From: a virus
Length of the DNA stretch: 42,260 bases
Direction: 5' to 3' (one strand)
IMG/VR virus record: IMGVR_UViG_3300020468_000017
Span: 1 to 42,260 of that record
Shown here: one piece after another, positions 1 through 42,260 of the stretch
Position numbering within the stretch: position 1 is the first letter of the stretch
Layout: each line of letters begins with the position of its first letter
Notes under the pieces: model-generated
Told to the model about the DNA's origin: nothing
The model's database searches: none
Seen by the model: the letters and a program-made list of their open reading frames with translations, nothing else
Position numbers and translations under genes: made by a program

Positions 1-25
1 ACCATTTCAAGAGTATATCTACCAT
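1..25 (-). CDS. 5' end of next leftward gene (cut by window edge)
   Basis: An ATG at 25-23 on the minus strand overlaps by one base the TAA stop of the 84-aa gene upstream (TAATG arrangement). The first residues read MVDILLKW before the window ends. The same stop/start overlap couples many undoubted gene pairs in this window, so a real gene probably begins here. Its product cannot be named; in this position, after the capsid gene, a head-tail connector or tail protein would be expected. Confidence 0.5.
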
Positions 26-279
26 TAGATAGATGCTCCTGTTCCCACTTCAACTCCAAGGACCTTTTTGCTTTGTAAAGGTCTTGTATCATCACTAACC
101 TCCTCATAGGTTATTCGATAGGGAGTATTACTAAACATTCCCGTTGATTCCCAAGTTATAACATTTTCTCCTAGTTTGTCAACTATTGCTTGTTCTAGAG
201 AAACCGCATCATCATTAGATTTTACTTCAAATCTAGCATGAAGATCGTATGCATATATGTTTATTAGGAATTTTTTCAT
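25..279 (-). CDS. hypothetical protein, 84 aa
   Basis: I do not recognise the family. The product is a small acidic protein with no membrane segment or cysteine motif. It lies 63 bases downstream of the major capsid gene, beyond a strong hairpin, and its stop overlaps the start of the next gene by one base, so it belongs to the head/connector operon. A structural or connector role is inference from position only. Upstream of the ATG there is only a weak purine stretch (AGAAAG) as ribosome-binding site. Confidence 0.6.
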   Translation of the reverse strand: MKKFLINIYAYDLHARFEVKSNDDAVSLEQAIVDKLGENVITWESTGMFSNTPYRITYEEVSDDTRPLQSKKVLGVEVGTGASI

Positions 280-302
280 GGTTTTTGCTTTCTATTTTAT
301 GA

Positions 303-329
303 TTGTGGCGGAACTGTGTCCCGCCACAA
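303..329. terminator. hairpin after major capsid gene
   Basis: TTGTGGCGG (303-311) and CCGCCACAA (321-329) form a perfect 9-bp stem with a 9-base loop. It begins 14 bases beyond the capsid stop, in the leftward mRNA. In the leftward sense no U-tract follows it, so it may act as an mRNA-stabilising or partial attenuation hairpin rather than a classical intrinsic terminator. Capsid genes are often followed by such structures. Confidence 0.55.
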
Positions 330-342
330 AAAAATTTAAGTA

Positions 343-1251
343 TTACGCTCCTGGTGATCCGAAGATACCTCTAGGGTCAGACACGCCAAAAACGTATCTT
401 TCTCTAGCTTTGTATCTAACATTACCAGTATCGAAGTCACCTTCCATTTTAGTAGTTAATGGAGTTCTTTCGAAATGTTTCATACCATTTGGCACGTCTG
501 TAATGATAAAGAACGCATCAGTATCTGTTAAGAAATTATTAACAGAGTATCCTTGAGGAATCATCCCCATAGATTTGATAGCGTTAACATCATTATCAGC
601 AGTTCCAACTCTACCAGCAGAAGCCATAAGTCTTTCAGCTGTGAATTGTAGTGCAGATGGAATGATCATTTTCATACCTTTAGCTGCGATTTTTAAACCT
701 CTTTCATCTGTAAGAGCTGCAATGTCAATTAAAGACTGCTCTAAAGATGTTTCGTTTAAGTCTGCAGCAGTTGCTAGAGTGTTCGAAAACGATCCAGCAA
801 TAGTAGTATGCGCAGTGTTAAATAAAGTAACACCGTCACCTGAATTGAAAGTTCCTCCAGGCATTCCATTGTTTAATGGACTAACTGCTTTTACTTGTTT
901 AGTTTGAGCCATAGATCTTGCTAAAGCTTTTGTATATCTAGAAGCAAGTCTATCATACAAGTTGTCTTCAATAGCTTCCTCAGTGATAGCAAACGCTAAC
1001 GCAATTGTTTCGTTAGTGTATCTAGCTGTGAAAGTTTCTTGAGCATTATCGTATGTAACACCTGAACCTTCTGGTTTTACTTGTGCTTGAGCGAAACCTG
1101 ACAACATAACTTCTTCTTCAAAAGCTCTGTCAGATGACTCTGTAGTATAAATTTCAGCTGACTGATTTTCATACTGTTTGTATTCCAGGCCGAATAAGGC
1201 ATTCAAACCTGGCTCTAGTTCTTTAACTAGTTGATTACGTGATATAGCCAT
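343..1251 (-). CDS. major capsid protein
   Basis: The 302-aa product builds the icosahedral shell. Support comes from size, from position directly downstream of a scaffold-like gene and a decoration-like gene, and from the sequence pattern. The middle holds FNTAHTT near residue 144, followed by a Thr/Leu-rich stretch, then DERGLKI and MIIPSAL before a helix with AERLMAS. That order is typical of HK97-fold capsid proteins of environmental phages. The C-terminal part ends in basic aromatic strands (RYKARERYVFGVSDPRG), as expected of a capsid P-domain. A ribosome-binding site (AAGGAG) lies just upstream of the ATG at 1251. No proteolysis site or fused protease domain is evident. I am confident of the role; the exact family would need a profile search. 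Confidence 0.85.
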   Translation of the reverse strand: MAISRNQLVKELEPGLNALFGLEYKQYENQSAEIYTTESSDRAFEEEVMLSGFAQAQVKPEGSGVTYDNAQETFTARYTNETIALAFAITEEAIEDNLYDRLASRYTKALARSMAQTKQVKAVSPLNNGMPGGTFNSGDGVTLFNTAHTTIAGSFSNTLATAADLNETSLEQSLIDIAALTDERGLKIAAKGMKMIIPSALQFTAERLMASAGRVGTADNDVNAIKSMGMIPQGYSVNNFLTDTDAFFIITDVPNGMKHFERTPLTTKMEGDFDTGNVRYKARERYVFGVSDPRGIFGSPGA

Positions 1252-1261
1252 ATTATCCTCC

Positions 1262-1840
1262 TTATACCCCTGTAGTATCCAAGAAGAACGACTGGTTAAT
1301 AATAACTCTCCATACTACATTCGCAGATGTAAGGTCACTATTTTCCGGGTCTCTTGAGACACCTATTATTTTAACTTGTTGGTCAGCGTTATTGTTAAGA
1401 GTCGAATCATCTAGAGTCGCTCCTGACACATAGTTAGGTGATCCACCTGCACTATATGCAATATCAGCTGTATTACCAACGTCTGTTTGTGCCGAAGCTC
1501 CAGTGTTGTTACTTCTGATTTCGTACTGTTGTAACGGACTGTCGTTAACAAGAGCAACAATATCAGTAGCAGTATTACTACCTTGTAGGTAGTTCTGGAA
1601 CGTAGGCTTTGATGTAGTAGCATCAGTGTAAAAAACACCGTTTAGAGAGCCGATAATATCTTCAGTACCAGCTATTCCTACCACAGCATATCCACTAGCT
1701 GCTTGACATACTAAATCTTGAAAGTATATCGCAGATGAAGACGCTGCAACAGGGTATTCACCTAAACCCATGTTTTCATAACCATTGCCGTACATTTTAA
1801 TGGGTTTGCATCCAAACCCAGTTGATGAACTATTAGCCAT
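1262..1840 (-). CDS. putative head decoration or minor head protein, 192 aa
   Basis: The reading frame could begin upstream at 1882, but the ATG at 1840 has a strong AAGGAG about 8 bases before it and starts a sensible protein (MANSSSTGFG). The product is Ser/Thr/Asn/Gly-rich, lacks charged helices and looks like a beta-rich virion surface protein. It sits between the scaffold-side genes and the capsid gene, where decoration proteins are commonly encoded. I do not recognise a named family, so the decoration role is inference from composition and position. About 80 bases without a gene separate it from the gene upstream; they contain a weak CTCAC/GTGAG hairpin. Confidence 0.65.
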   Translation of the reverse strand: MANSSSTGFGCKPIKMYGNGYENMGLGEYPVAASSSAIYFQDLVCQAASGYAVVGIAGTEDIIGSLNGVFYTDATTSKPTFQNYLQGSNTATDIVALVNDSPLQQYEIRSNNTGASAQTDVGNTADIAYSAGGSPNYVSGATLDDSTLNNNADQQVKIIGVSRDPENSDLTSANVVWRVIINQSFFLDTTGV

Positions 1841-1923
1841 AGTTGTTTTCTCCTTATGTGAGCTACCCTTGCGGGCCTCCACTCACGGTTAATTTATTCG
1901 CTGGGTTGAAGTGTTAAAAATTT

Positions 1924-2415
1924 TTAACTTTTCTTGCCACCGAAGGTCGTACGAGTTTGCATATCAATATCGATAGGCATTCCCCTATGCTGTTCCTTCA
2001 TAAGATCGTTGTCGATTGCGGCCTGTTGATCTTGCGCTTGTTGTGCAAAATACTCTTGTCTTGACCGTGCGATCTCTTCCGGTACCCTAGTCAGCACTAG
2101 GCCTCCGTGCCCGATAACCCCTGCGTATTTGCCGTCGGTGATTGCTGGAAAGTCCTCATTAGGATATTCGTCGGCTCTTACTAACTCATACCCGGACCTT
2201 AAGCGTCCTTGTATGTTTTTCGTGTCAACAAATCCCAAGACTTCTATCCTGACCCATCTGTGTCTGAATCCGTCTGGCGCGTTGGGCGTATCTAAGTACG
2301 ATGGTGGAGTCCAAGGTTTATTTTGCATTTTCGGTTTAACCGCTTTTGCTTGTGATTCAACTTTTGTTGTATCACTTTTTACTTGGCTCGCACGAGTTGG
2401 TTTCTTTGTATTCAT
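1924..2415 (-). CDS. conserved-type hypothetical protein, 163 aa
   Basis: The product has a basic, Lys/Thr-rich N-terminus of about 35 residues, a compact central region with HRWVRIEVLGF and KNIQGRLRSGYE (about residues 52-83), and a Gln-rich helical C-terminus. It resembles proteins I have seen in marine phage head modules, but I know no function. It is four bases downstream of the scaffold-like gene and upstream of the decoration-like gene. That position suggests a role in head assembly, which is inference. Confidence 0.65.
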   Translation of the reverse strand: MNTKKPTRASQVKSDTTKVESQAKAVKPKMQNKPWTPPSYLDTPNAPDGFRHRWVRIEVLGFVDTKNIQGRLRSGYELVRADEYPNEDFPAITDGKYAGVIGHGGLVLTRVPEEIARSRQEYFAQQAQDQQAAIDNDLMKEQHRGMPIDIDMQTRTTFGGKKS

Positions 2416-2419
2416 ATGC

Positions 2420-3448
2420 CTATACCTCCTTCGTGTTTATAAGTTGTTTCGCATACTCTTCTAGTGGCACACCTAATTTTTTCGCTATTGCGACTTGAGA
2501 AGATGTGAGTCTCACTTGTTTGCGACCAGTCTTTGTACTACGCGTTGCAGAGGCAACGTTTTGTGTAGGTTTACTAGTCTGTTTTTCTACACTATTACCA
2601 AATTTGTGGGGAAATTCAAGTCTTATTCTTTTATCCACTTCTGCATAATATTCATCAGATTGTGGATCCATACCTTCTTCCTCCGTTAATTTTCGGTGTA
2701 GATCGAATGCTGTGTAAGTCATAGCATTATCCTTACCAAACCAATCATTTTTTTCAGCCCAAGCTTCTGCTTTAGGGTCTACTGGAGCTGGTTGTTGGAT
2801 AGGTTGTTGGGCTCTTACAGGTTTTTCTTTAGCAGCAGTTTCCTCCATTTGATGTTGAGTCTTTATTTCTGCTAATTTACCTTGTTCATAACCTAACTGA
2901 GATATTTGAGTTAAAGCCTCTACTTCAGCTTTAGCATCTTCATTTAGTCTTGCAGCTTTTAATTTTTCTTGGGCTGCTGTTAAAGAAGAAGAAATTCTAC
3001 CTTCCATTTCGGTAGCATAGTTTTTATCTAAAGATGTTGACTTAGCTTCAAATTGATCCCGTTCTTGTTTAACTCGTTGTGCAAATGCGATAGCTTCTTC
3101 TCTTTGTCTTTCAGCTTCACGCATTTTTTTAGTCAGTTTAGCTATTCTTTTCTTAACTCCTTCAGAATATTCTTCAACTGCTTGAGTGTTATCTTGTTGT
3201 TGATCACTTTTTGCTTCGTCAGTTTTCTGTGTAACCTCACCGCCTTCGTTCTTTTCATCTCGAACATTAGACTGCTCACTAGGTTTCTCAGATGAGTCAG
3301 CGGGCTGATCATCGTATACAACATTTGCTTCATTTTTATTTTCCTTTTTCTCGTATGTTTTTGTTTCTTCATTTTCTGTTTCTGGCAGTTCTACTCTTGC
3401 ACCCGGTCCGGATGTATCAAGATTAACTGTTTTTTCTTCGTCTGGCAT
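2420..3448 (-). CDS. putative capsid assembly scaffold protein
   Basis: The 342-aa product is highly charged and low in hydrophobic core residues. The first 90 residues are acidic and disordered-looking (Glu, Asp, Lys, Asn), followed by a long predicted coiled coil from about 95 to 215 rich in Lys, Glu, Ala and Gln. A basic C-terminus of about 60 residues includes TKTGRKQVRLTSSQ. Scaffold proteins of tailed phages typically are such elongated helical proteins with a basic C-terminal capsid-binding segment, encoded just upstream of the capsid gene. Both features match here. There is no sequence motif proof, so this is a composition and position call. Confidence 0.7.
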   Translation of the reverse strand: MPDEEKTVNLDTSGPGARVELPETENEETKTYEKKENKNEANVVYDDQPADSSEKPSEQSNVRDEKNEGGEVTQKTDEAKSDQQQDNTQAVEEYSEGVKKRIAKLTKKMREAERQREEAIAFAQRVKQERDQFEAKSTSLDKNYATEMEGRISSSLTAAQEKLKAARLNEDAKAEVEALTQISQLGYEQGKLAEIKTQHQMEETAAKEKPVRAQQPIQQPAPVDPKAEAWAEKNDWFGKDNAMTYTAFDLHRKLTEEEGMDPQSDEYYAEVDKRIRLEFPHKFGNSVEKQTSKPTQNVASATRSTKTGRKQVRLTSSQVAIAKKLGVPLEEYAKQLINTKEV

Positions 3449-3465
3449 AGTTCCTCCTATGATTA

Positions 3466-3906
3466 TTAAAATTCGTGGAATATATCTTCAGGGTTTTCCA
3501 CGGTCGCTAAAACTTCATCATCATTTAGAAGTCTTATCTCACCCCCATCTATTTTAATTCGTGATCCGGCGTATCTTGCAAATACAATCCAATCACCTTT
3601 CTTGCACCAAGGACCTTCTGGATATCTTTCTTTGTCATAGCAGTGCGGGCCCATGGATAATACTAAACCGCAAGTTGATGCTACTTGTGATCTTTCTATT
3701 GTATCGTCTGCTAAAATAATTCCACCACTAGTTTTTTCTTTTTGTTTAAAAGGTAAAACTAAAATTCTCCAACCTGTTGGATTTGGTAGTTTTGAAGATT
3801 CGTTAATTTCTTTTTTCTTAGTTGGTTTTACACCGACTAATTCTTTATTTGGTAACTCAATCTTTGGTTTTTGAGTTGATGTTGATAACTGTTCCGTCTT
3901 GTTCAT
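3466..3906 (-). CDS. GroES-like co-chaperonin (Cpn10)
   Basis: Residues about 42-140 match the Cpn10 fold: a first strand NPTGWRILVLP, a mobile loop KTSGGIILADD (59-68) whose GGIIL corresponds to the GroEL-binding hydrophobic tripeptide, a VLSMGP turn near 82-87, a KKGDWIVFARYAG strand (102-114) and a final DDEVLATVE. An N-terminal extension of about 40 residues precedes the fold and is not present in bacterial GroES. The product would cap the host GroEL ring and probably assists folding of the capsid protein, as T4 gp31 does. It is encoded immediately upstream of the scaffold gene, which supports a head-assembly role. No GroEL is encoded in the window. Its start lies inside the end of the preceding 78-aa gene, a 50-base overlap. 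Confidence 0.9.
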   Translation of the reverse strand: MNKTEQLSTSTQKPKIELPNKELVGVKPTKKKEINESSKLPNPTGWRILVLPFKQKEKTSGGIILADDTIERSQVASTCGLVLSMGPHCYDKERYPEGPWCKKGDWIVFARYAGSRIKIDGGEIRLLNDDEVLATVENPEDIFHEF

Positions 3907-4093
3907 TTTGCTCCTTTTTATTTAGCAGGGTGGATATTTCCTGATTTAAATACTGATACGTTCGTATCTGTCCTAGCATATACTGGTATTTTTCCATATT
4001 GTCAACACCACCAGACGCCATTGCCGATACTATATCATCATGTCTCATCTTTATTATTTTTTTTATTTTATCTATAAATGTCATTTCATCCAT
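3857..4093 (-). CDS. hypothetical protein, 78 aa
   Basis: A small helical protein containing RHDDIVSAMASGGV and a following YQYMLGQIRTYQYL helix. I recall similar small proteins near capsid genes of uncultured marine phages, without a function. Its ATG overlaps the stop of the 40-aa gene upstream by one base and its 3' end overlaps the GroES gene by 50 bases. Translational coupling with both is therefore likely. Confidence 0.65.
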   Translation of the reverse strand: MDEMTFIDKIKKIIKMRHDDIVSAMASGGVDNMEKYQYMLGQIRTYQYLNQEISTLLNKKEQNEQDGTVININSKTKD

Positions 4094-4215
4094 TATTTTT
4101 TTTTCCTTTTCTTTGGTTTGCTTATTTTACTACCATATTTTTTAGTCCATTTTTTAGCTATGGCAGGTTCGTTTTTGTATAGATAACGTCTTTGTTTTTC
4201 AGATTTAAAGGGCAT
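4093..4215 (-). CDS. microprotein MPFKSEKQRRYLY family, 40 aa
   Basis: This 40-codon frame reads MPFKSEKQRRYLYKNEP, then IAKKWTKKYGSKI, and ends in a run of lysines and arginines. The N-terminal MPFKSxxQRRYL pattern is a recurring marker of short proteins in environmental phage genomes, as I recall. The start at 4215 overlaps the preceding gene by 11 bases and the stop overlaps the next ATG by one base, exactly as in neighbouring gene pairs. The function is unknown; the strongly basic character would allow nucleic-acid binding. Confidence 0.7.
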   Translation of the reverse strand: MPFKSEKQRRYLYKNEPAIAKKWTKKYGSKISKPKKRKKK

Positions 4216-4420
4216 CTCTAGGCTCCCTAAAATCTTTAATTGCTTGTAGCTTTTCTTGAGCATCTGCAATTTTTTGAAATAGTTTATCTATCTCATCTAT
4301 ATGTTGTGGGTGTTCCCCAATACCTACAGAATTTTCTAAATATATTTTAATGGTAGCGTCTGCTTCTGAAATTTGTGCTGTATACCTATCTTCTAAAGCA
4401 TCTAATATTGCATTTTTCAT
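4205..4420 (-). CDS. hypothetical protein, 71 aa
   Basis: A short protein that looks wholly helical, with heptad-like spacing (DEIDKLFQKIADAQEKLQAI), suggesting a small coiled coil. It has no cysteines or membrane segment. The ATG follows the stop of the 93-aa gene directly, and the end overlaps the next microprotein start, which supports it being translated. No family recognised. Confidence 0.6.
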   Translation of the reverse strand: MKNAILDALEDRYTAQISEADATIKIYLENSVGIGEHPQHIDEIDKLFQKIADAQEKLQAIKDFREPRDAL

Positions 4421-4702
4421 TTAACATTTCCATCTTCTACGCGCCTGTCTTAGTCTTGAATTAGGATCTTTTGCTGCTTTCGGAAATTGTTTCATTTGGC
4501 CGGCGCTTCTAGCGCAATACGACTTACGTCGTTTAGCAGCTTTTGATCCTGGTTTGACCTTGCCAGTGACCGCTGTTTTTAATTTAGAACCGGGATTTTT
4601 TCTTCTATAGGCAGCAACACCGGCTCGTGTCATGCCTGCTCCAGACTTCGTAGGTCTGAAGTTCTTCTTGTTTCTAGCTGGCATATTGTCAGCTTTACGC
4701 AT
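4421..4702 (-). CDS. basic protein with DUF6321-like pattern, 93 aa
   Basis: The product is very rich in Lys and Arg. Its central and C-terminal part carries YRRKNPGSKLKTAV, KPGSKAAKRRKSYCARS and PNSRLRQARRRWKC, a pattern I associate with the phage domain DUF6321. The two or three cysteines are conserved in that pattern as I recall it. The role is unknown; the charge suggests DNA or RNA contact, perhaps as an internal virion component, which is inference. The start codon is within a TAATG overlap with the upstream gene. A second ATG six codons in (MPARNKK) is an alternative start. Confidence 0.7.
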   Translation of the reverse strand: MRKADNMPARNKKNFRPTKSGAGMTRAGVAAYRRKNPGSKLKTAVTGKVKPGSKAAKRRKSYCARSAGQMKQFPKAAKDPNSRLRQARRRWKC

Positions 4703-5004
4703 TATGCCTTCTTCGCAGTTTTAGCTGATCTTTTTAATGCTTTAGCTGATACTGTTCCAGTACCTTTTCTGCTAGTTCCTGCTTTCTTTCTTTTGTTCAT
4801 GTAGTAGTAAAGACCTTTCTTAACTCTTCTACCATCTTTAGTTGTATGATAAGCGCTACCACCTTTTTTAGCTTCAAAACGTGCTCCCATTCCTTTAGCC
4901 ATTCCTTTAGCTCTTGCCATCTCATAACTAGATTTTTTTCCGTCTCCGTCTAAATCTCTAGCTTTAATTACTTTTTTATTTCCACTTCCAAATCGTTTAG
5001 TCAT
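4702..5004 (-). CDS. basic hypothetical protein, 100 aa
   Basis: A Lys/Arg/Gly/Ala-rich protein with KARDLDGDGKKSSYEMARAKGM near residues 14-35, which resembles a dockerin/EF-type DxDGDGK turn, and a lysine-rich C-terminus. I do not recognise a named family, although similar proteins occur in marine phages. It is encoded in a run of three strongly basic proteins between portal and capsid genes. The run may supply DNA-condensing or internal head proteins; that is inference. Confidence 0.65.
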   Translation of the reverse strand: MTKRFGSGNKKVIKARDLDGDGKKSSYEMARAKGMAKGMGARFEAKKGGSAYHTTKDGRRVKKGLYYYMNKRKKAGTSRKGTGTVSAKALKRSAKTAKKA

Positions 5005-5005
5005 T

Positions 5006-5146
5006 CTAATATTCCTGTATTACTTTGTTGCAATCGAGACAATACTTTATTTTTCTTGTCACGTTGTTTTCGTGATTACAATCTTTTGTCCCTTGTCTAG
5101 ATGGGATAAAAATTTTTTTTATTTTATTAATAAATTTCTTAATCAT
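5006..5146 (-). CDS. small zinc-finger-like protein, 46 aa
   Basis: The frame reads MIKKFINKIKKIFIP at the start, then CNH near residue 23 and CLDC at 36-39. The Cys/His spacing (C23, H25, C36, C39) would suit one zinc ion. The ATG overlaps the TAA of the upstream gene by one base (TAATG), and the stop ends one base before the next start. This tight fit on both sides is strong evidence of a real gene despite its size. Function unknown; possibly nucleic-acid binding. Confidence 0.7.
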   Translation of the reverse strand: MIKKFINKIKKIFIPSRQGTKDCNHENNVTRKIKYCLDCNKVIQEY

Positions 5147-5466
5147 TATTTATTAATTTTTCCAGACTTCTTCGCTTTAGAACCAAACTTACCATAAGAC
5201 TCATTAGCTGAAGCTCTTAATTGTTTTTTAGTTCTTTTTTTTCTGATTCTCATAGCGATAGATTCGTCTTTTCTATCTTTGTAACCTTGTTTTTTCTTTT
5301 TAACTTTTCCACCTTTTTTGTACATAGCACCACCTGCCATGCCCATGTCTGATGGATAGTAACCAGATCTCATGTCTTTTCTCATTGTTCCTCCACCCAT
5401 AGCTTTTGCTCTTCCGCCTGATGCTAAAGGTTGAGTTGTCTGTGTATTAAATCTTCTATTTGCCAT
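5146..5466 (-). CDS. basic Gly/Lys-rich protein, 106 aa
   Basis: The N-terminal half is Gly/Met-rich with LASGGRAKAMGGGTMRKDM and the C-terminal half is Lys/Arg-rich. It contains a GGRA motif like the ones in the large structural protein at 10976-12790. Such proteins recur in marine phage head modules. The function is unknown; being basic and encoded next to portal and holin-like genes, it may be an internal virion protein. A good GGAG-type ribosome-binding site precedes the start. Confidence 0.65.
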   Translation of the reverse strand: MANRRFNTQTTQPLASGGRAKAMGGGTMRKDMRSGYYPSDMGMAGGAMYKKGGKVKKKKQGYKDRKDESIAMRIRKKRTKKQLRASANESYGKFGSKAKKSGKINK

Positions 5467-5481
5467 TTTTTATCTCCTTAA

Positions 5482-5865
5482 TTATTTTTTTCCATTTCTG
5501 AAAATTTGTGTACCCTTTATACCAAAAATACTCGCACATACAAGGATCCATAAATTTGTAAACCAGCTCGGAAGCGCCTGGAAATGCTCAAAGAACATTT
5601 TTATCTTTTCCATAGCTGCCGGATCGTCCGACCAGACCCCATATGCGAGCACCAAAATGGGCAACGTAAGTATACATAAAACTACCTCGTCCTTGTAGTC
5701 GTTTTGACGAGCTTCTAACAGTTTGCCCTGGTAAGCTTCCTCACCTCGGGCCATCTTAGCTGCGTGCATGTGTTGCGCATCAGCCATAGCCATCTTTGTC
5801 TCTTGACGCTTCTTGTAAATGTGGGTCCCAGCGTTAAGAGCTAATTTAATAGCACTAAACCACAT
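5482..5865 (-). CDS. holin-like membrane protein, 127 aa
   Basis: Residues 1-60 are amphipathic and charged and end in NDYKDE. They are followed by a membrane segment at about 61-78 (VVLCILTLPILVLAYGVW) and a second at about 101-116, with a short basic tail. This plan, with a charged helix, a KDE lead-in and paired C-terminal membrane segments, resembles the GTA-type 3TM holin family. A role in making the inner-membrane lesion for lysis is plausible, but the muralytic genes lie at 35.5 kb, so it is not certain. It could instead be a virion membrane-contact protein. Confidence 0.6.
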   Translation of the reverse strand: MWFSAIKLALNAGTHIYKKRQETKMAMADAQHMHAAKMARGEEAYQGKLLEARQNDYKDEVVLCILTLPILVLAYGVWSDDPAAMEKIKMFFEHFQALPSWFTNLWILVCASIFGIKGTQIFRNGKK

Positions 5866-5866
5866 A

Positions 5867-6091
5867 CTAGTACCACTTAACTGAAGACTTTTTAGAAGCT
5901 AACATTCTTCTTTGACCACCAACTTTGTTTACAGTTGGTTGACCTAGAGGAATTTTAACTTCAACTTCTTTTGCATAACCATCCGCATTAACAGAAAGAG
6001 TATTATTAGCATCTGCTTTTGGTGTATCAGATACAACTTCTCCAACGTAATTTGGATTGTTTTTTGTAAAGAATGTTTTTTGTTTTTTCAT
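5867..6091 (-). CDS. hypothetical protein, 74 aa
   Basis: A short soluble protein with a lysine-rich N-terminus (MKKQKTFFTKNNP) and a C-terminus ending RRMLASKKSSVKWY. No motif is recognised. It sits between the portal gene and the holin-like gene in the same operon, with a GGAG ribosome-binding site before the ATG. Confidence 0.6.
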   Translation of the reverse strand: MKKQKTFFTKNNPNYVGEVVSDTPKADANNTLSVNADGYAKEVEVKIPLGQPTVNKVGGQRRMLASKKSSVKWY

Positions 6092-6116
6092 AGTTTTCTC
6101 CTATTAGTTTCTTATA

Positions 6117-8630
6117 CTATCTTTTAGGACCTTTCAAGATCCTAACATCTGTTTGTTTCATCATATCATTCATCATTTTAGCTTCCTGAGACATCATTTG
6201 TTTAGTTAATGACGTATCAGCTCTTAATTCAGCTAACTCTTGATTTTGATCTAATTTTTCATCAAATTGCTGTTGACCCATTAATTGTTTAGATCTGTCT
6301 AAATTAATCTTTTCTTGGGCCTGATCACGTTTAGCAGAATCATCCATAGCTTTTAAATCAAGTTCTCTTGCTTTTAATTTAGCAATTGGGTCTCCATTAT
6401 ACTCACCCATAATTTTATTTTCTTCATTTTTAAATTCTTCAGTCATTTCTGCAATTAATTTAGCTTTTCTAGACTCTAAACTCATCGACATTGACGTCAT
6501 TTGTTGTTGAATCTGTGGATCTTGCTGCAACATAGGATTTTGTTGCATTGCTTGTTGCAATTGCATTAATTTTGCAATTTCTTCTCTAAATTCTACCTCT
6601 AATTGCTCTTGTGCCATCAAAGAAATGTGTTCAAAAATGTTTTTTTCTAATGCAGCCATTACAATAGGGTTATTTCGAGCAATATTAGTCGCCATAAAGT
6701 TTAAATGGGTTGTAATATGGGCTTGATGGTCTTGTCCTTTAAAAGCTTGGAATGGTTTTCCACTCATTGCAAGAATATTTTCACTTGCAGGGTCCATTGG
6801 TTGTGGTTGTTGCGGTGGTGGAAGTATTTTATCAATATTTTTTACTCCGATTGCTGAATACATTGCATGAAATGCTTCATACAAGTTATGCATTTGCGGA
6901 TTTGACATTGCAAGTTGTAATTCTGTTTGTGCTAAACTAATTCTTTGTGATTGAGAAAAAATATTTGGGTCTGCAACAGGTATAATATCTACTTTATCAT
7001 CAAAATCTGTCTGTTTTATATTTCTTTGTCCTCCGACTACATCATAAGGATACTCTGCAGGCATGTAAGTTTTAAAAACTCCTGCCAATAATTTAAATTC
7101 ACACTTCATCGCCACATACAATCTTTTATGTATGGCTGACATGACTCTGGAACCACGTTCTAAGAGAGCTATGGTCGTACCAACCGCTGCTTGTTGGTTG
7201 CCGTCACCGACCTGCATGTCAGCTATGGCGGCAAATCGTTGCCCTGCCTGTACCACAATACCCATCAACTGTAATAAAGTTGGTGAGGGTTCTTTAAATG
7301 GTAATGGCATAAATGCATCCTTGATACTTCCTCCAGGTGCATCCACATCTCTGAATTCTCCAGGTTGGATTGCCTGCGCTTCATCTCTTACTCGTATTCC
7401 TCGTTGTTTAAATCCTGCTGGTAAATTACTTAATGTACCCGCATCTAGTAGTTGTCTTAGTGCAGTAGTTGCCGTTCTAGACAAACCACCGATCATATGA
7501 ATTAATCCAAAACCATAAAAACCTAATCCAGGTAGAAATTTAAAATGTACAAAGTACTCTATTTTAAGTTTTTGTGGATCGTTAGCTTGATAGTTTCTTC
7601 TAATTGATAATATTTGTCTGCTACCCATTTCAAGAGTTACAATATATGGAAGTTTAATTCCTGTTGGCTCTCCTGTTGAGTCTTTATCTTCAAAACCTTC
7701 TAAATCTAAGTCGGTATGAATTTCTAAAATAGTAAAGATGTCTTCATCTCTAGTTTTTTTAATTCCTTCTAATTCTCTTTCTTTTTTCTCTACTTCTGTT
7801 TCTTCGTTATAACCTGGTGTTAATTCTATGTCTTGGTAAAAACCAGAAATTTGTTTTTTTCTTAATTCATTTTCTGACATTTTAATTACATGCACAACAG
7901 CTTCAGCATCTTCTAAAGAAGTTGCAGTATACGGTACTACTAAATCATCAGCTGGTACAAATTTTGAGACGGCTCTGCCAAGTAGTTCATCGTAATAAAC
8001 TTTCTTGAACGCAGAGCCGGCAAGAGGGAGATAAAAAAGCATTTGATCGAACTCGGGTTCGTACTCCTTCATCACATCCATGAGCTGATAGTTCATGAAT
8101 TCTTTAACTCGGTTTGATTGCTCTTCTCGGGCTCTATCTGCAAGTCCAATTATTTGAGTATGTACTGGACCTGTAGCCGGTAATAATTCTTTGTAAGCTT
8201 GTGCTTGAAATTGTGTGACTGCTTCAGCAAGCACGGGGTGAGTTGCACCACTTGCTCCTTGAAACGGTTGTGTTGGATTTTCATATTTAAATCCTAAAAG
8301 ATCTAAACCTTTTGTATAACTATCTTCCCATGCTTTTCTAGAAGATTTATATTGCATGTAGTTTGCTGCAAGTTCAGAACCTAATTTACCTAAAACATCT
8401 TCTGGTAATAGTTCTGCTAAATTATCAAAGTGTGATTCTGTTCCTGGTTGATTAACTGCTTCAGGATCAAAATTAATTGTTGCGCCACCATCTTCTTCTT
8501 GTGTTACTTGAATATCATCAGGACCAACTTGTTCGTCGATGGTTTCTTTTTCCATCTCTAAAACTTCTTCTTCTCCTGGTACTTTAATTTCAGTCTCTAC
8601 GTTTGGTAGGGCTTTGTCTATATCTGCCAT
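6117..8630 (-). CDS. portal protein
   Basis: The 837-aa product would form the dodecameric ring at the capsid vertex through which DNA is packaged and ejected. Evidence is size, position in a terminase/portal/capsid order, and sequence. An acidic N-terminus is followed by RKAWEDSYTKGLDLLG and PVLAEAVTQFQAQAYKELLP (about residues 130-150), then long mixed alpha/beta stem regions. The last 200 residues are a Gln/Met-rich helical barrel-like tail (MQLQQAMQQNPMLQQ). These features match portal proteins of podovirus-type environmental phages. The ATG follows GGAGAAT at a suitable distance. The start lies inside the end of the upstream 58-aa microgene. Confidence 0.85.
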   Translation of the reverse strand: MADIDKALPNVETEIKVPGEEEVLEMEKETIDEQVGPDDIQVTQEEDGGATINFDPEAVNQPGTESHFDNLAELLPEDVLGKLGSELAANYMQYKSSRKAWEDSYTKGLDLLGFKYENPTQPFQGASGATHPVLAEAVTQFQAQAYKELLPATGPVHTQIIGLADRAREEQSNRVKEFMNYQLMDVMKEYEPEFDQMLFYLPLAGSAFKKVYYDELLGRAVSKFVPADDLVVPYTATSLEDAEAVVHVIKMSENELRKKQISGFYQDIELTPGYNEETEVEKKERELEGIKKTRDEDIFTILEIHTDLDLEGFEDKDSTGEPTGIKLPYIVTLEMGSRQILSIRRNYQANDPQKLKIEYFVHFKFLPGLGFYGFGLIHMIGGLSRTATTALRQLLDAGTLSNLPAGFKQRGIRVRDEAQAIQPGEFRDVDAPGGSIKDAFMPLPFKEPSPTLLQLMGIVVQAGQRFAAIADMQVGDGNQQAAVGTTIALLERGSRVMSAIHKRLYVAMKCEFKLLAGVFKTYMPAEYPYDVVGGQRNIKQTDFDDKVDIIPVADPNIFSQSQRISLAQTELQLAMSNPQMHNLYEAFHAMYSAIGVKNIDKILPPPQQPQPMDPASENILAMSGKPFQAFKGQDHQAHITTHLNFMATNIARNNPIVMAALEKNIFEHISLMAQEQLEVEFREEIAKLMQLQQAMQQNPMLQQDPQIQQQMTSMSMSLESRKAKLIAEMTEEFKNEENKIMGEYNGDPIAKLKARELDLKAMDDSAKRDQAQEKINLDRSKQLMGQQQFDEKLDQNQELAELRADTSLTKQMMSQEAKMMNDMMKQTDVRILKGPKR

Positions 8631-8766
8631 TTATATTCTCCGAGTTCTTGATTGTTGTAGCTTGTTTTGTAGGAACATTCAACCCCTGTGAGTCGGGTCC
8701 CTTCAAAGGAGGGATTTCCTTCCATTTGACGTGTTGCATATTTATCACAAGTGTTTTATTTTTCAT
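8590..8766 (-). CDS. microprotein with WKEIPPLKGP motif, 58 aa
   Basis: This frame encodes MQHVKWKEIPPLKGP, then DSQGLNVPTKQ, and a short basic tail. The WKxIPPxxGPxxQG pattern is one I recall from short marine phage proteins of unknown role. Its ATG overlaps the TAA of the 736-aa gene by one base and its 3' end runs 41 bases into the portal gene, carrying the portal ribosome-binding site. It is therefore translated in a coupled chain. Residue 10 is an alternative start. Confidence 0.6.
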   Translation of the reverse strand: MKNKTLVINMQHVKWKEIPPLKGPDSQGLNVPTKQATTIKNSENINGRYRQSPTKRRD

Positions 8767-10976
8767 TATTTAAAAAAATCCTCATCTGATCTATCTTTAC
8801 CAGTAAATAATTTGTAGCCTTGATAACCAAGTGTTCCAAGTGTTGCTAGTCCTGCACCAATAGACAATGCAGGTAATGCAGCTGTTCCTGCTAAACCTAA
8901 TGACGCTATTCCTAATAGTCCTCTTGATGCTCCGGCTTTTGCTAAAGCTTTAACCCCAGGATTCATAAATGCTGCACCTAAATAATTTAATGGGTTCGTT
9001 GCAATTTCTTCTGCATCTTTACCTGCTCTAATATCTTGTGCTACATAACCAGCTGCTGATGGTAGTGCTACGATCGGTGCACCCAATGCCCATAAACCTT
9101 TTCCAAGTACACCTTTGTTTAAACCGATTGCAGACATAACTCTTCCTCTACCTCCCGGTAATGGTCCAGTTTCTCCAACACCTCTAGCTCTTTGATAAAC
9201 ACCTTTTGCAATCGGTGCAGTTAATCCTGCTGCTCCAGCAAGTTCTACTTTAAATTGATTATCTAATAAAAGATTATTTTCAACATACTCACCTCTATCT
9301 TCTACGTCAGAGATAATCATTCCTTCCATCTGACTATCGTTAGTTAGATATGTACTAGGATCATCATTTTTAAATTGTTTTACTAACGCACCAGCTCCAG
9401 CGCCTGCGGCTACGGTACCAAGGCCCAGGGCAATCTTACTTGCTAAGCCACCTCTAAGTAAATTTGGATTTTCTTTTAGTGCTGTTAAAAATTTAGTTCC
9501 TGAGTTTTTAATTTTATTAAATGCACCGCCTGCATTAGATTTATTAATTTCTTGCGCTAATCTTTTAGGGTCTTTTTCAAGTGCATCATTAACCGCATCT
9601 ACGCATTTTAATGCTGGTCCGCCATTAGCTCTTCCTTTAATTATTGATAGTTCACAAATGTCACCACCTGCTCTAGCGTTAGCTTTTGCATCATTAATAA
9701 ACTTTATTCCTAATTTTTCTGTTAAATCTTGAACTATGTTTGGATTTACTTTAGCTGCGTCTTTAAATAATTTTACAGTTTCTCTTTTTGCTACACCAAG
9801 TCCTTTACCCGGAGTAACACTTTTTTGAGCTATACCTAAACCTTCTTGTCTTGCTCCTATTTTTTTTAATTCATAATTAGCAAGTGCAGAAGAAATTTCT
9901 CCTCTGTTTAATCTATTCATAATAGTTGCAGCCTGAGTATTTTTTATCTGTGTTAACAATTGAAAATTTTTAGTCGGTTCTTTAGAAATTAATTCTTGAT
10001 GCTGTAAAGTTAAAGCATTATTTTTAAAAGTTTTTATTGAAGCATTTCTATCTGTAGTAAAAAAATTATATATTTCATTATATGTTGGAACTCTTTCATA
10101 TTTTGAAAAATAACTACCTAATAACTTATCTGGAGATTCATACTTAAATTTTTTTGCAACTTTGAAGAAACCTTGCATATCTGCATAGTCAGGGTGCTGT
10201 GTAATTACTTTTCCTGCAAGAGCACCAGATTTACTTAAATTATAATCAACATGTGTATATAATTGATTTTTTCGAACATCGTTTACACCAACAAATTTAT
10301 TATTTTTATCAAACACAGTTGTGTAAGTTCTTTCTTCTAATGGTATGTTTGCTTTTTCTTGCCTTTCCGCGGCAATCTTCATGTAGTTAATTAATCTGTT
10401 GGCATCTTTTTCAGGATAGTATCCTTGTCTTGGTTTATACTTGACGTCTTTTCTTTTTAACCCTTTCATTCGTAGTGAAAGTTTTTGTTTCTGACCCGAC
10501 GTTAAATCAGTGTACTCAGCTAAAGTGTAGGGTAATCCAGTTCTTGGATTAATTGGTTTTTTCTTTTCTAATAATTCTCTAGTTTTAACATTTATTCTTT
10601 TTGACAATCCTTCTTTTTTAAAAAAAGATGTTGTTTCACGAGGATTTTTTTCGTTAGCATATGCTTGTTTAATTCTTGATTTAGCTTTTTTATCTGCTTC
10701 CTCCCACTTATTAAAACCTTCGGCTTTAATATATTTTTTATATTTTCTATTTATTTCTTTTGAACTAAGTCCTCTACCTGTTTCTAATTTTCTTTCTGCA
10801 ATAGCGTCTAATGCTTCGTCCATTGTGTCAAAGATACCATTTCTACCATTGTTAGATGTCAGCGTTCTAGAAAATAAATCATCTCCCGTAGATTTATAGT
10901 TTTTAGTAAATAAATCTCTTACAATGTATTTTCCTTTAAATTCTTTTTGAGTGCTTAAAAATGGAGCTTGAGCCAT
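8766..10976 (-). CDS. large putative internal virion protein, 736 aa
   Basis: No named family is recognised. Residues 1-330 are very basic and helical (many Lys, Arg, Tyr), a design seen in DNA-contacting virion proteins. Around 450-465 is DICELSIIKGRANGGPALKC, with two cysteines about 19 apart, and after it LRGGLASKIALGLG begins a string of Gly/Ala-rich hydrophobic segments (about 510-530, 575-600, 640-720). These could insert in a membrane. A protein that is stored in the head and ejected with DNA would fit. The gene lies between the terminase-linked gene and the portal, joined by one-base overlaps on both sides. Confidence 0.65.
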   Translation of the reverse strand: MAQAPFLSTQKEFKGKYIVRDLFTKNYKSTGDDLFSRTLTSNNGRNGIFDTMDEALDAIAERKLETGRGLSSKEINRKYKKYIKAEGFNKWEEADKKAKSRIKQAYANEKNPRETTSFFKKEGLSKRINVKTRELLEKKKPINPRTGLPYTLAEYTDLTSGQKQKLSLRMKGLKRKDVKYKPRQGYYPEKDANRLINYMKIAAERQEKANIPLEERTYTTVFDKNNKFVGVNDVRKNQLYTHVDYNLSKSGALAGKVITQHPDYADMQGFFKVAKKFKYESPDKLLGSYFSKYERVPTYNEIYNFFTTDRNASIKTFKNNALTLQHQELISKEPTKNFQLLTQIKNTQAATIMNRLNRGEISSALANYELKKIGARQEGLGIAQKSVTPGKGLGVAKRETVKLFKDAAKVNPNIVQDLTEKLGIKFINDAKANARAGGDICELSIIKGRANGGPALKCVDAVNDALEKDPKRLAQEINKSNAGGAFNKIKNSGTKFLTALKENPNLLRGGLASKIALGLGTVAAGAGAGALVKQFKNDDPSTYLTNDSQMEGMIISDVEDRGEYVENNLLLDNQFKVELAGAAGLTAPIAKGVYQRARGVGETGPLPGGRGRVMSAIGLNKGVLGKGLWALGAPIVALPSAAGYVAQDIRAGKDAEEIATNPLNYLGAAFMNPGVKALAKAGASRGLLGIASLGLAGTAALPALSIGAGLATLGTLGYQGYKLFTGKDRSDEDFFK

Positions 10977-12790
10977 TAGACCTCCAGGATCTTAGCTAGT
11001 CCGCCTTTTGCTGCTTTGAAAGGTGATTTATACGACTTCATAGAATTTAAAAACATTTCAATTAATTCATCAACTGTTTCTTTTCCAGTTAATTTTACAC
11101 CACCACCAATAAACATTTCTGCTCGTTCATAATCGATTTGATTTTTACCAGGAATTCTAATTTTATTTATAAATTCTGCAGCTTGTAATCCTTGCGGCAT
11201 CTCAGCAATGTTATCATACATACCATAGCTTCCTGGACCTGATGTATCTCTTGTTCTAATAAATTTCTCAATAACTTTTTTATCAACGTCTCCTAAAAAT
11301 TTTTCAGTAATTGGTCCTGTTCTAAATGTTTCTTCTTGCTTAACAAGATCCACATCATCAGCACCTCTTTTAAACATATTTGCAATACCTGAAAATACGC
11401 TTTTACCTAATTTAAAACCGGCTCGACCACCATCTGCATAATCTAAACCTAGTCTTTTCTTAATCTCTAATATTCCGTCAGGAAACTTAGCTGGATTTTT
11501 TAAAACTTGATTTAACATTTTAAAGTATGCTGTTTTCTCCGGACCTACCATAGTTCTATCCATTGCAAGTTCTCTAAATAATCTTGTAATATCTTCTGCC
11601 TCTAAACCATATTCACGTAGTGCTTGGTATCCCATTTTTTCTCCTGCATCGACAGATTTTTCAATAGCTTTTGCTTTTTTCATAAGACCGAAAGCTTTAC
11701 CTGCTGATTTGCCAAATCTAAAACCAGCTCGACCACCGTCTGCTAACTCATCTATAAATTTTGCAGTCATTCTATCAAACCTTGGATTGTCCGGTCTTAA
11801 TCCTGCAGCGTCTGTTACGTTTTCTAAAACTCTATTTGTAAATTTTACAATATCATCACCTGTTGCACCTGATGGAATCATTTCTGCAATTCTTGGACCA
11901 AAGTATTTTTCAACTAATACAATTGGATCTCCACCAATTCCACCACCACCTTCGGTGATAAATTTTACATCTTCTGCTGATATAACATTATTTAAATTTG
12001 TTTTACCGAATGCAGCTGTTCCTACATCGTATTCATCTTTTTTTAATGCTTCTAATAAAAATTCTCTAGCTGATGAACGTTTAGCTGGTATGTCACCTCT
12101 GTTAGTAACAGTAGACATAATACCTTTATCCATCATTTTTTTAACTTGGTCAGCTAGATCAGGATCTTGTATTCTAAGTTGTTTAATTGTTTCTTCAGCT
12201 GATTGAATTGGTGCTGCAATATCATCGGGTCCGCCACGTGAACCTGGAGGCGGTAGATCGTCTACAGTATCGAAATACCCTTTACCAAATTTTCTATCTA
12301 CAAGATCTTGAATTATGTCTCCTTCACTCTTTGTATAATTTTGAAGTTCATCTATTGGTTTTAATTCTTTTAACTTAGCTGCTTCCTCTGGAGCAACATA
12401 TCCAAAATCATCTGCCATCAATCTAAGTGATGCTAAACCTTCTTGGTCCAGGTTCCTGGTCCCTGTTGCCATGTCCGTGATATTTGCGACTTGTTTAGGG
12501 TAATAAAATTCTTCTAGCTTTAACATATTATTGTAAAGCTTAGTTGCTTGAATATCGTTTAGTTTGTCGGCAGTTAAATAACCTAGTGGACTTTTTAATT
12601 CTTCTAGTATTTTTGATTTACCTAATGCTCCTACAGCTTCCATGTTAATGTCCATCTCAACGAATGGCTCTGGATTCTTACCGGTACCTAGAAAAGTAAC
12701 ATTGGATCGGGAACCAAGGACATCGTTCATATTTCCACCTAGTTTGGAATATAATTTTACAATGTTTTCTACTAGTTCTTTTTTAGCCAT
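10976..12790 (-). CDS. large structural-type protein with two ADGGRAGF motifs, 604 aa
   Basis: The family has no name I know. The protein has an acidic, helical N-terminal half, then ADGGRAGFRFGKS at about residues 350-362 and ADGGRAGFKLGKS at about 452-464, each followed by a helical stretch. It ends in a KGGLAKILEV tail. GGR-(A/I)-GF motifs are a recurrent feature of virion-associated proteins in uncultured marine phages. It overlaps the terminase gene end by 8 bases and is followed by the other large protein. An ejection or internal core role is inference. Confidence 0.65.
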   Translation of the reverse strand: MAKKELVENIVKLYSKLGGNMNDVLGSRSNVTFLGTGKNPEPFVEMDINMEAVGALGKSKILEELKSPLGYLTADKLNDIQATKLYNNMLKLEEFYYPKQVANITDMATGTRNLDQEGLASLRLMADDFGYVAPEEAAKLKELKPIDELQNYTKSEGDIIQDLVDRKFGKGYFDTVDDLPPPGSRGGPDDIAAPIQSAEETIKQLRIQDPDLADQVKKMMDKGIMSTVTNRGDIPAKRSSAREFLLEALKKDEYDVGTAAFGKTNLNNVISAEDVKFITEGGGGIGGDPIVLVEKYFGPRIAEMIPSGATGDDIVKFTNRVLENVTDAAGLRPDNPRFDRMTAKFIDELADGGRAGFRFGKSAGKAFGLMKKAKAIEKSVDAGEKMGYQALREYGLEAEDITRLFRELAMDRTMVGPEKTAYFKMLNQVLKNPAKFPDGILEIKKRLGLDYADGGRAGFKLGKSVFSGIANMFKRGADDVDLVKQEETFRTGPITEKFLGDVDKKVIEKFIRTRDTSGPGSYGMYDNIAEMPQGLQAAEFINKIRIPGKNQIDYERAEMFIGGGVKLTGKETVDELIEMFLNSMKSYKSPFKAAKGGLAKILEV

Positions 12791-14267
12791 AATACTTTAC
12801 ATGTCCCCGTACGATTGGATCATCTTTGTAATCCTCTGGGTGTCTGATTAATCCACCCTGTCTAATTCTCATAATGGCTTGTGTCGTACTATCCACATAG
12901 TCATCATATTCTCCAAATGGGAAAGAGGCACATTCTTCAACGACCTCTTGTGCAAAATGCTCGTGCATAGGCGCCCATATTTTTCCACTCTCAAAGAGCG
13001 GAGCTACGGAGTTTAATCTTGTATGTTTATCATTTCCTTTTGATGGTGTAAAGTTAATAACCGGTATATCCATTTGTCTTAACTCATGAGTCAGAGGTAA
13101 TCCTGTGGCTTTTGCTTCAATAATTACCATGTCAGGACGCCAGTCTTGATACTCCTCTAAAGCTACTCTACGTAGTTCTGGAAAGTCATATCTATCTTTA
13201 AACGCGTTAAGTAAGATTATGCTTTGTCCCTGGTCCTCGGTCGTAAAGACTCCCCACGTGGTTATAGCTGAAAAGTCAGCTGTTGTTTTTTTAGTAAACG
13301 CTGTATCGTATGATTGCACTATATAATCTAATGGCGGTGGATATTTTTCAGTCCAGTCTCTCCACCATTCTCGTTTTAAGATAGCTCCTTCTTCTGCCGT
13401 TGGCATCTGCATATATTGTGCTAGCCAGTTACTAACTGGTATAGACGCTTTGGTCTTAAGTAATTCTTGGCTTGTCCAGTATTCAGGCCACACGGGTTTT
13501 CCATCAGGGAGCAGGGCTGGTAATTCAACAACCTCCCACTGATCAGATCCTTCCTCAGATTGTGCTTTTAATAATTGACCAGTTATGTCTTTAGTAGACC
13601 AACGAGTCATTACAATTACAATAGCTCCACCAGGTTGCAAACGCTGACGTGGACCAGCTGTGTACCAGTTCATTGCTTTCTCAAAAGCTTTACCATCTGC
13701 ACGCACGTCTTGTTCTTTGTGTGGGTCATCAATGATTAATAGATCAGCACCACGACCTGTAATTGCTCCACCAACACCGGCTGCAAAGTATTCACCGCCT
13801 TGTTCAGTTTTCCATTTCCCTGCTGCCTGACTATCTTCTTGTAGTCTTGTGTCAAACAATTCTCTGTACTTTGATTCATCCACTAAATTTTTAGTTTTAC
13901 GACCAAAGTCAATTGCAAGATCTGCTGTGTGTGTTGCTTGGATTATTTTTAATTTTGGATTCTTACCAATCATCCATGCCGGGAGTAAGTATGAAGCAAA
14001 CTCCGACTTAGTATGTCTAGGCGGCATGTTAATGATCAGTCTTTTAATTTTCCCCGTAGCGAGGTCATTAAATTTTTTATTAATAATTTTGTGGTGGGAC
14101 CCCTCTATAAATTCGGGCCACACATACTTAACAAAACTTAAAAAATTTTTTGTAATATTTGGTCGGGCCTCATCCAATGCTACGCTTCGTTCAAGTTCAA
14201 GTAGTTTAGCGCTTTCTTCTGGGGTCAAACCCTCATATTTTTTTTCTAAAATTTTTTCGTTTGGCAT
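12783..14267 (-). CDS. terL: terminase large subunit (TerL)
   Basis: This is the packaging motor ATPase and nuclease. The ATPase domain shows Walker A as MPPRHTKS at residues 81-88, a LPAWMIG stretch, QATHTADLA near 110, Walker B LLIIDDPH at 176-183 and a VMTRWSTKD coupling motif near 219. The C-terminal RNase-H-like nuclease has YDTAFTKKTTADFSA (320-334), IIEAKATG (382-389) and DDYVDS (455-460), giving the expected acidic residues D321, E384 and D456 or D459. Length (494 aa) is normal. The small subunit is about 5.2 kb away on the other strand, an unusual separation. A weak promoter and a GC-rich repeat lie upstream. Confidence 0.95.
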   Translation of the reverse strand: MPNEKILEKKYEGLTPEESAKLLELERSVALDEARPNITKNFLSFVKYVWPEFIEGSHHKIINKKFNDLATGKIKRLIINMPPRHTKSEFASYLLPAWMIGKNPKLKIIQATHTADLAIDFGRKTKNLVDESKYRELFDTRLQEDSQAAGKWKTEQGGEYFAAGVGGAITGRGADLLIIDDPHKEQDVRADGKAFEKAMNWYTAGPRQRLQPGGAIVIVMTRWSTKDITGQLLKAQSEEGSDQWEVVELPALLPDGKPVWPEYWTSQELLKTKASIPVSNWLAQYMQMPTAEEGAILKREWWRDWTEKYPPPLDYIVQSYDTAFTKKTTADFSAITTWGVFTTEDQGQSIILLNAFKDRYDFPELRRVALEEYQDWRPDMVIIEAKATGLPLTHELRQMDIPVINFTPSKGNDKHTRLNSVAPLFESGKIWAPMHEHFAQEVVEECASFPFGEYDDYVDSTTQAIMRIRQGGLIRHPEDYKDDPIVRGHVKYYG

Positions 14268-14288
14268 ATCTTCAATATGTTTTCAAAA

Positions 14289-14316
14289 CTTATAGCATAA
14301 TCGTCTAAATCTTCAA
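14289..14316 (-). promoter_or_regulatory. possible promoter for terL operon
   Basis: On the minus strand TTGAAG (14316-14311) and TATAAG (14294-14289) are separated by 16 bases, which is a moderate sigma70 match. Transcription would start about 15 bases before the terminase ATG. The -35 box is imperfect and the call rests on sequence alone. Confidence 0.35.
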
Positions 14317-14407
14317 CTTTAGTGACAACTTAGGATCCCTTTTTATTTTAGGGGGGGTGGGGTCTTTGCTTTGCGATTGTAGTGTTGCCTGGGCCTGGTA
14401 CCTCTAT

Positions 14408-14435
14408 GGGTGGGCCCGCCCGGTCTCCTCATAAT
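14408..14435. repeat. isolated copy of the 28-bp GGGTGGGCCCGCC repeat
   Basis: The segment starts GGGTGGGCCCGCC and ends CTCCTCATAAT. It matches the three tandem copies at 17121-17224 in about 25 of 28 positions. It lies about 140 bases upstream of the terminase start, in a 230-base stretch that otherwise holds no gene. The core GGTGGGCCCGCC is a near-perfect palindrome. Position next to terL suggests a packaging or regulatory site, which is inference. Confidence 0.75.
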
Positions 14436-14445
14436 AAAATTTTAG

Positions 14446-14482
14446 GGGTATGCAAAAACTGCAATGCTGTTCTTGCATACCC
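14446..14482. other. 10-bp inverted repeat upstream of terL
   Basis: GGGTATGCAA (14446-14455) and TTGCATACCC (14473-14482) are perfect reverse complements with a 17-base loop. The element follows the end of the 91-aa gene and precedes the GC-rich repeat copy. It could terminate or attenuate the upstream operon, or serve as a protein-binding site near the terminase gene. A U-tract typical of an intrinsic terminator is absent. Confidence 0.6.
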
Positions 14483-14498
14483 TATGGGATATTCTGGG

Positions 14499-14774
14499 TT
14501 AGTTCATCTTCCTCTCTCTCATGCTTACCCAATCTTTAAACTCGTTTGAGTCCATGTTCTTATCCATAAGATAAGGCAACATTAACATTGCCATTACGTG
14601 TGCCATAAATTTATAATCAAACTTATTAACACCAAACTCAACTCGGTTTATTTTTTCCTGTTCATCTTCTGCATTGTGAATAAACAATGCCATCTTAATT
14701 ATGTCTGGTTGTAAATGATATGGATAACCAACATCACTATCAAACTCAACATCAACATTATTTTTTTTAGTCAT
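14499..14774 (-). CDS. hypothetical protein, 91 aa
   Basis: The start at 14774 (MTKKNNVDVEFD) is chosen because AGGAGGG lies about 6 bases upstream; the frame extends further but that extension overlaps the neighbour in another frame. The protein has an acidic N-terminus, a central helix NAEDEQEKINRVEFG and a Met-rich hydrophobic helix FMAHVMAMLMLPYLM. No family is recognised. It is the last gene of the small-protein operon before the terminase region. Confidence 0.6.
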   Translation of the reverse strand: MTKKNNVDVEFDSDVGYPYHLQPDIIKMALFIHNAEDEQEKINRVEFGVNKFDYKFMAHVMAMLMLPYLMDKNMDSNEFKDWVSMRERKMN

Positions 14775-15123
14775 TGTCGCCCTCCTGTATTGTGGTTCTT
14801 GTTGCCATGTATGGTACTCTTTCTGGTGTACCACTATTCCAATTATACCTACTACTTTCATACTTTTCTTTTACTACTTTGATAGGTGTTTCACTCGGTT
14901 GTTTAACTGGTCTTATGTTAGCAACTTCATTCCTAAACTTATTTAAGAACGCAAACAAACAATTATTATTACAGAAATATTGGAAAATGCTATTTTCCAT
15001 ATAACTACTATTAACATTTATTTTAACAGTTCTTAAAACTTTATTGTCGCCAGAACCACGAACCCTTGATTGCGTTTTAATCGTATGACAATCTGGATTA
15101 TGACACCAATTATGCGTTGCCAT
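14767..15123 (-). CDS. zinc-finger-like protein, 118 aa
   Basis: Cysteine and histidine residues occur as CHNPDCH (residues 7-13) and CNNNC (about 51-55), which could bind zinc. Between them is a basic stretch with RVRGSGDNKVLRTVKINV. The rest is polar. It overlaps the next gene by 8 bases and the previous by 14, so translation is coupled. A DNA or RNA binding role is possible; no family is named. Confidence 0.6.
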   Translation of the reverse strand: MATHNWCHNPDCHTIKTQSRVRGSGDNKVLRTVKINVNSSYMENSIFQYFCNNNCLFAFLNKFRNEVANIRPVKQPSETPIKVVKEKYESSRYNWNSGTPERVPYMATRTTIQEGDND

Positions 15124-15361
15124 TAGTTCCTCCTAACTTCTCATAATAACCTTTAGCCACTAAATAATTGTATAAATTTTTACAAGTCTTAGGTGCTTTC
15201 TTGTCATCTATGAAATTAAGAACAGCTTTTGCAAAACTAGAAAACCCTGTCACTCTAGGATTTGTCATAAGCATTCCACTTACAGCCTGTCTTTTTAATG
15301 CCATAAGTAAAAGTTCTTGTTGAAAAGTAAAACCACTTGGCATTTTTGTATTAGCTATCAT
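15110..15361 (-). CDS. hypothetical protein, 83 aa
   Basis: The ATG at 15361 (MIANTKMPSGFTFQ) is preferred since AGGGGG lies upstream and an earlier start would sit deep in the preceding gene. The product appears as a small helical domain: QQELLLMALKRQAV, then FSSFAKAVLNFIDDKK and NLYNYLVAKGYYEKL. The helix pattern is reminiscent of a winged or helix-turn-helix regulator, but no convincing motif is present. Function unknown. Confidence 0.55.
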   Translation of the reverse strand: MIANTKMPSGFTFQQELLLMALKRQAVSGMLMTNPRVTGFSSFAKAVLNFIDDKKAPKTCKNLYNYLVAKGYYEKLGGTNGNA

Positions 15362-15563
15362 TATGAGTTCCCCCTCTCTTAATCCAATAACTACCAGACG
15401 CAGTTCTATAATTATCTGCGTCAACATCAAAATAAGTTATTAGAGGTTTCATAGATTTGGAAAACCAATATTTACACTTGTCATTCCATTTACCATTTCT
15501 AGTAATAAACTTACCATGCTTTTTAGCATAGTAAGATATTTGGAAAGTTTCGCCATTTACCAT
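15351..15563 (-). CDS. hypothetical protein, 70 aa
   Basis: The ATG at 15563 follows GGAGG at a good distance. The product, starting MVNGETFQISYYAKKHGKF, is rich in Tyr, Trp and Lys and includes WNDKCKYWFSKSMKPL and ASGSYWIKRGG. It looks like a small compact beta-rich domain. It overlaps its neighbours by 7 and 11 bases. No family recognised. Confidence 0.55.
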   Translation of the reverse strand: MVNGETFQISYYAKKHGKFITRNGKWNDKCKYWFSKSMKPLITYFDVDADNYRTASGSYWIKRGGTHNDS

Positions 15564-15781
15564 GTCAAACCTCCAAACTCTATTGCAATTAAAATACATG
15601 CAGTACAAATTAAAAAGTTCATACCCAGTAAAAAAATACAATCTCTTTTTTGCGTTTTTTCTAAATCAAATAATCTCTTTCTTAATGAGAATATTAAATC
15701 GTTTTGTTTTTCGTTGTAAGATATTAATTGTCTATTAATATCGTTTTGTGCTTTATTACTTGCGTCTTGCGTTGCGTTCAT
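15557..15781 (-). CDS. small membrane protein with N-terminal coiled coil, 74 aa
   Basis: Residues 1-48 are polar and helical (NAQ-rich, ending in a Lys/Arg-rich RKRLFDLEKTQKR), and residues about 49-68 are a single membrane segment containing three cysteines or serines near ICTACILIAI. It is likely an inner-membrane protein with a cytoplasmic coiled coil. The start has an AGAAAGG site. The gene follows a strong 12-bp hairpin. Role unknown. Confidence 0.55.
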   Translation of the reverse strand: MNATQDASNKAQNDINRQLISYNEKQNDLIFSLRKRLFDLEKTQKRDCIFLLGMNFLICTACILIAIEFGGLTW

Positions 15782-15807
15782 TTTATACCTTTCTATGTTA
15801 GTTAGTA

Positions 15808-15838
15808 TTCTGGGATATTATATTAAAATATCCCAGAA
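15808..15838. terminator. 12-bp stem hairpin between 325-aa gene and small-protein genes
   Basis: TTCTGGGATATT (15808-15819) and AATATCCCAGAA (15827-15838) pair perfectly over 12 bp with a 7-base loop. It lies directly after the stop of the 325-aa gene and before the start of the next gene. It probably reduces read-through or processes the mRNA. The stem contains the GGGATATT element that also occurs in promoter regions elsewhere in the window. Confidence 0.65.
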
Positions 15839-15847
15839 AGCAATAGT

Positions 15848-16825
15848 CTAATTTAGACTTTCTTGTTGTTGTTTTTCGTATAATAGTCTTGCCTCAATTT
15901 TGGCTTTTCTATCTACGTTTTTGTTTTTCATGCCTTTAATTCTTTCGGCAAGATTTTTAGGATTATAAATAACTAGCCCTGTACTATTAGTTCTAATTAT
16001 TTCTGCGTCAGTAATATTAAGACCAAGTTCAGTACAAAGTTCCAATGCCTCGTCTAAATATTTATAACCTTTAAGACCAACTTTAATTTCTTTCATTTGG
16101 TCTAAAACAGATTGTATCCATTTTTGGTGTGCAATAACAAATTGACCTTTTGCCTGTTTCCAAGAAATTAAAAAGTTAAACTCTTGTTCATTACAAGCAA
16201 TAGACCTATCTCTACAATAATCTCTACCAATTAAATCTAATTGATATTTCTCATTCCATTGTTTGCCATAGCCACTATCTTTGTCGCCAAGATATTTATT
16301 ATTGTTATCACAATATTTTGTTTTGTGAGGGTTGTTATCTTTTCCCTCCTGTTCAATCAAAATATCTGGGTTGCAATCTTCCTGTGCTTTTAACTCATCA
16401 CGAAACAAAGCATAACCATATTGATTATCACTATGATAAGACGAATTGCTATCAGTATCAAAATCGCCATTTAATTTAAAATCAAAATGCTTTTCAATTT
16501 GTGCATCTTCAATTTTTAAATTGTTGTCATAATCTCTAGTTTCTTTTTTACCCATATAGTGAAAATGAAAACAACTATCTTTTGCAATCGTACTTACATT
16601 TTCAAACTTATTTTGTAAGTAGTATGCTTTTTCAACATCATCTTCAGTATAATGTTTTCGCACAATTTTTTCTGCCACTTTCCATGCGTCATCATTTATC
16701 TGAATTTGATTTGCTTTCAGTTCGTCATACTTTTTCTTTTCCTGTGTATCTTCTTGCTCTAAATGTACTCTCATTCTATTAGCAATCTTATTACGATACT
16801 CGGAATTTAATCGTATTCTACTCAT
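15848..16825 (-). CDS. hypothetical protein, 325 aa
   Basis: The ATG at 16825 (MSRIRLNSEYRNKIANRMRVHLEQ) has AAAGGA just upstream; the frame could extend 12 codons further. The N-terminus is basic and helical. A region near 75-90 reads NVSTIAKDSCFHFHYMG, and the middle is Asp/Asn/Lys-rich and low in hydrophobics. I recall similar sequences in marine phages with no function assigned. It is the first gene of the leftward run that leads to the terminase, so it may be an early regulator or host-interaction protein; that is a guess from position. Confidence 0.6.
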   Translation of the reverse strand: MSRIRLNSEYRNKIANRMRVHLEQEDTQEKKKYDELKANQIQINDDAWKVAEKIVRKHYTEDDVEKAYYLQNKFENVSTIAKDSCFHFHYMGKKETRDYDNNLKIEDAQIEKHFDFKLNGDFDTDSNSSYHSDNQYGYALFRDELKAQEDCNPDILIEQEGKDNNPHKTKYCDNNNKYLGDKDSGYGKQWNEKYQLDLIGRDYCRDRSIACNEQEFNFLISWKQAKGQFVIAHQKWIQSVLDQMKEIKVGLKGYKYLDEALELCTELGLNITDAEIIRTNSTGLVIYNPKNLAERIKGMKNKNVDRKAKIEARLLYEKQQQESLN

Positions 16826-16954
16826 GTTTCCTTTCGGTTGATTGTTTTTATTTATTTGCATAAAAATTAATTTATACTATTGAATTTATTTGTAAAGGGA
16901 TTATATAAGATATTATGTTATTATTTATAAAAACTTAATACTAAATGAAAGTTA

Positions 16955-16992
16955 GTCTGGGGTGTTGCTATCAGCGTGATGTACCCCCAGAC
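16955..16992. other. stem-loop in non-coding region
   Basis: GTCTGGGG (16955-16962) pairs with CCCCAGAC (16985-16992), and the stem extends by three more pairs past a single bulged A. The loop is 22 bases. It is the first of several inverted repeats in the stretch 16862-17383, which holds no convincing gene of its own. Confidence 0.55.
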
Positions 16993-17039
16993 AACATACA
17001 GAATTTACGAATTTTGTGTATGTCATTAAAGAGTCGACC

Positions 17040-17090
17040 TACAACACAAAGTCGGTTGTATTTGCACATGCTTAAAAAGGTCGTGTGCAA
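17040..17090. other. paired inverted repeats in non-coding region
   Basis: TACAAC (17040-17045) pairs with GTTGTA (17055-17060), and TTGCACA (17062-17068) pairs with TGTGCAA (17084-17090). Two adjacent stem-loops could therefore form in RNA or be bound as DNA by a dimeric protein. No coding frame covers them. Confidence 0.45.
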
Positions 17091-17120
17091 CTACAACTAG
17101 AAAAATTTTTATTTTTTTTT

Positions 17121-17224
17121 GGGTGGGCCCGCCCGGGCTCCTCATAATTGTTTTTTTTGGGTGGGCCCGCCAGGACTCCCCATAATGTTTTTTTTTGGGT
17201 GGGCCCGCCAGGGCTCCTCACAAT
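17121..17224. repeat. three tandem 38-bp units of GC-rich repeat with T-tracts
   Basis: Copies start at 17121, 17159 and 17197, exactly 38 bases apart. Each has a 28-base conserved part beginning GGGTGGGCCCGCC and ending with a CATAAT-like end. Each is followed or preceded by about ten bases that are mostly T. The three copies differ at only a few positions. A fourth copy is at 14408. The period is not a multiple of three, so this is not a coding repeat. Iteron-like origin, packaging site or transcriptional element are possible roles. Confidence 0.85.
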
Positions 17225-17237
17225 GGCCGCGAGCCAG

Positions 17238-17300
17238 CAAGCTTGTCAAGTAAATTATTTTTTTTATTATCTTGCATCTGGGATTAAATAGGATATATAT
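17238..17300 (+). promoter_or_regulatory. promoter region for the 73-aa gene
   Basis: AGCAAGCTTGTCAAG at 17236-17250 is the same CAAGCTTG(A/T)CAA block as precedes the two following genes. TTGCAT (17272-17277) and TATATA (17294-17299) lie 16 bases apart and would start transcription near 17306. That leaves an untranslated leader of about 80 bases before the ATG at 17384. The leader is GC-rich (GCCGCCGCCG) and could fold. Confidence 0.5.
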
Positions 17301-17383
17301 ACAGCTGGATCAGTTATCGCGCCGCCGCCGCTATTGCACAGGTAACCTGGCCTTATCTGGTCCATAACAAAAGGAGAAATAGT

Positions 17384-17605
17384 ATGAAAGTTAAAATAAA
17401 TATAGAATGGAGAAAAAGCAAACAGGAACCCGAGGCGCCTGAATACGTTATTCGAGACGCTTTGAAAATGGCCGGCTGGACTGTCGGACATATCGAGACT
17501 CAAGGCGTATGGGATGAAGACAAACCCGCAACGCCTCAAGGGCCGTGGAACCAGGACCGGCTGCCACATGAATGGATTGTCGATGGGTTTCTTACTGGGA
17601 AATAA
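17384..17605 (+). CDS. hypothetical protein, 73 aa (first gene of rightward cassette set)
   Basis: AAAAGGAGAAATAGT directly precedes the ATG, an excellent ribosome-binding site. The product starts MKVKINIEWRKSK and continues VIRDALKMAGWTVGHIETQGVW, with a C-terminal PHEWIVDGFLTGK. It is small, soluble and Trp-rich. No family is recognised. It is on the strand opposite to the large flanking operons, has its own promoter block and is followed 8 bases after its stop by a GC-rich hairpin. Base use is more GC-rich than the flanking leftward genes, which suggests acquired DNA. Confidence 0.65.
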   Translation: MKVKINIEWRKSKQEPEAPEYVIRDALKMAGWTVGHIETQGVWDEDKPATPQGPWNQDRLPHEWIVDGFLTGK

Positions 17606-17612
17606 ATTTAGA

Positions 17613-17633
17613 GGCCGGCCCGCTGGGCCGGCC
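17613..17633. terminator. GGCCGGCCC hairpin after 73-aa gene
   Basis: GGCCGGCCC (17613-17621) and GGGCCGGCC (17625-17633) form a perfect 9-bp all-GC stem with a GCT loop, 8 bases after the stop codon. No T-tract follows. It should be very stable and may end or protect the 73-aa transcript. Confidence 0.6.
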
Positions 17634-17667
17634 GCTGCACGCGCCCGGGATCCAGGACGTTGGGCCG

Positions 17668-17703
17668 CAAGCTCACAAGCTGCAAGCCTGCAAGCTCTCA
17701 AGC
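17668..17703. repeat. CAAGC array, five copies at 7-8 bp spacing
   Basis: CAAGC occurs at 17668, 17676, 17683, 17691 and 17699. The last copy merges into AGCTTGACA, the -35 box of the following promoter. The regular spacing and direct abutment on a promoter suggest a regulator-binding array; this is inference. Confidence 0.75.
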
Positions 17704-17732
17704 TTGACAATGGATCTGGGATATTGTAAGAT
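17704..17732 (+). promoter_or_regulatory. sigma70-type promoter for 76-aa gene
   Basis: TTGACA (17704-17709), a 17-base spacer and TAAGAT (17727-17732) form a near-consensus promoter. The spacer contains CTGGGATATT. Transcription should start near 17739, giving a short leader that holds AAGGAG before the ATG at 17753. Confidence 0.7.
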
Positions 17733-17752
17733 AATTAAAAAGGAGAAATAAT

Positions 17753-17983
17753 ATGGACAATAAAGACTACACAAGACGTAACAGGTTCAACGGTGAAAGC
17801 GTTGAACTTACACCCGAGGAAGCTAAGCGCCATGATGACATTTTTTATTATGAAGCTCTTGCCACACTCGAGGATAAAAAGGCAGGCATCGATGGCACTT
17901 CCAAACTTTGGGATAAGGTGCGAAGTAACCTGGATTGGTTCAGACAGCACAACGCCAAAGCTTATATGGTGTTATTAGACTAA
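17753..17983 (+). CDS. hypothetical protein, 76 aa (second rightward cassette)
   Basis: The ATG follows AAAAAGGAGAAATAAT, almost the same leader as the 73-aa gene. The acidic product begins MDNKDYTRRNRFNGE and includes LTPEEAKRHDDIFYYEALATL, then GTSKLWDKVRSNLDWFRQHN. It appears helical and soluble. No family is recognised. The stop overlaps by one base a further ATG at 17983. Confidence 0.65.
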   Translation: MDNKDYTRRNRFNGESVELTPEEAKRHDDIFYYEALATLEDKKAGIDGTSKLWDKVRSNLDWFRQHNAKAYMVLLD

Positions 17984-18213
17984 TGAAAAAAAATAGATAC
18001 AATGCAGCCGGACCAGCAATGGTCCGGGTGCTGTTAATACATTCAGACTGGCTCAGGGACAATGGCCACAAGCTACAAGCCACAAGCTGTAGAGCTCAAG
18101 CCGCAAGCTTGACAAGGAAATATTATTGTCGTATAGGATATTATAAGAAAGGAAAAATTACTTATGTTAATAAAAGAAGCAAAAAAAATAATTATATCAT
18201 TAAGCAAGCCTGA
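17983..18213 (+). CDS. doubtful 76-aa ORF read through a promoter cassette
   Basis: An ATG overlaps the stop of the 76-aa gene (TAATG) and opens a frame starting MKKNRYNAAGPAMVRVLLIH. It then translates the CAAGC array (HKLQATSCRAQAASLT), the -35 and -10 boxes and the ribosome-binding site of the next gene, and ends 50 bases inside that gene. The coupling supports translation; the passage through hairpin, repeat and promoter argues that only the first 25-30 codons, or none, matter. It may be a leader-type peptide. Confidence 0.35.
   Translation: MKKNRYNAAGPAMVRVLLIHSDWLRDNGHKLQATSCRAQAASLTRKYYCRIGYYKKGKITYVNKRSKKNNYIIKQA
18008..18027. terminator. CCGGACC hairpin after 76-aa gene
   Basis: CCGGACC (18008-18014) pairs with GGTCCGG (18021-18027) around a 6-base loop. 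It stands 25 bases after the stop of the 76-aa gene, matching the hairpin position after the 73-aa gene. No U-tract follows. Confidence 0.5.
18069..18108. repeat. CAAGC array, five copies at 7-bp period
   Basis: CAAGC occurs at 18069, 18076, 18083, 18097 and 18104, all on a 7-base register with one degenerate unit at 18090. As in the upstream cassette, the last copy runs into AGCTTGACA. Confidence 0.75.
18109..18137 (+). promoter_or_regulatory. sigma70-type promoter for GP88-like gene
   Basis: TTGACA (18109-18114), a 17-base spacer and TATAGG (18132-18137) lie directly after the CAAGC array. The -10 region continues as GGATATTATAAG. A ribosome-binding AAAGGA follows at about 18149, before the ATG at 18164. 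Confidence 0.65.
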
Positions 18214-18781
18214 CAAGATGCCTGGATATGCTTACGGCATACCGGCGCCAGAATGCAAAACTGGCTCAAAGCTCAGGTTAATTCCTAACAGCGTCTGCGC
18301 TGGCTGTTATGCCATGAAGGGTAACTATATTAGATTTCCTGAAATTATGAAGGCGCAATATAAAAGACTGGCAGCGTTGCAGGACCCGCGCTGGGTAGAT
18401 GCGATGGCCACTGTTATAAACTCACGAGCCGTGAGCAAACATAAAGTTTTTAGATGGCACGACGCCGGCGACGTGCAAGACCTGGACCACCTGAACAAGA
18501 TCTTCGAGGTGTGCAGGTTAACGCCGGGTATGCAGCACTGGATGCCAACGCGTGAAGCCTGGATAAGGGACCACCTTGAGCGATGTCCAAAAAATTTAAT
18601 TATAAGATTATCAATGACAATGATTGACCAGGCAGCCGCTGGGAGCTGGCCGCATACGTCGACTGTTACCACGAAGCCAGGCGCTCGAACCTGTCCGGCC
18701 CCGGACCAGGGCGGCCAGTGTGGCAGCTGTAGACAGTGCTGGTCTCATGATGTAACTAATATCAGTTACGGTAAACACTAA
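18164..18781 (+). CDS. GP88-family Cys-rich protein, 205 aa
   Basis: The sequence shows LSKPDKMPGYAYGIPAPEC, KLRLIPNSVCAGCYAMKGNY (about residues 38-57), FRWHDAGDVQDLDHLNKI (about 99-116), WMPTREAW and a C-terminal cluster CPAPDQGG, CGSCRQCW, then VSYGKH-like NISYGKH. This order matches the phage/actinophage gene product 88 family as I know it. The paired Cys clusters suggest a bound metal or Fe-S centre. The family's biochemical role is not established. The gene has its own promoter and ends in a TAATG overlap with the next frame. It uses more G and C than surrounding genes, consistent with transfer. Confidence 0.75.
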   Translation: MLIKEAKKIIISLSKPDKMPGYAYGIPAPECKTGSKLRLIPNSVCAGCYAMKGNYIRFPEIMKAQYKRLAALQDPRWVDAMATVINSRAVSKHKVFRWHDAGDVQDLDHLNKIFEVCRLTPGMQHWMPTREAWIRDHLERCPKNLIIRLSMTMIDQAAAGSWPHTSTVTTKPGARTCPAPDQGGQCGSCRQCWSHDVTNISYGKH

Positions 18782-18990
18782 TGTTTAGATCCCCGAAGTA
18801 TTATGCAGAGCTTAGGAAGAACGTCAGGCAGCAAGCTAGCAAGCTCACAAGCTCTCAAGCAAACGAACCGAGGGTTCGAGCCCGCAAGCCAAAGGCTCAA
18901 GCTTCAAGCCAGAGTCCACAAGCTCCAGGATCCTCGAGCCTGGGTACAAGCGAACCTTCCCCTTGTCCGGGGTACAAGCAACAAGGATAA
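18781..18990 (+). CDS. 69-aa ORF reading through CAAGC repeats
   Basis: The ATG overlaps the stop of the GP88-like gene (TAATG). The first residues, MFRSPKYYAELRKNVRQQ, look like a true protein start; the rest is Ser/Ala/Gln/Pro-rich (ASKLTSSQA, KPKAQASSQSPQAPG) and is the direct translation of the CAAGC repeat cluster. Its last 146 bases lie opposite the coding end of the VRR-NUC-like gene. It may be a real small protein with a low-complexity tail generated by the repeats, or a spurious extension. Confidence 0.4.
   Translation: MFRSPKYYAELRKNVRQQASKLTSSQANEPRVRARKPKAQASSQSPQAPGSSSLGTSEPSPCPGYKQQG
18832..18979. repeat. CAAGC cluster, about ten copies
   Basis: CAAGC occurs at 18832, 18840, 18848 and 18856 (8-bp period) and then irregularly at 18884, 18898, 18905, 18919, 18947 and 18975. 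Small hairpins such as CGAACC/GGTTCG are interspersed. Unlike the two upstream arrays it is not followed by TTGACA. It lies in the convergent overlap between the 69-aa frame and the nuclease gene. Confidence 0.7.
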
Positions 18991-19213
18991 ATGTATTCAA
19001 ATTATGTTTCATGTGAAACGCTATTTGGTGGGGTGAAAAGCGTATTTTATTAACTAATGTTAACTTTAACTCAACAGTGAAAAACCTGCCAGAATCATTA
19101 TAACCCAATAGATCGGGAGTGCCCAATAAGCTACGGTTTTCCAGTCTTGTCCAACTAATTTTACTTTTAATTCCTTTAAGCTCACGCCATAAATCCTTTT
19201 CTAATTTAATCAA
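18845..19213 (-). CDS. VRR-NUC-like PD-(D/E)XK nuclease, 122 aa
   Basis: Residues 27-50 read RSLLGTPDLLGY and FFTVELKL, giving P33, D34, E48 and K50 of the PD...ExK active site. A conserved-type Gln (Q63 in SPHQIAFH) follows. Length and order match VRR-NUC/Holliday-junction-resolvase-like nucleases found in phages. The substrate is probably branched or flap DNA. The last 30 residues (SGLKLEPLACGLEPSVRLLESL-like) are coded by the reverse strand of the CAAGC repeat cluster and are unlikely to be part of the fold. It converges on the rightward cassette set. Confidence 0.75.
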   Translation of the reverse strand: MIKLEKDLWRELKGIKSKISWTRLENRSLLGTPDLLGYNDSGRFFTVELKLTLVNKIRFSPHQIAFHMKHNLNTFILVACTPDKGKVRLYPGSRILELVDSGLKLEPLACGLEPSVRLLESL

Positions 19214-19230
19214 GTTAACGTACTCCTCGA

Positions 19231-19461
19231 TTACAATTTAGAAATGATCTTTCCCATCTTAATTTTGGGTGCAGCACAAGTTAAAACTAATCGATGTGTC
19301 TCTTGTTCTTTAATACCAATTATTTTATTTTCAAGAAGTTTCGCACCGGTAATGTCATAAAATTCTCCATTAGGTAATTCGATTTGAACTCTTGCGTTTT
19401 GGCATGTTGGAGACTTAAAAAACTTGTCTAATCCGTGTCTGAATGTCTTTCCGTCTATCAT
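19231..19461 (-). CDS. hypothetical protein, 76 aa
   Basis: A small protein, MIDGKTFRHGLDKFF, with CQNARVQIELPNGEFYDITGAKLL in the middle, probably a compact beta domain. It resembles conserved small proteins of marine phages, without known function. TTGCTA, 17 bases and TATAAA upstream on the minus strand form a plausible promoter overlapping the divergent terminase small-subunit promoter. No ribosome-binding site is obvious. Confidence 0.6.
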   Translation of the reverse strand: MIDGKTFRHGLDKFFKSPTCQNARVQIELPNGEFYDITGAKLLENKIIGIKEQETHRLVLTCAAPKIKMGKIISKL

Positions 19462-19471
19462 ATTTCTAGGG

Positions 19472-19499
19472 TTGTTTTATATCCCATATATTATATATT
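19472..19499 (+). promoter_or_regulatory. promoter for terminase small subunit
   Basis: TTGTTT (19472-19477) and TATATT (19494-19499) are 16 bases apart. The ATG at 19507 begins only 7 bases after the -10 box and lacks a ribosome-binding site, so the transcript may be leaderless. Confidence 0.45.
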
Positions 19500-19506
19500 A
19501 GCAAGT

Positions 19507-20031
19507 ATGAGTCAAGAAATTGTCAAAAAGAAGGCAGCATACCCAACTGAACTTACAGAAATGCAGAGAAGATTCTGTGAATATTTGATTATGAATGAGG
19601 GTAGAACTACCAGAACTGAAGCAGCTATACACGCTGGATACAGCCCAAAGTCTGCTACACAGGAAGCGGCAGGATTAATACAGAATCCAAAAATACAAAG
19701 ATATCTACAACATAGATCTAATGAGATTAACAGAGCATTTACTGTTACAAAAAACAATTATGTTAGACGTCAACAAGTATTATCGCAGGCATTAGTAGAA
19801 CAAGGTAAGATTAAAGATGCTGCACCATTTGAACAATTAATTGGTAAAGCAACAGGACAATTTGTTGAGACTCATTTACATGGTAATTTAAGTGATATGG
19901 CTAAAGAAGAAAAGCTAGAAGAAATTAAAAGATTAAAAACTTTACAAGAAGAAAGATTAAAACTAACTAATGAATCTTCGTTATCTTCTTCACCCAAGCC
20001 ATCGGAATCATCGTCCGATCCCCAAAAGTAA
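19507..20031 (+). CDS. terS: terminase small subunit (TerS)
   Basis: The ATG at 19507 is chosen because the upstream extension lies in the promoter region. The 174-aa protein has an N-terminal DNA-binding region with LTEMQRRFCEYLIMNEG, then RTEAAIHAGYSPKSATQEAAGLIQNPKIQRYL (about 35-65, in two pieces), the helix-turn-helix typical of Terminase_2-type small subunits. A central oligomerisation region follows, and a coiled, Lys/Glu-rich C-terminus ends in a Ser/Pro tail. It recognises the packaging site and hands DNA to TerL. The gene is on the opposite strand from, and 5.2 kb away from, terL. Confidence 0.85.
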   Translation: MSQEIVKKKAAYPTELTEMQRRFCEYLIMNEGRTTRTEAAIHAGYSPKSATQEAAGLIQNPKIQRYLQHRSNEINRAFTVTKNNYVRRQQVLSQALVEQGKIKDAAPFEQLIGKATGQFVETHLHGNLSDMAKEEKLEEIKRLKTLQEERLKLTNESSLSSSPKPSESSSDPQK

Positions 20032-20257
20032 AACCGTCTTCATCTTTATCGTAAGACGCAAATAACTTAATTGAGTTTTTATCTTTGGAATACAACCAAC
20101 CTTCATTAATTGGTTTAGCAAATTTCATTCTATCAAACTCTTTATCAGAGGCCCAACCAGAATCGCTAACACAATCAATCCATTCAACTCTTACTCTAGA
20201 ATAAGGAATGTCTGAACTGCTATCGTTGATAACTCTTTTTCTTTTCTTTTTGGGCAT
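19967..20257 (-). CDS. hypothetical protein, 96 aa
   Basis: The ATG at 20257 (MPKKKRKRVINDSS) is preferred over one eight codons earlier since it starts a typical basic tail. The body reads SRVRVEWIDCVSDSGWASDKEF and SIKLFASYDKDEDGFTFGDRT, a compact beta-rich, Trp-containing domain. I recall such proteins from marine phages but not a function. It converges with terS, overlapping its 3' end by 65 bases. Confidence 0.6.
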   Translation of the reverse strand: MPKKKRKRVINDSSSDIPYSRVRVEWIDCVSDSGWASDKEFDRMKFAKPINEGWLYSKDKNSIKLFASYDKDEDGFTFGDRTMIPMAWVKKITKIH

Positions 20258-20376
20258 AGCTAACGTATACACCTCTCTCAATGATTTTTAAATTTAAAAA
20301 TGCAAATCATATGCGCGCGTCCCTTATTTTGTTGGTATTGCTTGCTTATTTGATCATTTTAGTAAAATTGTATCTT

Positions 20377-20603
20377 TTGTAACCAATTGTATCCTGCTCT
20401 AGGATACAAATTTGAGCGAATAAGTGTTGGTATACAACAATTCTAGAATTTGTACCAATTGTAACCACTTTTAAAAAAAATTTTTTTTATTTTTTGTTTT
20501 TGTTTTGAAAAGGGTATACAAAGGGTACAAATGAAATTAGCCTATGATTTACTACACTTTTTGATCATTTTTTGTATCCTGAGCCTCTTTTGCCTGGGTA
20601 CAA
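20377..20603. repeat. cluster of about ten TTGTAnCC sites in both orientations
   Basis: TTGTAACC or TTGTATCC on either strand occurs at 20377, 20387, 20402 (reverse), 20459 and 20572. Related GGTATACAA, TTGTACC or GGTACAA sites lie at 20429, 20450, 20513, 20524 and 20597. The pair at 20387-20394 and 20402-20409 forms a perfect 8-bp inverted repeat with a 7-base spacer. The region 20282-20551 carries no gene and also holds a long A/T tract. The density is high enough to suggest repeated protein-binding sites, such as an origin or an operator. Confidence 0.7.
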
Positions 20604-21277
20604 TTTTGATGATATTGGTCTACTTTCTTCAAGAATGCGTGTTGATAGCGTACGAATTCACGTCCAGACACCTCAAACTTCTGAAACATAAAATCTTTGG
20701 TGCACATTAGAATGATTCCAGACTGTATTTTGGTACCATAAACATAGTTATGGGCCATGCAATATGCCCCCAGCTGCTCAAAGTAGTCTTCAATCCATTC
20801 ACGTCTCTTTGGTTTATTTGATTGCTTGAAGTCTATGATAGCCGGCTGGCCATCGAAGATTCCTACAACGTCAGTTGCTCCTGCATACAACCCAGGATAG
20901 TATAACGTCACCTCTTGGCCCCATACCTCTTCCAGGTCCCTGAGCCCTGATTCTATAATCTTGTGTGCCATAGTCTCGGCCTGTACACCCAGCGGTGTAA
21001 GGTCCTTGTGCCCCGAGCCGTCAATGTGTGCTTCTAGGAAGCGGTGCATTGCCGTGCCACGCTCGGCTGCCAAGTCTCGCTGTACGTCCGCAGTCTTCGG
21101 ACCAAGGCGCTGTCTCCATGCTTCAAGAGACGCTTTCTTCTCGTCCGACTGGCATGCGGAAAGAATCGTCGTTACCGACGGAAGCTTTTCTTCGCGAATG
21201 TCATAGTGTCGTTTACCACCAACCAATGTACGCATTGATCGTGGGTAGTCGTATAATCTGTTAAACTTAAAAGCCAT
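20552..21277 (-). CDS. RecB-like PD-(D/E)XK exonuclease, 241 aa
   Basis: Motifs are in the RecB-nuclease order: LPSVTTILS (32-40), RGTAMHRFLE (73-82) with H78, QEVTLYY (121-127), YAGATDVVG (131-139) with D136, IIDFKQS (147-153) with D149 and K151, and YFEQLGAY (165-172) with Q168. All expected catalytic residues are present. The family includes Cas4, AddB and MGME1-like enzymes; a single-strand-directed exonuclease for recombination or replication is likely. Codon use is richer in G and C than in neighbours. The end of the gene overlaps part of the TTGTAnCC cluster. Confidence 0.85.
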   Translation of the reverse strand: MAFKFNRLYDYPRSMRTLVGGKRHYDIREEKLPSVTTILSACQSDEKKASLEAWRQRLGPKTADVQRDLAAERGTAMHRFLEAHIDGSGHKDLTPLGVQAETMAHKIIESGLRDLEEVWGQEVTLYYPGLYAGATDVVGIFDGQPAIIDFKQSNKPKRREWIEDYFEQLGAYCMAHNYVYGTKIQSGIILMCTKDFMFQKFEVSGREFVRYQHAFLKKVDQYHQNCTQAKEAQDTKNDQKV

Positions 21278-21476
21278 TTCGATCGTCTATCTCTTTTAAT
21301 TCTTTTTCTCTTTCTTTTTTATTCTTCTTAGATTGTTTATAAGACTCATCTAATTCATCGTATTCTTTTTTAAAAGGGTCTTCTACTTTTTTAAATATTT
21401 CATTAAAGTTTTTACGATACAAATCGGTGGAAACCCTTGATTTTCCATCCCATTTTTTACCTTTGTCCTTACTCAT
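21267..21476 (-). CDS. hypothetical protein, 69 aa
   Basis: The product starts MSKDKGKKWDGKSRVSTDLY and continues as a highly charged helix (KEYDELDESYKQSKKNKKERE). The N-terminal KGKKWDGKSRVST pattern recurs in marine phages as I recall. It overlaps the nuclease gene by 11 bases and its start is inside an ATGA overlap with the preceding gene. Role unknown. Confidence 0.65.
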   Translation of the reverse strand: MSKDKGKKWDGKSRVSTDLYRKNFNEIFKKVEDPFKKEYDELDESYKQSKKNKKEREKELKEIDDRNGF

Positions 21477-21652
21477 AGTTTACGCTTTAACTCCTCTAAG
21501 TATTCATGGTTCTCTTGATTTCTAATTAAATTTTCCATGTCTTTACTTTGTTTAGCTCTTAATATTTTAGTGTGTTCTCTCCAGGCCCAGGCATTTAATT
21601 TACCTGTCCAACCCATGATCCACAAATATATTTTAAATTTTATTTCATCCAT
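21473..21652 (-). CDS. hypothetical protein, 59 aa
   Basis: The frame starts MDEIKFKIYLWIMGWTGKLN, with a hydrophobic Trp-rich N-terminal third, and continues WREHTKILRAKQSKDMENL into a charged helix. It begins 13 bases inside the previous gene and ends in an ATGA overlap with the next start, so the fit in the operon is exact. It may be a small membrane-associated protein. No family is recognised. Confidence 0.65.
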   Translation of the reverse strand: MDEIKFKIYLWIMGWTGKLNAWAWREHTKILRAKQSKDMENLIRNQENHEYLEELKRKL

Positions 21653-21996
21653 GTTTTATACCAATCAATATTAACTACATTATTTTTTTTATATTTACCT
21701 TTACGAGGAGCATGGTCTAACACTTCTCTTGTATCTAGATTAACATACACTAACTCAATACCTAATCGAGTCTGTTCTTCATTAGGTGTACGATTAACTT
21801 TCCAACCATTTTTCTCACGCAATGATACAGCTTTTACATCTACTAACATAATATAACCATCATGATCTAACACGGCCATGTCTGCGGGTCCGTGTTGTGA
21901 TATGTTATTAAACACATAAAAACCTTTCTTAATAAAAAACTCCTGAGCAATTAACTCTGCTTGATCGCCTTTGATATGTTTTTTATTTCTGGGCAT
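21640..21996 (-). CDS. Hjc-like PD-(D/E)XK endonuclease, 118 aa
   Basis: The N-terminal half shows GDQAELIAQEFFIKKG (10-25) with E14, then QHGPADMAVL (34-43) with D39, and IMLVDVKAVS (49-58) with D53 and K55. This is the archetypal layout of Hjc/group I-type PD-(D/E)XK nucleases. Such enzymes resolve Holliday junctions or act as phage endonucleases in concert with replication. The start overlaps the 2OG-oxygenase gene end by 14 bases. Confidence is high for the fold, moderate for the substrate. Confidence 0.8.
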   Translation of the reverse strand: MPRNKKHIKGDQAELIAQEFFIKKGFYVFNNISQHGPADMAVLDHDGYIMLVDVKAVSLREKNGWKVNRTPNEEQTRLGIELVYVNLDTREVLDHAPRKGKYKKNNVVNIDWYKTWMK

Positions 21997-22642
21997 TAGA
22001 CATATTCTCTTTTGTATAATGCTTAATTTTATTTAAATCCAATGAATTAGATACATTACCAGATACAGATACTCTAGTTACATCAGAATAAAACGGTGCA
22101 ACATAATGTTTTACCCATGATGGAAATATAAACATATCACCATTTGTAGGATGCACACCTTGATAAGTAATAGCTTGTCTATTACCTTCACCATATAAAA
22201 ACATAAGACTACCTGGGCCACCAGATTGTCCTTGATATTCTTTTTGTTCTTTCTGAATCTCTTCTGGTATATCTAAAAATATAACAAAAGATAAATTATC
22301 AGAATGGTCATGTGGTGGATTAAACTCATTCTTTTTCATAAAGTTAACCCATAAAGAATTTAAAAGATACTCTGGTTTTTGTTCATAAGGTTTATTTTTA
22401 AACTTTTGAAACGCTTGATCGTATACTCCAAGACATTGAGATACTTCTGGTAAGAATATTTCTTTTTGTCTGTAAGCGTATTCTTCCTTAATAACTCCTG
22501 CTAATTTTGTATTAAATTTTAACTCTTCTTTTCTACTCTCTTCAGCTTCACTTAAAAGTTTTTTTCTAAAATCTTCTGATATTTTTAGTTGGACAATACA
22601 AGGTCCCCAACTAAAAACACCATACTTTATATCATTACTCAT
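21983..22642 (-). CDS. putative 2OG-Fe(II) oxygenase, 219 aa
   Basis: The C-terminal half contains NPPHDHSDNLSFVIFLD (108-124), providing the HxD pair (H113, D115). It continues GGPGSLMFLYG, then GDMFIFPSWVKHYVAP (168-183) with the distal H179, and R190 in VTRVSVSGN for the 2-oxoglutarate carboxylate. This is the layout of the 2OG-FeII_Oxy_5 type oxygenases common in marine phages. The substrate is unknown; protein or nucleic-acid hydroxylation are both possible. It is in the replication operon and overlaps both neighbours. Confidence 0.8.
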   Translation of the reverse strand: MSNDIKYGVFSWGPCIVQLKISEDFRKKLLSEAEESRKEELKFNTKLAGVIKEEYAYRQKEIFLPEVSQCLGVYDQAFQKFKNKPYEQKPEYLLNSLWVNFMKKNEFNPPHDHSDNLSFVIFLDIPEEIQKEQKEYQGQSGGPGSLMFLYGEGNRQAITYQGVHPTNGDMFIFPSWVKHYVAPFYSDVTRVSVSGNVSNSLDLNKIKHYTKENMSNAQK

Positions 22643-22896
22643 TTATCACCTAACATTGTTCTAAGGTTTGTGTTCTCTTCAGACAATCTATCTATTTCTT
22701 TTTTTAATCCTTCGATTGTTTTCTCTTGATTAAAAATAGCACCGCCTGCTTTTCTGCATTGGTTTTGTAAAAAGATTTTTTGTTTTTGTAATGCCTCGTT
22801 CTCATTCTTGTATTTTTTTACCTCAGCATACAAAGCAACTTTTTCTTCTTGAAGTTTTTCTATTTCTTCTAGATTTTCCATTCCTTCATTACTCAT
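22639..22896 (-). CDS. coiled-coil protein, 85 aa
   Basis: The product is one long coiled coil: LEEIEKLQEEKVALYAEVKK, then ENEALQKQKIFLQNQCRKAG and LKKEIDRLSEENTNLRTML. A short break occurs at AGGAIFNQ. It overlaps the oxygenase start by 4 bases (ATGA) and carries GGAGGAG upstream of its ATG. The function is unknown. Confidence 0.65.
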   Translation of the reverse strand: MSNEGMENLEEIEKLQEEKVALYAEVKKYKNENEALQKQKIFLQNQCRKAGGAIFNQEKTIEGLKKEIDRLSEENTNLRTMLGDK

Positions 22897-22984
22897 TTTC
22901 TCCTCCTTTCATAATCCAACGCAAAGCAGATGTTGTAGGGTCAAACCCATCAAAATCATACTTACTGCAACCTGTGGATGCCAT
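22889..22984 (-). CDS. possible 31-aa microprotein
   Basis: A frame of 31 codons reads MASTGCSKYDFDGFDPTTSA and ends LRWIMKGGENE. It starts 23 bases inside the zinc-ribbon gene and its end carries the GGAGGAG site of the coiled-coil gene. The composition is protein-like, but no independent ribosome-binding site is obvious. It may be real or may simply be spacer. Confidence 0.4.
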   Translation of the reverse strand: MASTGCSKYDFDGFDPTTSALRWIMKGGENE

Positions 22985-23156
22985 CAGAATCAATAATAAT
23001 ATCATCAGCTTGACTCGCATCTATTTCTCCTTCCGAGTCACAGACACCACATTGTGCTGTAACTTCTTCTTTAGCTAGTCTGTAAGGTATTCTTACATAA
23101 CCGTTGCCCTTACATGTTGGACATATTATCTTATTTTTTTTCTTTGACTTTTCCAT
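22962..23156 (-). CDS. DnaJ-type zinc-ribbon protein, 64 aa
   Basis: Cysteines form CPTCKGNGYVRI (12-23) and CGVCDSEGEI (36-45), the CxxCxGxG-type repeat of the DnaJ central zinc domain. One zinc ion would be held by the four cysteines. The tail is acidic. Only a single repeat pair is present, unlike DnaJ itself, and no J domain is nearby. It overlaps the previous small gene by 26 bases. Confidence 0.7.
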   Translation of the reverse strand: MEKSKKKNKIICPTCKGNGYVRIPYRLAKEEVTAQCGVCDSEGEIDASQADDIIIDSDGIHRLQ

Positions 23157-23307
23157 TCAGTTTCCTCGCTTTCTCATTTACTAAAATACTAATAGTTTGT
23201 GATCTACTCAGCACTGTGTCTGGTTGTATTACTTTTCTTATCTTATCAATTAGGTCATAGGTCTTATGACTTAATGATACATTTTTGTACTTTGTTATAT
23301 CAGTCAT
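23131..23307 (-). CDS. small putative DNA-binding protein, 58 aa
   Basis: The frame reads MTDITKYKNVSLSHKTYDLI, then DKIRKVIQPDTVLSRSQTIS and ILVNEKARKLNGK. A short N-terminal strand followed by two helices is the plan of ribbon-helix-helix (Arc/MetJ-type) regulators. AAGGAG stands 9 bases before the ATG and a good promoter (TTGACA) lies upstream. It is the first gene of the leftward sub-operon that ends with the RecB-like nuclease, a natural position for a regulator. The fold is inferred. Confidence 0.65.
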   Translation of the reverse strand: MTDITKYKNVSLSHKTYDLIDKIRKVIQPDTVLSRSQTISILVNEKARKLNGKVKEKK

Positions 23308-23344
23308 TGTGATACACTCCTTTCTTTAGATTTATCATATAGGA

Positions 23345-23373
23345 TTTATCTTATAATTTACAATAGATGTCAA
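23345..23373 (-). promoter_or_regulatory. promoter for leftward sub-operon (58-aa gene onward)
   Basis: On the minus strand TTGACA (23373-23368) is followed after 17 bases by GATAAA (23350-23345). The -35 box overlaps the start codon of the divergent 72-aa gene. Transcription would start near 23338, about 30 bases before the ATG at 23307. Confidence 0.55.
23352..23357 (+). promoter_or_regulatory. -10 box of the divergent 72-aa gene
   Basis: TATAAT (23352-23357) is a perfect -10 box, 9 bases before the ATG at 23367. No convincing -35 is seen at 16-18 bases. The distance implies a leaderless transcript or use of the second ATG at 23373. Confidence 0.4.
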
Positions 23374-23585
23374 TGAAAATATTATTATCTTTAATACTTT
23401 GTTCTGGTGTAGCTGGTGAATGTATGCCTGCATACGAATGGCCAACAAGATTCCCAGATATGTATGAGTGTATGCTTGCAGGCTATGAACAATCAACAGC
23501 AAAAATGTTAGAAATTGGTAGAGTTGAAGTTAATCAATTTGATATGTATGTTAAATTTACTTGTGGCCCAATAGAAACTATTTAA
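23367..23585 (+). CDS. small secreted-type Cys protein, 72 aa
   Basis: The N-terminus MSMKILLSLILCSGVAGECMP is a typical short signal sequence with cleavage possible near AGE or a lipobox-like CSGVAG. The mature part includes YEWPTRFPDMYECMLAGYEQ and ends in KFTCGPIETI; it keeps three to four cysteines. I recall similar small proteins in pelagiphage genomes. It is one of few rightward genes, between two leftward blocks. An effect at the host envelope, such as superinfection exclusion, is a guess. Confidence 0.65.
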   Translation: MSMKILLSLILCSGVAGECMPAYEWPTRFPDMYECMLAGYEQSTAKMLEIGRVEVNQFDMYVKFTCGPIETI

Positions 23586-23596
23586 TTCATATAAAA

Positions 23597-23629
23597 CCCT
23601 GTAATTTCCGTGCACGTACTTTTACAGGG
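23597..23629. terminator. CCCTGTAA hairpin after the 72-aa gene
   Basis: CCCTGTAA (23597-23604) and TTACAGGG (23622-23629) pair over 8 bp, with a 17-base loop containing the palindrome CGTGCACG. It begins 12 bases after the stop. No T-tract follows. Confidence 0.5.
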
Positions 23630-23720
23630 CCAAAGGCTCCACACCTCCACGGTACTTGCCGCTTCAAAGGTTGCCGTACAGGGAATAGCGCAAGGCGTTA
23701 TATGGACGGAGGTCCTTTTC
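23630..23720. other. GC-rich segment without a usable start codon
   Basis: This stretch is clearly richer in G and C than both flanks. On the plus strand one frame is open and gives HLHGTCRFKGCRTGNSARRY, which looks protein-like, but the only upstream in-frame start is TTG at 23561 inside the previous gene. It may be a conserved RNA, a start-less gene remnant, or a genuine TTG-started gene. Confidence 0.4.
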
Positions 23721-23733
23721 ATACTCTTAAATT

Positions 23734-23940
23734 TTATTTACATATACAACCAACTAGACTACCGCTGCCATCTTTCATGATGTGCAGGTTTAACGTGTCA
23801 ACGTAGCCTGTTAGTTTTAATCTTAGTATCTCGCACAGGTCCATGCAGTTCACTTCTCCCAACAAAGACATATGTTCCGTCATTTGCTTTGTGACAGGAA
23901 TTAATTGATACAATCCGTCGTTTAATATGATGAGGTCCAT
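23734..23940 (-). CDS. hypothetical protein, 68 aa
   Basis: The ATG at 23940 (MDLIILNDGLYQL) has AAAGGAG at ideal spacing. The product continues PVTKQMTEHMSLLGEVNCMDLCEIL and ends IMKDGSGSLVGCICK, with several cysteines. It shares 143 bases, in another frame, with the gene upstream, a large overlap for same-strand phage genes. Both have good ribosome-binding sites, so one may be the ancestral and one the newer frame. No family is recognised. Confidence 0.55.
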   Translation of the reverse strand: MDLIILNDGLYQLIPVTKQMTEHMSLLGEVNCMDLCEILRLKLTGYVDTLNLHIMKDGSGSLVGCICK

Positions 23941-24037
23941 TTGCACTCTCCTTTACTAATTTATACCAAAGATCTTTGTAGTATGGATCTTTAGTTTTGT
24001 TATACATAATTGCTGCATCATCTATTTTCTTTTGCAT
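23798..24037 (-). CDS. hypothetical protein, 79 aa
   Basis: The ATG at 24037 follows GGAGG by 5 bases. The product reads MQKKIDDAAIMYNKTKDPYY, then KDLWYKLVKESANGP, and ends in a basic KIKTNRLR tail. The first 40 residues look convincing; the second half lies over the 68-aa frame, so the true gene could be shorter or overprinted. It overlaps the 62-aa gene by 20 bases. Confidence 0.5.
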   Translation of the reverse strand: MQKKIDDAAIMYNKTKDPYYKDLWYKLVKESANGPHHIKRRIVSINSCHKANDGTYVFVGRSELHGPVRDTKIKTNRLR

Positions 24038-24206
24038 CTTCACCTCCAACTCTAGTACCGAAGGCTATAATTTTCTTGATCCCCGGTCCCTGTAGCTCTA
24101 ACTTTGCATAAGGTGCCCAAGATTTTTTAATCAAGTTCATTTCTAATACAAGATTAGACCATTGCTTTTGACTAATGTCTTTACTTGTTATTGTCATTTT
24201 TTTCAT
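24018..24206 (-). CDS. hypothetical protein, 62 aa
   Basis: AAAGGATTATT precedes the ATG. The product contains MTITSKDISQKQWSNLVLEM, a pattern I recall from pelagiphage small proteins, then SWAPYAKLELQGPGIKKIIAFGTR, a compact basic domain. Its own near-consensus promoter lies just upstream. Function unknown. Confidence 0.65.
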   Translation of the reverse strand: MKKMTITSKDISQKQWSNLVLEMNLIKKSWAPYAKLELQGPGIKKIIAFGTRVGGEDAKENR

Positions 24207-24226
24207 AATAATCCTTTCTATAATTC

Positions 24227-24255
24227 TATATAGTATCTTATGGGATGTTTGTCAA
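24227..24255 (-). promoter_or_regulatory. sigma70-type promoter inside the leftward operon
   Basis: TTGACA (24255-24250), a 17-base spacer and TATATA (24232-24227) on the minus strand are close to consensus. The -35 box contains the TGA stop of the 44-aa gene. It would start transcription near 24220, shortly before the 62-aa gene. Confidence 0.7.
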
Positions 24256-24386
24256 CCCTGGCCTTTGTATCTTGTCTGTTTTTTCTGACGTTTTTCGTGT
24301 TTATTTTGATTTTTTTTATGCTGCCTAGGTCCTCTTTTAGGTGGCTTATCTCTAGGTGTGAAGAATTTAAAACTTACTCTAGCCAT
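24252..24386 (-). CDS. small basic protein, 44 aa
   Basis: The frame reads MARVSFKFFTPRDKPPKRGP, then a Lys/Gln/Asn-rich tail. The VSFKxFTPRDKPPKR start is one I recall from short marine phage proteins. It overlaps the zinc-ribbon gene by 13 bases and ends in the -35 box of the next promoter. Function unknown; RNA or DNA binding is possible from charge. Confidence 0.65.
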   Translation of the reverse strand: MARVSFKFFTPRDKPPKRGPRQHKKNQNKHEKRQKKQTRYKGQG

Positions 24387-24592
24387 TCTTTTACAAACAA
24401 TTTACCATCTTTACGTGATGTAAGCACAGGTAAATAACTTATCTTACCATTAACATGTTGCTCTAAATCTGTTCCACAATTCATACATCTATAAAAAGCT
24501 TTATCCAGTCCTACTAACGTTGTAAGTTCACTACACGTTGGACACATGCCATTAACTATTTCTGCTGTTACTTTGAAATTTTTTTCTGTCAT
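24374..24592 (-). CDS. zinc-ribbon protein, 72 aa
   Basis: CPTCSELTTLV (17-27) and CMNCGTDLEQHV (36-47) give two CxxC knuckles, a classical small zinc ribbon. The rest is polar with a C-terminal KDGKLFVKEWLE. Such proteins often bind nucleic acid or a polymerase. It overlaps both neighbours and is part of the dense small-gene run. Confidence 0.65.
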   Translation of the reverse strand: MTEKNFKVTAEIVNGMCPTCSELTTLVGLDKAFYRCMNCGTDLEQHVNGKISYLPVLTSRKDGKLFVKEWLE

Positions 24593-24677
24593 ATGCTTTC
24601 TTATTCTTTACCACTTTTTGTTTAAAATGTCTAAGCTGTTTTGCAACAGGATTTCTTTTCTTGTTTGCTTTCTTCAT
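24552..24677 (-). CDS. small basic protein RNPVAKQLR type, 41 aa
   Basis: The frame reads MKKANKKRNPVAKQLRHFKQ, then KVVKNKKAYDRKK. The RNPVAxxLR motif is recurrent in short proteins of marine phages as I recall. The ATG overlaps the stop of the preceding gene by one base and the end lies 41 bases inside the zinc-ribbon gene. Role unknown. Confidence 0.65.
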   Translation of the reverse strand: MKKANKKRNPVAKQLRHFKQKVVKNKKAYDRKKFQSNSRNS

Positions 24678-24895
24678 TACTCTAGTATAAGCTTCTTGAT
24701 CGATAAACTTCCATCAATATTCGACTCTAATTCTGCCATAGATTTTATGCATTGATACTTGACATGTCCATCAGGTTTTGTTCCACGTTTTGCAATTCTT
24801 TTGCCTTTTAAACACTCGGACATTGATGGCTGTATACGAGCTTCTTTAATCTCTCCTTGAACAATCATAAGTAGGGCTACCACTAACTCTGTCAT
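24677..24895 (-). CDS. hypothetical protein with signal-like N-terminus, 72 aa
   Basis: MTELVVALLMIVQGE gives a short hydrophobic N-terminus that could be a signal or anchor. The body reads RIQPSMSECLKGKRIAKRGT, then YQCIKSMAELESNI and ends IKKLILE, with two cysteines spaced for a disulfide. I recall the same pattern in pelagiphages. It may act in the periplasm, which is inference. Confidence 0.65.
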   Translation of the reverse strand: MTELVVALLMIVQGEIKEARIQPSMSECLKGKRIAKRGTKPDGHVKYQCIKSMAELESNIDGSLSIKKLILE

Positions 24896-25273
24896 TTAAT
24901 ACTCTTTTCCATTTTCTCTTACCTTATCTTTTAATCCTTCGATATCAGCTAGTGCTTTATCTAACTGTTCTCTTAAAAATTGTATATTAACTTTGTTAGT
25001 CATGTTCATCTCTTGAGTCTGTTCCATTTTTTCCACAGTCTTATAAAGATCCTCGATTAAAAATATCTGCTCCTGATCGACGGGGACCTGTTCACTTTTT
25101 TTAAGCAAATCATTTTGAAATAGCTCACGTGACGTCTCCAACGATACCAGCCTGGCCGTTAGCTCGGTGTATGCGAACACGCCGGCTGCGACGAGTAAAA
25201 TTAGCGATGCTACCGTTTTCATCGGCATTTGCACTGCAGCGGATTCTGATATGTTAAGTGGTTTATTTGCCAT
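24896..25273 (-). CDS. membrane protein with periplasmic coiled coil, 125 aa
   Basis: Starting at 25273 (MANKPLNISESAAV), a membrane segment at about residues 21-37 (ASLILLVAAGVFAY) is followed by a long coiled coil through LEDLYKTVEKMEQT and LREQLDKALADIEGLKDK. An ATG six codons upstream is an alternative start; neither has a strong ribosome-binding site. The plan (N-in, coiled coil outside) resembles Rz-type spanins or virion-attachment accessory proteins, but no lysis gene is adjacent. Confidence 0.55.
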   Translation of the reverse strand: MANKPLNISESAAVQMPMKTVASLILLVAAGVFAYTELTARLVSLETSRELFQNDLLKKSEQVPVDQEQIFLIEDLYKTVEKMEQTQEMNMTNKVNIQFLREQLDKALADIEGLKDKVRENGKEY

Positions 25274-25448
25274 TGTTTGTTTCGTTTTCAAAACTTATAT
25301 CTGTGCCATGATCTTTTTCATGTTTATAAGTTCTTTTAGAATTCTTTTTCTTTTTACATTGACATCTTGGTCCTGCTAGTGCGTTAGCAACAGCTTCACA
25401 TAGACGGTCTAGGCCGCCAAAGAATGCATATAAAAATTTATCAATCAT
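25263..25448 (-). CDS. hypothetical protein, 61 aa
   Basis: The N-terminus MIDKFLYAFFGGLDRLCEAV is amphipathic and the remainder is basic, with CQCKKKKNSKRTYKHEKDHG. The product may bind a membrane or metal. It overlaps genes on both sides. No family is known. Confidence 0.55.
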   Translation of the reverse strand: MIDKFLYAFFGGLDRLCEAVANALAGPRCQCKKKKNSKRTYKHEKDHGTDISFENETNNGK

Positions 25449-26004
25449 CTTTTGGTTTTGGTAAAGGTAGTATCACATTTTCATCTTCAGTTAAATACTT
25501 AGGTATAACAAGTTTCTTTTTACTGGGTTTTATAAACTTATCACCCATTAAAGTAAGGTCAGGGTTCTCTTTTTTATAGTCATCTTTCATATCATCCCAC
25601 AAACTTTGAGAATCAGAGGGTCTAGTGTTATCTCTTGCAGGAGTAACCCCTCTACATTTAGATACTAATAAATTAAAATTAGAATTGTTTGCAAGACTTG
25701 GATTACTATTAACCCTACCACACATTTTCATTAACTCTAATTGTTGTTTGATTGCTACGTTTTCTTTTGCTGTTTTACAGTCTGTGCCTAAATATTTTCT
25801 GTAGGTAAATCTTAAATACTGTTGTTCGTTTGTACTACTATCACTATAATTATAATCAGTATCTCTTCTTTCTGTGCTTACTTCCATTTCACCACATCTT
25901 ACACCATAGTCGTTAAGGTATTCGTTTCTAGGATACGCAGGTTCCACAAACAATGCTAGGATTGTTAGAGCTAAGATAAGTATCCCTGTAAAATAATAAT
26001 TCAT
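25441..26004 (-). CDS. signal-anchored hypothetical protein, 187 aa
   Basis: The ATG at 26004 follows GGAGG and starts MNYYFTGILILALTILALFV, a hydrophobic signal or anchor. The following body is polar, with cysteines at about C37, C75, C95 and C116 and a Pro/Lys-rich end. It is likely exported or membrane-anchored outside the cytoplasm. No family is recognised. It lies among two other membrane coiled-coil genes, together a possible envelope module. Confidence 0.6.
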   Translation of the reverse strand: MNYYFTGILILALTILALFVEPAYPRNEYLNDYGVRCGEMEVSTERRDTDYNYSDSSTNEQQYLRFTYRKYLGTDCKTAKENVAIKQQLELMKMCGRVNSNPSLANNSNFNLLVSKCRGVTPARDNTRPSDSQSLWDDMKDDYKKENPDLTLMGDKFIKPSKKKLVIPKYLTEDENVILPLPKPKDD

Positions 26005-26022
26005 CCTGAGAACCTCCATACA

Positions 26023-26322
26023 TTACCTGTTTAAATCCTTAATATCATAGTCGTGTTCTCTAACTTGGTCTGCTAGTTGTCTGTATAAATTTTCTGCCAT
26101 CTGCCACGTAGATTCTGCAGAAGTTAATCTTGTATTTTGATCTACAATTTTATCTTCTGCAACTTTTAAATCTCGTTTAAGATCTACAATTTGTTGTTGA
26201 TTTGAATTGATTGTGTCTGTTAAATTTACAATGTACCTAACGCCTGTGAACGTTCCGACTAGCACTGAAGCTACCACCGGTACCATAACTATATTTTTCT
26301 TTAATAGATCTGCTAAGTTCAT
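26023..26322 (-). CDS. membrane coiled-coil protein, 99 aa
   Basis: Residues about 11-31 (IVMVPVVASVLVGTFTGVRYI) span a membrane, and the rest is a coiled coil (QQQIVDLKRDLKVAEDKIVD and beyond). The design matches small inner-membrane proteins with a periplasmic coil such as spanin-like or XhlA-like factors. Two similarly built proteins occur nearby. The precise role is unknown. Confidence 0.6.
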   Translation of the reverse strand: MNLADLLKKNIVMVPVVASVLVGTFTGVRYIVNLTDTINSNQQQIVDLKRDLKVAEDKIVDQNTRLTSAESTWQMAENLYRQLADQVREHDYDIKDLNR

Positions 26323-26340
26323 ACGGCATAAAGTCCTTTA

Positions 26341-26445
26341 TTAAAAGATTATAGCCCCTAACACAAATGCAACAGAAGCAATAAGTATTTCTGTTCTATA
26401 ATGTAGTTGCCAAATCATAAATTTTTCTTTGTATTTATTTATCAT
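26341..26445 (-). CDS. small one-span membrane protein, 34 aa
   Basis: The frame reads MINKYKEKFMIWQLHYRTEI, then a hydrophobic LIASVAFVLGAIIF end. GGAGGA lies 6 bases before the chosen ATG. It overlaps the 219-aa gene and precedes the membrane coiled-coil gene. I recall short proteins of this type (charged start, single span) in marine phages. Confidence 0.55.
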   Translation of the reverse strand: MINKYKEKFMIWQLHYRTEILIASVAFVLGAIIF

Positions 26446-27094
26446 CATCTTCCTCCAAGTTTCTCAGCTTATAATCATAACTACCTTGTTCGTGTTCATC
26501 GGTAATCCATTTAGCTGAATTTTCTACGGAATAGATCTTACTGGTTACTAATCTATTAATCAAGTTTTTTGATGGGTCCACACCCATAGATGCATCAAAC
26601 ATTTTAAGCCTATTATTGGGCTGTATTGCAAAGTTTCCATCCTCTAATTGTAATACGTGGCCACATTTATGTTGATCTGGTTTTTCTGCATAACCAAAAT
26701 TTAATTCATTGAAGTCTCCTGCACACCAGTCAATTGTAAATAAATATTTACCTTTACGTTTTACTCTACGTCGTGATGTATATTGCATTGTAGCACCAGC
26801 CAACTCATAAAAAGTTGTGACACTTACATTATAACTAAAACAATCCCACATAACTAATTCATCTAATGGTAATTCTTTGACTCCAGGTTTTGTACAGAAA
26901 GCCGAGATAGGTGCTCGCCACCACAGGCCACCATCTTCCATTAAAAAATGAAACATTGGTACTCTGTTTGGTATAGAGCTAAAACCAAATACTCCTACTT
27001 CAAAATATTTGTCGTGTGAATCTTTTTGATCTCTAAGATAGTTACCCCTGACGTAACATTCTATTACTGGTATGTTTGCATTAAGATAAGCCAT
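26435..27094 (-). CDS. hypothetical protein downstream of DNA polymerase, 219 aa
   Basis: The product begins MAYLNANIPVIECYVRGNYL and contains GVFGFSSIPNRVPMFHFLMEDGGLWWRAPISAF (in two parts, about residues 34-66), TIDWCAGDFNELNFG (about 120-134) and GHVLQLEDGNFAIQPNNR. Similar proteins sit next to polA in marine phages, as I recall. Many aromatic and conserved-looking residues suggest a folded enzyme-like or regulatory domain, with no name. Its start overlaps the polymerase stop by one base. Confidence 0.7.
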   Translation of the reverse strand: MAYLNANIPVIECYVRGNYLRDQKDSHDKYFEVGVFGFSSIPNRVPMFHFLMEDGGLWWRAPISAFCTKPGVKELPLDELVMWDCFSYNVSVTTFYELAGATMQYTSRRRVKRKGKYLFTIDWCAGDFNELNFGYAEKPDQHKCGHVLQLEDGNFAIQPNNRLKMFDASMGVDPSKNLINRLVTSKIYSVENSAKWITDEHEQGSYDYKLRNLEEDDDK

Positions 27095-28980
27095 TAGTCA
27101 TTTATACTCCCCCAGTTTTTACCGTGTTCGTAGTCTACTTTGTTTGGAACCTCTAGAGTAACAGCTTGCTCCATAATCTCAACAATCTTTTTTGCCTGTG
27201 CGTCATTTTCTATTGATAAACATAGTTCGTCATGTATTTGTATGTGTGCTACAATTCCTTCCTTGTATAATTCTAACATAGATTTTTTTGTCATGTCAGC
27301 TGCACTACCTTGTATTAATTTGTTTAATGCTTTGTATGTGTAAGCTCTTTTAATCCCTGGTCCATGTTCTGCCAATGCATCTTCGTGTGACATAGCTTTG
27401 TGCATACCAAAACTATTAGGTTCCCATAGATGAAACCTGCATAGTCGTCCCAGCAATGTACGGATTTGTCCACGGTCTTGTGCTCTGTTAGATGCTTTTT
27501 CCATAAGTTGTTTAACAAAAGGTACTTTACCATGATACGTGTTAAATAATTCTGCAGCTTTGTCTTTTGATACTCCAAGTTCTGCCTGTAGTTTAGCTTT
27601 ACCCATACCATAAAATAATCCTAAGTTAATTGTTTTAGCTTGGGATCTTGGTATCTCTGCCATGTCTGCTACAGTCTGGTGAAAGTCTGAGTTAGCATCA
27701 TTTTGATATGCGTCTACTACATCATAAACAGAGGGTAATTTGTATAAAGCAGCATAATGCACTACCAGCCTAGGTTCTTGCTGAGAATAGTCAAAACAAC
27801 CCCATCTATGGCCTTCCTCGGGTATAAATAACGACCTTATCTTAGGTCCAAGGTCTTTGTTACGTGCTGGAATCTGTTGTAGATTTGGATTCTGGTAGGA
27901 GAACCTACCAGTAACCGTGCCACCCCCAGCATTTCTTAATTGGTTTATTTCTGCATGTATTCTACCTTTGTGTTCGTATCGTAGAATAGAATCTATAAAA
28001 GTTGTATGTGCTTTGTTAACTTCTCTTGCCTTTGCAATCATGTTAACAACAGGATGTTTGTGTTCTTGTAAAAAGTTTTTTGTAAAACTTGGTGCTTGTG
28101 TTTTTTCTGTGCGTTCAAAAGGTATTTTTAAATTTTCAAATACATCTGCGATACTACTAGCTGCCCAGATCTGTGGTCTTACATTAGTTTCTTTTTCAAT
28201 AGCATTTAATAATTCATTCTCTTCATTAATTAAATTTTTCTTTAATGTGTGTGCTGCTTCTACATCTACTCTTACACCTTTGAATCTCATGTCAACCAGG
28301 CATGGAAATAAATCTGTTTCTAATTCCATAATTGATTGTAGGTCCTGTGCAATAATTTCTTTCTTCATTTCTTGCCATAAACCAAATGTAGCTTCTGCAT
28401 CTCGTTCAGCATAAGTCCCGACATTAAGTGACGGAAGTTTATACATTTCAGATTTAGGGTCTATTCCCCATTCAGCTGCTGCTTCTGCAAGTGCAGCTTC
28501 ATTCTTACCAAAACCTAAATACTTCCAGGACAAACTATTAAGATCATATCTAAATCTATTCTCATCAGTCACAGCTGCGGCTATCATTGTATCAACAATC
28601 ATACCATTTATGGTTAGGCCCATAGCTTTAATCCAACATACGTCGTACATTGCATTGTGAAATATTTTTGTAGAATCTGTTTTAAGAATATCTTGAAACC
28701 ATTCTAAAACTTTTTTACGATCCATGTTGCCACCACCTTCGTGTGCAATAGGAAAGTATCCTTTGTAATGTGATGTTGCTACAGCTATTCCTATAACTTC
28801 TCCATTACCTATAATAGATCCAGATCCTTTTTTAATTAAGTCCGGGTCTTTTGTTTCTAAATCAATTGCAATTTCATCAACCTGTCTAAGGTCTGGAAAT
28901 TCTGTGGGTATTACCCATTCTGTCTGTGCGCTAAATGTAGGTATCTTCATAACATTAAATAACAAAGAATTAATAAACAT
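27094..28980 (-). CDS. polA: family A DNA polymerase with 3'-5' exonuclease
   Basis: The N-terminal exonuclease has AIDLETKDP (38-46), FHNAMYDVCW (107-116) and YAERDAEATFG (190-200), the Exo I-III motifs. The polymerase part has motif A CFDYSQQEPR (395-404), motif B RSQAKTINLGLFYGMG (445-460) and motif C HIQIHDELCLSI (579-590). Length (628 aa) fits phage PolA without a 5' nuclease. The residue equivalent to E. coli F762 is Leu453, not Phe or Tyr. Residue 11 (28950) is an alternative start; neither has a strong ribosome-binding site. It replicates the phage genome. Confidence 0.95.
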   Translation of the reverse strand: MFINSLLFNVMKIPTFSAQTEWVIPTEFPDLRQVDEIAIDLETKDPDLIKKGSGSIIGNGEVIGIAVATSHYKGYFPIAHEGGGNMDRKKVLEWFQDILKTDSTKIFHNAMYDVCWIKAMGLTINGMIVDTMIAAAVTDENRFRYDLNSLSWKYLGFGKNEAALAEAAAEWGIDPKSEMYKLPSLNVGTYAERDAEATFGLWQEMKKEIIAQDLQSIMELETDLFPCLVDMRFKGVRVDVEAAHTLKKNLINEENELLNAIEKETNVRPQIWAASSIADVFENLKIPFERTEKTQAPSFTKNFLQEHKHPVVNMIAKAREVNKAHTTFIDSILRYEHKGRIHAEINQLRNAGGGTVTGRFSYQNPNLQQIPARNKDLGPKIRSLFIPEEGHRWGCFDYSQQEPRLVVHYAALYKLPSVYDVVDAYQNDANSDFHQTVADMAEIPRSQAKTINLGLFYGMGKAKLQAELGVSKDKAAELFNTYHGKVPFVKQLMEKASNRAQDRGQIRTLLGRLCRFHLWEPNSFGMHKAMSHEDALAEHGPGIKRAYTYKALNKLIQGSAADMTKKSMLELYKEGIVAHIQIHDELCLSIENDAQAKKIVEIMEQAVTLEVPNKVDYEHGKNWGSIND

Positions 28981-29010
28981 GTAAACAACCCCATGTAATG
29001 AGGTATATGA

Positions 29011-29229
29011 TTATTTGGTTCCATAGTCCCTTTCGATTATCATTTCTATAAAATGTATTGCTTTTTCCAAGTCTTGTTTCTTTCCTTTATCGCGATGTCT
29101 TATTATATATTTTATAGCACAACCTTCTGGATATAACAACTCATTCTCAACTACAAATTTGCTTGGTTGAATTTTGTATTTTTGATAATGGGTCCCGCCG
29201 TGCTGCTTATTCCAAACTTTCGATGTCAT
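29011..29229 (-). CDS. DUF3310 (T7 gp1.7-like) protein, 72 aa
   Basis: Starting at 29229 the protein reads MTSKVWNKQHGGTHYQKYKI, then QPSKFVVENELL, AIKYIIRHRDKGKKQDLEKA and IHFIEMIIERDYG. These are the hallmark stretches of DUF3310. T7 gp1.7, a member, has nucleotide kinase activity, so a dNTP-supply role beside the DNA polymerase is reasonable. The frame could start five codons earlier. The gene overlaps the helicase end by about 23 bases. Confidence 0.8.
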   Translation of the reverse strand: MTSKVWNKQHGGTHYQKYKIQPSKFVVENELLYPEGCAIKYIIRHRDKGKKQDLEKAIHFIEMIIERDYGTK

Positions 29230-30694
29230 AACCTTTGTCCTCATGTTTAGCTGTTAGTATATATAAATTTTGTTTTGTACGTGTTACACCCACATACCAA
29301 ACTCTTTGTTCTTCGTCGTATTTATCTTCGCTTCTTTCTACTGCGTCTCTTATTTTTTTTGTATTGTCTAAAATTAATAAAACATTTGTAGCTTCCCCAC
29401 CTTTTGCTGCATGTATTGTAGATAATTTTACTCTTGCAGGTTTAGATAACTCTTCTTTAAGTCTTAACATTTCTCTTATGTATAAACTTTCTTCTGGATC
29501 TGTTTTAAAAACTTCATACCACTCTTGTGTTTTTGCATAACCAAACTCATATAGGTCGTACATTCTTTCTTCTTTTAGTTCTATATCTTCTTCTAAAAAT
29601 TCTAAAAGGTCTTTGCATTCTGATAGAGATAGTTTATCTCCATTAGTCCATCTCGTATAATTTTTAATAGCTGTATACAATCTTGTCTTATAGCTCTTTC
29701 TACCTTTTATTTCAAAGTAAATAGCCATATCTTTTAATGTAGATTTTAATTTAATTAGTTTATCATTTGTTCTTGCAAGTATTAACCAATCACCATTATA
29801 CAGCGGCGCATCTTCAATAGACATTATATGGTTCGTGGTCCCTGATTCCGGACGCGGTGCCCATTGTTTTTTAATTCTTCTGTCATCTGGTATTCTACTT
29901 AAAATTTGATCAGCCACATGTTGTACTTGTCGTGGTACCCTGTAAGATTGTGGCAAGATTATGTCTTTAGCTGGCTCGTTTTGAAATCTTTTAACATCTG
30001 CACCAGCCCAGCCATAAATAGCTTGATCATCATCACCTGCTAGTATAACATATTTAGAGTTTTTCTTAAGTATATCGTACATTTTCCATTGTATTGGCGA
30101 TAAATCCTGTGCTTCGTCGACAAATATTACATCATATTTCGGACACAATTCTGCCACATTAAATTTTTCAATCATGTCTGTAAAATCTACCAGGCCATAT
30201 GCCTGTTTATAATTATCTACTTCATCTTTTAAAATTTGTAGCTGATGCTTGTCTATGTCCTCTGAATACATGTCTGTATTATATTCTTCCTCAATAGATA
30301 CGTTCTTAATCCTTGCTGCATTAATAATGTTAAAGTATTCACTATTAGAATCTACAAACCCAGTCTTCTCTTCTCCATTAGAATAAACTGTAACCTCTAT
30401 ACCTAATTTTCTACCTATGTCTTCGTAGTGTTCGTCTTGCATTACTTGCGCTTTCTTTATACCTAGTTGATTAAAAGCTAGTGAGTGTAGTGTTCTAAAA
30501 TGTTTTAGATTTTTCTTTTGTAGTTTTGGATATGCATCTAACATTCTGTCTACTGCCTCGTTAGCAGCTTTAGTTGTAAATGCAAAGTATCCTATTCTAT
30601 CAATAGGTGTACCAAGTTTAACAAATGTTTTTACATACTTAATAAGTCTGGTTGTCTTACCTGTACCAGGAGGACCCAATATTTTTCTAATCAC
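29207..30694 (-). CDS. SF1 (UvrD/Rep-type) DNA helicase, 495 aa
   Basis: Motifs are complete: I GPPGTGKT (7-14), Ia FAFTTKAA (38-45), II FVDEAQD (191-197), III LAGDDDQAIYGWAGAD (218-233), IV LPQSYRVPRQV (about 248), V STIHAAKGGEATNV (about 430) and VI WYVGVTRTKQNLY (about 472). This is a UvrD-like superfamily 1 helicase, somewhat short, similar to Dda-like phage enzymes. It would unwind duplex DNA ahead of PolA or in recombination. No DnaB-type ring helicase is seen in the window, so this may be a main replicative unwinder. The stop and start overlaps link it to primase and DUF3310 genes. Confidence 0.9.
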   Translation of the reverse strand: MIRKILGPPGTGKTTRLIKYVKTFVKLGTPIDRIGYFAFTTKAANEAVDRMLDAYPKLQKKNLKHFRTLHSLAFNQLGIKKAQVMQDEHYEDIGRKLGIEVTVYSNGEEKTGFVDSNSEYFNIINAARIKNVSIEEEYNTDMYSEDIDKHQLQILKDEVDNYKQAYGLVDFTDMIEKFNVAELCPKYDVIFVDEAQDLSPIQWKMYDILKKNSKYVILAGDDDQAIYGWAGADVKRFQNEPAKDIILPQSYRVPRQVQHVADQILSRIPDDRRIKKQWAPRPESGTTNHIMSIEDAPLYNGDWLILARTNDKLIKLKSTLKDMAIYFEIKGRKSYKTRLYTAIKNYTRWTNGDKLSLSECKDLLEFLEEDIELKEERMYDLYEFGYAKTQEWYEVFKTDPEESLYIREMLRLKEELSKPARVKLSTIHAAKGGEATNVLLILDNTKKIRDAVERSEDKYDEEQRVWYVGVTRTKQNLYILTAKHEDKGYDIESLE

Positions 30695-32316
30695 ATTATC
30701 TCCGTGTTGTGTTTTATTTTAGTATGGTTTATTTCTATGTCTTCAAACTCTTCTATACTTATCATTACAATATTTTTTGTAGGTGTATTGTATTTACCTT
30801 TTTCTTTTGTTGGATATCGTTTCTGTTCTAAAAATTGTATGTCACATTTTTTGTAATTAGTTTTCATCATTACACCCGTTTTATCTTCGCCGTGTTTCCA
30901 ATTCTTAGATCTTAGTTTGTCGTAGAATTTGTCAAACTTAAAGTATGCATAACCATCTTCTATTAACACGGTTCCAGATTTAAATGCTGCATCGTTCATA
31001 GCTTTAGGTCCATTTATTTTTGCATGTAATACGTCGTGTAGTTTTTCTTTTGGTGATGTACCTACAGGAGGGTTAATTACTTTTTGTGTTTGAAACAATG
31101 CTTCTAATACTGTTTGATCTTCTGGTGCTTTTATAATTGGTGGTGGAAATCCTGCAGCTTTAGCTATCGAGTTTCTACGTTTACGTTGATCTGTTACATG
31201 TTCAATTGTTTTGCAATGCACAGTAGCTTTACCAATACCGTCTGGTTTAGTTACATCAAATTCATACTCTGGGTCTGGTTCTATGTCTATCTTTCTTAAG
31301 TTTGTTAACACAGGATATTGTCCTTTTGATCCTGCTAGTATACCAAACTTCTTTTTTACACAGATACCTTTCTTACAAAAATCACTGAGCGGACTTTGAT
31401 TACAAGTGTAACCTTTTTCTGATCTGTTCCATGATCTTGTTTTTTGTTTTAATTTATTGTCATCCCATGCGTTTGCATGTTCTCTTGCAAAATATTTTAC
31501 TGGTGCATTCTTTACTTTCTGTTCCCATGTATCTGGATACTTCATCTTAACAAACACATGATAGTTATACATAAACCTATCTTTGCCATCAAAACCTGAT
31601 TGATTAGATATTTTAGATATCAAAGCAAGACAAGGTGGTCCTTCTAAAAAATCTTCATCTACACCTTCCATAGATTGTTTTTCCATTTCTTCTGTCAAAG
31701 ATTTTAGATCATCTGTCGTAGTTATATTTGCATCTACAACTTTTATAAATTGTTCTAATGTAAAAAATGTACCATCAATGTTAATAGCTCTACGCTGTCC
31801 ACCATAGTATGGCAGGTTTATAAACTGCCCTGGTTTTATAATTCCTGTTTCCGGATCTTTAGTTAGTTGTGTCTGCTTTGGAAATATTTCTGTGTCTGGT
31901 TTAAGATTAAACAAAGGTAATAGATTGCTTAAGAATGATACAATAATTGTTGATTGCACAAACTCATTCATAAATAAATATAAGTGTAGTCCGCCACTTT
32001 TAGATTCGATAGGTATAAGTGGTAGTTTGTATTGTTGAATTGTTTCTAAATAAAATTTTTTATCAAAGTTTTCATATTTTTTAGGATCTATATCTATTAC
32101 TCCAAACCTAGCATCACCGCTTTCATTAGTTGGTTGTATACCAACAGATACTTTACCTTCTAAATGTTCTTGATAAATTGTGTCTGTAAATTCTTCGTAG
32201 TTCCATCTGTAATTAGGTTTTTGCTTTCCGCTTTCTGGGTCGACAATTGCGTTAGTCCAATCTGCGATTCCATACGCATGTCTATAGCCATTAAATATTT
32301 TTATATACTCTTGCAT
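30691..32316 (-). CDS. archaeo-eukaryotic-type (AEP) primase, 541 aa
   Basis: Starting at 32316 (MQEYIKIFNGYRHAYG) with AGGA upstream, the protein carries ARFGVIDIDPKKY (about 69-81) with the paired acidic residues of motif I. SKSGGLHLYLF (about 105-115), the SxH motif, follows, with further acid near 140. This order is that of AEP/TOTE-type primases rather than bacterial DnaG. Later, YTCNQSPLSDFC and CVKKKFG form a Cys cluster (about 310-330), possibly a metal site. Encoded directly next to the helicase, it makes primers for PolA. Confidence 0.8.
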   Translation of the reverse strand: MQEYIKIFNGYRHAYGIADWTNAIVDPESGKQKPNYRWNYEEFTDTIYQEHLEGKVSVGIQPTNESGDARFGVIDIDPKKYENFDKKFYLETIQQYKLPLIPIESKSGGLHLYLFMNEFVQSTIIVSFLSNLLPLFNLKPDTEIFPKQTQLTKDPETGIIKPGQFINLPYYGGQRRAINIDGTFFTLEQFIKVVDANITTTDDLKSLTEEMEKQSMEGVDEDFLEGPPCLALISKISNQSGFDGKDRFMYNYHVFVKMKYPDTWEQKVKNAPVKYFAREHANAWDDNKLKQKTRSWNRSEKGYTCNQSPLSDFCKKGICVKKKFGILAGSKGQYPVLTNLRKIDIEPDPEYEFDVTKPDGIGKATVHCKTIEHVTDQRKRRNSIAKAAGFPPPIIKAPEDQTVLEALFQTQKVINPPVGTSPKEKLHDVLHAKINGPKAMNDAAFKSGTVLIEDGYAYFKFDKFYDKLRSKNWKHGEDKTGVMMKTNYKKCDIQFLEQKRYPTKEKGKYNTPTKNIVMISIEEFEDIEINHTKIKHNTEIM

Positions 32317-32332
32317 AGTTATCCTGTCTACA

Positions 32333-32360
32333 TGGGCCACTTAGTCTCCCTTGTGGCCCA
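32333..32360. promoter_or_regulatory. hairpin upstream of primase start
   Basis: TGGGCCAC (32333-32340) and GTGGCCCA (32353-32360) form a perfect 8-bp stem with a 12-base loop. It lies between the 253-aa gene and the primase ribosome-binding site, starting about 16 bases before the ATG at 32316. It could dampen read-through or tune primase translation. Confidence 0.55.
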
Positions 32361-32384
32361 CGCTGTGCACATACCCCGAAGGGA

Positions 32385-33146
32385 TTATATAATGCTGCTA
32401 CTTTCCGCTGGTTTCTGTTCACCATGCTTAGCTTTCACTGCACCTTTAGAGATGCTTTCAGAAAACGATTTAGCTTGTTGATAGATACTCGCGTCAGTAA
32501 TAGGACCAACTTTACTTACTTCCCAACCAAACCACGTGCCTTTATCATTAGACATTTGGGTAGTCTTTAGTTTGTAAATGTGGCTAAAAGATGCCGGTGT
32601 ATATAAACCGTTTTTACCTTTTAGTTTTATGCCCGACATCATTGAATTCCATTTTCTACTAATTTTTAATTGAGTAGATTTCATAGAGATCAATGCAGTC
32701 GATGGACTGTCTCCTGTTATGATTACAAAATGTGATGCAGTCTTTTCAATGTAATTACCATTAGGTAATCTATCTTTGTAACTTGCATCTGCTTTTGTTT
32801 TAGACATGATATCAGATGAAGAATCATAGATTGCAACTGGTGCACCTGGTCCTTCTCCTCTATCTTTCCATTCGATGTATTCGAGTTTGTAAAAACATGG
32901 AATTACATCTATGCCTTTTACTCCGTCGTATAAATCTCCAGTTACCGAATTGAAAATCATTCCGGGTTCTGCACCTTCAACATACTTACCATCACGTTTG
33001 TTAACTTCTGGTGAAAGTTGTCCTAGGATTTTAAGAAAAGGAAGGGCTAGATCTTCTTGACCTATTTTTCCCAAACCTTTTGCTGCATCTTCTTCAAAAA
33101 TATTTGAAGGAAGTCCTGCAGTCTTTTTCTCTGCTACTTGGTTCAT
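32385..33146 (-). CDS. possible ssDNA-binding-type replication protein, 253 aa
   Basis: The product, MNQVAEKKTAGLPSNIFEED, has a central beta-rich region (FLKILGQLSPEVN, PGMIFNSVTGDLYDG, VIPCFYKLEYIEWKD) and a Lys/Ser-rich end. I recall such proteins beside primase and helicase genes of marine phages, sometimes called ssDNA-binding. No OB-fold motif can be claimed by eye. The position in the replication operon supports a DNA-handling role; it may also be a recombination annealing factor. The start has a typical AGGAG site. Confidence 0.6.
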   Translation of the reverse strand: MNQVAEKKTAGLPSNIFEEDAAKGLGKIGQEDLALPFLKILGQLSPEVNKRDGKYVEGAEPGMIFNSVTGDLYDGVKGIDVIPCFYKLEYIEWKDRGEGPGAPVAIYDSSSDIMSKTKADASYKDRLPNGNYIEKTASHFVIITGDSPSTALISMKSTQLKISRKWNSMMSGIKLKGKNGLYTPASFSHIYKLKTTQMSNDKGTWFGWEVSKVGPITDASIYQQAKSFSESISKGAVKAKHGEQKPAESSSII

Positions 33147-33148
33147 GG

Positions 33149-33700
33149 TTATTTACTCCTTGTTATTTTTGTTCTGTTGCTCGTGAACAAATTAAATAAG
33201 TCAGAGGGCATATCAAGTCCAGCCTCAACACGCTCTCTAACTAATGCTTTAAGTGTCATTGGTTCAACCTTTAATTTCTGGATAGGTTCATACCCTTGAC
33301 CTTGCGCAAGGACAGCATATTGCTGTGCCTTGTTATCTTCGGAACGTCCAAAAGCAACAGTTACCTCATTTTTGATAAGGTCACCTAGTCCGTTCTCACG
33401 AAGCCATTTATATGCTTCTTCCTTTTTATCTGCAGGTATAGAAGCACCATAGACAGGTTTAACTTCTACTGAAGTCCCGTCTGCTAATTTTAATGTAGAG
33501 ATGTTCATTTCTTGCATCATTGTAGGTATCACCTCTGATGATACTAATTCTACTTTTCTTTTCATCTCTTTATATTCTTGTTCTTTAACTAAAAGTTCTG
33601 CTTCTAGTTCTTGTAGTTTAACGACTTGATCAGATAATTTATTAGCATCATTTGCGCTATCTAAATCTTCTCTTTGGTCTTTTTCAAAATCAATCGACAT
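33149..33700 (-). CDS. hypothetical replication-module protein, 183 aa
   Basis: The ATG at 33700 (MSIDFEKDQREDL) follows AAAGGAG. A coiled coil at about 25-60 (LQELEAELLVKEQEYKEMKR) is followed by IPTMMQEMNISTLKLADG, ASIPADKKEEAYKWLREN and NEVTVAFGRSEDN, a compact domain. The C-terminus is basic. Similar proteins are common in phage replication modules; function unknown. It is two bases upstream of the 253-aa gene, so the two are likely co-translated. Confidence 0.6.
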   Translation of the reverse strand: MSIDFEKDQREDLDSANDANKLSDQVVKLQELEAELLVKEQEYKEMKRKVELVSSEVIPTMMQEMNISTLKLADGTSVEVKPVYGASIPADKKEEAYKWLRENGLGDLIKNEVTVAFGRSEDNKAQQYAVLAQGQGYEPIQKLKVEPMTLKALVRERVEAGLDMPSDLFNLFTSNRTKITRSK

Positions 33701-34052
33701 TGATTTCTCCTTTCTCATGTAAGTTTATTTTTAAAGGATAATACATTTTTTCTTGTCTATCCCATTTAAGTAAATTAAATTTACCATTTGTTATTTCAGA
33801 AACAATAGAGCACGCAATACCAATAATAGCTGGATCACCTGTTAATAATAAATAATCTTCTGAAGTATAGTTTCTTAAAAGTTTTCTTAATTTAAAAACT
33901 AATGGTCCAGGAGAAAAAATTATTTGAGAAAATTCTGGTAATAAAAAATGAAAATCACCATACTCTCTTGCACTCATAATATTTATTTTAGGAGCACCTG
34001 CTTTAGTTCCAGGTAATTCTTGGATTACGTAAACTTTTTTTCTTTCTGACAT
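33690..34052 (-). CDS. hypothetical protein, 120 aa, first gene of leftward replication operon
   Basis: The ATG at 34052 is 8 bases after a -10 box, so the mRNA may be leaderless; an upstream ATG lies inside the promoter and is rejected. The product begins MSERKKVYVIQELPGTKAG and includes REYGDFHFLLPEFSQIIFSP and YLLLTGDPAIIGIACSIVSE, a pattern seen in small proteins of marine phages. It is soluble with a Rossmann-like look, but not identified. As first gene it may be made early. Confidence 0.65.
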   Translation of the reverse strand: MSERKKVYVIQELPGTKAGAPKINIMSAREYGDFHFLLPEFSQIIFSPGPLVFKLRKLLRNYTSEDYLLLTGDPAIIGIACSIVSEITNGKFNLLKWDRQEKMYYPLKINLHEKGEINVD

Positions 34053-34080
34053 TGACAAACAATATAGGAAGTTATATATA
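34052..34080 (+). promoter_or_regulatory. sigma70 promoter for SNF2-type helicase
   Basis: TTGACA (34052-34057), a 17-base spacer and TATATA (34075-34080) give a near-consensus promoter. The start site should be near 34087, which places the ATG at 34082 inside the promoter and makes the ATG at 34106 the better start. Confidence 0.75.
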
Positions 34081-34088
34081 GATGTCAA
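34061..34088 (-). promoter_or_regulatory. sigma70 promoter for leftward replication operon
   Basis: On the minus strand TTGACA (34088-34083), a 16-base spacer and TATATT (34066-34061) face the rightward promoter and share most of its bases. Transcription would start at or one to two bases before the ATG at 34052. Confidence 0.65.
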
Positions 34089-34105
34089 CTAGAAAGAAGA
34101 AGATT

Positions 34106-35539
34106 ATGAAATATAAATTTAAAACAGAGCCTTATGCTCATCAATTAAAAGCATTAGAGCTTTCTTGGGACAAGCCGTACTTTGCCTATTTTATGGAAAT
34201 GGGTACTGGTAAATCAAAAGTACTGATAGACAATATTGCTATGTTATATGACGCCGGTAAAATTAATGGTGTTCTAATTGTGGCACCAAAAGGTGTATAT
34301 AAAAACTGGTATGATAGTGAGATACCTACACATATGCCAGACCATGTAGAATATCAAGACTGTTTATGGCAATCAATGATTACTAAAAAACAACAGGCAG
34401 AATTAGATAAAGTTTTTGTACCTGGAGAAGATTTACATGTTTTAATTATGAATGTAGAGGCTTTTTCTACTAAAAAAGGTGTAGAGTTTGCGGCTAAATT
34501 TTTACGTTGTCATAGAACTATGATGGCTATTGATGAATCTACAACTATCAAAAATCCGGATGCTAAAAGAACTAAACATATATGTTCTTTAGGAGAATAT
34601 GCACCATATAAAAGAATTCTTACAGGTTCTCCGGTAACTAAATCACCTTTAGATTTATACAAACAATGTGAGTTTCTTAAAAAAGAATTACTAGGACACA
34701 GCTCTTATTATACGTTTAGAACTAGATACGCTAAAATGAAAACAGCAAATTTTGGTGGCAGATCTGTACAAATTGTAACTGGCTATCAACATCTAGGAGA
34801 ATTATCAGAAAAACTTAAAGCTTTTTCATACCGCGTATTAAAAGATGACTGTTTAGATTTACCTGCAAAAACATTTATTAAACGTATGGTCCAACTTACA
34901 CCAGATCAAACTAAATTATACAAACAAATGAAAGTCTTAGCTCTTGCACAAATGGATGGCAAGATAATGACTACTGCTACAGTTTTGACGCAATTAATGA
35001 GACTACAGCAAATAACTTGTGGTCACTTTACTGCAGATGATGGCACTATAAAAGAAGTAGACTCTAATAGATTACCAGAACTTATGAATGTATTGGAAGA
35101 GATAGAAGGTAAAGTTGTTATATGGGCCCATTGGCAACGAGATGTACATAGGATAATCCGGGAGATATCTAAAAAATTTGGCGAAAATAGTTTTGTAGAT
35201 TATTATGGTTTGACACCAATGTCAGAGCGTCAAAAAAATATAGAGAAATTCCAAGATCCAAACTCACCGGTTAAATACTTTATTGGTACTACACAGACAG
35301 GTGGTTATGGTATTACATTAACCGCAGCTAGTAATATGATTTACTATTCTAATGGTTATGATTTAGAGAAACGACAACAATCAGAAGCTAGAATAGATCG
35401 TATTGGACAACACTATCCTATGACTTATATTGATATTATGTGTGAGCATACTGTTGATGAACGAATTGTAAAAGCTTTAAAAAAGAAAGTAGATATTGCT
35501 AGTCAGATTATGGGTGAAGAACTAAAAGATTGGATTTAA
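34106..35539 (+). CDS. SNF2-type DEAD-like helicase/ATPase, 477 aa
   Basis: Starting at 34106 (MKYKFKTEPYAHQLKALELS), the Q-motif-like AHQL is followed by motif I MEMGTGKS (about 30-37), VAPKGVYKNW (Ia), AIDESTTIKNP (II, DEST in place of DEAH), LTGSPVTKSP (III), then VIWAHWQRDV (IV), TTQTGGYGITLT (V) and QSEARIDRIGQ (VI). This is a minimal SNF2/SSO1653-like translocase as found in marine phages. It probably remodels DNA or stalled replication complexes. Its stop overlaps tail to tail with the endolysin stop (TTAATTAA). It is the only large rightward gene. Confidence 0.9.
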   Translation: MKYKFKTEPYAHQLKALELSWDKPYFAYFMEMGTGKSKVLIDNIAMLYDAGKINGVLIVAPKGVYKNWYDSEIPTHMPDHVEYQDCLWQSMITKKQQAELDKVFVPGEDLHVLIMNVEAFSTKKGVEFAAKFLRCHRTMMAIDESTTIKNPDAKRTKHICSLGEYAPYKRILTGSPVTKSPLDLYKQCEFLKKELLGHSSYYTFRTRYAKMKTANFGGRSVQIVTGYQHLGELSEKLKAFSYRVLKDDCLDLPAKTFIKRMVQLTPDQTKLYKQMKVLALAQMDGKIMTTATVLTQLMRLQQITCGHFTADDGTIKEVDSNRLPELMNVLEEIEGKVVIWAHWQRDVHRIIREISKKFGENSFVDYYGLTPMSERQKNIEKFQDPNSPVKYFIGTTQTGGYGITLTAASNMIYYSNGYDLEKRQQSEARIDRIGQHYPMTYIDIMCEHTVDERIVKALKKKVDIASQIMGEELKDWI

Positions 35540-36021
35540 TTAACTACTTTACCACCAGACCATTTCATTTCTGGCAGGCCTTCGGTATATTTTTTTCCGT
35601 CGTAAGTTAAAACTTGTTTTCTATTTGCACCAGATTCGTGATAGCTTATGTGAACCCAACCACCTGCTGGATCTTCAGAATCATAAAACTCTAAAATTAA
35701 TTGGTCAAAGTCTACGTTGTTTTGTAGCCAGTAAGCTGTTTGAATATTTGGCACGCCAAATATTTCTAGGTCACAGGCCTGGCCTTTTGCATGCTGCGAA
35801 GTTTTTTTGCTGCCAATTGCTTCACACAGCGCCTCGCTCCTGTAGCCCGAAGTAATCGTAACTGGCTTGTCAAAGTGTGCACGTAACGGTTCAAGAACCT
35901 CATAACATAGGTCACCTAAACTTTTAATTTCTCCAGCTCCTGGAGTATTATCAATATTTTTCCGAGTCGCTGTCATCGACTTGGTCATCTCTTTAAGAGT
36001 AAAGTGTTTACTAAGTTGCAT
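35536..36021 (-). CDS. endolysin, M15-family peptidase, 161 aa
   Basis: The protein has LSKHFTLKEMT at the start, PVTITSGYRSEALCEAIG (53-70), SQHAKGQACDLEI (75-87) and GWVHISYH (121-128). H77, D84 and H124 are the expected zinc ligands of the Peptidase_M15_3 fold. It cuts the peptide cross-bridges of peptidoglycan at lysis. No signal sequence is present, so export or a holin is needed. The XhlA-like gene is directly upstream. Confidence 0.85.
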   Translation of the reverse strand: MQLSKHFTLKEMTKSMTATRKNIDNTPGAGEIKSLGDLCYEVLEPLRAHFDKPVTITSGYRSEALCEAIGSKKTSQHAKGQACDLEIFGVPNIQTAYWLQNNVDFDQLILEFYDSEDPAGGWVHISYHESGANRKQVLTYDGKKYTEGLPEMKWSGGKVVN

Positions 36022-36028
36022 GATTTTT

Positions 36029-36217
36029 TTATCTAATAATTAAAGCAAATATAACATATGCCATACCCGAGATCAACGCTCCAGTAGACACTAATAAGAT
36101 GCTTTCTACGCGGTTAATTTGACGTTCAAGCTTATGTATTTTGTCATGCGTTTGCTTCTGCATGATTCTACACAGCTTTTCGTGGTCTTCTATTTTTTGT
36201 AATGCGTTTTTAGCCAT
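36029..36217 (-). CDS. XhlA-like lysis-associated membrane protein, 62 aa
   Basis: Residues 1-38 form a charged coiled coil (KIEDHEKLCRIMQ, KIHKLERQINRVE) and residues 39-60 a membrane segment (ILLVSTGALISGMAYVIFAL). This plan matches hemolysin XhlA-type proteins that accompany phage endolysins. It would sit in the inner membrane and aid release or act as a small holin. It overlaps the giant gene upstream by 8 bases. Confidence 0.7.
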   Translation of the reverse strand: MAKNALQKIEDHEKLCRIMQKQTHDKIHKLERQINRVESILLVSTGALISGMAYVIFALIIR

Positions 36218-39200
36218 TTGGAAATAGTAAACGGATTTTTTGGTCCATTGTCAAGTTAGAAAATTGGTTAGCTGCCTGTGATTGTGTCATAACAGACTGG
36301 TCAATTGATGGTAAGTTTAATGAAGTTTGTGTAACTGGTGTGTCTTCCATTATAGGCATTAAAGGGTTTTCAATTGATGGAAACACTGCTTCGTCTAATG
36401 TAAGATCTATTAATTGATCATAAATTTCTTCAACAGCATCTTGTGCTTCTTCGTAAGGATTTTCTAAACCTAAACGTTCTGCATTTTGTTCAAACGCTTG
36501 TTGTATTTCAACAGATGGTAAAAAAGGTTGAAATTCTCCTTCAGTCAAAGAGTTATAAGCTTTTGTTCCAACTCTATCAAAAGCTTCTATAATTTGATCT
36601 TCATCTAAACCTAATGTTTCTCCTGCTTCCATATCTAATTTCATATTTTTTTGTACACCAAATAAAGCACGGTTAGCATTTATAAAAGAATCTACAATGG
36701 TTCTTGGTTCTACCGGTCCACCTTTTAATACTTCTCTAGTAAATAAAGATCTAGAATCTCTAGTTCCTTTTTGAAAGTCTGCAATTTTAAAGTTCATAAC
36801 TCTTTCTGCATTAATTTCTACAGGTCTAAAGCCAAACAATCCTGCAAACTCAGGACCAAATTCATATGTTTGACCATACTTATCAAATTTACCTTTAGTA
36901 ATCACATCAACTTCTTCTATTGATTGGTCCATTCTTTTTAATTGATTAAGTGAAAAAGGCATTTGTGCTTCTACTAAGTGAGCCATAATTTTACTGGCTT
37001 TATCACCTGACGTATCTTGTGGGTTAAATACTTGGTAACCTTCTCTTGTTCTACCACCTCTAACTAATATATCTGTAACAGCTTCTGTCCAAATAGATTC
37101 AGAAATAAATGGTGATGCAAATTCTTTCATGGCTTCAAACGTACCACCAATAAAGTCATTAACTATACCATCATTATCTTTTTCACCATCAGCCACTCTG
37201 TTAACTACAGTTTGTAGTGGTCTAATTAATGTGTCATAAGCATTAGCGTGACTAAAATCTACGTAAGAGAAAGAACCATCTTTGTTTTTAATTGGTAGTA
37301 GGGTTGAGTTTTTAGACCAGTCAGCAACGTATCTTTTAATTGCTTGTCTCTCATCATCAGTTACATCGTATAGTGCACCAAACATTTCTGATACTGCATA
37401 CGGTACAGCTGCAACGGTTGTAGTAAATCCAAACAATCTTGTGTACCCTGTTCTTTGAAAAGGTTTTAAAGTTTTACCATTAACAATTATCTCTTCGTTA
37501 ATTTCTTTAAGTGCTCTCGTTACAATGTTTGTACCTGTTCTAGCAATCTCTGCAGGGAATGATACAAAGTTTCCAATAGGTAGTTTTCTTAGACCTTTAA
37601 TAAACTCTGATACATAATCATAGTTAGGTATGTTATTTCGAACAATATCAGCTGCTTGTTCTTCTAAATATTCTTTTGTTAATCTTACCTCTTCACCGGC
37701 AGCGTTCTTAAAAAACTGTCCTCTAACTACACCCACTCTTTCAAAAGCTTTTTCCATTCTTTTTTGTTCCATAGCCCATGATGCTATCTTCCAGAAATCA
37801 TCTTCAGCTGTGTATAAATCTTGTGATACAGATTTTAATTTTGATAATGGTTTTAACAATAATCTCATACCTTTGTCAGATGTCATAGTCTCACCAAAGT
37901 TTACATCTTCCATAAGTCTTGCAAGGTCCCCAAGTCTAACGTTAGAATTTACAACTCCAAGTTCTAACAATCTTTCATACAATTCATTCTGTTGCCTTGT
38001 GCCTTTTAACGGTGTTTGTAATGCTTGGTAAGCTTGTTTGATTGCAGCACCATCGGGTACAATACCATTAGCTGTAGCAAAAGCTCCAGCACTTACAAAG
38101 TTACGCATGTGTGTAACTGGTGATAAAATTGTTTTAGCAATCTGTGATGTAGCTTTAGGATACAACACTAAACTTTCATACATCTGCGCTAAGAATTTAT
38201 TGTTTTCTGTTTGTAATGATGTTTGTTTTAATGCATCTGCAACACCAGGTCGTGCATACAAAGGATTTTGTGGATCAGCAAAAGGATTAGTTGCACCTTT
38301 ACTAATGGATAACTTACCTGATGGATCGATCACTTCTATTTTTTTAAAGTCCTCACCAAATTGTTTCATGGCATCGTCATAACTTCTTGCAAACATTGGC
38401 TCTTTACCAGCGGCTTCAAGCTCATCAGATTTTCTAATTAAGTCATCAAAAAAAGTATTTCGTCTAGATATAACAGATAGTTTAGCTGTACCCCCTAGAA
38501 TAGTTTGCATAGGATTTTTTTGTCTGCCTAATAATTGTTCTATAGCTTCTCGTGGTCCGCCTTTTTGTATGTCTAACATAGATACAAACTCTTTTGGTTT
38601 AGCATCATTTGCTTTATCCAATGTAGTTTTGTTTAAAAAGAAACTTGGTATTTTAAATAATGGTACATTACCTCTGTCCATTTTAAATCCTGGAGGCATC
38701 TTAACTGTTCTAAGTATACCAGCGATTGCATCATCTGCTTCTTGTTCACTTAATTCTTTACCTGCTTGTTCTGCACTTTGCATTAAAACAGCTCTTGTTT
38801 TTCCTATTGCCTCAGCTGTAGGTGTATAATTAAACCAAGGTATTAAAGATTTGTTTTGAAATATATCATAAGTTGAACCAAGGTAGTCTTTAAATTTACC
38901 ACCAAATAATTCTTTAAACTCTGCTAATTCTTTTTTATCTAACTTACCGCCAACCTCACTAAATAGTTTACCCCATCTAGTTCTAATGTTAGATAAGCCA
39001 CCATAAATAGCTGTTTCTATTTCTTTTGCTTGGTCAGCGTTTTTTGAAAACTTTGCAATTTTTTCTGATAGTTTTGCTTTTTTGGCTGCATCTAATGCAT
39101 CAAATGTCATTACACCTGTATCATCTATCTTAGGGTTACCAGACAACAACAGATCATTAACTTCACCTAAAAATTTATTTCTGTTTGCAGCATTTTGTTT

Positions 39201-40013
39201 ATTAAAAATAGTTCTGATAGGTGGAAATAATTTATCTACACTAATATCTATTTCTCTAGATGTGTTTCTTGCAGCTGCCGCATCCCCTGCTCTTAAACCT
39301 ATTTGTTCTCTCTCCATTTGGAAAAACTCTGGAGTCTTGTCACCCCTTGCTCTCATTTTACCAGCAACTTTGTCAATCCATTTATCTATTTTACTGTTGT
39401 TGACATCTAATTTTTTATTTCTTTGCGCAACTTTTTTAATTCCTGCACCAACACCACCAAGGATACCGGTAAACAATGCACCTTCAGTTCCAAACTTAAC
39501 TCTGTTTAATAGTTCTCTACCTGGATCGTTCTCATCATCTTGTAAATTAAATGCTAGTGAACCTGCTGCTTCTACGTCACCAACAAATACACCTTCAGCT
39601 ATACCACCTGCAACAGCACCCGCTAAAAGTTTAGCAGCACCACCACCACCCCTCATATTTTTTATTGCGCTAGCTAATTTAGGACTGTTAGCTTTTAATA
39701 ATGTACCAGTCTTACCTGCATTAATTGCTTTCTCTGCAAGTTTACTACCAAGTTTAAAACCATATCCACCTGGTAAACCTATGTTGACTAGTAGTTCTGT
39801 AATTTTTCCAGCGGCTGTTGCCTCTGCTCTTTCATCAAATGTTGTAAGGTCATCAAAGAATTGTTCTACTTCAGCAGCTTTGTTTGTCCCTGCGCCCAGG
39901 TCTATAAGTGTTGCGCCTAATGAAAATGCGCCTTTAGGTATTGCAATTAAACCTGATGCTATGCCGGACAGGACTGATTCAATAGTGCCTACTCGACTAA
40001 AATCTTCAGCCAT
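36210..40013 (-). CDS. very large virion/ejection-type protein, 1267 aa
   Basis: A single uninterrupted frame. Residues 1-200 hold several Gly/Ala-rich hydrophobic segments (GIASGLIAIPKGAFSLGATL, KLLAGAVAGGIAEGVF, GILGGVGAGIKK). A charged helical middle follows. Around 660-900 are THMRNFVSAGAFATANG, AEDDFWKIASWAMEQKRMEK and YDYVSEFIKGLRKLPIGNFV then SFPAEIARTGTNIV, a region that resembles large polyvalent-protein-associated domains. The C-terminal 250 residues are acidic and end in QKIRLLFPNG. It is encoded between lysis genes and tail-side genes. A role as internal core or ejection protein that inserts in the host membrane is likely but not proven. Confidence 0.7.
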   Translation of the reverse strand: MAEDFSRVGTIESVLSGIASGLIAIPKGAFSLGATLIDLGAGTNKAAEVEQFFDDLTTFDERAEATAAGKITELLVNIGLPGGYGFKLGSKLAEKAINAGKTGTLLKANSPKLASAIKNMRGGGGAAKLLAGAVAGGIAEGVFVGDVEAAGSLAFNLQDDENDPGRELLNRVKFGTEGALFTGILGGVGAGIKKVAQRNKKLDVNNSKIDKWIDKVAGKMRARGDKTPEFFQMEREQIGLRAGDAAAARNTSREIDISVDKLFPPIRTIFNKQNAANRNKFLGEVNDLLLSGNPKIDDTGVMTFDALDAAKKAKLSEKIAKFSKNADQAKEIETAIYGGLSNIRTRWGKLFSEVGGKLDKKELAEFKELFGGKFKDYLGSTYDIFQNKSLIPWFNYTPTAEAIGKTRAVLMQSAEQAGKELSEQEADDAIAGILRTVKMPPGFKMDRGNVPLFKIPSFFLNKTTLDKANDAKPKEFVSMLDIQKGGPREAIEQLLGRQKNPMQTILGGTAKLSVISRRNTFFDDLIRKSDELEAAGKEPMFARSYDDAMKQFGEDFKKIEVIDPSGKLSISKGATNPFADPQNPLYARPGVADALKQTSLQTENNKFLAQMYESLVLYPKATSQIAKTILSPVTHMRNFVSAGAFATANGIVPDGAAIKQAYQALQTPLKGTRQQNELYERLLELGVVNSNVRLGDLARLMEDVNFGETMTSDKGMRLLLKPLSKLKSVSQDLYTAEDDFWKIASWAMEQKRMEKAFERVGVVRGQFFKNAAGEEVRLTKEYLEEQAADIVRNNIPNYDYVSEFIKGLRKLPIGNFVSFPAEIARTGTNIVTRALKEINEEIIVNGKTLKPFQRTGYTRLFGFTTTVAAVPYAVSEMFGALYDVTDDERQAIKRYVADWSKNSTLLPIKNKDGSFSYVDFSHANAYDTLIRPLQTVVNRVADGEKDNDGIVNDFIGGTFEAMKEFASPFISESIWTEAVTDILVRGGRTREGYQVFNPQDTSGDKASKIMAHLVEAQMPFSLNQLKRMDQSIEEVDVITKGKFDKYGQTYEFGPEFAGLFGFRPVEINAERVMNFKIADFQKGTRDSRSLFTREVLKGGPVEPRTIVDSFINANRALFGVQKNMKLDMEAGETLGLDEDQIIEAFDRVGTKAYNSLTEGEFQPFLPSVEIQQAFEQNAERLGLENPYEEAQDAVEEIYDQLIDLTLDEAVFPSIENPLMPIMEDTPVTQTSLNLPSIDQSVMTQSQAANQFSNLTMDQKIRLLFPNG

Positions 40014-40021
40014 GGTCCCTC

Positions 40022-41221
40022 CTATTCTTCTTTACCGAAATTCCACCATTTTTTATCTGAAGTGGATGAAGTAACTATTTCTTCTTTTAAAATTTTTCCG
40101 TTTTTATCTAGTTCAATAATTCTACCTTTAACAGTGTACACTCCAGCTCCATCAAAATCTGTTGATTTAACAAAGTCACTTACAGATTTATGGTCTTTAG
40201 AATTAATTGTTCCTTTATAAGTATTATTATCATAAGCGTCGCTTACACCTATTAATTGTTGTGCAACATATTCAGTAAGTTTATTACCTGTTAATTTTGC
40301 ATCAATGGCTTTGTTTTTTGCTTCTAAAAGATTTGTTGCTAAACCTTCTGCTTTTCTTGAAGCGTCTTCATCGCTATAACCTCTAGCTTTAAAGTAATTA
40401 TAGTTTTGATTCATAGTTCCAGTTCCCTCTTTACTAGCTTTAATTTGATCTAATTTTAAATCTTGTTGAACCTGCATCAAGTTTGCAGCTTCTCTTAGTT
40501 TCTCTGGTTTGTCATACGATTGACTTGTTTCTGCTATAACATCTGAGACTAAGTTCTCCGCGCCCAAGCCTGTTCTAGATATTCTTTGACCTGCTTTAAT
40601 CATTGCATCGTACAATGCATTTTTCTGTGCACGATCATAACCCAGTCCTTCTAAGATAGAGTTAACTTTTTCTTTTCTACTTAATACTTTTGGTTCATCA
40701 TCAACACTATCTGTTTTACCTTTATTTTCAATGACTTCATCAAGAGTGTATGCAAATGGAGATTTACCTTGTGTAGTTACGGTTCCATCTGCCTTTGATT
40801 TAAGCTTGTTTGCTTCTTCTAATGCTTCTAACTCTTTTACTTTTTGTCTGTATTCTTCAGTTCCTATAAAAGTTTTTCCTATTTTTGCTTTTTGTAATTC
40901 TGTTAATGGTTCAACTGGATCTATTTGCTCTACTTCAGCAGCTAACTGATCAGTTTCAGACATATCTATTTTTGGTTTTGTAACAACTTTTTTCATGTAA
41001 GGTTTAAATTCTTGTACTCTATATGGATTTCCAATACCTAATTTAGCTGCTTCATTTAAAACTTTTGGATCGGCAGCTGTTCCATCTTGTAAAACAGCTT
41101 GAACATTTTTAAAAACACTACCAGCATCTTGGTAACCTTGTCTTGGTTCTTGTATACCGGACATAATCCCTTCTTTAATAGGGCCACCATATCTAAACAT
41201 AGGTCTATTTAAAACTTTCAT
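40022..41221 (-). CDS. hypothetical structural-type protein, 399 aa
   Basis: The N-terminus reads MKVLNRPMFRYGGPIKEGIM and continues SGIQEPRQGYQDAGSV. The RPMF-R-x-GGPIKEGIM pattern is one I recall at the start of virion-associated proteins in uncultured marine phages. The body is helical and charged, with QTSYDKPEKLREAANLMQVQ-like stretches and no membrane segment. It is linked by one-base overlap to the Ala/Gln-rich gene upstream and followed by the giant gene. A tail or internal-virion role is inference. Confidence 0.65.
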   Translation of the reverse strand: MKVLNRPMFRYGGPIKEGIMSGIQEPRQGYQDAGSVFKNVQAVLQDGTAADPKVLNEAAKLGIGNPYRVQEFKPYMKKVVTKPKIDMSETDQLAAEVEQIDPVEPLTELQKAKIGKTFIGTEEYRQKVKELEALEEANKLKSKADGTVTTQGKSPFAYTLDEVIENKGKTDSVDDEPKVLSRKEKVNSILEGLGYDRAQKNALYDAMIKAGQRISRTGLGAENLVSDVIAETSQSYDKPEKLREAANLMQVQQDLKLDQIKASKEGTGTMNQNYNYFKARGYSDEDASRKAEGLATNLLEAKNKAIDAKLTGNKLTEYVAQQLIGVSDAYDNNTYKGTINSKDHKSVSDFVKSTDFDGAGVYTVKGRIIELDKNGKILKEEIVTSSTSDKKWWNFGKEE

Positions 41222-42054
41222 TAATTGCTCCCTGGAAATCCAAATATTTTACCGTACAATCCTCCTACTCCTAGAGCTGTACCAATTGCTTGTGACATTG
41301 GACTAACCGGTGTAGGTTCTGCGTAAGCTGCCGATGAAACACCACCAGATAAACCTGTTAAACCTTGGCCATATTGTGATAGTCTACCATATGGTTCGTA
41401 AGCTGCTGTTCGTGCTGCTTGTTGATCTGCCTGTAGTTGAGCTTGTGTTAATCCTTGTCTTAAAGATCCCAGTTGTCCTAATGCCCCAACGTCGGCACCT
41501 AGTCCTGATCTTTGAAAATTAGATAAACCATATTGTTGATCAACTAATTGACCACCTTGTGTAAATGCATTTGATGCTGCTTGTTGTGCGTTTTGAAATC
41601 CTGATTGTAACATTTGTGCTTGTAATGCAGATCTGTCTGCTAAAGTTCTAGCATCGTATTCACCTAACATTGCACCTTCTCTACCACCACCAAAGTTACC
41701 TGTGGCTACAGCTGCATCTTGAATAGATTGTCTATCACCTGTTCTTGATCTATCATACTCTGCAAGTGTTGTATCAATAACTTGTTGTTGATAAGGAGAC
41801 ATGAAAGGTTGGTAAGCCTGTGGTCCAGTTAATGAACTAAGTCCACTTACACCAGTTTGTGCAGCTTGTAAAAATGGTTGATACGATCCTACACCAGCCG
41901 TTGCTAAATTAATTGCCTGTGTTTGTAATGGGTCTTCACCAGCAACAAATTGTCTGCCAGTAAATTTTGAAGTATCTATTGGTGCACTGTAAGCTGCTTT
42001 TGATTGTGCTGCGTAATCTTTTGCGTAATCTTGTAAAAAATCTGGTGTTGCCAT
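41221..42054 (-). CDS. Ala/Gln/Gly-rich structural protein, 277 aa
   Basis: The sequence starts MATPDFLQDYAKDYAAQSKA, then KFTGRQFVAGEDPLQTQAIN (about 30-49), and is Gln/Ala-rich through long helices (LQAQMLQSGFQNAQQAASNA, AQLQADQQAARTAA). The end is a Gly-rich hydrophobic stretch. FVAGxDPLQ-QA patterns recur in marine phage virion proteins, and the composition recalls DNA-pilot or ejection proteins. The name is uncertain; virion association is likely from position. Confidence 0.65.
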   Translation of the reverse strand: MATPDFLQDYAKDYAAQSKAAYSAPIDTSKFTGRQFVAGEDPLQTQAINLATAGVGSYQPFLQAAQTGVSGLSSLTGPQAYQPFMSPYQQQVIDTTLAEYDRSRTGDRQSIQDAAVATGNFGGGREGAMLGEYDARTLADRSALQAQMLQSGFQNAQQAASNAFTQGGQLVDQQYGLSNFQRSGLGADVGALGQLGSLRQGLTQAQLQADQQAARTAAYEPYGRLSQYGQGLTGLSGGVSSAAYAEPTPVSPMSQAIGTALGVGGLYGKIFGFPGSN

Positions 42055-42260
42055 TATACTACCCTTGTTTCTAATTGTTTCATATTATTATACATATCTT
42101 GTGCACCCTCTAAACCTTGTGACTCTTTAGATACCTGTCCACCAGCTTCTAAATGATCCATTAAATTTTCCATAACTTCTGCGCCTTTATCTATATCTCC
42201 ACCACCTGCGTTTCTAACAGCATCTGCAGTAAATACAAACTCATTTACACTTAATCTTGC
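42054..42260 (-). CDS. C-terminal part of a tail-side protein (cut by window edge)
   Basis: Sixty-eight codons remain, reading ARLSVNEFVFTADAVRNAGG, then GDIDKGAEVMENLMDHLEAG, a helical end and a stop overlapping the next ATG by one base. The RLSVNEFVFTADAVR...GGG end is typical of C-termini of larger virion-associated proteins in marine phages, as I recall. The N-terminal part lies beyond the window. No function is assigned. Confidence 0.65.
   Translation of the reverse strand, partial: ARLSVNEFVFTADAVRNAGGGDIDKGAEVMENLMDHLEAGGQVSKESQGLEGAQDMYNNMKQLETRVV

Follow-up and report, generated by a model that had tools for sequence, protein, structure and literature searches.

The window, as the whole stretch of 42,260 bp analysed here is called, can be assigned by its large terminase (terL) and its gene set to the HTVC027P-like SAR11 podoviruses. 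The large terminase shares 67.7% identity with its HTVC027P counterpart and 59% with the HTVC023P one, and the gene order is largely common to the window and these two phages, with a matching set of replication genes. Phages of the HTVC023P type are widespread killers of SAR11. Nearly all genes of the window are directed leftward, with the exception of one short rightward stretch between the replication genes and terL, in which rows of the pentamer CAAGC are found in front of and behind small genes (Table 1).

Table 1. Features of the rightward cassette and its neighbours, in coordinates of the window.
Feature	Positions	Strand	Remarks
P337, 337-aa protein	15848-16861	-	divergent neighbour of the cassette; homologue of HTVC027P gp35
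Weak promoter version	17238-17270	+	single CAAGC (17238-17242) fused to TTGTCA, 16-bp spacer, TATTAT; before the 73-aa gene
73-aa cassette gene	17384-17605	+	family F36, assigned by eye from sequence
GC-rich hairpin	17613-17633	+	stem 9, no T-run
CAAGC array 1	17668-17703	+	five units, steps 8, 7, 8, 8
Promoter fused to array 1	17704-17732	+	TTGACA 17704-17709, 17-bp spacer, TAAGAT 17727-17732; then AAGGAG and ATG 17753
76-aa cassette gene	17753-17983	+	homologue: HTVC027P gp39
Hairpin CCGGACCA-GCAA-TGGTCCGG	18008-18027	+	no T-run
CAAGC array 2	18069-18108	+	five exact units and one degenerate, steps 7, 7, 14, 7
Promoter fused to array 2	18109-18137	+	TTGACA 18109-18114, 17-bp spacer, TATAGG; then AAGGA and ATG 18164
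GP88-family protein (PF17338), 205 aa	18164-18781	+	near-constant gene of the cassette; E 2.8e-23
69-aa ORF	18781-18990	+	overlaps the GP88 stop, contains the tail arrays
Tail CAAGC arrays	18832-18923	+	two clusters of four (18832-18860, 18885-18923), no -35 box or promoter
Resolvase/nuclease-like ORF	18845-19213	-	convergent, 3' end overlaps the tail arrays

Past CAAGCTTGACA, in which both upstream arrays terminate, a spacer of 17 bp leads to the -10 box, and a ribosome-binding site and a gene come next. This order had been described in an earlier note made from the letters of the window, and it was confirmed at both places. Five matches to CAAGCNNCAAGC are present in the window, compared with a mean of 0.08 in shuffled sequences, none of which reached five. 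The regular spacing of five units at 7-8 bp that the earlier note had given for both arrays holds for array 1, but array 2 includes a double step and a degenerate unit. A shorter version had also been reported in front of the 73-aa gene, and it does exist, but only in the weak form listed in Table 1; relatives of this gene lie on the strand of GP88 and have an array in some cases. The two tail arrays behind GP88 had been overlooked. The resolvase/nuclease-like ORF that converges on them is kept even in array-less relatives such as HTVC023P; the tail arrays, read in reverse, encode its C-terminus, and in L162 this yields a leucine-rich, heptad-like tail. In many relatives, a tiny ORF of about 23-60 aa (HxxWLxxNGYKxQAAS-like) extends into the array before GP88; its counterpart in the window lies at approximately 18019-18090 (family F9), with its end read from the array. 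Upstream of the cassette, at 17110-17225, three direct repeats are found which combine a T-run with GGGTGGGCCCGCC, a sequence with a palindromic core. The word GGGTGGGCCC is seen again before the arrays of some relatives, namely in 8 of the 202 upstream regions compared.

A hairpin had been proposed as the first element of the repeated unit. Both hairpins of the window are real, and neither carries a T-run. Among the 202 upstream regions of the comparison, a stem of at least 7 was present in only 34% (6% in shuffles) and a hairpin with a T-run in 3%, which means that the hairpin does not belong to the unit consistently among relatives. As terminators the hairpins are weak candidates, since a T-run is missing from both and terminator-like sites occur at chance level.

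The check suggested with the first description, a search of phage contigs for CAAGC rows beside TTGACA with a listing of the genes downstream, was run on IMG/VR. Three units fused to TTGACA were found in at least 119 stretches, and a composition-matched control word in none. In a collection of 84,980 genomes there were seven matching stretches, three of them Pelagibacteraceae SAG/MAG contigs with a phage terminase (terL), two of which also carry GP88; the terL check covered these three contigs, and a further positive genome, G131, lies outside them. The array was absent from 195 of the 197 Pelagibacteraceae genomes scanned. As these genomes are array-free and the SAG/MAG contigs carry a terminase, the array is a property of the phages and not of the host chromosome, and an origin of the arrays in the host is ruled out.

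The position of the arrays is fixed with respect to GP88. At GP88-bearing loci, 373 arrays are on the strand of GP88 and none on the opposite strand, and all of them together span about -2.2 to +1.25 kb from the GP88 start; whole-genome scans show one array place per genome. The array stretch is GC-rich over about 1.9 kb, with a GC content (mean over 38 loci) of 0.43-0.49 between -400 and +1000 bp as opposed to 0.32-0.37 in the flanks. A single place and orientation per genome, and the fact that the arrays adjoin terS, would also suit a replication origin or packaging site, where the rows would serve as iterons for an initiator or TerS and the promoters as the transcriptional part of the origin. 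This is quite unlikely, as the arrays are repeated before several cassette genes and tied to that place, the window shows no switch in GC skew beyond what gene direction brings with it, and HTVC023P is array-free (no match to three consecutive CAAGC units exists in HTVC023P or 023Pt_psg01).

The geometry of array and promoter is equally consistent. A 17-bp spacer fits the "TA" of the -10 box in 86% of the fused promoters (n=146 distinct), and an ORF with a ribosome-binding site is found downstream of 136 of 142 arrays. In 34 loci chosen by GP88 alone, at least two CAAGC occur within 150 bp upstream in 28 and the exact fusion of array and -35 box in 19. The earlier statement that in every case the last CAAGC runs into the -35 box is too strong in two respects. 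Some relatives hold their units inside the spacer between -35 and -10 (TTGACAAGC...) instead of before the -35 box, and many arrays follow GP88 and are promoter-less, as is the case in 181 of 189 distinct GP88 loci.

The units themselves consist of a constant five-base core and varying spacers, as would be expected of binding sites. Arrays contain 3 to 18 units, and their spacers may be 2 or 3 nt long. Adjacent spacers were identical in 5.9% of cases in promoter (upstream) arrays, with 10.0% expected (sd 0.9), and in 3.1% of cases in tail arrays, which lack a fused -35 box, with 8.1% expected (sd 0.6). Because neighbouring spacers are alike less often than chance would make them, the arrays are not a slippage microsatellite. 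Neutral repeat growth that came to abut promoters by chance could produce the range in unit number and the extension of arrays into coding ends, but recent duplication should leave neighbours that resemble each other, which is the opposite of the pattern seen, and position and strand are fixed over deep divergence; this explanation, already disfavoured, has next to no weight left. Where the core differs, it appears to differ in promoter and tail alike: CAGGC is used in both in L146/L147 and a 4-bp AGC lattice in both in L148-L150. Such a concerted change of the core, with promoter and tail of the same type wherever both can be read, is suggestive, the lineages in question being few. A 4-bp lattice of (A/G)AGC in place of CAAGC heptads near GP88 was seen in L148-L150 and L122.

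The sense orientation of all arrays and the tolerance for spacers of 2 or 3 nt could also be explained by an element that acts in RNA, where CAAGC rows of sense transcripts would be recognised by a ring-like RNA protein or pair with GCUUG RNA, the fusion to the -35 box being a by-product. We regard this as very unlikely. An upstream array is not transcribed from the promoter to which it is fused, RNA folding around array 1 does not exceed that of shuffled sequences, and the orientation would be fixed by common descent alone.

The genes behind the fused arrays are diverse. They comprise 213 ORFs in 42 families, half of the ORFs being GP88 and the remaining cargo mostly small proteins of 37-185 aa; a few singleton families from unrelated genomes are chance matches. 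The proposals that the cargo varies among relatives and that a modular unit is reused before many unrelated small genes, in the direction opposite to the long operons, have thus held up. The 76-aa family serves as a natural experiment. At 16 loci this gene lies inside the GP88 cassette, with a fused array in 13, and another 93 loci have it on the opposite strand as part of the terL operon, a fused array being present in none of them, although the sequences are related and the counts are accordingly not independent. Its homologue gp39 in HTVC027P is an array-free member of the terL operon. The contrast between 13 of 16 and 0 of 93 shows that the array follows the slot and not the gene. In the gene tree of the family, at least three changes of place are forced by supported branches, and seven are placed on the best tree; a sign test on independent pairs had too few pairs for significance.

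Repeated changes of place by the 76-aa gene also bear on the possibility that the arrays provide short shared homology for gene swapping in the manner of the T4 PeSLs, with expression control as a secondary matter. The location of arrays between variable genes and flanking them on both sides would fit such a recombination tract, as would the GC island. This is nonetheless unlikely, since recombination would require neither a precise join with the -35 box nor a spacer of 17 bp, and spacers that are more diverse than chance keep the uninterrupted homology short.

The array is a real and widespread cis element that labels one slot, defined by its place, for small genes that can be exchanged. Literature searches on phage arrays of CAAGC or of heptanucleotides returned nothing relevant, and as far as our searches reach the element has not been described before.

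The reading that we favour is a plug-in slot of HTVC027P-like SAR11 phages in which the CAAGC row is a multi-site operator for a phage-encoded protein that times the expression of small genes, and we give it a probability of somewhat above one half (about 0.55). The slot between the replication genes and terL, set against the direction of the main operons, would take in small genes around GP88, each usually served by a separate promoter of sigma-70 type with a CAAGC row (steps of 7-8 bp) joined to its -35 box. A phage-encoded DNA-binding protein would occupy the row as a multi-site operator, and this binding would set the slot genes to an early-to-middle schedule distinct from that of the operons. 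The row after GP88 may offer the same protein further sites. The sequences show the fused geometry, confinement to a single place and strand, cargo that varies, arrays acquired along with the place rather than with the gene, and spacers unlike those that slippage would leave. We infer the array-binding protein, its phage origin, the sign of its control and its being the binder of the tail row as well. A role of the arrays in promoters only does not explain the promoter-less array after GP88 in so many loci. Against the operator reading, host sigma-70 would seem able to use these -35 and -10 boxes unaided.

Expression data are available for the isolate HTVC027P. RNA-seq of this phage during infection of HTCC1062 resolved early, middle and late clusters as well as an "extra cluster 2", which consists of exactly gp33 and gp34, with high or peak expression at 6-9 hpi (PMC12753301). 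These two are also the only genes with fused arrays in the HTVC027P genome, and gp33 is the homologue of GP88 (54.6%). The cluster resembles the cassette in its GP88 homologue and its fused arrays, and in this isolate a separate expression timing has been observed. The difference is that PMC12753301 reports the cluster without mention of promoters, as judged by a text search; nor does it list the tail gene gp32 in the extra cluster. The earlier note had suggested a single regulator for the cassette genes; there may be one, and a cluster shared by gp33 and gp34 is what would be expected of it. The two genes are same-strand neighbours, however, and could share one transcript, so that their common cluster is no proof of control by the arrays. 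The published label of gp34 (46 aa; L121, 17530-17670) as Pdase_C33_assoc was not reproduced, with no Pfam match up to E 1. Overall, the interpretation given in that note is partly supported.

Co-occurrence points to P337 as a candidate for the array-binding factor, which amounts to a guess. The protein, 43% identical to HTVC027P gp35, was found in 100 of the 105 GP88 loci that bear arrays and have a sufficient flank, and GP88 and arrays are present in 56 of 56 P337 relatives with at least 1.5 kb upstream, these sets having been partly chosen for arrays or P337 and such linkage being obtainable from neighbourhood alone. P337 is absent from HTVC023P and 023Pt_psg01, the two phages noted above for having no row of three CAAGC units, and three loci of the GP88-chosen set have an array without P337. 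The family is strongly conserved, with 434 stretches in IMG/VR. It has no Pfam or PHROG match, and a fold search with its AlphaFold model (pLDDT 81) gave nothing convincing. The neighbouring GP88 is a cysteine-rich protein with seven invariant cysteines, and its model (pLDDT 92) has only weak fold matches, with radical-SAM enzymes at the top (Z up to 6). GP88 as the sole cause of the arrays is rejected, as array-free GP88 relatives exist in Roseobacter and Caulobacter phages. A bolder version of the favoured reading, which we consider possible though doubtful, is a regulon that is defined by place, open to new genes and shared by a widespread group of SAR11 phages. In it, one phage regulator would recognise the CAAGC heptads both in the promoter arrays and in those behind GP88, and this regulator would represent a new type of DNA-binding protein, possibly P337.

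Among known systems, the promoter early stem-loops (PeSLs) of T4-type phages are comparable in the accounts relayed by PMC4503421 and PMC4177764 (Arbiol 2010, Comeau 2014). On those accounts, both are promoter-bearing intergenic units reused before unrelated small genes in a variable region, and both use host sigma-70-type promoters. The constant part here is the CAAGC row fused to the -35 box, whereas the stem-loop varies; the phages that carry the unit are SAR11 podoviruses and not of the T4 type, and they have it in a single slot around GP88 only. The array cassette works like a PeSL as so described, but it lacks two of the defining features and is therefore not filed as one. Operators with several sites upstream of or within promoters are well known, examples being the MraZ repeat boxes and the paired operators of lambda CI. 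The cassette shares with them short direct repeats at fixed steps that abut the -35 box and a second, distant cluster, and differs in its unit of 5 bp at steps of 7-8 bp, its free spacers and its up to 18 units.

If the array is a tag for separately timed, swappable genes, it would flag likely host-takeover genes by position alone. The genes under it would form a testable regulon in the cultured pair HTVC027P/HTCC1062, and the array would account for the odd two-gene expression cluster published for this phage.
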